Below are positions 1 through 35,698 of a stretch of 35,698 nucleotides of DNA, piece after piece. The notes beneath the pieces were generated by a model. The model was not told where the DNA came from. It saw nothing but the letters and a program-made list of their open reading frames with translations, and did not search any database. The stretch is taken from assembly GCA_903831005.1 (NCBI GenBank), contig CAIKWA010000151.1:1-35698 (forward strand), given 5' to 3'. The DNA comes from an uncultured Opitutia bacterium. Its GTDB lineage: Bacteria > Verrucomicrobiota > Verrucomicrobiia > Opitutales > UBA953. Each line of letters opens with the position of its first letter. Position 1 is the first letter of the stretch. The translations under genes were made by a program, and so were the position numbers.

Positions 1-67
1 CGTAATCGAGCCGGGCCGCGGTGACCTCGGCTCGGAGAAGTTTGGTGCGCAACAGGTGTACGAGCAT
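1..67 (-). CDS. panD: Aspartate 1-decarboxylase, N-terminal part only (runs off the window start)
   Basis: Reverse complement of 1-67 reads ATG... = MLVHLLRTKLLRAEVTAARLDY, matching the conserved PanD N-terminus (M..LL+.K+.RA.VT.A.LDY). Too short and truncated to appear in the ORF track. Confidence 0.82.
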   Translation of the reverse strand, partial: MLVHLLRTKLLRAEVTAARLDY

Positions 68-133
68 GGCGCTGGGTCGTCCTTCTCAATCGGGATGGTT
101 GCCTTCGTCAAACAACTTTGCATCAATTCGTCC

Positions 134-1348
134 ATGGCCGCCAAGCATAGAGGGTTCTTTTCCTCCCTTGGAGAGGCCGTGGCCAGTTATGCCGTAGACG
201 TAGTCTACGAACGTCGCAAGGGGGGCGGAGCGACGATCCTTGGGGCCTTTCTGAAGGTGCTTTCATGGATTTTTGAGGTCTTAGTCCGCCTGCGCCTCTG
301 GCTCTATCGTAACCGACTCTTCCGTGATACGCCGCTCGGCTGTAAGGTCGTGGTCGTGGGCAATCTGACCGTCGGCGGCACCGGTAAGACACCGATTGTC
401 CTAAAGATGGCGAAAGTCCTCACCGCCCGCGGCCGCAAGGTTGCCATCCTTTCCCGCGGATACAAGGGCGCGTCTGATTCGATGCTCAAGCGTTTCTGGC
501 GTTGGATGACGCAGGGTAGTCGCCCCGATCCACTGGTGGTTTCGGACGGCAAGACAGTCTTGGTCGGACCTGATGAAGCTGGCGACGAGCCCTATATGCT
601 CGCTCAGAATCTCTGCGGCGAAGGCGTGGTCGTCATCGTCGACCGCGATCGCGTGGAGGGCGGACGTTTCGCTTTGCGGCGCTTTGGAGTGGACACAATC
701 CTACTCGACGACGGTCTGCAGTATCTTCCGTTACGAGGTCAGATTAATTTATTGCTGGTCGATAGTCGCGACCCCTTCGGCAATGGTTCGCTACTGCCTC
801 GCGGCGTCCTGCGCGAACCGATCTCCAATCTGAGCCGTGCATCTTATGTCTTCGTGACGAAGTCGGTCGGCCCGCCCGACCCGGCCCTGGTAAGCCTCAT
901 CCGTAAGCATAACGCCAAGGCGGAGATCATCGCCTGCTCGCACAGCGCCTGCGAGTTGGTCGAAGTCGACGGCCCGAAGCGCTTGCCGATGGCGGACCTC
1001 AAGGGCCGGCGGGTTGCGGCGTTCTCTGGTATCGCCACGCCGGAACGCTTTGAGGAAATCCTGATCAATCAGGGTGCCAAGATCGTCGCTAACCGCCGTT
1101 TCCTTGACCACCACGCCTTCGCGGACGAAGACCTCGACGAGGTGCTTGAGCAGGCGATGCAGGCCAAGGCCGAGATGATCGTGACTACCGAGAAGGATGC
1201 GGTCCGGTTGCAGTCGCGCTTCCGTCCCCCGATTCCCCTGATGTTCGTGCGGCTAGAGGTGGAAATCCTCGGTGATGCCGACGGCTTCAATGCCGCCGTC
1301 GAACGGATCTGCCTCGGCCCGTCTACTTCTTCTCCGTCTGTTCGTTGA
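134..1348 (+). CDS. lpxK: Tetraacyldisaccharide 4'-kinase (lipid A biosynthesis)
   Basis: VVVVGNLTVGGTGKTP Walker A and AILSRGYKG, LpxK hallmarks. The track start at 56 overlaps divergent panD, so ATG at 134 (MAAKHRG...) or 95 is more plausible. Confidence 0.93.
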   Translation: MAAKHRGFFSSLGEAVASYAVDVVYERRKGGGATILGAFLKVLSWIFEVLVRLRLWLYRNRLFRDTPLGCKVVVVGNLTVGGTGKTPIVLKMAKVLTARGRKVAILSRGYKGASDSMLKRFWRWMTQGSRPDPLVVSDGKTVLVGPDEAGDEPYMLAQNLCGEGVVVIVDRDRVEGGRFALRRFGVDTILLDDGLQYLPLRGQINLLLVDSRDPFGNGSLLPRGVLREPISNLSRASYVFVTKSVGPPDPALVSLIRKHNAKAEIIACSHSACELVEVDGPKRLPMADLKGRRVAAFSGIATPERFEEILINQGAKIVANRRFLDHHAFADEDLDEVLEQAMQAKAEMIVTTEKDAVRLQSRFRPPIPLMFVRLEVEILGDADGFNAAVERICLGPSTSSPSVR

Positions 1349-3362
1349 GTCGGGCCTGGGCGAGCTTCGCCGCAAGCTGCAGGAAGGTATCCTGGGCGCA
1401 GGGCGCAAGTCGACCCATCGGTTCACAAGCGACATAGGCCCCCTCGGGCGTGAGTGCCTTTGCGTCGCCTTGGCGGTCACGGTAAACCACGAGAATTTCT
1501 TCTTCGATACGGCGACGGACGTGCGCAGAACGGAGCGGGAAGACGCATTCAATGCGACGCTGGAAATTGCGCGGCATCCAGTCGGCGCTGCCCATCAGGA
1601 GGATCGGCTGGCCGTCGGCGTTCTCGAAGCGGAAGAGGCGGCTGTGTTCGAGGAAGCGGCCGAGGAAGCTGCGCACGCGGATGTTGTCGCTCTTGCCGGC
1701 GATGCCCGGCTTAAGGCAACAGATGCCGCGAACGACGAGTTCAATCCGGACGCCGGCCTGGGATGCCTCGTAGAGGGCACTGATGACCTCTGGGTCCACC
1801 AGGCTGTTGATCTTAGCGAAGATGGTGGCGGTCTTGCCGGCCTTCGCATTGGCGGTCTCCGCCTTGATCAGCTCCACGATGCGCCGCGCGAGGTCGAAGG
1901 GCGCGACGAGGAGGTGCTTGAACTTGGGTCCGGCGAGATTGCCGGTGAGCACGTTGAAGAGCAGGCCGACGTCAGCGGTGATCTCTTCGTTGCAAGTAAG
2001 TAGCGAGAAATCGGTATAGATGCGGGCGGTCTTGGGGTTATAGTTACCCGTGCCGAGGTGGGCGTAGCGGCGCAGGCCGTCCTTCTCCTGGCGCACGACC
2101 AGACATGCTTTGCAGTGGGTCTTGAGTCCGGCCAGTCCGTAGACGACGTGGGCACCGGCTTCCTCTAGCTGTCGGGCCCATTCGATGTTGTTGAGTTCAT
2201 CGAAGCGGGCGCGTAACTCGACGAGCGCCGTGACCTGCTTGCCGTTACGCGCGGCTTCCTTGAGGGCTTCCACCACGGGCGAATCGCCGCTCGTGCGGTA
2301 AAGCGTGAGTTTGATGGCGACGACGCTTTCGTCCTTGGCGGCCTGTCGGATGAAGTCGACTACCGGGGAGAAGGATTCGTAGGGATGGTGCAGGATGATA
2401 TCCTGCTCAGCGATGCGGTCGTAGAGTTTGGAAGGGTCAGCGCATTCGGAAGGAACAACCGAGGCGAAGCTAGGGTAGAGCAGCTCTGGGCGCTGAATCA
2501 GGTCGATTAGGCTGCCAAGGCGGAGCATGTTGACCGGGCCGGGAATGCGGAAAGCGTTATCGGAAGTAAGGTGGATTGAGCCCAGCAGCCACTGCATCTC
2601 GCCTTCGGGCACGTCGGCTTCAATCTCGAGGCGTACGGGCGCCCCTTTGCGCAGGTTGCGGATCTCCTCTTCGATAGCCTCGAGCAAGTTGCCAGCTTCT
2701 TCCTCGTCGACGTAAAGATCGCTGTTGCGGGTGATTCGGAAGGCCCAAGAGCCTTGCAGCTCGAGTCCGGGGAAAAGCCGGTGGATGAACAGCTGGATGA
2801 CGTGGCTGAGGAAGGTGAAACTCTTGCGATCGGACAGACCCAGGATGCGCGGTAGGATGCGGGGCACCGGGACGACGGCGCGACGGAGCTCGCCAGAAGC
2901 CGGGTCTCTCAGCAGGGCCAGCAGGTAGAGACCCTTGTTGGTCAGGACGGGGAAGGGGTGCGACGGATCGATGGCCAGCGGGGTAAGCGCCGGTAGGATG
3001 TCGCGATCGAACCGCGGGGAAAGTTCGGCCCGGGCGGTGTCACCGAGTTGCTCTCTCGCCAGGACTTCGATGCCTTGAGCGGAAAGCGCTGGCAGCAGTT
3101 TCTGTTTCCAGCAGCGCTGCTGGTCCTCGACCAAAGCGCGGGCGCGAGCGAGGACGTCGGCAAGGAACTCTTTGGTCGCCGGGTGGCTGGCGGACTCTTC
3201 CTGTTGCATGATTCCGGCGACGCGAATCTCGAAGAACTCGTCGAGGTTGGAGCTGACAATCGAGAGAAAGCGAACGCGCTCGAGGAGGGGGACGGAATCG
3301 TCCTCCGCGAGTTCGAGGACCCGACGATCAAAACTTAGCCAACTGAGTTCGCGATTAAACAT
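1323..3362 (-). CDS. ppk1: Polyphosphate kinase 1
   Basis: 679 aa; FNRELSWLSFDRRVLELAEDDSVPLLERVRFLSIVSSNLDEFFEIRVAG N-terminus; YAHLGTGNYNPKTARIYTDFSLLT and FLEHSRLFRFEN catalytic motifs. Confidence 0.97.
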   Translation of the reverse strand: MFNRELSWLSFDRRVLELAEDDSVPLLERVRFLSIVSSNLDEFFEIRVAGIMQQEESASHPATKEFLADVLARARALVEDQQRCWKQKLLPALSAQGIEVLAREQLGDTARAELSPRFDRDILPALTPLAIDPSHPFPVLTNKGLYLLALLRDPASGELRRAVVPVPRILPRILGLSDRKSFTFLSHVIQLFIHRLFPGLELQGSWAFRITRNSDLYVDEEEAGNLLEAIEEEIRNLRKGAPVRLEIEADVPEGEMQWLLGSIHLTSDNAFRIPGPVNMLRLGSLIDLIQRPELLYPSFASVVPSECADPSKLYDRIAEQDIILHHPYESFSPVVDFIRQAAKDESVVAIKLTLYRTSGDSPVVEALKEAARNGKQVTALVELRARFDELNNIEWARQLEEAGAHVVYGLAGLKTHCKACLVVRQEKDGLRRYAHLGTGNYNPKTARIYTDFSLLTCNEEITADVGLLFNVLTGNLAGPKFKHLLVAPFDLARRIVELIKAETANAKAGKTATIFAKINSLVDPEVISALYEASQAGVRIELVVRGICCLKPGIAGKSDNIRVRSFLGRFLEHSRLFRFENADGQPILLMGSADWMPRNFQRRIECVFPLRSAHVRRRIEEEILVVYRDRQGDAKALTPEGAYVACEPMGRLAPCAQDTFLQLAAKLAQARLNEQTEKK

Positions 3363-3467
3363 GGAGAGAAGGAAAGGAGGGGATCTGTCTGAAGGCAGAC
3401 AAAAGCCCGTTAAGCAAATACCCGGCAGAGGAGGCAGGCAAACAAATGCCCGCCCCGTTTTGTTACA

Positions 3468-4640
3468 TTATGGTGCCCAGCCGGACTCCGGCGTCCAAAA
3501 GACCTCTAATTCTTCATGATTGGTCAGCCGTAACTTAGGCATCGGCGCATGGGGGTGGCGGACGATGTCGCCCCGACCGAAGCGAGCCGCCAGTTTCTTG
3601 ACCTCATGTTTCGAGAGGCCGCGGGTCGGGACCTCGACGGACTCGATTCGACCTGCGCGTATCGTGATGAAGCGGAGCAGGCCCTTGATGATTTGTACGT
3701 CGGAGATCAGGCGGCTTAAACCGGCTGGTAGAGGCGTCAGGGGTGCGTCGGAAAAGGCCGCGAAGGAAAACCTAACCTCACGTAGGTCACGGTGAAGGTG
3801 GCGGTTGATGAATTCGGTCGAAGCGGGCGCTTCCCAGTCGCGCGTCTCATGGCTCCAGTGTTCGCCCGCGCCGAGCTGCGGATCGGGCAGTGCGTCGAGC
3901 TCGGGGGCAACGCGAGTCATGATGCCGGAGGCTGCATCATCGCTTACTTTCTGGAGTCGCTCGGCGGTGACGCGCAGCGCCGGCTCCAGGATGAGGATCA
4001 ATCCACCGGGGGCGAGTTTGGCCTTCAGCTCGCCGAACCAGCGTAGCAGGGCGGCGTGATCGAGCTGGGGCATCTCGTTCATCACGAAGCCGGCGACGAT
4101 GAGGTCGAACGGACCTTCCGGCCAGGTTTCCGGCCGGGAAGCATCTCCGATGCGCGTCTTCGTCTCGACTCCGTCTCCGAGGGTGGCTTGCGCGAAGGAT
4201 TCCATTGACGCCAAGGCGCTCGGGGACTTGTCCACGCCGTGCAAGGCGAGTTTCATGAAGCCAGCTTGGCGTAGGCGATAAGCCGCCGCCACGCCGCAAG
4301 ACCCGGGGCCGGAACCGAGGTCGAGAATCGCCGGGACTTGGCTGGAAGGTTTCCAGCCGCGGAGTCCACAGATCTGGGACAGGGCAAAAGAGGTGCGCGT
4401 GAAACTCTGGGGCAGGAAAAAGACGCCGTAGGCCGCCAGCAGGCGGGGGTCGGCGAAGTAGTCGGGGAATTTCTTGTCGGGTCGCTCGGTCGTGAAGAGG
4501 TCCGAAAGATGCGCGACGGCGGGAGTCAGGCGCTCGAGGGCTTCGTCGCCGACCTTCTCGGTGACGAGTTCAGCCTGGCTGACCCAGAAGGCTTCGGCGG
4601 CGGACGGATATGTGAGGCGGGAATCAGTTGGCGACATCAC
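3468..4640 (-). CDS. SAM-dependent methyltransferase, Rsm22-like family
   Basis: ILDLGSGPGSCGVAAAYRL (SAM motif I), DLIVAGFVMNEMPQ, PGGLILILEPAL. Layout resembles Rsm22-type small-subunit methyltransferases. Start overlaps the recR 3' end. Confidence 0.65.
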   Translation of the reverse strand: MMSPTDSRLTYPSAAEAFWVSQAELVTEKVGDEALERLTPAVAHLSDLFTTERPDKKFPDYFADPRLLAAYGVFFLPQSFTRTSFALSQICGLRGWKPSSQVPAILDLGSGPGSCGVAAAYRLRQAGFMKLALHGVDKSPSALASMESFAQATLGDGVETKTRIGDASRPETWPEGPFDLIVAGFVMNEMPQLDHAALLRWFGELKAKLAPGGLILILEPALRVTAERLQKVSDDAASGIMTRVAPELDALPDPQLGAGEHWSHETRDWEAPASTEFINRHLHRDLREVRFSFAAFSDAPLTPLPAGLSRLISDVQIIKGLLRFITIRAGRIESVEVPTRGLSKHEVKKLAARFGRGDIVRHPHAPMPKLRLTNHEELEVFWTPESGWAP

Positions 4641-5226
4641 GACGTCCCTCTAGCGCGCTGCGCAGCGTGGCCGGGTCGGCGAAGGTCAGGCCGCTACCGC
4701 TGGGTAGGCCGAAGCCGATGCGGGAGATCTTGATCGTCGAACGGACCCCGTGGATAGCCTCGCTGATGTAATGGCAAGTCGCTTCACCTTCGATATCGTT
4801 ACCTAAGGCCAAGACGACTTCTGTGATGGGTTCGTCCTTTAGTCTTTGTTCAAAACTGGCGAGATTGAGTTGCTCGGGGCCGACTCCGTTAATCGGCGAT
4901 AGTCGGCCGTGGAGGACGTGGTAAGTGCCTCGGTAAGCTGCGGAGCGCTCGATCGCCATCAGGTCGGGAACTTGTTCGACGACGCAGATCGAGGAGGGCT
5001 CACGTTTGACGTCGAGGCAGATGGGGCAGAGTTCGGCCTCGGCCAAGCTTCCGCAGCGAGCGCAGCGGCGGACCGCGGCGGCGGCGGCCTGTAATGACTC
5101 AAGCAGAGGAGCAAGCTTACCGGGCCTTTCGACTAGCAGGTGAAGGGCGATGCGTTCGGCGGACCGGTGCCCCATGCCTGGAAGCATCTTGAGGAGTTGG
5201 CGGACCTTGTCGAAGGAAGGAGTCAC
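4624..5226 (-). CDS. recR: Recombination mediator protein RecR
   Basis: LLKMLPGMGHRSAERIALHLL (HhH), C-x2-C...C-x2-C zinc finger (CARCGSLAEAELCPIC), Toprim VVEQVPDLMAIERS...Y+GTYHVLHGRLSPINGVGPEQL. GTG start. Confidence 0.97.
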   Translation of the reverse strand: MTPSFDKVRQLLKMLPGMGHRSAERIALHLLVERPGKLAPLLESLQAAAAAVRRCARCGSLAEAELCPICLDVKREPSSICVVEQVPDLMAIERSAAYRGTYHVLHGRLSPINGVGPEQLNLASFEQRLKDEPITEVVLALGNDIEGEATCHYISEAIHGVRSTIKISRIGFGLPSGSGLTFADPATLRSALEGRRDVAN

Positions 5227-5232
5227 GGGCGA

Positions 5233-5538
5233 TTACATCCCTGGCAGGGAGAAACCAGCCGTAGCCTTCGACATCGTCGCTTCATGAAGTTCGCGTGCTT
5301 TGGCCGAGGCTTCCTGTAGAGCGGCGACGAGGGCCTGTTCGACCACCGTCTTGTCCTCTTTCAGGAATTCCGGGTCAATTACCAGGGCGAGGACCAGCCC
5401 ATGGCCGTTGACCGTAATCTTGATCGCACCGCCACCATGGGAGACCTCGACTCTCTCTGCGGTGAGCTGTTGTTGGGCCTCAGCGATGCCACGCTGCATC
5501 TTTTGGGCTTGTTTGAGGAGTTTGCCTACGCCTGCCAT
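5233..5538 (-). CDS. ebfC: YbaB/EbfC family nucleoid-associated protein
   Basis: 101 aa, G.LLKQAQKMQ...A...L..E.VEVS.GGGA+K+TVNGHG; immediately upstream of recR, the usual synteny. Confidence 0.93.
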   Translation of the reverse strand: MAGVGKLLKQAQKMQRGIAEAQQQLTAERVEVSHGGGAIKITVNGHGLVLALVIDPEFLKEDKTVVEQALVAALQEASAKARELHEATMSKATAGFSLPGM

Positions 5539-5637
5539 AATGCTCTCAGGCTTCCGAGCAGGGCGGGGGAGTCAAGGTAGACCCGCCGTTTCTGCTCCCT
5601 GCTTGCCACCTTGGCGGGCGGGTTCACTTTGTTGCGT

Positions 5638-5940
5638 ATGCGGCCGCCTCGCGACCTACAGATAATTGGAGATTTCGTTGCCATCACCTGGGAAGACGGC
5701 CGCGAGCAATGTCTCCGAGCCGAACTTCTTCGTGAGCTTTCGCCGAGCGCCGAGAACATGGGTGAGGTCGACATCCTCGGCCAGCGTTGGGGTGGTGACG
5801 GCCCTCGACGATTCCCCGGGGTCATCGTCACCGGATTGAGTCGCGTCGGCAACTATGCCGTCACCTTGGAGTTCAGCGACGGACATCGTACTGGTATCTA
5901 CAGTTGGGATTACTTAAGCGCCATCGACGGCACGAAATAA
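5638..5940 (+). CDS. DUF971 domain protein
   Basis: ITWEDGREQCLRAELLRELSPSAEN...GVIVTGLSRVGNYAVTLEFSDGHRTGIYSWDYL is typical DUF971. Start assigned to ATG 5638 rather than TTG 5611. Confidence 0.88.
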   Translation: MRPPRDLQIIGDFVAITWEDGREQCLRAELLRELSPSAENMGEVDILGQRWGGDGPRRFPGVIVTGLSRVGNYAVTLEFSDGHRTGIYSWDYLSAIDGTK

Positions 5941-5985
5941 TTTTTACGGGTTGCCCTCTCTCCGATTTCGGTCACGTAAGGAGAT

Positions 5986-7521
5986 GTGAAAAAGACTTAC
6001 GTCCTGGACACCAACGTACTGATTCACGATCCCGAGTCCCTGTTTAAGTTCGATGAGCACATCGTCGCTGTGCCTGTCGAGGTCTTGTCTGAGCTCGATC
6101 GTCTCAAGACGCAACAAGGTCAGCTCGGCGCCAGCGCGCGCCGCGTTAACCGCTCGATCCGGAGTCTCTTTGAGAACCGGCCGCTTAAGGAGATTGCTGA
6201 AGGCGATCCGACGAAACCAGGTGCCCTGCACGCGAAGCTCCGTGACGGCGGCGAACTCCGCATCGTCATCAATGAGTCCTTAATCCGCGACCACTTCAAC
6301 GGTGCCAAGGCTGAGCGCGTTCGTGCGGTCTTCATGCAGGTCGACGCCCCAGACCATCGCATCATCGCTTCCGCGATCTATCTACGCGACACCTCAAAGG
6401 GTCCGGTAATCCTCGTCACCAAGGACGCCTGCATGGCGCTCAAGGCCCAAGCCCTCGGGGTGGACGTCCAGGATTATCGAAACGATCGCGTCGAGACCAG
6501 TGACGAGGGGGAATACCGCACGATCAAGGTGTCTGCCGCGGCCATGCGTGACTTCCGTGAGCTCGGCCAAGTTCAGGTGAAGGTGAAGGAAGAACCGCCC
6601 CTTATCCTGAATGAGTACGTGATGTTTACTTCTGACTCTTGGACCGAACCAGCCCGCCATGTTGGCGAAGGCGCTTTCGTGCCACTCGGACTCTATCGCG
6701 AGTTTATGTCTTCCGAAAGTGGCTCCCGCAAGGGCCTGCAGATGCCCCGCGGTATGCGGGTCATCCCGAAGAACTTCGAACAGTGGATCTTCCTCGACGC
6801 TCTCTTGAATCCGGAAATCCGACTCGTCACCTGCTTCGGTCGCGCCGGTACGGGTAAGACTTTCCTTTCCATTGCGGCCGCTCTTTCTCAGGTGCTCAGC
6901 GATTTCTCTCCTTACAAGAAGCTCTACGTTTCTCGTCCGGTGGTGCAGATCGGCAAAGACATCGGCGCGCTTCCCGGCACTAAGGAGGAAAAGCTTTCGC
7001 CTTACATTCAGCCTTACTTCGACAACCTCGAGGTACTGTTTTCCAAGAATGGAACCGCCGCCCCGACGCCGACCGCCAAGGAGGCCGTGGCTACTGATTC
7101 GCAGCGTCGACAGAAGAAGGCTCAGGCGATGAAAGCGCCGCAACCGATCTTCGGGTCGCAGTTCCAGGCCGTCAACCAGCCGCGCAAGCCCTATCAGTGG
7201 CTCATTGATTCGGGTCTGATTGAAATCGAAGCGATGACCTTCATTCGCGGTCGCTCCATTGGTCATGCCTTCATGATCGTCGACGAGGCTCAGAATATGA
7301 CCCCGCACGAAGCGAAGACGGTCATCACGCGCATCGGCGAAGGCTCCAAGGTCGTCCTGATTGGCGACTTGGATCAGGTCGACACCCCTTACCTCGACGG
7401 CAAGTCCAACGGCCTCATCCACACCCATGAGCGCATGAAAGGCCACGCCATCATCGCCAACGTGAGACTGATCAGTGGCGTCCGTAGCGCTCTGTCCGAA
7501 CTTGCCGCCCAGCTGATGTGA
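5986..7521 (+). CDS. PIN domain-PhoH ATPase fusion (PhoH2/YlaK type)
   Basis: N-terminal PIN: KKTYVLDTNVLIHDP; C-terminal PhoH: RLVTCFGRAGTGKTFLSIAAAL Walker A, AFMIVDEAQNMTPHEAKTVITRIGEGSKVVLIGDLDQVD. GTG start. Confidence 0.94.
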   Translation: MKKTYVLDTNVLIHDPESLFKFDEHIVAVPVEVLSELDRLKTQQGQLGASARRVNRSIRSLFENRPLKEIAEGDPTKPGALHAKLRDGGELRIVINESLIRDHFNGAKAERVRAVFMQVDAPDHRIIASAIYLRDTSKGPVILVTKDACMALKAQALGVDVQDYRNDRVETSDEGEYRTIKVSAAAMRDFRELGQVQVKVKEEPPLILNEYVMFTSDSWTEPARHVGEGAFVPLGLYREFMSSESGSRKGLQMPRGMRVIPKNFEQWIFLDALLNPEIRLVTCFGRAGTGKTFLSIAAALSQVLSDFSPYKKLYVSRPVVQIGKDIGALPGTKEEKLSPYIQPYFDNLEVLFSKNGTAAPTPTAKEAVATDSQRRQKKAQAMKAPQPIFGSQFQAVNQPRKPYQWLIDSGLIEIEAMTFIRGRSIGHAFMIVDEAQNMTPHEAKTVITRIGEGSKVVLIGDLDQVDTPYLDGKSNGLIHTHERMKGHAIIANVRLISGVRSALSELAAQLM

Positions 7522-7569
7522 GCAACTTCCCGCCCCGCTGGGGTGGGGGAGGGTAGTCCGTTCTTGCGC

Positions 7570-10143
7570 ATGCGTTTGCGGGGAGTTTCCCTGCATCCAG
7601 TGGAAAAGGAAACCCCGATGCAGCGGCAGTACCGCGAGTTTCGTGAGAAGCTCGCGACAGGGACGATCCTGCTTTTTCGCTTAGGTGACTTCTATGAGGT
7701 TTTCGGCGAAGACGCCGTTGTCGCGGCCAAGGTCCTCGGGCTGACGCTTACGAAGCGACACGAGACACCGATGGCCGGCTTGCCGCACCATGCCGCGCCG
7801 GCCTATGTGAACCGGCTTCTGGCCGCTGGCTGGAAGGTCGCTATCTGCGATCAGCTCGAAGCGCCGGTCGCTGGTAAGCTGGTGCGCCGAGGCCTGACGC
7901 GTATTCTGACTCCGGGTACGGCACTTGAAGATTCTCAGCTCGATTCGCGTCGGGGTAACTACCTGGCGGCGATTTCCTGGGATAAGCAGGGCTGGCATGC
8001 TTCCTGGCTTGATGTCTCAACCGCTGATTTCCGACTGGCGACGGACGTCTCTCCTTCGCGCCTGCTGCCGTTGCTGCACTCAGTCTCGCCCCGTGAGATT
8101 ATCCTTCCCGAGGGCCTCGAACCTCCCGCAGAGCATCGGGAAGCACTGGAGGTCTTCCTGCAGGGTAGGGCCGTTTCCCGTTTGCCGGGGTGGAATTTCG
8201 ATGGCATCGCCGGTGCTCGGCTTGTCGCTCAGACTCTCTCCGTTCATGGCCTCGCGGGTTTTGGTCTAACCGAAGAACACCCGGCCTTGGGCGTGGCAGG
8301 AGCCGTGCTCGGTTACGTCACCGACTCGCTTTGCGATCGCCCGAAGAATCTCTTCCGCCTGATTGAGACTAAACTAGGTTCGTCCGTGCTGCTGGATGCG
8401 GCCTCCTCTCGTAACCTTGAGCTCTTCGTTTCCTCCAATGGTTCGCGTGAAGGTTCGTTGCTTGAGACCATCGACCGCACCGAGACACCCTCAGGGGCTC
8501 GCTTGTTGGCGTTGTGGCTAGCTGAGCCGTCGACCGACCTCACCCGTATCGCCCAGCGCCAGAATACCGTCGGGGAATTCTTTAAGCACCCTGGTGCCTC
8601 GTCTCGTGTGGGCGAAGCCCTGCGCGGCGTCCGCGACATCGCGCGCATCCTTGCCCGGTTGCAAAACCGGCTGCGCAATCCGCGTGAACTCGGCGGGGTC
8701 CGTGACACCCTCCGCACTTTGCCTCCGATCCGCGAAGAACTCTTAGCGCTTCCGGGCGGCGCCCTCGCTGAACAGGCTGGCCGAATCAATCTGGAGCCGG
8801 AACTGCTCGTGCGTCTGGAAGCGGCCTTGGGCGACGAGCTTCCGGTCGACTTGAGTGAAGGGGGTGCCCTGCGCACGGGTTTCGACGCTGAACTGGATCG
8901 CCTCCGCTCGCTCGCCTCGGACAGCAAAGGCTGGATTGCCGAGTTCGAGCGTAATGAACAGAGCCGGACCGGTATCAAGTCACTGAAAGTCCGTTACAAC
9001 GGTGCCTTTGGCTACGCCATCGAGATCACCAAGGCCAACCTCGCCGCCGTGCCGGCCGATTATATCCGTAAGCAAACTATGGTGAACGCCGAGCGCTTCA
9101 CCACCGAAGAACTCCGGACCAAGGAACGCGAGGTCCTGCGGGCCGACGAACAGGCACTCGCCCGCGAAACTGAACTCTTCCAAGCCCTGCTCGTCGAAGT
9201 GATTGCTCGAACAGAGTCTTTGTTGGCCACCGCCCAAACGGTCGCCGAGGTTGATATCGTCCGCGGCTGGGCGGAGCTCGCTCGCGAGGCTAACTGGACC
9301 AAGCCCGTCGTTGATGATTCGGATTCCCTAGAGATTGAGCAAGGACGCCATCCGGTTGTGGAACGTATGCTGCAAGCCCGTCCAGGTGCCGGATCATTCG
9401 TCCCTAACGACACACGCCTGAGCAGCACCGGCGAGCAGATTGCCTTGCTCACCGGGCCAAACATGGCCGGTAAGTCCACCTACATCCGCCAGGTTGCGTT
9501 GATCGCCTTGCTCGCCCATCTTGGTTGCTGGGTGCCGGCCGCCACTGCGCGGATTGGCCTTGTCGACCGGATTTTCTGCCGTGTCGGCGCTTCCGACGAA
9601 CTCTCGCGCGGCAACTCGACCTTCATGGTTGAGATGAATGAAACGTCTAACATCCTTAACAATGCCACGACCTGTTCCTTGGTGGTGCTGGATGAGATTG
9701 GTCGCGGCACGAGCACCTACGATGGGATCAGTATTGCTTGGGCTGTGGCCGAGCATCTCCACGGCGGAGCTCAAGCTGGGCCGCGTACGCTTTTCGCAAC
9801 CCACTATCACGAGCTGACCAAACTGGCCGACTCTATGCCGCGCCTCCGCAACTGGTCGGTCGCCGTCAAGGAGTGGAAGGATGAGATCGTCTTCGTGCGT
9901 CGGGTAGTCCCGGGGGCCGCTGACCGTTCTTATGGGATTCAGGTCGCCCGTCTGGCTGGTATGCCGCCAGCGGTCGTCCAGCGAGCCCGGGAAATTCTGG
10001 CTGGCCTCGAGGCAGGCTCAGGCTTGCCGGCTAAGGCCTTACCGATGGGGGGAGTATCCATGCCAGCCGCTGAGCCCAAGAAGCCCGCTGCGCCCAAGCC
10101 ACGGGCTCAGGAAGCTGGTCCAGAACTCGATCTGTTCGCTTAG
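7570..10143 (+). CDS. mutS: DNA mismatch repair protein MutS
   Basis: TPMQRQYREFREK...LLFRLGDFYEVFGEDA (mismatch-binding FYE), LTGPNMAGKSTYIRQ Walker A, STFMVEMNETSNILNNAT, VLDEIGRGTSTYDGISIAWA. ATG 7570 preferred over the track start at 7543. Confidence 0.97.
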   Translation: MRLRGVSLHPVEKETPMQRQYREFREKLATGTILLFRLGDFYEVFGEDAVVAAKVLGLTLTKRHETPMAGLPHHAAPAYVNRLLAAGWKVAICDQLEAPVAGKLVRRGLTRILTPGTALEDSQLDSRRGNYLAAISWDKQGWHASWLDVSTADFRLATDVSPSRLLPLLHSVSPREIILPEGLEPPAEHREALEVFLQGRAVSRLPGWNFDGIAGARLVAQTLSVHGLAGFGLTEEHPALGVAGAVLGYVTDSLCDRPKNLFRLIETKLGSSVLLDAASSRNLELFVSSNGSREGSLLETIDRTETPSGARLLALWLAEPSTDLTRIAQRQNTVGEFFKHPGASSRVGEALRGVRDIARILARLQNRLRNPRELGGVRDTLRTLPPIREELLALPGGALAEQAGRINLEPELLVRLEAALGDELPVDLSEGGALRTGFDAELDRLRSLASDSKGWIAEFERNEQSRTGIKSLKVRYNGAFGYAIEITKANLAAVPADYIRKQTMVNAERFTTEELRTKEREVLRADEQALARETELFQALLVEVIARTESLLATAQTVAEVDIVRGWAELAREANWTKPVVDDSDSLEIEQGRHPVVERMLQARPGAGSFVPNDTRLSSTGEQIALLTGPNMAGKSTYIRQVALIALLAHLGCWVPAATARIGLVDRIFCRVGASDELSRGNSTFMVEMNETSNILNNATTCSLVVLDEIGRGTSTYDGISIAWAVAEHLHGGAQAGPRTLFATHYHELTKLADSMPRLRNWSVAVKEWKDEIVFVRRVVPGAADRSYGIQVARLAGMPPAVVQRAREILAGLEAGSGLPAKALPMGGVSMPAAEPKKPAAPKPRAQEAGPELDLFA

Positions 10144-10835
10144 ATCCGCTCGTTCCACTCGCGCGACGCAAATTTCCCCCACGTACCTTCGTGGTCGAAC
10201 TGATTGTAGGTCGGTTCTGGTACGGGGACGGCTGGGCTTTGCAGGACGGTGCCCAGGGTCTGCACGAAGTCCTTCTCGAAGCGCCGCCAATCGCAGCCAG
10301 GTAGGAAAGGACGCCAGATATAGCCTTCGATGAGTAAGCCGTTGCGGGTGCGTTTCTGGGCGGCTCCGGCCACCTTGCGAGCGTCGTCGCTCCGGACCAG
10401 GTCGTTCGGTTCGGCACGTCGCGCGCAATCGTCGGGCGACTGGAAGTCACGGTTACCCGCTGGCATGGGTGCCAGCTTTACCGGCTGACCTTGAAGCAAG
10501 AGGGTCTGCAGTAGGGCTTCGTGCACGGCGGCATAGCTGGCCATCGCATCGGCTTTAAAGAGAGGATGGCCCGCAGGGATTACCAAGGCAAAGGTCCAAT
10601 CGTCTAAATGAGAAACCAGACCGCCTCCGGTACAACGACGGACCAGCGGGTAGCGAGCAGGGACGATTTCGCGATACTTGGCCCAAGACTGTGACACGCC
10701 GAAGGTGAAGGCGGGGGCCGACCAAGCATAGGCGCGAAAGCGGATATTCTTGGGGGCGGGATAGGACTCCAGCAGCATCAAGTCCGCCGCCATGTTGGCG
10801 ACGGCGTCGGCGGCTTGGCGTGGGAGAACGTCCAT
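10140..10835 (-). CDS. Lipoate-protein ligase A-like (biotin/lipoate A/B ligase family)
   Basis: FTFGVSQ, PLVRRCTGGGLVSHLDDWTFALVIP and KVAGAAQKRTRNGLLIEGYI match the LplA-like fold motifs. Confidence 0.82.
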   Translation of the reverse strand: MDVLPRQAADAVANMAADLMLLESYPAPKNIRFRAYAWSAPAFTFGVSQSWAKYREIVPARYPLVRRCTGGGLVSHLDDWTFALVIPAGHPLFKADAMASYAAVHEALLQTLLLQGQPVKLAPMPAGNRDFQSPDDCARRAEPNDLVRSDDARKVAGAAQKRTRNGLLIEGYIWRPFLPGCDWRRFEKDFVQTLGTVLQSPAVPVPEPTYNQFDHEGTWGKFASREWNERI

Positions 10836-10837
10836 AC

Positions 10838-11803
10838 TTAGAAGTCTATGCCCTTTTCCAGCCGACGCACGACCTTTCGGCCGGTCTCTTTTTCATACCA
10901 TTCCTCACAGCCTCGGGGAATACGCAGTGACGCGAGTTGTTCCTCAAAGGATTGGGCGGCGGTGCGGAGCTTGCCCGCTAAGGGGTGCAGACGCAGGCTG
11001 AGGTCTCGCGGTCGAGTCGCGGCGGAGGGGACTTCCGCTCGGCTAATCGCACGTACGAAAGTGTCGATATCGAGTCCGAAATGCCGGGCGATCCGGACGC
11101 CAATCTCGTGCCGACTCATCGCTTCGGTGCCTGCCCAGTGGTAGAGTCCGGAGAGGTTGGCGCGCTCGCACAACTCGATGGTCACGTCGGCGAGATTCGA
11201 CACCTCGACGGGCTGGCGAATCTCGTCGGTAAATAAAGTGGCCGGCTTACCTTCCTTCCACGAAGCGAAGAGACGTTCATGCAGTCCGCGATCTCCGCCG
11301 GGCGAGTTGCCGATAATCGGTGACGTACGTAGGACAGCGGCATGCTCACGACCATAACGGAGAACCTCGATTTCGGCGGCCGCTTTGGTTTCGCCGTAGA
11401 GGTTGAGCGGGGCGGGCTGATCGGTATGCTGATAGCTACCCGCGATGCCGTCGAAGACGGTATCGGTCGAAAGGTGGACGAGTTTCGCGCCGAGGTGGAA
11501 GCATAGCTGGGCGAGCTTTCTGGGCACCTCGGTGTTGAGGGCCTTCGCGTGCGCGGGGTCGGCCAGGCAGGCTTCGATCGTCGGCTTAGCAGCGCAATGC
11601 ACGACCGCTTGTGGAAACTCCTCCAGTAGGAGGGCTTCGAGGGCGGCCTCGGAGCATAGGTCGAACGTCCTTGCCTGCGCCACGCCCGGAATCGTCGGTG
11701 CGCGCGACCCGCCGAGCGCCACGACTTCGTGTCCGCGTCGCAAAGCGGCGAGGCAAACCTCACGACCAAGGAATCCGGAGGCGCCCGTGACGACGAGTTT
11801 CAT
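10838..11803 (-). CDS. NAD-dependent epimerase/SDR, dTDP-4-dehydrorhamnose reductase-like
   Basis: KLVVTGASGFLGREV Rossmann motif; LVHLSTDTVFDGIAGSYQHTDQPAPLNLYGETKAAAE is typical of RmlD-like extended SDRs. Confidence 0.82.
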   Translation of the reverse strand: MKLVVTGASGFLGREVCLAALRRGHEVVALGGSRAPTIPGVAQARTFDLCSEAALEALLLEEFPQAVVHCAAKPTIEACLADPAHAKALNTEVPRKLAQLCFHLGAKLVHLSTDTVFDGIAGSYQHTDQPAPLNLYGETKAAAEIEVLRYGREHAAVLRTSPIIGNSPGGDRGLHERLFASWKEGKPATLFTDEIRQPVEVSNLADVTIELCERANLSGLYHWAGTEAMSRHEIGVRIARHFGLDIDTFVRAISRAEVPSAATRPRDLSLRLHPLAGKLRTAAQSFEEQLASLRIPRGCEEWYEKETGRKVVRRLEKGIDF

Positions 11804-11834
11804 GGTGCACGCTTAAACTTCGGCAGTGCCTGTG

Positions 11835-11865
11835 GCAAGCGGGGAGGGCGGTCGCTCACGCTTGC
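11835..11865. promoter_or_regulatory. Inverted repeat GCAAGCG-N17-CGCTTGC upstream of hisC
   Basis: Perfect 7-bp arms in the divergent SDR/hisC intergenic region. Confidence 0.35.
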
Positions 11866-11900
11866 AAATCTCGCCAACACTTGCATTGATTGCCTTATTC

Positions 11901-12989
11901 ATGGCTTCCTATTCAGACCTAGCCAATCGGCCTGTCCTCACCCAGCCCGTCTATGAGGCCGGCCGTCCCATCGAGGTCGTCGCCCGTGAGTTCGGCCTAG
12001 ATCCCACGGCCGTCATCAAGCTCGCGTCCAATGAGAATCCGCTAGGACCGTCTCCTCTTGGCTTGGCCGCGGCCCACAAGGCCCTCGATCACTGTCACCT
12101 CTATCCTGATGGCGGTTGCACCTTCCTGCGCGAGAAGCTGGCCAAGAAGTGGTCGTTGGAGCCGACCAACTTCGTCATCGGTAACGGTTCGAACGAGGTG
12201 ATGATTCTGCTCGCGCAAGCCTTCCTTCGCCCGGGTGATGAAGTCGTCTTCGGTTCCCAGGCCTTCATCGTCTATAAGCTCTCGACGATGCTTTTTGGGG
12301 CGACGGCGGTCGAAGTCCCGATGCCAGGTTATCGTCATGATCTTCAGGCCATGCGCGCCGCGGTCACCTCTAAGACCCGCATCGTTTTCCTGGCTAGCCC
12401 GAATAATCCTACCGGAGGCACCGACGAACCGGCCGACATCCTGGCCTTCGCCGAATCATTGCCGGAGGATGTGATCTTCTGTCTCGACGAAGCCTACACG
12501 GAATACCTCGAAGCCTCGGCCGATCTCCGCCCACTCATGAAGGCTGGTCGCAAGGTCGTGCTCTCCCGCACCTTCTCCAAGGCCTATGGCCTCGCGGGCC
12601 TGCGCGTAGGCTACCTGATGGGCTCGCCTGAGGTCTGCGGTTTGCTCAATCGCGTCCGCCAGCCTTTCAATGTCAACCTGCCTGCCCTTGCTGCCGCTGA
12701 AGCCGCCCTTGATGACGATGCGTTCGTGCGTCGAACGCGGGAGGTCAACGCTGCCGGAATCGCCCAGTTGTCCGCCGGACTTAAGAAACTCGGTTTCGCC
12801 TATATCGACGGTAAGGCCAACTTCCTCGCTACGCAGGTCCCGAAGGCCGAAGAAGCTTTTACCGTCCTGCAGAAAGCGGGCGTCATCGTCCGACCTCTCC
12901 GCGGTTACGGCATGACCGGCTGGCTGCGTCTCACTGTCGGTACCGAAGCCCAGAACGCCCGCCTGCTGGCTGAACTCGCCAAGCTCTAA
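11901..12989 (+). CDS. hisC: Histidinol-phosphate aminotransferase
   Basis: IKLASNENPLGPSP, YPDGGCTFLREKLA, FLASPNNPTGG, LDEAYTEY, SRTFSKAYGLAGLRVGY (PLP lysine). ATG 11901 preferred. Confidence 0.95.
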   Translation: MASYSDLANRPVLTQPVYEAGRPIEVVAREFGLDPTAVIKLASNENPLGPSPLGLAAAHKALDHCHLYPDGGCTFLREKLAKKWSLEPTNFVIGNGSNEVMILLAQAFLRPGDEVVFGSQAFIVYKLSTMLFGATAVEVPMPGYRHDLQAMRAAVTSKTRIVFLASPNNPTGGTDEPADILAFAESLPEDVIFCLDEAYTEYLEASADLRPLMKAGRKVVLSRTFSKAYGLAGLRVGYLMGSPEVCGLLNRVRQPFNVNLPALAAAEAALDDDAFVRRTREVNAAGIAQLSAGLKKLGFAYIDGKANFLATQVPKAEEAFTVLQKAGVIVRPLRGYGMTGWLRLTVGTEAQNARLLAELAKL

Positions 12990-12991
12990 CC

Positions 12992-13384
12992 ATGGATTTC
13001 GACGAAGCTGTCCGCCTCATCCGCCAGAAGGATTCCCGTTATCAGCCTCAAGCGTATGACGTTGTGCGCGTGGGACTCGATCACGCGCAGAAACTCATCC
13101 ATGGTGAGCCGAAGAAAGGCAAGAGCACCGTGAACCGCCATGTGAGCGGCCCGCAGTTGCTTGAAGGGTTCCGACAGCACGTTCTGGAGACGTATGGCCC
13201 GATGGCCTATCCGCTCCTGCATAACTGGGGGCTGCGCAAGTCGGCCGACGTCGGTAACATCGTCTTCAATATCATCGAGACAGGGCTGTTCGGTCGTTCG
13301 CCTGAGGATAACCTCGAGGACTTCAAGGAAGTCTACGACTTTAAGGACGTCTTCCAGAAGCCGTTCGAACCGAAGTCGAATTAA
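12992..13384 (+). CDS. Minf_1886 family conserved hypothetical protein
   Basis: 130 aa; F.EAV..I...D.RY...AY..VR.GLD......H....HVSG..LLEG.R.......GPMA...L..WG+..+.D.G.IVFN+IE, as in the Minf_1886 family. Confidence 0.82.
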   Translation: MDFDEAVRLIRQKDSRYQPQAYDVVRVGLDHAQKLIHGEPKKGKSTVNRHVSGPQLLEGFRQHVLETYGPMAYPLLHNWGLRKSADVGNIVFNIIETGLFGRSPEDNLEDFKEVYDFKDVFQKPFEPKSN

Positions 13385-14440
13385 TCACGCGTTCACAAAG
13401 CTGATGGATCGGACTTCCTGGCATCCGCGCAGGAGTCTAATCTTGGCCAGCATTGCCCGCTCGTGGAAGCGGATCTCCGACTTAATCACGGAGTTCTCGC
13501 ACTGGACGACGAGCTTACCTCCCTCCAGGACCCTCAGGGGGGCTGAGCGCTTGGCTAACTTGACCGGTAGTAGTTCCAGCCAATGGGCTACGATGGCCGT
13601 CTCTGGTACGGGCTTGTCGAGGCGCAGCTTCTTGAAAGCGTCCTGCACCGCGTCGTCGATCGTCTTCATCGCGCGATCGGTGGAGCGCCCGCGGTCCTCC
13701 GGCAGGCCGCGCAGGTTGGCCAGGAGATTCTGGACAGTCCGTGAGAACTTTCCTTTGAGTTTTCCTTCGGTCAGTAAAGCCCGAATCGCATAGGGCGCTT
13801 CAGAAATCTTCTCGTTGCGCAGACAGCGATCGGGAGCGTGCGCACCGCCGACGACCACACCAGTGGCGCCGGCATCACGAGCCCCTTCGCCGTCTTCCGT
13901 CGGGCTATCGCCAAAGTGCACGAGGCCAGAGACCGATCCGCCGAGCGCCCGGGCCGCCTGTCCAAAGGCCTTGGGGTCAGGTTTGGAATGCCCGGTGTCT
14001 TCGGAGAGGAAGATGCCATCTAGGTGTCGCGTCAGTCCATGGCCTTCGAGGACCTTACGCATCCGGCCGTCCGCGTTGGAAAGTACCCCGACCTTCACGC
14101 CGAGGAAGCGGATGGCGGAGATTGCCTGCAGTGATCCTGGGGCTAGGCGCCAGGATTCGGGGCGCGCGAAGGCTTCCCAGCATTCCTTGAAGACGGCGTC
14201 TATTTTAGAAGACGGGAGGGCCGGCCCGAAGCAACGCTGCACGACTTCCTTCCAGAAGACTTCGGGTTTGGCGTTCTTCGGTCCACCCTTGAACGCCAAC
14301 GGGAACGACGCATCAAGCACGGCGGACTCAATCTCGATACCGTGTCGCTTCGCGCAGGCCGCATACACCGCGCCGACCGAAGGGTGCGGGAAGAGCAGGG
14401 TGCCTGCTAGGTCGAAAGTGACGGCTTGGACGCGGGCCAT
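13385..14440 (-). CDS. HAD-like hydrolase domain fused to a C-terminal DUF721/DciA-like domain
   Basis: N-terminal HAD motifs: VTFDLAGTLL, GVLSNADGR, GHSKPDPKAF, VHFGDSPTEDGEGA. C-terminal KFSRTVQNLLANLRGLPEDR...AIVAHWLELLPVKLAKRSAPLRVLEGGKLVVQCENSVIKSEIRFHERAMLAKI resembles DUF721/DciA. Confidence 0.8.
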   Translation of the reverse strand: MARVQAVTFDLAGTLLFPHPSVGAVYAACAKRHGIEIESAVLDASFPLAFKGGPKNAKPEVFWKEVVQRCFGPALPSSKIDAVFKECWEAFARPESWRLAPGSLQAISAIRFLGVKVGVLSNADGRMRKVLEGHGLTRHLDGIFLSEDTGHSKPDPKAFGQAARALGGSVSGLVHFGDSPTEDGEGARDAGATGVVVGGAHAPDRCLRNEKISEAPYAIRALLTEGKLKGKFSRTVQNLLANLRGLPEDRGRSTDRAMKTIDDAVQDAFKKLRLDKPVPETAIVAHWLELLPVKLAKRSAPLRVLEGGKLVVQCENSVIKSEIRFHERAMLAKIRLLRGCQEVRSISFVNA

Positions 14441-14459
14441 TGGGTGAAGGGAGTCGTGC

Positions 14460-14474
14460 TGACCTCAAAGGTCA
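14460..14474. promoter_or_regulatory. Perfect inverted repeat TGACCT-CAA-AGGTCA in a divergent intergenic region
   Basis: Seen directly between divergent HAD-DUF721 (starts 14440, -) and lipoprotein (starts 14531, +) genes; possible operator. Confidence 0.45.
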
Positions 14475-14530
14475 ACTGGTCCCATCATGTCCCTGCTTGT
14501 CCCGGAGCGAGAACGGGTAATAAACAAGTT

Positions 14531-14968
14531 ATGCACCGACTGAGGCCGTCCGTCTTAAGCATCTTGGGCTGTCTTTGGCTAGGCCTGGTCGCTTGTTCCG
14601 TCGGCCCCCCTAAGCCCATGCTCATCCGAAGTATCTACGTCGAAGAGGCTCCCGGAACCTTGGTGCCTGATTTGGCACAGTACTCCGCCGTCATTCATGA
14701 CACATCCGTGCGGGTTCTGGAAGATCTCGGCTATGTCGCTGCCATGGAGCCAGCTCGCGCCGATGCGATCCTTCATGCCGTTTGGATGATCAGACCACCC
14801 GCCACGGGAACGCCTCCCGGCCACGTGACACTCAAGCTGACCATCATGGCTCGCGACGGAAAAACCCTGCACGTCGTCGAAGCTGTCACCGATATGCCTG
14901 CCAGCTTCCTGAGTCAGGCAAGGCTCGCGGATCTCATTCGGACCAAGCTCGGAATGATCACGCGTTAA
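14531..14968 (+). CDS. Small predicted lipoprotein
   Basis: ATG 14531: MHRLRPSVLSILGCLWLGLVAC|S, signal peptide plus lipobox (LVAC). The rest is a small globular domain of unknown family. Confidence 0.68.
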   Translation: MHRLRPSVLSILGCLWLGLVACSVGPPKPMLIRSIYVEEAPGTLVPDLAQYSAVIHDTSVRVLEDLGYVAAMEPARADAILHAVWMIRPPATGTPPGHVTLKLTIMARDGKTLHVVEAVTDMPASFLSQARLADLIRTKLGMITR

Positions 14969-14975
14969 CTGATGA

Positions 14976-15890
14976 TTACCCGCGGGCTGCGATGCGTGAC
15001 TTAATCTCCGCGACCAGCTTTTCGGTCTCCGGCATCTTCACGCCTGCGGCGAGGCCACGGCGGAGCGGTTCGCCCCAGATTCCTTCCACTTCGACGTCAC
15101 GTCCTTCGATGAAATCAATCAGACTCGAAGGACGGTAGGGGCCCATGCCCACCGTGACCATGAATTGCCTTTTGATATGGGAGTCGTCGAAGCCATGGCT
15201 ACGGGCGATGGCCGCCGCCTGCACTTCTTTCATTAGGAGGTAGGCCCGATCGTTCAATGAGGGATTGGCGAGAATGAGGTCGGTCGTGATGCTGCCTCCG
15301 GCGATGGAGAGACCATTGAAAGGTATATTCCAACAGAGCTTTTTCCAGAGTACGGATTCAAGCGAGGTCTCGGCCTGGCAATCCACTCCGGCTCCGATAA
15401 AGGTGGCGACGCAGGTTTCGACGGCTGCATTGATTGAGCCGGAGGCGGCGGCCATTCGGACGTAGCCAGCGAGTGTCGTGTCGATCACGGCTGGGGCGAT
15501 ACGATTGATGCAAACGAAGCAAAGTCCGGCGACGATGCGCTCGTTCGTGTGTAAACATGCCAAAGCTTCGACGTTCCCCATGCCATTCTGGAGGGTCACC
15601 ACGATTGTGGTGGGACCGAGTAATGGCGAGACTAGCGCGGGAAGGGCGCGGTTGGAGGTTGATTTAATCGTGACGACGACAAGATCGCACGGGCCGATAG
15701 TCCCTGCATCGGGCGTTGCCGACGCGATGCGGACGACGCGTTCCGTGCCTTTATTCTTAATCGTCAGGCCATGAGCGCGGATGACTTCAAAGTCGCTCCG
15801 GGCGAGGCAGTGGACTTCGTGCCCAGCTTCGGCAAGCAAGGCGGCGTACCATCCTCCAATGGCCCCAGTGCCGACGATTGCAATCTTCAT
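14976..15890 (-). CDS. panE: 2-dehydropantoate 2-reductase family protein
   Basis: MKIAIVGTGAIGGWYAALLAEAGHEVHCLARSDFE Rossmann motif; VVTLQNGMGN; SVLWKKLCWNIPFNGLSI. Substrate not certain. Confidence 0.82.
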   Translation of the reverse strand: MKIAIVGTGAIGGWYAALLAEAGHEVHCLARSDFEVIRAHGLTIKNKGTERVVRIASATPDAGTIGPCDLVVVTIKSTSNRALPALVSPLLGPTTIVVTLQNGMGNVEALACLHTNERIVAGLCFVCINRIAPAVIDTTLAGYVRMAAASGSINAAVETCVATFIGAGVDCQAETSLESVLWKKLCWNIPFNGLSIAGGSITTDLILANPSLNDRAYLLMKEVQAAAIARSHGFDDSHIKRQFMVTVGMGPYRPSSLIDFIEGRDVEVEGIWGEPLRRGLAAGVKMPETEKLVAEIKSRIAARG

Positions 15891-17497
15891 GGGCGACCCT
15901 GGGGACGACGAACCGAGGTGTGACGGGCTTCCGCTAGTTTCGCCGGGTAATCGAGGGTGAAATGGAGGCCACGGCTCTCGCGGCGTTGCAACGCGCAGTC
16001 GATGATAAGTTCGGCGACCTGGATCAGGTTACGCAGTTCAAGGAGCCGTGGCTCGACGCGGAAGTTCCAGTAGTACTCACGCACTTCGTCAGACAGGGTG
16101 CCGATGCGCGTGCGCGCACGTTGGAGGCGCTTGGTCGAACGGACGATACCGACATAATCCCACATCGTGCGGCGAAGCTCGTCCCAGTTATGCGTCAGTA
16201 CCACCCGTTCGTCCGGATCGCCGGCTGAACCGTCAATCCATGCGGGTAAGGTCGTAGCATTGTCTTTCTTGGCCAGGATTACGTCGTGGGCGGCGGCAGC
16301 GCCATCATGGGCCAAGACGACCGCTTCGAGCAGGGAATTGGAGGCCAGCCGGTTGGCGCCGTGCAGTCCGGTGCAGGCGGCTTCACCGACGGCGAAAAGA
16401 CCGGCGAGGGAAGTCTGACCGCGAAGGTCCGTGGCGACCCCGCCGCAGAGGTAGTGTGCGGCTGGAACCACGGGAGCCGGTTCTTTGGTGAGATCGAAAC
16501 CAGCCTTGAGGCAGGTGGCGTAGATATGTGGGAAGCGCTCCGCGAAGTGCCCCTTGGCGACCTGGGTGGCGTCGAGGAGGACATGAGGGGCGCCGTCGCG
16601 TTTCATTACCGAGTCGATGGCACGGGCGACGATGTCACGCGGTGCGAGGTCACCGAGGGGATGGAAGTCCTTCATGAATGCCCGCATCGAGACATCGCGC
16701 AGGATAGCGCCCTCGCCGCGGACGGCTTCGGAAATCAGGGCGCGGCTTCCGTCCGGAGCTTTGAGCGCCGTCGGATGGAACTGGACCATCTCCATGTCGC
16801 GTACTTCGGCACCCGCACGATAGGCCATCGCAATACCATCGCCAGTAGCGATGTCTGGGTTCGTGGTGAACTGGTAGACCTGACCGGTCCCACCAGTGGC
16901 TAGGACCACGGCGTTGGCGGAAAGCGTTTCTACGCGCCCGGCATTAGTGTTGAGTACATGGAGGCCGAGGACGCGATCTTCGGGCGAACCGATCGGGCAG
17001 GTTCCGAGTTTGGCGCGAGTGATGAGGTCGATGGCAAGGTGGTGTTCGAGCATCACGACCTTGGGCGACCGGGCGATGGCACGCAGCAGGGCGGATTCGA
17101 TCGCACGTCCAGTCATATCGCGAGCATGCAGGATGCGCCGCTTGGAATGTCCACCTTCGCGACCGAGGTCAGGCTTACCATCCGTGCCATTCTCGAATTC
17201 CACCCCCCATGCAATCAGCTCGTCGACGCGGGCTGGACCGGACTCGATGATATGGGTCACGGCGTCGAGGTCGCATAGCCCGTCTCCCGCAATGAGGGTA
17301 TCCTTCACGTGGCTATGGAAATCGTCGGTTTGATCAGTCACGCAGGCGATGCCACCTTGGGCCCAGTTCGTATTGGATTCCGAGCTGGTCTTCTTGGTGA
17401 CGATGGCGACGGCATGGCCGCGCTGGGCGAGATTAAGTGCAAAACTCAGCCCGCCGATGCCGCTACCGACGATGATTGCCTCGAAATGGGACGCCAT
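15887..17497 (-). CDS. nadB: L-aspartate oxidase
   Basis: AIIVGSGIGGLSFALNLA, NTNWAQGGIACV, GREGGHSKRRILHARDMTGRAIE, MVQFHPTAL, HYLCGGVATDLRG, ASNSLLEAVV. Overlaps panE by 4 nt. Confidence 0.96.
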   Translation of the reverse strand: MASHFEAIIVGSGIGGLSFALNLAQRGHAVAIVTKKTSSESNTNWAQGGIACVTDQTDDFHSHVKDTLIAGDGLCDLDAVTHIIESGPARVDELIAWGVEFENGTDGKPDLGREGGHSKRRILHARDMTGRAIESALLRAIARSPKVVMLEHHLAIDLITRAKLGTCPIGSPEDRVLGLHVLNTNAGRVETLSANAVVLATGGTGQVYQFTTNPDIATGDGIAMAYRAGAEVRDMEMVQFHPTALKAPDGSRALISEAVRGEGAILRDVSMRAFMKDFHPLGDLAPRDIVARAIDSVMKRDGAPHVLLDATQVAKGHFAERFPHIYATCLKAGFDLTKEPAPVVPAAHYLCGGVATDLRGQTSLAGLFAVGEAACTGLHGANRLASNSLLEAVVLAHDGAAAAHDVILAKKDNATTLPAWIDGSAGDPDERVVLTHNWDELRRTMWDYVGIVRSTKRLQRARTRIGTLSDEVREYYWNFRVEPRLLELRNLIQVAELIIDCALQRRESRGLHFTLDYPAKLAEARHTSVRRPQGRP

Positions 17498-17576
17498 TGA
17501 AGGGTAGAACCTAGGCTTAGTGTCGATGTGAACAAGCGGATTTGACTGCCTTCCCCCCGCCCCCTACGCCTGTTTT

Positions 17577-18893
17577 GTGGAATTATTCGTGATATTGGCC
17601 TGCTGGGCGACCATCGGTGTTTTCGAGTTATCGGAAATGGCGCTGGTCTCCTCTAATCGTCGTCGCCTGACCCGTCTGGCAGAAGACGGCAGTAAGGGCG
17701 CGAAGGCCGCCTTGGAGCTCCTGGCCAACCCCTCGAAGTTCCTCTCGACCGTCCAGGTCGGACTGACATTCGGTAGCATTATTGCCGCAACCTTCGGTGG
17801 TGCCCCCTTAGCGGCTCATATTAAGCCTTACCTGGAGGCCAGCAACTGGACGTGGCTGCACGACAACGCCGACGTCATCTCCCGCACCGGCGTTTCTTTC
17901 GTGATTGGTTCGTTGACCATCGTCCTGGCCGAAATCGTGCCCAAGCGGCTCGGGCTCTCAAATCCAGAAGGCTTGGCGGTATTACTGTCCCGGCCGATGA
18001 TCGCGGTCTCGTTCCTCGCCTCGCCACTGGTTAGCACGTTGGGTTTCTTTGCCGACATCATCCTGCGTCTCTTCGGCCGTAAGCGTACGCCCGAAGATAC
18101 GATGTCCGAAGACGAGCTCCGCATGATGGTTGACCAAGGCATGGCCTCCGGCGTGCTTCACGCGGCGGAGCATCGCATGGTGCATGGCGCCTTGTCCTTG
18201 GACCTAGTTACCGCGGAACGTCTCATGACGCCGAGCAATCGCGTTGTCTGGCTAAACCTCGAGGATTCCGACGAGGTCAACTGGCGTAAGGTGGTCGCCT
18301 CCGGCCATACTTGGTTCCCAGTCTACCGAGGATCACCTGACCGCCCTCTGGGGGTCGTCTCGGTGAAACGTCTCTGGGCTAATCTGTCTCTTGTCGGTAC
18401 GGCCTCGATTAAGGACCTGCTGACCGAGCCTCCGATCGTGTCGACCCACTGCACGGGCACGCAGTTGCTGGAGATGTTCCGCAAGGATAAGATCCACATC
18501 GCCCTGGTCACCGACGAGTTCGGCCGGGTCCGCGGTGTCGTCTCCTTGAACGATGTCCTTGAATCCGTCGTCGGGGAGCTCCCGAACGAAGGTTCGCCCA
18601 TCGCCCAGCCGAAGCTGGTACGACGTCGCGAAGACGGCAGTTGGATCGTTGATGCGGTCGTCTCGTTGGACGATTTCCGGGAAGCCACCGGCATCATCGG
18701 ACGATTCCCCGGCGAAGGCTCCGGCCGATTTACGGCTATCTCGGGCTTTATTATGCGCACCCTTGGGCGTATTCCGGTCGAAGGGGATCGCGTCGAGGCC
18801 TTGGGCCACGTGTTCGAGGTCGTCGACATGGACGGTCACCGACTGGACAAAATCCTGGTGATGCCTAAGGCCGTCCCGCCGATCGTCGCTTAA
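17577..18893 (+). CDS. CNNM-transmembrane/CBS domain protein (hemolysin C/CorC/TlyC-like)
   Basis: [39 protein letters not shown]...[12 protein letters not shown] (CNNM), [14 protein letters not shown] and [29 protein letters not shown] (CBS), C-terminal CorC_HlyC region. GTG start. Confidence 0.93.
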
Positions 18894-19648
18894 AGGCGCA
18901 CGGGTAGGCCGGCGGCACGCAGGTGCTCCTTGGCTTGACGGACGGTATAGGTGCCGAAGTGGAAGATGCTGGCCGCGAGGACGGCGCTAGCGCCGCCTTG
19001 CTTGAGGACGTCAGCCATGTGGTCGAGGTTGCCTGCGCCGCCAGAGGCGATGACGGGGACCTCCACGGCGGAAGAGACGGCCAGATTGAGCGGGATATCG
19101 TAACCGGCAGCGGTACCATCGCGATCCATACTAGTTAGAAGGATTTCGCCGGCGCCAAGGGAGTGTGCTTTGCGGGCCCATTCAATGGCGTCGAGTCCGG
19201 TCGGATTACGGCCGCCATGCGTGAAGACCTCCCATTTGCCAGGTCCGACGTTCTTAGCGTCGATGGCGACCACGATGCATTGGCTGCCGAATTTACGTGC
19301 AGCCTCGAGGACAAGGTTCGGGTCCTTGATGGCGGAGGTATTGAGCGAGACCTTGTCGGCGCCGGCGTTGAGCATCGTGCGAATGTCTTCGACGGAACGA
19401 AGGCCGCCGCCGACGGTGAGCGGCATGAAGACTTGGTCGGCGGTGCGTTCAACGACGTCGACCATGGTTCGTCGTTCGTCGCTGGACGCAGTGATATCGA
19501 GGAAGACCAGTTCGTCGGCTCCTTGCTTCTCATAGGCCGCGGCGACGGCGACAGGGTCGCCGGCATCACGTAGTTCCTCGAACTTGACGCCCTTGACCAC
19601 GCGTCCGCCATGGACGTCGAGGCAAGGAATGATGCGGACGGAAAGCAT
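18890..19648 (-). CDS. hisF: Imidazole glycerol phosphate synthase cyclase subunit
   Basis: [83 protein letters not shown]. Confidence 0.97.
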
Positions 19649-19696
19649 GAGCGGACTTCAGAGGTAGGGACGGCGGGACCAGAGGTTAAGCCTAAA

Positions 19697-20134
19697 CTAT
19701 TCGAGTATGATCGTCGCCGGTCCGTCGTTCACGAGTTCAATCCGCATGTCTGCCCCGAAGACTCCGGTCGGCACGGGCTGTCCAAGCAGGTTGGAAAGCT
19801 CTTGGACGAAGAGGTCGAACAGTGGTTTGGCGACTTCCGGCTTGGCGGCCGCATTGAAGGAAGGTCGATTTCCTTTGGTAAAGTCCGCCAGCAAGGTGAA
19901 TTGACTGACCGCGAGGGCCTGACCGTTGGAGTCACGGAGACTGACCCCCATCTTGCCTTGGGCGTCGGACATCAGTCGAGCTTTAGAGATGTCCGTGGCT
20001 AACCTCCGCACGGTAGCTTCGTCATCGCCGGCGCCCAAGCCGACGAACAGGAGATAGCCTGGACCGATCTTACCAGTGGTGCTTCCGTCTACGGACACGG
20101 AGGCTGAGAGTACGCGCTGAAGTACCACCTTCAT
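19697..20134 (-). CDS. dtd: D-aminoacyl-tRNA deacylase
   Basis: MKVVLQRV..ASVSVDG...G.I..G.L.FVG+, AVSQFTLLADFTKGNRPSF, GQPVPTGVFGADMRIELVNDGPATIILE (SQFTL and NGPVT-like motifs). Confidence 0.96.
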   Translation of the reverse strand: MKVVLQRVLSASVSVDGSTTGKIGPGYLLFVGLGAGDDEATVRRLATDISKARLMSDAQGKMGVSLRDSNGQALAVSQFTLLADFTKGNRPSFNAAAKPEVAKPLFDLFVQELSNLLGQPVPTGVFGADMRIELVNDGPATIILE

Positions 20135-20136
20135 CC

Positions 20137-21513
20137 TCAGATGAGCGCCTCAAGGATGGTCCGGAGCTTCATCTCGGTTTCCGTCGCTTCGGCCTCTGGA
20201 TTCGAGCCGGCGACGATGCCGGCGCCGGCGAAGGCGCGGGCTTCCGAACCTTTGAGTCGGGCACAGCGAAGAGCGACGAAGAGTTTCCCAGAGGCACCAT
20301 CCGAACGAACCCAGCCGACCGCACCGGTGTAGAGGCCGCGCTGGTGAGGTTCGAATCCGGGGATGAAGGGAAGGGCCAGCGCACGCGGCTTACCGCCAAC
20401 GGCCGGAGTCGGGTGAAGTTCGCCGGCGACCTCCAAGAAGCGGCGGTCGGCAGGCATCGTCCCTTCGATGGGTGTCCGCAGGTGCATTACGTTGCCGAGA
20501 CGAAGGAGTTCGGCGTTACGCGAGGTCGCTGCAAGGACGCCGACCATACGGAGACGTCGCAGAATCGAGGCGGTAACGGCGCTGTGTTCGCGGAGATCCT
20601 TTTCGCTGGTGAGTAACGCCTCAGCTAGGCTGGCGTCTTCGGATGCGGATTCTCCACGACGGGTCGTGCCGGCCACAGATTCGGAACGGACGGCGCCATC
20701 GAATAGCGAGAGGAGCGTCTCTGGGGTAGCGCCGACGAGTGCACCCTCGGCCTCGTCGACGAGGAACGTATGGCAAGGCGGATTGCCGCGACGCAGGCGG
20801 TGCAATGTCGCATAAATGCTGAAGGGCTCGGCCCGCCGCCAATCGAAGGCACGCGAAAGCACAATCTTCTCAAAAGAACCTTCCTTGATCAGTTCGGTGG
20901 CTCGGATGACCGCGGACGGGAACCAGGAGCCGCCTACTTCCGAAAGAACGGTTGGAACCGGGGCCCGAGGTGGGCTGGGGTTGGATCGATAGGTGAACTT
21001 ACGGAAGCTTTCCGCCCTGATGGCCAAGCGGGCGGCGCAGCCAGTTGCGGCAGGTTCGCAGAGGGTGACGGTTGTCAGGCCGTCTTCGCTGACGACCTGC
21101 CAGCCAGGAAGGAAGAGTTTGGCCTCCGCGCCATCATTCTCATTCCCTGGGTAGAAGGGGAACGTTGCGATGACCCGTGGACGCGGGCCGACGCAGGTCA
21201 GGCTGGCGTCGAGTTGACGAAGCCAGCGGTCAGCATCGACAAAGCGTTGCTCGCCGCGTCCGGACCATTGACGAAGCGGAGAGCCGGCTGCATGAGAACG
21301 CTTGCGGGAAGGGTTCTCAAAGTAGCCACGGGGTGCCGGTTCATCCAGGGTTTCCAGAACGGCAAGCGGATCGAGTTCGGGTGTGGGAAAGGTGTAACAG
21401 ACAATCCCCTCACCTGCGGCGCGTTTTTCCGCGTCAGCTAGTAAAGCAACTTCGTCGATGGTCTTGACGGAATCCACGGCGGTGAAGGTAAGGTCTCCGC
21501 GCGAAATGTCCAA
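20137..21513 (-). CDS. menF: Isochorismate synthase / chorismate-binding enzyme
   Basis: EKIVLSRAFDWR, FLVDEAEGALVGATPETLLSL, SVAGTTRRG, EKDLREHSAV, HLRTPIEGTMP, LHPTPAVGGKPRALAL, FAGAGIVAGSNPEAEATETEMKL. TTG start abuts the metG stop. MenF versus EntC subtype not resolved. Confidence 0.85.
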   Translation of the reverse strand: MDISRGDLTFTAVDSVKTIDEVALLADAEKRAAGEGIVCYTFPTPELDPLAVLETLDEPAPRGYFENPSRKRSHAAGSPLRQWSGRGEQRFVDADRWLRQLDASLTCVGPRPRVIATFPFYPGNENDGAEAKLFLPGWQVVSEDGLTTVTLCEPAATGCAARLAIRAESFRKFTYRSNPSPPRAPVPTVLSEVGGSWFPSAVIRATELIKEGSFEKIVLSRAFDWRRAEPFSIYATLHRLRRGNPPCHTFLVDEAEGALVGATPETLLSLFDGAVRSESVAGTTRRGESASEDASLAEALLTSEKDLREHSAVTASILRRLRMVGVLAATSRNAELLRLGNVMHLRTPIEGTMPADRRFLEVAGELHPTPAVGGKPRALALPFIPGFEPHQRGLYTGAVGWVRSDGASGKLFVALRCARLKGSEARAFAGAGIVAGSNPEAEATETEMKLRTILEALI

Positions 21514-23055
21514 TCAGGCCGAAGGAGTTTCAGTCGGAGTCTCGATTGGGGGAAAAAGGATGCACTTTTCGGCGACCTTTGAGCCCGTGCAGACGGTAGA
21601 CCAGGTCAGCTGTCCTTCGAAATGGGTGGCGACGGGGCGACCGATATTGGTCAGGAGCTTGTCACAGGTCGCGGGCATCACCGGGGTAAGGATTGTCCCG
21701 ACGAGTCGCAGGCCTTCCGCGACGTGCGCGAGGCAGGAATCGAGGCGTGCTCGATCGGCGGCCTCAGCGGATTTGGCAAGTTTCCAGGGCGCCCGCGCCT
21801 CGATGTAGGCGTTCATGGCGCTGATGAAGACCCAGAGGGCTTCCAGGGCATGGCTGACCTGGTACTCAGCGAACGCTTCGTCGTATTTCTTGATTGAATC
21901 ACTCCAGAGCTGACGGAGGTTCTTTTCGAGTTCTTCGTCGGCCGCGGCGGCCGGGATTGCGCCCGCATAACTGCGGCCAACCATATTGAGGAGTCGGTTG
22001 ACGAGATTGCCGAGATTGTTGCCGAGGTCTGCCTTGTAGCGGTTCTCGAAGGTGGTCGACGAGAAGTCGGCGTCTTGGCCGACGACCATCTCGCGGCAGA
22101 GGTAGTAACGGAACGCATCGGCACCATGGGAGGCGGCGAAGCCAAGTGTGTTGGTGGCGTTACCGGAGCTCTTGGAGGCTTTCTGGTTATTGACGGTCCA
22201 CCAGCCATGGACGAGCAACTGCCGTGGGGGCTCAATGCCGAGAGCCTTGAGCATGCAGGGCCAGTAGACGGCGTGGGGCGGTGACAGGATGTCCTTACCG
22301 ATGACATGGACGTCGGCGGGCCAGAGTCCCTTGTCGGCCACGGCGGAGTAGTAGTTGGTCAGCGCGTCGAACCAGACGTAGGTGACGAAAGCGGTATCGA
22401 AAGGGAGCTCGATGCCCCAGGTCAATCGGGACTTCGGACGCGAGATACAGAGGTCATTCATCGGCTCCTTCAGGAACTCAAGGACTTGGTTTTGCCGGAA
22501 ACGCGGTGTGATGAAGTCGGGGTGCGACTTGATGTGTTCGACAAGCCAAGGTTGGAACTGGGAAAGCTTGAAGTAATAGTTCTCCTCGGTTGATTGCGTG
22601 ACCTCGCCGTAGATCTCAGGCCAGGATCCGTCCGGGGCGCGATCCTTGTCAGTGAGGAACTGTTCCTGGCGCGTGGAGTACCAGTCGGTCTTCTGTCCCT
22701 TGTAGATCAGCCCTTGATCGAAGAGTTTCTGCAGGAACTGCTGTACAACCTTTTTATGGCGCGGTTCGGTCGTGCGGATATAATCGTCGTGCGAGATATT
22801 AAGGTCGCCGAGCATGCCCTTAAAGACTGCAGCGATCTCGTCGACGAGGACCTGGGGTGCAACGCCACGCTTGAGGGCGGTCTGCTGGACCTTCTGGCCG
22901 TGCTCATCGAGGCCGGTGAGGAAGTGTACTTTGCGGCCGCTCATGCGCATGTGGCGCGAGATTACGTCAGAGAGGACTTTCTCATAGGCGTGGCCAAGGT
23001 GCGGCGAGCCATTGGCGTAGTCGATGGCCGTGGTGATGTAGAACGGACTGGGCAT
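21514..23055 (-). CDS. metG: Methionyl-tRNA synthetase
   Basis: ATG at 23055: MPSPFYITTAIDYANGSPHLGHAYEKVLSDVISRH (HIGH-like), HFLTGLDEHGQKVQQ, NNQKASKSSGN (KMSKS-like), DAFRYYLCREM. Short form without a C-terminal EMAP domain. Confidence 0.95.
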   Translation of the reverse strand: MPSPFYITTAIDYANGSPHLGHAYEKVLSDVISRHMRMSGRKVHFLTGLDEHGQKVQQTALKRGVAPQVLVDEIAAVFKGMLGDLNISHDDYIRTTEPRHKKVVQQFLQKLFDQGLIYKGQKTDWYSTRQEQFLTDKDRAPDGSWPEIYGEVTQSTEENYYFKLSQFQPWLVEHIKSHPDFITPRFRQNQVLEFLKEPMNDLCISRPKSRLTWGIELPFDTAFVTYVWFDALTNYYSAVADKGLWPADVHVIGKDILSPPHAVYWPCMLKALGIEPPRQLLVHGWWTVNNQKASKSSGNATNTLGFAASHGADAFRYYLCREMVVGQDADFSSTTFENRYKADLGNNLGNLVNRLLNMVGRSYAGAIPAAAADEELEKNLRQLWSDSIKKYDEAFAEYQVSHALEALWVFISAMNAYIEARAPWKLAKSAEAADRARLDSCLAHVAEGLRLVGTILTPVMPATCDKLLTNIGRPVATHFEGQLTWSTVCTGSKVAEKCILFPPIETPTETPSA

Positions 23056-23060
23056 GAAAA

Positions 23061-23083
23061 GGTACCCTAGGGAATAGGGCACC
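23061..23083 (-). promoter_or_regulatory. Hairpin with U-tract immediately 5' of the metG start
   Basis: Minus-strand RNA GGUGCCCUA-UUCCC-UAGGGUACC-UUUUC-AUG: 9 pairs including one G-U wobble, 5-nt loop, ending 5 nt before the ATG. Confidence 0.6.
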
Positions 23084-23132
23084 GAAAGGGGCGAGGACAA
23101 CCCCGAAGGCTGGGTGGACCGGGAAACCGACC

Positions 23133-24917
23133 TTAGACCGCGTCCCCGGCCCGCACGACGTGGGGCTGGTAGGCGATTTCAAAGGCGTAGGTCATGCCGG
23201 CGCGCAGGGGCATGGACTTATCACGCTGGAGGGTCTGGTAGAAGTGGACCTTACCCCAGCATGTGCGGTGCTTGGGGTTGTCGCTCACGACCTTCGTCTC
23301 GGCCCAAGTGCAATGGAAGTCATCCTTGATGACTTCGCAGCGATGCGACTCGGCACCGAGCACCAAGGCGTTGCCGGGAGTCATGCGCGAATGCGTGGCA
23401 GCAATCGGGAGCACGAGGCGGAAATCCTCGAGCATGACAGCGGACTTCGCGGTCAGGGTGAACCGGGCGACGATACGGCCGCCGTTGAATTCCCAGTCGA
23501 CTTTCAACGAGGCAATATTGGACGAAAGCTTTTCGTCGCGGTCGATCAGGTCAGGCTGGTCGTAGCGGAAGTGATAGGTCCCCGCCTTGGAACCCATGGC
23601 GACTTGTGCGTTCTTGCCGTAAAAGGATGGCGTGTAGACCTTGCCGGCGATGGTGAACTCCGGAATGAACGGGCTGGTCTGCTGATTAGACGGCCAGTCG
23701 AAAACGCCAGGCATGTGCGGGAAAGCCAACGAGTCCGAGAAACGATGGGAGCCAGACGACACCAGCGGCAGAATGATGTGCAGGCCAGAGGCAGGATCCT
23801 GATACGAGAGCAGGCCCTGTTCTTTACGAGGGGACTTATCGAAAGAGAAGAAACGGCAGACCGGTAGGCGGCTGGCAGGTTTGACGACTTCGAGGTCGCC
23901 GCCGATGGTCTTGGCGAGGCGCGACCACTGGGAAAGGTAACGTGCCGCGTCGAAGTTGGCCATGCGGGTCGTATGGCCCGGGATGGTGTCACGTTCGGCG
24001 TCGCGGACGATAATCAGGCCGTGTTCGGCGTCGAAGAAGGTCGTGAAGAAATTGGCGTAAAGACGACGGACGAGGTCACGAGCCAAGGCTTCCTTGTCGA
24101 CTGGTACCCAGCGATCGCGCAGCGCCTGGAGGAGGAGGGTGATGCAGTGCATCTGGCCGTAGGCGCCGATACCACGACCATAGGACCAGCCTAGGCCGTC
24201 TTCGCGGACGGTGTCCATAATCACACGGATGTACTTCTCGGCTAGCGAGCGGAGCTTCGGTAGCTTGGAGTCGCGGAGCTGGATGTTGGCGTGCAGCTGG
24301 AGCGACTGGCGGATGAAGATCAGGGAGACGACGCCGTAAAGGTCGAAAGTTCCGCCGAAGTTATCGATGTTCGCGGCCTTGCTGGCATCGTCATGGAATC
24401 CGCCGGTGGAAGCCGCGGCGATGCGGTCCATGAAGCGATCGACCAGCGGGCCAGTTTCGTCTTTCTTGGTCAAGCCGAAGGAGAAACGGCAGACTGCCTT
24501 GGCGATGTCGAAAGCCTGGACGTGGTCATGATGGTCGTTCTCGATGGCGAGACGCTCGTCGATGAGCGCGCGGGTGGCTTCGTCGAGGATTTCCCAGACG
24601 GGGTTGCGTTCGCGGGTCGGGCCGAAGGCGAGGAGCCCGAGACAGGCGAAGGCCATGCCGTTATCGGAGCCTTTGCTGACGCGGACCTGGGCGGTGATCG
24701 TCCGGGCGACAATCTCAGCGATGTTCTGGCGGTCGAGGTGCAGCTCGCCAGTCGCACGGAAGTATTCCCCGAAGGCGAGGGCGGCGTGGCCGGGTTCATC
24801 AGCCCGTGAAACTTCCCCGGCGACCGGCACGACAGTGCCATCGGCTGAAAGGGAATTGAAGTTGAGTTTGAGGAGGGCCTTGGTCTGGTCCAGGCACTGG
24901 CTCGCGAAATTCTGCAT
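23133..24917 (-). CDS. Conserved hypothetical, possible alpha/alpha-toroid carbohydrate-active-like protein, no signal peptide
   Basis: 594 aa; helical N-terminal half with DGLGWSYGRGIGAYGQMHCITLLLQAL, then a beta-rich C-terminal half; layout resembles heparinase/DUF2264-like architectures. Family not securely recognised. Confidence 0.5.
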   Translation of the reverse strand: MQNFASQCLDQTKALLKLNFNSLSADGTVVPVAGEVSRADEPGHAALAFGEYFRATGELHLDRQNIAEIVARTITAQVRVSKGSDNGMAFACLGLLAFGPTRERNPVWEILDEATRALIDERLAIENDHHDHVQAFDIAKAVCRFSFGLTKKDETGPLVDRFMDRIAAASTGGFHDDASKAANIDNFGGTFDLYGVVSLIFIRQSLQLHANIQLRDSKLPKLRSLAEKYIRVIMDTVREDGLGWSYGRGIGAYGQMHCITLLLQALRDRWVPVDKEALARDLVRRLYANFFTTFFDAEHGLIIVRDAERDTIPGHTTRMANFDAARYLSQWSRLAKTIGGDLEVVKPASRLPVCRFFSFDKSPRKEQGLLSYQDPASGLHIILPLVSSGSHRFSDSLAFPHMPGVFDWPSNQQTSPFIPEFTIAGKVYTPSFYGKNAQVAMGSKAGTYHFRYDQPDLIDRDEKLSSNIASLKVDWEFNGGRIVARFTLTAKSAVMLEDFRLVLPIAATHSRMTPGNALVLGAESHRCEVIKDDFHCTWAETKVVSDNPKHRTCWGKVHFYQTLQRDKSMPLRAGMTYAFEIAYQPHVVRAGDAV

Positions 24918-25026
24918 GCGAAAGGTTGGGATTGGGGCAGGGCTCCCCCCCAGTCAATGCATCTCGTTAAAAATTCGTTATTTCGGCCTGTCTCATCAAG
25001 CCCATAAGGCCGGGGAGAGCCTGTCT

Positions 25027-25557
25027 TTAGGGCTCGAAAACGACTTCGACGGGGCAGCCAGAAAGCCTCGATAAGAGCCTCCCGTGGGCCTGCAGGGGCC
25101 ACCAGCGGTAGAGGTGGATGTCGATGGGCTTCCACAGGCCCACCCACCCGCAGATGGTCAAGCCTTCACGGATGAAGTCACCCAGCCGCTGCCCAGGGGT
25201 GATGAGATCTCGAAGCACCAAGGTCGCACCGAGGAACAGGAGCCCAATGACGAGCGCAGTCCGGCCTTCGCGGAACAGTTCGCCGAGGTCGCGGCGGGCG
25301 ATGCGGGCACGATACCCAAAGTAATGTTGCAGTGACTCCTGGACGAGCCGGGCGGCTTCGGCATCGGCGGGCTGCCGAAGCACAACCCGGATGCGTAGGT
25401 CGGAATCTTTCTCATGCTCTCGGGCCCAACTCAGAATAAATTCCTCGGCGTCATGGTCCAAGTCGCGTTCATGAAACGGCGACGGATCCATGGTGTTGAA
25501 CAGCTGACCAACGTTGTTAAGTCTGAGTTCAATCAGGCCAGGAGTTGTGGTGGTCAT
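25027..25557 (-). CDS. Conserved membrane protein of unknown function
   Basis: IELRLNNVGQLFNTMDPSPFHERDLDHDAEEFILSWARE plus two hydrophobic segments (ALVIGLLFLGATLVL; EGLTICGWVGLWKPIDIHLYRWWPL), a widespread uncharacterised family by recollection. Confidence 0.72.
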   Translation of the reverse strand: MTTTTPGLIELRLNNVGQLFNTMDPSPFHERDLDHDAEEFILSWAREHEKDSDLRIRVVLRQPADAEAARLVQESLQHYFGYRARIARRDLGELFREGRTALVIGLLFLGATLVLRDLITPGQRLGDFIREGLTICGWVGLWKPIDIHLYRWWPLQAHGRLLSRLSGCPVEVVFEP

Positions 25558-25559
25558 GT

Positions 25560-27776
25560 TTAGAGGGGGAGGGGCTGGCCAAGGGCGGACTCGAAGAAAC
25601 GCACGCGCTTCTCCCGCATTTCGTTGGCTTCCCCCGCTCCGTGATTGGCGCCCGGAACGACATGGAACTCGAACTGATCCTTCTTGCCAGCCGCGAGTAA
25701 TGCGTCGCGGAAATCATAACTACACTTTACGTCGACGTTGGTGTCGGCTTCGCCGACGGACAGGAAGAGCCGTCCACGCAGGTTACCTGCGTAACGTGCG
25801 CAGGAGTTCTCTTCATACCAAGGGCCGACGGGGTAGCCGAGCCATTGTTCATTCCACCAAAGCTTATCAATACGGTTGTCGTAGCAGCCGCAGTCGGCGG
25901 CGCCGGCCTTATAAAAGTCACCGTGAAGGAGGACGGCATGGGCGGTATTCTGGCCGCCAGCCGACCCGCCGAAGATACCGACTCGGCTGAGGTCCATGTT
26001 AGGTTCAATTTTGGCGAGGGAACGCATCCACGCGATACGGTCAGGGAAGCCGCCGTCCTTGAGGTTACGCCAGCTAGCTTGGTGGAATTCTTTACCACGG
26101 TTGTTGGTCCCTCGGCCGTCCAACTGCACGACGTAGAAACCTCGCAAGGAGAGTTCGCGGTGATTGCGATTCCACCAGTTAAAGGATCGGGGTGCGAAGG
26201 AGCCATGCGGTCCGGCGTAGATGTTCTCGATGACGGGATACTTCTTCTTTGGGTCGAAGGGGTGTGGGCGCGTCACGACGCCCCAGATGTCAAACTTGCC
26301 TTCGCGGTCTTTGGCCACGAACGGAGTGGTTGGCGTCCAGCCTGCTTTCTTTAGAGGCCCGAGGTCACCCTCGCCTAATTTGGCGATGACACGCCCATTG
26401 ATGCCGCTGCGCAAGGTATAGGTCGGCGGTTGGTCGACCGTTGAGGCGGCATCGATGAGGGTGCGACGATCGGGTGAGAATGTCGCCTCATGATGACCAT
26501 TCGAAGGGGTGAGGTCGATGATGCCCTGCCCGTCGAGGCCGATTCTGCAGAAATGCTGATGATACGGATTTTCGCCGGGATTACGACCGAGGGCGATGAA
26601 GGTAACTGTGCCAGCTTTCTCGTCGACTTTAAGGACTTCCTTCATGACCCAACGACCTGAAGTGATGGCAGTGACTGTCTTACCGTTCAGGAGGTCGACG
26701 CCATAGAGGTGGAGCCAGCCGCTGCGCTCCGAAAGCCAAAGGGTACGGGCCTCGCTGAGGTCGTATCGATAGCGGGTGGCGAAGGAATAGACGAACTTCG
26801 GATCTTCTTCAGAGAGGAGTCGTCGCCAGAACTTACGAGAGGTGTCGTATTCGATGACGCCATGCCCAGTGAAACCGCGGTGGATAAATTCCGTGAGGAG
26901 TCGGCGTGAATCGCCTGACCAATCCAGTCGCTCGGTGCTGTAGCTCTGCGGCAGGACTTCCGCAGGTGGTCGACTCCCAGATTTACTTTCGATGGAAAAG
27001 ATCCAAGGGGTGCGCTCAGTCCGGTCATCGCCAGGTTTGTCGTAGTTAATCAGTTTCTTCGTCTGTTTAAGTGTGTCGGTGACGCTGTACTGACGAACGG
27101 GCACAGTACGCTCCCGCCAGAGTGCGAAGTGTCGACCATCCGGGGACCAAGAGATTGGCCCGACCCAACCATCCTTTCCGGCGACACCATCCTGGGTGAG
27201 TTTGGTTTCGGTGTCGGACTTCTTTCGCTCAATCAGCACCACGTTACCCGTACGCAGCTCGACCCTAAAGTCGCCAGTAGGCGAATCAGCCCCCGTTTTG
27301 GAAAAAGAGAGGCGTTTGGATTCGCCGGGACCTCTCCCGGTGCGCTCGGGGGTTGCCGCTTCCATCTTCTTTCCTACCGCCACTGCCGTCAGTCGTTGGT
27401 TGGTCTCAAGAATCCATGCCGCGTCTTCGGCCTCTAGGCGGAGGCGCCCATCGTCGAGCGCAATCACGTGGGTGAAAGGCCACTTACGAGGCGTGACGGT
27501 ACGTTTTGTAAGGACCGAAAGAACCGCCGCTACCTTCGGATGATCAAAGGCAGGTTTAGTCTCGCCGGTGGCACAATCGACCAGTCTCCAAGAAATGGCC
27601 GGGCCTTCTTTCCAGGAATAGACCAAGAGCCTTCCAGACTCTGACCAGCGGACGTTCTCGGGTCGGCTTAGTTGGGCGGGCCAATACCAAGCGTCATACT
27701 GTTTCTGCCATTCAGCAGCGAGGTTAGCCTGGGCTAAGGCGAACAGGGGCGCCAACAGTAGGAGGCGAAGCAGCAT
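25560..27776 (-). CDS. Secreted S9 family prolyl oligopeptidase / dipeptidyl peptidase IV-like
   Basis: Signal peptide MLLRLLLLAPLFALAQANLA; DPPIV-like beta-propeller; catalytic GIFGGSAGGQNT, SVGEADTNVDV, PGANHGAGE. Confidence 0.9.
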   Translation of the reverse strand: MLLRLLLLAPLFALAQANLAAEWQKQYDAWYWPAQLSRPENVRWSESGRLLVYSWKEGPAISWRLVDCATGETKPAFDHPKVAAVLSVLTKRTVTPRKWPFTHVIALDDGRLRLEAEDAAWILETNQRLTAVAVGKKMEAATPERTGRGPGESKRLSFSKTGADSPTGDFRVELRTGNVVLIERKKSDTETKLTQDGVAGKDGWVGPISWSPDGRHFALWRERTVPVRQYSVTDTLKQTKKLINYDKPGDDRTERTPWIFSIESKSGSRPPAEVLPQSYSTERLDWSGDSRRLLTEFIHRGFTGHGVIEYDTSRKFWRRLLSEEDPKFVYSFATRYRYDLSEARTLWLSERSGWLHLYGVDLLNGKTVTAITSGRWVMKEVLKVDEKAGTVTFIALGRNPGENPYHQHFCRIGLDGQGIIDLTPSNGHHEATFSPDRRTLIDAASTVDQPPTYTLRSGINGRVIAKLGEGDLGPLKKAGWTPTTPFVAKDREGKFDIWGVVTRPHPFDPKKKYPVIENIYAGPHGSFAPRSFNWWNRNHRELSLRGFYVVQLDGRGTNNRGKEFHQASWRNLKDGGFPDRIAWMRSLAKIEPNMDLSRVGIFGGSAGGQNTAHAVLLHGDFYKAGAADCGCYDNRIDKLWWNEQWLGYPVGPWYEENSCARYAGNLRGRLFLSVGEADTNVDVKCSYDFRDALLAAGKKDQFEFHVVPGANHGAGEANEMREKRVRFFESALGQPLPL

Positions 27777-27821
27777 ACACGAGTTGATGGCCGGTCTCGG
27801 GCAGACTCAACCTCGCAAACT

Positions 27822-30800
27822 TCATTTCTTCGATTTCTCTGGTTTGGCTTTGGTGGCTTTGGGCTTCAGACCAGAGAGATAGGCCACCACATCTCGGATT
27901 TCCGTGGGCGTCAGGATGCCGAGCATCGGCGGCATGATGGAGACAGGGGGCGTACGCGAGCTAATGGCCGCGACGGCGACTTTCTGTGTTTTGCCGTCTG
28001 GTAGCCTTAAATCGAGGGACTTTACGCCTTCCTTCAGGACGCTACCTGCCAGGATCGTCCCGTCCTTGAGGACGACGGTCTCGATGCCATAGCCAGTCAC
28101 GATTTTAGCGGAGGGTTCGACCAGTGATTCGACGATTTCGTCCTTCGTGCGTTGGGCGCCGATGGTGCGGAGTATCGGACCCACTTCGCTGCCTTCGTCA
28201 GAATCGACGCGATGGCAGCCGATACAGTTGGCACCAAGATGCCCGTTGATGACGGCCTTACCCCTGAGTACATCGCCCCCCTCGGTGAGGAGCTCGTAGG
28301 GAATCTCCGCGGTGGCCATCTTGAGTCCACCCTTGGTCCCATTGGCGAGGTACTTCTGTAGGTTCTGGGTGAGTTCGGTGGAGTCAGCTTCCTTCGCTAG
28401 GAGGAAGACCTCAAGTTTGAGTCCGGCGTCCAATTTGCGGGCGTTGAGGCGTTCGACTAGTTCGCGCAGGAGCTTGGTTGAGGCGGCGTCGGTGCGACCG
28501 CGCAGCGCCATCACCACGGCCTGCTTTTCGGGCATCTTGGCGACTTTGGAATCAATCACCGCACGTGCCACCTCGAGGGCGATGCCGGTGTCGCGGCTGA
28601 AAATCTGGTGGAACGCTTCGATACGGACCGACGATGGATTACCTTCGCCGGCCGCAGCGCGAAGCGTGCGCAAAACGGTTTCGTGGTCGGTCGTCTTTCG
28701 GCCTAGGAGTCGGAGAGTCTGAAGGCGCACACTGGGGGCCGCCTTGAGGTCTTCGGCGAGTGCCAGCAGGACGGGGAATGGCAAGTTTAACTCATATTTA
28801 ACCATCAACTCCAAGACCGCAGTGCGTTCGGAGGGGTGGACGATGGCGAGGAATTCGTCTTGGCGTCTCTGTAGGCTCTGCCTGATGGCTTCCGTGTCTC
28901 GAGGAGCGTACGGCTTGGCGGTGCCATCGATGAGATCAAGGATGGGCGGACGATCAAAGAAGAGCAGAGCCTTCAAGGCTTCGGCGCGAAAGGGGGCCGC
29001 GGCAGGTTGCTGTAAGGTCCAGCTCACCAGTCGTTCGAGCGACGCGGCGTCACCTTGGCGAAGGTTGGCGTTAAGGGCTCGGCGTGCGGCCTGCTTAGGT
29101 AGCTTCGGGTTTAAGAAGGCCTGGGCGAGAGCTTCTTGGGCGGCTAAGACGCCTTCATCATCGTGGATACCTCGGGCGGCTTCATTGACGACGTCTGGAT
29201 TGGGGTGGTCGAGTAGCTTGCCTAGCAAGGGGGACTGTTGACGTGCGAGTGCGAGGGTCGCGAACGTGGCCTTGGCGCCGCTCTCACGTAACGCCAGAGC
29301 CAGAAGTTCCGCAGAAGTCTGAGTGCCCGCTAGACCGCTGACGAGACCATGTCGTAGCCAAGGTCGGCGGAGGTCCGCTTCAACATCACGCCAGAAGGCG
29401 CTAGCCTCCGTTTTGCCACCTAATTTACCTAGCGTGATACCCGCCTGGGTGCGGACCCGCAGGTCCTCATGGCCGAGCTGCTCGGTGGCCTTGGCGACTA
29501 AGCCATCGGTCGGCCGTGCTTCACTGAGCACTTTAAGGGCCTGCACGCGAATCTCTCCGTCATGGTCGTCCAGCAGGGTTAAGCACGGCGCGGCATCCTG
29601 AATCTTACCGAGGCGTAATCCCATCCCGTAACCCCAGATGGCATGAATCCGGGCGAAGCGGGGAGCATCTGTTTTTTTCGCCAAAGTGAGTAGATCATCC
29701 CAAGCACTCAGTCGGTGAAGACGAATCGAGGCGTTCACCCGAACGCGTTGGTCTCGGTGACTGAGGAGGCTGAGAAGTTCCTCCTTGGGGACCGCGACCG
29801 AAAAAGGTTTCGCAAGGATTCCTTCGGAGGACTTATCCACGTTCGGGGCTACATCGAATCGCCAAATTGCGCCTTTTCCGTCCAGCGGGTAACCACCGAT
29901 CCAGTCGGCGAGGTAAGCTTTACCGTCGATCCCCCAGGCCATGCCAATACCCATGATACCGGTGCTGACAGTTCGGAGATTCGTCTGTCGGAAGGAATCC
30001 CGCTCCGACTCTAAGGTGAAGGCGTCCATCTTGCCTTTGGGGAACTGATTGAGAAAGAAGTGGCCGCGCTGTTCTCCATCGATGGCATGACCAGGTTCGT
30101 ACAGGAAACCGGCGGGACCATCGGAGTAATTGGCGATGGGCGGGATGATGGCCAGAGGTTGGTCTGGCTGACCTTTCGGCATCCATAGGTTCTCTTTCAT
30201 CCAGCGGCTCTCGGTCTTCTGATATTGATGTTGGTTGCGCCATCCTGAGTCGGAGCCTTCTAGTAAATAGACAAGGCGCTCCCGCTCCTTGGGTTGGTCG
30301 GCATCGTTGTCGACGCCGATGACGTTGCCCAGATCATCGAAGGCAATCTCTTGGATATTCCGCACGCCGTGGGCGAAGACCTCGAAGTTTGTGCCATCGG
30401 GTTCGCAGCGGACGACGGCACCTTGGTGGGGGTAGGAGAAGCGCTTCCGTTCCTTGCTGGTGACGTTCAGCCCTTTATCTCCGATGCTCCAATAGATGCG
30501 CCCATCAGGTCCGAGTCGGAGTCCGTGCATGTCATGACCAGCATAGGCGATGTGAACGCCGAAGCCGGTGGCGACGAGTTCCTTGAGGTCGGCCACGCCA
30601 TCACCGTCGGTGTCCTTCAGGCGCCAGACATCAGGGATTGCGGTCAGGTAGACCCATCCGTCGAAGTAAAGCACGCCGGCGGCGATACCAGAAATAGGGG
30701 AGTTGAAGCCTTCGGCGAAGACAGTGATTCTGTCGGCGATACCGTCATGATCAGTGTCGGAGAGCTTGTAGATACGTTCTTTGTGGAAGGTGAGGTCCTG

Positions 30801-31133
30801 CCAGTCGATCGAACCGTCCTTATTGTGATCCTTGAGGCCTCCCCGTGCTTGTTTCATTACCCCAGGCGCCAGCATGCGTTGGTAGAAGGCCAGTTTTTCT
30901 TCGATTGAGGTCAGAGCGACGTCATCGGTTGTCCACGTGGCGTGTTCGCGGATATCGAGGTCTCCAGCTTTGCGCCGGGTCGTCGATGAGACGTAAACGT
31001 TGCCCGCTTCATCCACGGTGCAGGCGGTGGGGTCGGGGACGTTAATCTCGCCCGACCACTTGAACGGCTTCACCTCGGCGCCGAGTACGGCGATTGAAGC
31101 GACGAACAACGCGAAAGCGGAAGCGAGGGGCAT
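27822..31133 (-). CDS. PVC-type haem-binding CxxCH protein (membrane-bound dehydrogenase domain, HEAT-like repeats, C-terminal cytochrome c)
   Basis: ATG 31133: MPLASAFALFVASIAVLGAEV signal; propeller GLRLGPDGRIYWSIGDKG, VFAHGVRNIQEIAFDDLGNVIGVDND; HEAT-like LGHEDLRVRTQAGITLGKLGG; haem motif GANCIGCHRV. Confidence 0.9.
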   Translation of the reverse strand: MPLASAFALFVASIAVLGAEVKPFKWSGEINVPDPTACTVDEAGNVYVSSTTRRKAGDLDIREHATWTTDDVALTSIEEKLAFYQRMLAPGVMKQARGGLKDHNKDGSIDWQDLTFHKERIYKLSDTDHDGIADRITVFAEGFNSPISGIAAGVLYFDGWVYLTAIPDVWRLKDTDGDGVADLKELVATGFGVHIAYAGHDMHGLRLGPDGRIYWSIGDKGLNVTSKERKRFSYPHQGAVVRCEPDGTNFEVFAHGVRNIQEIAFDDLGNVIGVDNDADQPKERERLVYLLEGSDSGWRNQHQYQKTESRWMKENLWMPKGQPDQPLAIIPPIANYSDGPAGFLYEPGHAIDGEQRGHFFLNQFPKGKMDAFTLESERDSFRQTNLRTVSTGIMGIGMAWGIDGKAYLADWIGGYPLDGKGAIWRFDVAPNVDKSSEGILAKPFSVAVPKEELLSLLSHRDQRVRVNASIRLHRLSAWDDLLTLAKKTDAPRFARIHAIWGYGMGLRLGKIQDAAPCLTLLDDHDGEIRVQALKVLSEARPTDGLVAKATEQLGHEDLRVRTQAGITLGKLGGKTEASAFWRDVEADLRRPWLRHGLVSGLAGTQTSAELLALALRESGAKATFATLALARQQSPLLGKLLDHPNPDVVNEAARGIHDDEGVLAAQEALAQAFLNPKLPKQAARRALNANLRQGDAASLERLVSWTLQQPAAAPFRAEALKALLFFDRPPILDLIDGTAKPYAPRDTEAIRQSLQRRQDEFLAIVHPSERTAVLELMVKYELNLPFPVLLALAEDLKAAPSVRLQTLRLLGRKTTDHETVLRTLRAAAGEGNPSSVRIEAFHQIFSRDTGIALEVARAVIDSKVAKMPEKQAVVMALRGRTDAASTKLLRELVERLNARKLDAGLKLEVFLLAKEADSTELTQNLQKYLANGTKGGLKMATAEIPYELLTEGGDVLRGKAVINGHLGANCIGCHRVDSDEGSEVGPILRTIGAQRTKDEIVESLVEPSAKIVTGYGIETVVLKDGTILAGSVLKEGVKSLDLRLPDGKTQKVAVAAISSRTPPVSIMPPMLGILTPTEIRDVVAYLSGLKPKATKAKPEKSKK

Positions 31134-31137
31134 CGAC

Positions 31138-31269
31138 TTAACCGATGAGCAACAGATGGAGTTCCTTTGGTCCGTGGGCACCGATGCGCTTCAATACCTT
31201 GGCCGTCGCCAAGCCGACCTTGGGGGTCAACTGGTCGACGAAGCAAGGGACGAAGAGAGAGACGAGCAC
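31138..31269 (-). pseudogene. Remnant of a lutABC lactate-utilisation operon: LutA N-terminus joined in frame to LutC C-terminus
   Basis: GTG at 31269 to TAA at 31138: MLVSLFVPCFVDQLTPKVGLATAKVLKRIG-AHGPKELHLLLIG. First ~30 aa match LutA/YkgE-type N-termini (M+VSLFV.C.VD......VG.AT...L.RLG); the last ~13 aa match the LutC/LUD-domain C-terminal (G.HGP+.LHV+L). Not in the ORF track (<60 aa). Confidence 0.65.
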
Positions 31270-31273
31270 GGGA

Positions 31274-33466
31274 TCAGCGCAGGAACGCTTCGTGGAGGCC
31301 GCCGTCGACGGTGATGACCTGTCCGGTCGTCTTGCTGAGGCGGTTGGTCACGAGTAGGAAGTAGGCTTCAGCCTGGTCGGCGGGGGTGATGGGGTTCTTC
31401 GTCAGGGTGCGATCGGCGTAGAAGCGGGAGAGCTTCGTGGTCAGTGAATCGGTCGCCTCATCATCGGTGTAGGGAATATTGTACTTCGCAAGTGACGCGA
31501 TCACTCGGTCGCGTGGGAACATCGCCGAACCCTGCACAACGGTGGCTGGGGCCACGCCGTTGACGCGGATAAGGGGGGAAAGCTCCATGGCCATCTCGCG
31601 GACGAGGTGGTTGGCGGCAGCCTTGGAGGTATCGTAGGCGACGGAACCCTTCTTAGCCACGGCGGCGTTGGCGCTGGTGGTCAGCACGAGGTTGCCGCGG
31701 AGACCCTGTTCCTTCCAGGTCTTGAAGGCTTCGTCGGCGACGAGGTAGCTGCCGGTGACGTTGAGGGCGAAGGTGAGGGCCCACTTGTCGTCCGGGATGT
31801 GGCCAGTGGTGTCCGGAGAGACGAAGATCCCGGCGGTGACGCAGATGGAGTCGAAGCCGCCGTAGGCGAGCGCGACCTGGTCGAGCATCTTGCGGATTGA
31901 GGAGCGATCCATGATGTCACCCGAGAGACCGATAGCCGGACCGCAGTTGGAGAGACCCGTGCCAGCGACGCCGATGCCAGAGCCGAGCTTGTCGGTGATT
32001 TCCTTGGCGGTGCCTTGGGCCGCTTCGACGTTCTTGTCGACGCACACGATATGGGCGCCTTCCTTGACGAGGCGATGGGCGGTCTCCTTGCCGATGCCGG
32101 AACCAGCGCCGACGACGATGATGACCTGTCGGGCGAGTTCCTTCTCGGCCGGCATGCGCTTCAGCTTCGCTTCCTCGAGCAGCCAGTACTCGATGTCGAA
32201 GGCTTCCTGCTGAGGCAGGGCGATGTACTGGTCGATGGCTTCGGCGCCGCGCATGACTTCGACGGCGCAGTTGTAGAACTCGGCCGTGACGCGGGATTCG
32301 GACTTATCCTTGCCCCAAGCAATCATGCCGAGGCCGGGGATGAGAACGACCGTCGGGTTAGGGTCGCGCATCGCCGGGGAGTTCGGGCGCTTGCAGGCAT
32401 TATAATAAGAGGCGTAGTCCTTGCGGTATTGTTCGAGCGCGGCGGCCAGCTTGGTCTGCAGTGCGACGGCGTCTTCGGTCTGAGGATTCCAGTTCACGTA
32501 GAGCGGCTTGATCTTCGTGCGGAGGAAGTGGTCAGGGCAGGAGGTACCGAGCTCAGCGAGGCGAGGGGCGTCCTTCGAGTTCACGAAGCGAAGGATCTTC
32601 TCGTCGTCCTGGACGGTGCCGATGAAGCGCTTCTCCTTCGAGACCTGGCCACGGAGCCAAGGCAAGATGGCGGCGAAGGCCGCATGGCGTTTATCCGTGT
32701 CGAGGGTCTGATAGAGCGCGCCGCCGAAGGCCTTGGCGTCGCCGCCTTTGGCCTGGTACTTGGCGTCGATATAGGCCGCGGCCTGCTCGATCATCGAGAG
32801 GGTCAGTTCATAGCAGACCTTGTCGTCGTCGTCCCAGGAGATGAAGCCATGCTGGCCCATCATGATGGCCTTGATGGCGGGCTGCTGGCGGGAGATGTCC
32901 TGCATGGCGAGGCCGAGCTCGAAGCCTGGACGCATCCACTTCAAGTAGGCCATCTTACCGGCGAAGATCTCCTTGGTCAGCGCTTCGCAATTCTTCGAAG
33001 CGGCGATCGAGATAATCGCGTTGGGGTGCATGTGGTCGACATGCTTGCCGGGAAGGAAGCTGTGAAGAGGGGTGTCAATCGACGACGCGCGCGGGTTCAG
33101 GTTGAAGGTGGCGTGGTTATACATCGCGACCATGTCGTCTTCGGCCTGGGACTTGAGGCCCTTGTCGGTGCGAGCCGCATAGGACTTCTGAAGGCCGACG
33201 AGCTTGTCCTGATAAAGGGAGGAGAAGTTCTCGCGGTTGCTGGTGCGGAGGTCGCCGCCGGAACCTTTGACCCAGAGGACTTGGGTGTCGGTACCGGTCA
33301 GGGGGTCCTTCTCGATAATCTTGGAGGAGGTATTGCCGCCACCGGTATTCGTGATGCGCTGGTCGGCTCCGAGTTTGTTGGAGCGATAGACCAGACGGCC
33401 GACCGGATCGAGCTTCGCAGCTTCGGCATCGTTCCAGAGGTGAGAGACGTACTTGTAGTTGGACAT
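31274..33466 (-). CDS. Bifunctional rhamnulose-1-phosphate aldolase / short-chain dehydrogenase (RhaEW/YuxG-like)
   Basis: N-terminal class II aldolase (NTGGGNTSSKI, VKGSGGDLRT, HMHPNAIISIA, MGQHGFISW); C-terminal SDR (IIVVGAGSGIGKETAHRL, LTTSANAAVAKKGSVAYDTSKAAANHLVR, GQVITVDGGLHEAFLR). Confidence 0.93.
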   Translation of the reverse strand: MSNYKYVSHLWNDAEAAKLDPVGRLVYRSNKLGADQRITNTGGGNTSSKIIEKDPLTGTDTQVLWVKGSGGDLRTSNRENFSSLYQDKLVGLQKSYAARTDKGLKSQAEDDMVAMYNHATFNLNPRASSIDTPLHSFLPGKHVDHMHPNAIISIAASKNCEALTKEIFAGKMAYLKWMRPGFELGLAMQDISRQQPAIKAIMMGQHGFISWDDDDKVCYELTLSMIEQAAAYIDAKYQAKGGDAKAFGGALYQTLDTDKRHAAFAAILPWLRGQVSKEKRFIGTVQDDEKILRFVNSKDAPRLAELGTSCPDHFLRTKIKPLYVNWNPQTEDAVALQTKLAAALEQYRKDYASYYNACKRPNSPAMRDPNPTVVLIPGLGMIAWGKDKSESRVTAEFYNCAVEVMRGAEAIDQYIALPQQEAFDIEYWLLEEAKLKRMPAEKELARQVIIVVGAGSGIGKETAHRLVKEGAHIVCVDKNVEAAQGTAKEITDKLGSGIGVAGTGLSNCGPAIGLSGDIMDRSSIRKMLDQVALAYGGFDSICVTAGIFVSPDTTGHIPDDKWALTFALNVTGSYLVADEAFKTWKEQGLRGNLVLTTSANAAVAKKGSVAYDTSKAAANHLVREMAMELSPLIRVNGVAPATVVQGSAMFPRDRVIASLAKYNIPYTDDEATDSLTTKLSRFYADRTLTKNPITPADQAEAYFLLVTNRLSKTTGQVITVDGGLHEAFLR

Positions 33467-33505
33467 GTTTGTTACGTGGAAAGTGAGAGGTGTGAGTAAG
33501 GGGTT

Positions 33506-34975
33506 TTATGATTTCTTTAAACCATTAAACTTCGCGTGAGCGGCGGCCCATGTGGACGTCGGATTAGGTTTGTAAGTCACTACCTCAAAGGAGTTTCTGA
33601 CGACCTTACGTAATTCATCCAGGTTCTTGAGCTCCTTCATGGCGATGGCTTGGACGAGAATGTTCCCGGCGGCCGTGGCTTCGACCGGTCCAGCAATCAC
33701 TGTGCGACCTGTGGCGTCTGCCGTGGCTTGGTTGAGCAGCGCGTTGCGGCAGCCGCCGCCGACGATGTGGAGTCGCTTGAGCTTACGGCCGGTCAGTTTC
33801 TCCATGCCGTCCAGCTCGACGCGATAGAGGAGCGCGAGCGACTCGAGCACGCAACGGGCGATCTCGCCGTGTGTCTTCGGTACTGGCTGCTTAGTCTCGC
33901 GGCAGAAGGCTTGGACCTTCGCGACCATGTCCCCGCGCTTGGCGAAGCGAACGTCGTCTGGACGGATGAACGAGCGAAGCGATGGAGCTTTGAGCGCAAG
34001 CTTCACGATTTCACCGTAGTCGGAGACTTCACCTTTCTCCATCCATTCGCGACGGCATTCCTGCAGCACCCAAAGACCGACGAGATTCTTGAGGAAGCGC
34101 GAAGTACCACCGAAACCGACTTCATTGGTATACTTGGCCTTACGGACGGTCTCATTCACGAGCGGCTTGGGGAGTTCGAGTCCGATGAGCGACCAGGTGC
34201 CCGAGGATAGGTAAGCCCAATCGTCGCCCTTGGTAGCCGGGACGGCGGCGACGGCGGCGGCGGTGTCGTGGGCACAGGTCGTTACTATCTCTGCCTTGCC
34301 GAGTCCGGTTTCCTTGGCGAGATACGGCAGCAACTTGCCCAGCTTCACGCCAGGAGCGACAGGCTTGGGGAAGATGTGCTTCGGGATGCCGAGCTTCTTC
34401 AGCACCGGCCAAGCCCAATCGCGCTTACGGGTATCCCAGCACTGACTGCCGGAGATCAGGGTCTCTTCGGCGCGAGCCTTGCCGGTCAGAAGCCAGGTGA
34501 TGTAGTCGCCGATGAGGAGAAATTTGTCCGCGAACTGGAGCATCTCGGGGCGGTTCTCGGCGTCGTCGAAGAGCTGGTAGAGAGTATTGATTGAGATCGA
34601 GGCGATGCCCGTACCTTCGAAGATCTCCTTCTGGGAGAAGCGGCGCATGGCCAGTTCGTAGGATTTGAAGCTGCGTTCGTCGCGATAAGTGAAGGGGAGC
34701 GAGAGCAAGGGGCCATCACCTTTGAGCAGGACATAGTCGACGCCCCAAGAGTCACAGGCGATGGACTTGATTGGGCCGAGCTTGGCGCCCTTGGCCAGAC
34801 CGATACGGATTTCGCGGAAGATGCGGATGATGTCCCAGCGGAGGGTGCCGTTGGCGGTGATGGCACCGTTGGAGAAACGATGGATCTCCTTCATGGTGAA
34901 TTTCCCGGCCTTAAGCTGGCCGAGGATAACGCGGCCAGATTCGGCTCCGAGGTCGATGGCGAGGTAATTGGACAT
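33506..34975 (-). CDS. rhaB: Rhamnulokinase (FGGY carbohydrate kinase)
   Basis: MSNYLAIDLGAESGRVILGQL, IRIGLAKG..IKSIACDSWGVDYVLL, YLSSGTWSLIGLE, LHIVGGGCRNALLNQATADATGR. ATG 34975 preferred over TTG 34981. Confidence 0.92.
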   Translation of the reverse strand: MSNYLAIDLGAESGRVILGQLKAGKFTMKEIHRFSNGAITANGTLRWDIIRIFREIRIGLAKGAKLGPIKSIACDSWGVDYVLLKGDGPLLSLPFTYRDERSFKSYELAMRRFSQKEIFEGTGIASISINTLYQLFDDAENRPEMLQFADKFLLIGDYITWLLTGKARAEETLISGSQCWDTRKRDWAWPVLKKLGIPKHIFPKPVAPGVKLGKLLPYLAKETGLGKAEIVTTCAHDTAAAVAAVPATKGDDWAYLSSGTWSLIGLELPKPLVNETVRKAKYTNEVGFGGTSRFLKNLVGLWVLQECRREWMEKGEVSDYGEIVKLALKAPSLRSFIRPDDVRFAKRGDMVAKVQAFCRETKQPVPKTHGEIARCVLESLALLYRVELDGMEKLTGRKLKRLHIVGGGCRNALLNQATADATGRTVIAGPVEATAAGNILVQAIAMKELKNLDELRKVVRNSFEVVTYKPNPTSTWAAAHAKFNGLKKS

Positions 34976-35006
34976 GGTCAAAGGGGGTAGGGGAGGGGTA
35001 AGAAGG

Positions 35007-35698
35007 TCACATTCCTAGCATCTTCTGGCGATAATGCTCATCCGGGCGTCCCGCGATGCGTTCACACTGGGCGGCGGTCAGGAACACCGGACCGCCGAGG
35101 GCGGCGGCACCGACGAAAATCTCAGCGGCTTTCTCGGCCATGAGCAGGGAACCTAGGACAGCCTTGGGGGAGGAACCGACGGCGATAATGCCATGGTTCT
35201 GAAGCAGGATAATCTTAGGGTCGCGTCCCGTGCGTTTGACGAACGAGACGACTTCACGACGGATGGCCTGAGAGAGACCAAGGCCAGGTTCGGCGTAAGG
35301 CACGAAGACGGACTCGACGCCGCACATCACGATTTCGTCCGGGCACGTGCGTTTCTCGGCGAACTCGCGGGCCCGCGGCGAACAGAGAATCTGGTTCACC
35401 GCGATGGCGTGCACATGACCGACGCAGTGGACGTGGGGAAGGGTGAGCAGGTAGGCGTGAAAGAGGGCTTCAATCGAAGGCTTCTTGTCGGCCGGCTCAA
35501 ATCGTGACGCCAATAAGGCTTGGTCGATCTCAACGTCGGTCGCAGCAGTCGCGTCCAGCAGAGGGAGCAGTCGGTCGAAGGCACAGCGGGTGACATCGGA
35601 CTCCTTGAGCGATGCGAGGTTGGAACCAGAGGCTTTGACCGCAAATGAATGGTCGTCCAGCCGGACGGAAGTATTGCCTTCGCCCAGGATTGTCATGC
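35007..35698 (-). CDS. Class II aldolase/adducin family protein (5' end beyond the window)
   Basis: LGEGNTSVRLDDHSFAVKASGSNLASL, HVHCVGHVHAIAVN, VLLQNHGIIAVG-like (ILLQNHGIIAVGSS), C-terminal to 35007. Homologues extend further N-terminally than the last in-window ATG. Confidence 0.85.
   Translation of the reverse strand, partial: MTILGEGNTSVRLDDHSFAVKASGSNLASLKESDVTRCAFDRLLPLLDATAATDVEIDQALLASRFEPADKKPSIEALFHAYLLTLPHVHCVGHVHAIAVNQILCSPRAREFAEKRTCPDEIVMCGVESVFVPYAEPGLGLSQAIRREVVSFVKRTGRDPKIILLQNHGIIAVGSSPKAVLGSLLMAEKAAEIFVGAAALGGPVFLTAAQCERIAGRPDEHYRQKMLGM

Follow-up and report, generated by a model that had tools for sequence, protein, structure and literature searches.

An in-frame lutABC deletion scar behind rhaEW in the genus UBA953, and an Mqo-family gene that accompanies operon loss

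Non-orthologous gene displacement, in which an unrelated enzyme fills the same metabolic step, is exemplified by LldD and LutABC (LldEFG, YkgEFG), and the usual evidence for gene replacement is no more than a pattern of presence and absence. A lactate:quinone oxidoreductase of S. aureus, Lqo, was reportedly described by Fuller and colleagues in 2011, and we take it to belong to the Mqo family, with which the NCBIfam model NF040844 is consistent. According to passages of PMC5312079, Lqo oxidises lactate independently of NAD. The passages on rhamnose regulons in Rodionov et al. 2013 (PMC3870299) have RhaEW converting rhamnulose-1-phosphate to L-lactate and DHAP, make lactate dehydrogenase genes part of rhamnose regulons in other phyla, and place lldD and lldEFG with RhaEW to carry lactate to pyruvate. 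The regulons in those passages are described for Actinomycetales and Rhodobacterales, unlike the UBA953 locus considered here, and neither repeated lactate-gene loss nor co-occurrence with Mqo, as found in UBA953, is among the points found there.

Herein we analyzed a window of 35,698 nt (the whole stretch of DNA under study), which is one contig (C151) of a metagenome-assembled genome (MAG; G000, 1.55 Mb, 62% complete, 193 contigs); its congeners are freshwater Opitutales MAGs of the GTDB-style genus UBA953. Directly behind rhaEW, the initial annotation had noticed a 43-codon minus-strand open reading frame (ORF), whose two halves resemble the first and last segments of the LutABC operon; unlike that operon, the stub retains 43 of ~927 codons and no active part. 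Our main reading, to which we give a probability of roughly three in four, is that this ORF is the functionless scar of a ~2.65-kb lutABC deletion, and that a spreading Mqo took over L-lactate oxidation before lutABC was lost species by species.

The scar ORF and the intact operon of relatives

The features of the window on which the comparison rests are as follows:

31138..31269, minus strand: scar ORF of 43 codons, LutA residues 1-30 plus the last 13 LutC residues, in frame
31180..31276, minus strand: part of the scar that derives from lutA, together with the rhaEW stop and a 4-nt spacer, 94-95% identical to lutA of G007 and G004
31138..31184, minus strand: lutC-derived 3' end of the scar, with the join within the shared TCGGT (31184-31180)
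31274..33466, minus strand: rhaEW, bifunctional rhamnulose-1-phosphate aldolase / lactaldehyde dehydrogenase, which lies upstream of the scar and presumably supplies L-lactate
33506..34981, minus strand: rhaB, rhamnulokinase (best NCBIfam model TIGR02627, 471 bits, under the cut-off of 528)
27822..31133, minus strand: DUF7133 / HEAT / cytochrome c protein, nearest intact gene downstream of the scar, adjoining lutC in relatives that keep the operon
25560..27776, minus strand: S9 (DPP-IV-like) peptidase, conserved downstream neighbour

The ORF runs from a GTG at 31269 to a TAA at 31140-31138, with the rhaEW stop (31276-31274) 4 nt ahead of it and the ATG of the DUF7133 gene (31133) 4 nt beyond it, exactly as first read, and the preceding gene is of the RhaEW type as proposed, scoring above the equivalog cut-offs (NF006189, 1093 bits vs 634; TIGR02632, 988 vs 568). 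Searched on its own against families and structures, the 43-aa peptide gave almost nothing, with a single weak Pfam match (CCG, residues 3-32, E = 0.07) and zero matches against the PDB, so that synteny with relatives decided the case. At the exact place of the stub, G004 and other intact relatives carry lutABC in the order rhaEW - lutA - lutB - lutC - DUF7133 - S9 peptidase, with products of 239, 462 and 226 aa (G004 type) that contain the CCG domain (LutA), LUD plus 4Fe-4S motifs (LutB) and LUD (LutC); congener LutB falls just under the TIGR00273 cut-off (427.5 vs 444.8). By blastn, scar positions 1-97 align with intact lutA of congeners (94-95% identity) and positions 93 onward with G028 DNA from the end of lutC into the start of DUF7133 (85%), in agreement with the proposed LutA origin of the first ~30 residues and LutC origin of the last ~13. 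Since the lutA match runs to position 97 and the lutC match begins at 93, the join lies inside TCGGT. In G004, lutA at the breakpoint reads MRVSLFVPCFVDQLTPKVGLATAKVLKRLG followed by HEVEF..., and the lutC end reads ...RILVLG followed by AHGPKELYLVLVG and the stop; both genes share one frame in this arrangement, which is why the 43 codons remain open. About 2.65 kb is absent relative to the intact operon. As the initial annotation had suggested, the stub is what an in-frame deletion left of lutABC: relatives at the same locus carry either the ancestral operon or deletions of their own.

Microhomology at the joins is short (0-4 nt by ungapped fit across junctions, ~5 nt, TCGGT, in the window's scar), and a search for strong microhomology gave nothing decisive. 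The search for lutABC elsewhere in G000, as initially advised, returned no match to PF02589 (LUD), the domain by which functional LutB and LutC were recognised, in this 62% complete MAG. A possible LutA copy, the CCG protein on its contig C121, was ruled out because it aligns in congeners with GlcF-like proteins of ~430 aa. In another verrucomicrobial record (L110, 7262-13072), rhaEW and a class II aldolase-like gene lie within the lut operon itself, in the order lutA - rhaEW - aldolase - lutB - lutC.

Repeated lutABC deletions within UBA953

Among 56 UBA953 genomes, 29 keep the operon (counting G058, in which lutC is frameshifted), 18 have lost it by deletion or retain it only as an eroded remnant, and 9 were unscorable; LUD-domain searches of genomes without the operon returned scar fragments at most. 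The 18 deleted genomes hold 13 distinct junctions. That of the window is common to three species (G000, G062 and G068), and further shared junctions occur in G011 and G016, in G021 and G022, and in G012 and G017, where the DUF7133 signal peptide is joined to lutA codon 6. The remainder are found in single genomes: the DUF7133 start is joined to the lutA start in G015, both lutABC and DUF7133 are missing in G031, the G033 scar comprises two internal deletions, and G029, G001, G020, G024, G009 and G059 each have a junction of their own. A few of the 13 could have arisen by trimming of an older scar. On an rpoB tree, from which the G028 row and one copy of rpoB out of two in G004 were excluded, the losses map to 11 clades under Dollo and to 9 changes under Fitch parsimony; collapsing nodes below 90, with polytomies lumped together, still leaves at least 8 losses. 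Thus lutABC was independently deleted many times within UBA953.

One contig of G015 (C209, record L003), on which rhaEW is followed by lutA, was considered as a segregating intact allele and discarded: its last ~430 nt (rhaEW tail plus lutA start) are 99% identical to G026 and the rest only ~80-87%, which marks it as a chimera or recombinant and kept it out of the intact count. The two rpoB copies of G004, on contigs C62 (L165) and C111 (L192), one of which groups with G002, indicate that this bin is probably contaminated. In G058 (L195), the lutC frameshift lies near 4712 with lutA and lutB intact, representing either early decay or a sequencing error. In G012 (L039), G017 (L041) and G015 (L057), the lut deletion left the DUF7133 gene fused to, or shifted onto, the start codon of lutA, so that its signal peptide begins with a few different residues or its start is a GTG; DUF7133 expression seems to have been preserved.

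An Mqo-family gene and the loss of lutABC

Loss of the operon is accompanied by an Mqo-family gene (PF06039; malate/L-lactate:quinone oxidoreductase), which is present in 14 of the 18 deleted genomes and in 0 of the 29 intact ones (Fisher p = 9e-9; co-occurrence tests ignore shared ancestry, and the pattern recurs in separate clades). It also occurs in G003, G013, G069 and G070, which are without a LUD protein and have an unreadable lut locus, and no genome combines an intact lutABC with Mqo. LutB or Mqo was found in 45 of 49 genomes with rhaEW vs 2 of 7 in which rhaEW was not detected (p = 6e-4), and because genomes without rhaEW are mostly without both enzymes, the pair is tied to the lactate source. 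We therefore consider L-lactate the probable substrate of the UBA953 Mqo, by analogy with S. aureus Lqo: model cross-matches put the two in the same family, and the NAD-independent lactate oxidation ascribed to Lqo in the passages cited above is the role proposed here, although as a putative lactate enzyme the UBA953 protein scores below the cut-off of the S. aureus-specific Lqo model NF040844 (484 bits vs 915) while passing PF06039 and the malate model TIGR01320 (602 bits vs 550). Its scoring as a malate enzyme counts against a replacement. A deleted genome (G000) and an intact one (G004) both encode NAD-malate dehydrogenase, hence mqo fills no malate gap.

Other candidates for the replacement were rejected. 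For LldD, only short sub-threshold FMN_dh matches were seen in the congeners searched, which also gave no lactate permease. NAD-dependent L-lactate dehydrogenase had 0 matches over cut-off in 25 UBA953 genomes searched, and the ~50-bit match seen in nearly all 25 proved to be malate dehydrogenase in the two checked (G000 and G004). A protein assigned to the Ldh_2 family is present in both deleted and intact groups, which excluded it as the replacement and also counts against the replacement reading itself.

Wherever its neighbourhood is assembled, mqo occupies the gap that separates a ClC-channel gene from a Dabb-domain gene, a site ~40 kb upstream of rhaEW in G011, G016 and G020. The same gap measures 11-800 bp in six genomes that keep the operon (G004, G005, G026, G058, G063 and G064), and no mqo or recognisable remnant of it was found there. 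Beyond mqo, the Dabb 3' end is repeated as a ~117-bp copy in G062, G013 and G070 and, in trimmed form, in G016; the recurrence of this copy across genomes suggests one original integration of mqo. At four-fold sites, mqo divergence averages 0.08-0.13 in all rpoB bins (rpoB distance 0.16 to 0.48; G015 row left out owing to a frame problem), while that of lutB climbs with rpoB from 0.27 to 0.53; the genes flanking mqo diverge by ~0.2-0.6 in most pairs. Because mqo divergence is flat (~0.1) at any species distance while lutB tracks the species, mqo has moved horizontally, and it spread between species much later than these diverged. By these distances, lutABC is old and vertically inherited, and mqo is young and mobile between species. 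Relatives of mqo were sought in viral contigs and none were found. A G+C-rich repeat-like stretch, CGCGAGGCGCGG... / CTGTTCGCCTGACGGCG, stands behind mqo in several species (L208 9740-9920, L210) and may be related to the mode of integration.

In the mechanism that we propose, RhaEW would supply L-lactate, which the Fe-S enzyme LutABC encoded behind rhaEW would have oxidised ancestrally. A Mqo-type flavoenzyme would oxidise the same L-lactate with quinone as electron acceptor, in the manner of S. aureus Lqo, so that its arrival would render the three-gene LutABC redundant and each species would then lose the operon through its own deletion. A more specific form, in which a single Mqo-type lactate:quinone oxidoreductase is sweeping UBA953 via recombination at one site and lutABC is deleted fast wherever mqo lands, possibly through some incompatibility, we regard as an even bet; the fast deletion is proposed because no genome has both systems.

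That same absence counts against mqo having come first, as the required intermediate with both systems is seen in no genome, and speaks for each lineage having lost lut first and gained mqo later as compensation, which would still be a replacement in the opposite order. G022 fits this sequence in having a lut scar and an assembled mqo site without mqo. It would require about ten independent losses, each then rescued, which is less economical than one spreading gene, and we think this order rather unlikely, if the strongest competitor. The ClC-Dabb site of G022 (contig C10, L233/L234, about 82-95 kb) holds ~13 kb of other genes, among them an autotransporter-like repeat protein and an RND-efflux-like gene.

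Somewhat less probable still is simple streamlining, whereby a dispensable lutABC was deleted time and again, the cells excrete the lactate that they make from rhamnose, and Mqo is a genuine malate:quinone oxidoreductase that spread for other reasons. The malate-model score favors it, as do four scarred genomes without detectable Mqo, namely G022, G031, G033 and the incomplete G000, which for the same reason count against a replacement, all the more since the site is assembled in G022 with other genes inside. For the scar of the window itself, the two other species sharing it have mqo (G062) or an mqo fragment (G068). Streamlining is at odds with the distribution of Mqo between deleted and intact genomes, with both enzymes being mostly missing where rhaEW is missing, and with an NAD-malate dehydrogenase in a genome of each group. 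The initial annotation had left open whether this lineage may excrete or otherwise handle lactate; since genomes throughout the genus that lost lut tend to have an Mqo-family enzyme, excretion is not the best reading, and oxidation by another enzyme is the more likely half of that suggestion. For freshwater rhamnose degraders, the simple prediction that they excrete lactate is corrected accordingly.

Under the replacement that we prefer, with mqo arriving first, the presumed substitution of Mqo for LutABC at one step resembles non-orthologous gene displacement as generally known, and differs from it in that many cases occur within a single genus, where both the remains of the losing operon and the horizontal spread of the presumed winner can be read. 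As stubs, junctions, a presumed replacement gene, its fixed site and its low divergence can be read together in one genus, the order, rate and cause of replacement become testable. The scar alone is a modest finding; genus-wide parallel deletions with a spreading Mqo gene make a good test case for enzyme replacement, and point to a candidate L-lactate oxidase in a family often annotated as malate dehydrogenase. If the sweep is real, it would amount to a replicated natural experiment in enzyme replacement and to a lactate:quinone oxidoreductase outside staphylococci.

Constraint on the stub and reality of the junction

That the 43-aa ORF is a retained functional microprotein, an alternative raised at the outset, is very improbable. 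The ORF is open in frame in G000, G062 and G068, and a different in-frame stub exists in G011 and G016, as a kept peptide would predict; only some scars are in frame, though, the majority of the others being trimmed or out of frame. Between species that have a junction in common, the stub counts 8 silent differences and 12 replacements, vs 30 silent differences and 6 replacements when five independent pairs with intact operons are compared over these codons (Fisher p = 0.002), and residues invariant in intact LutA and LutC are altered. Evolving in this way without purifying selection, the stub is not a kept microprotein and is, as far as these substitution patterns indicate, decaying DNA under relaxed constraint and without function. 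An assembly collapse of the lutABC segment, also raised initially, has a next to negligible chance: the MAG is fragmented and one chimeric contig end is known in a relative (C209 of G015), but G000 is without any LUD protein and the identical junction recurs in the assemblies of two other species (G062 and G068), which excludes it.

A separate observation concerns the movement of the scars themselves. By rhaEW and rpoB, G016 (L040) is the sister of G017 (L041), yet its scar region (compared over about 0-400 nt beyond rhaEW) is closest to that of G011 (L038) and not to that of its sister, which suggests that scar alleles may move by local recombination.
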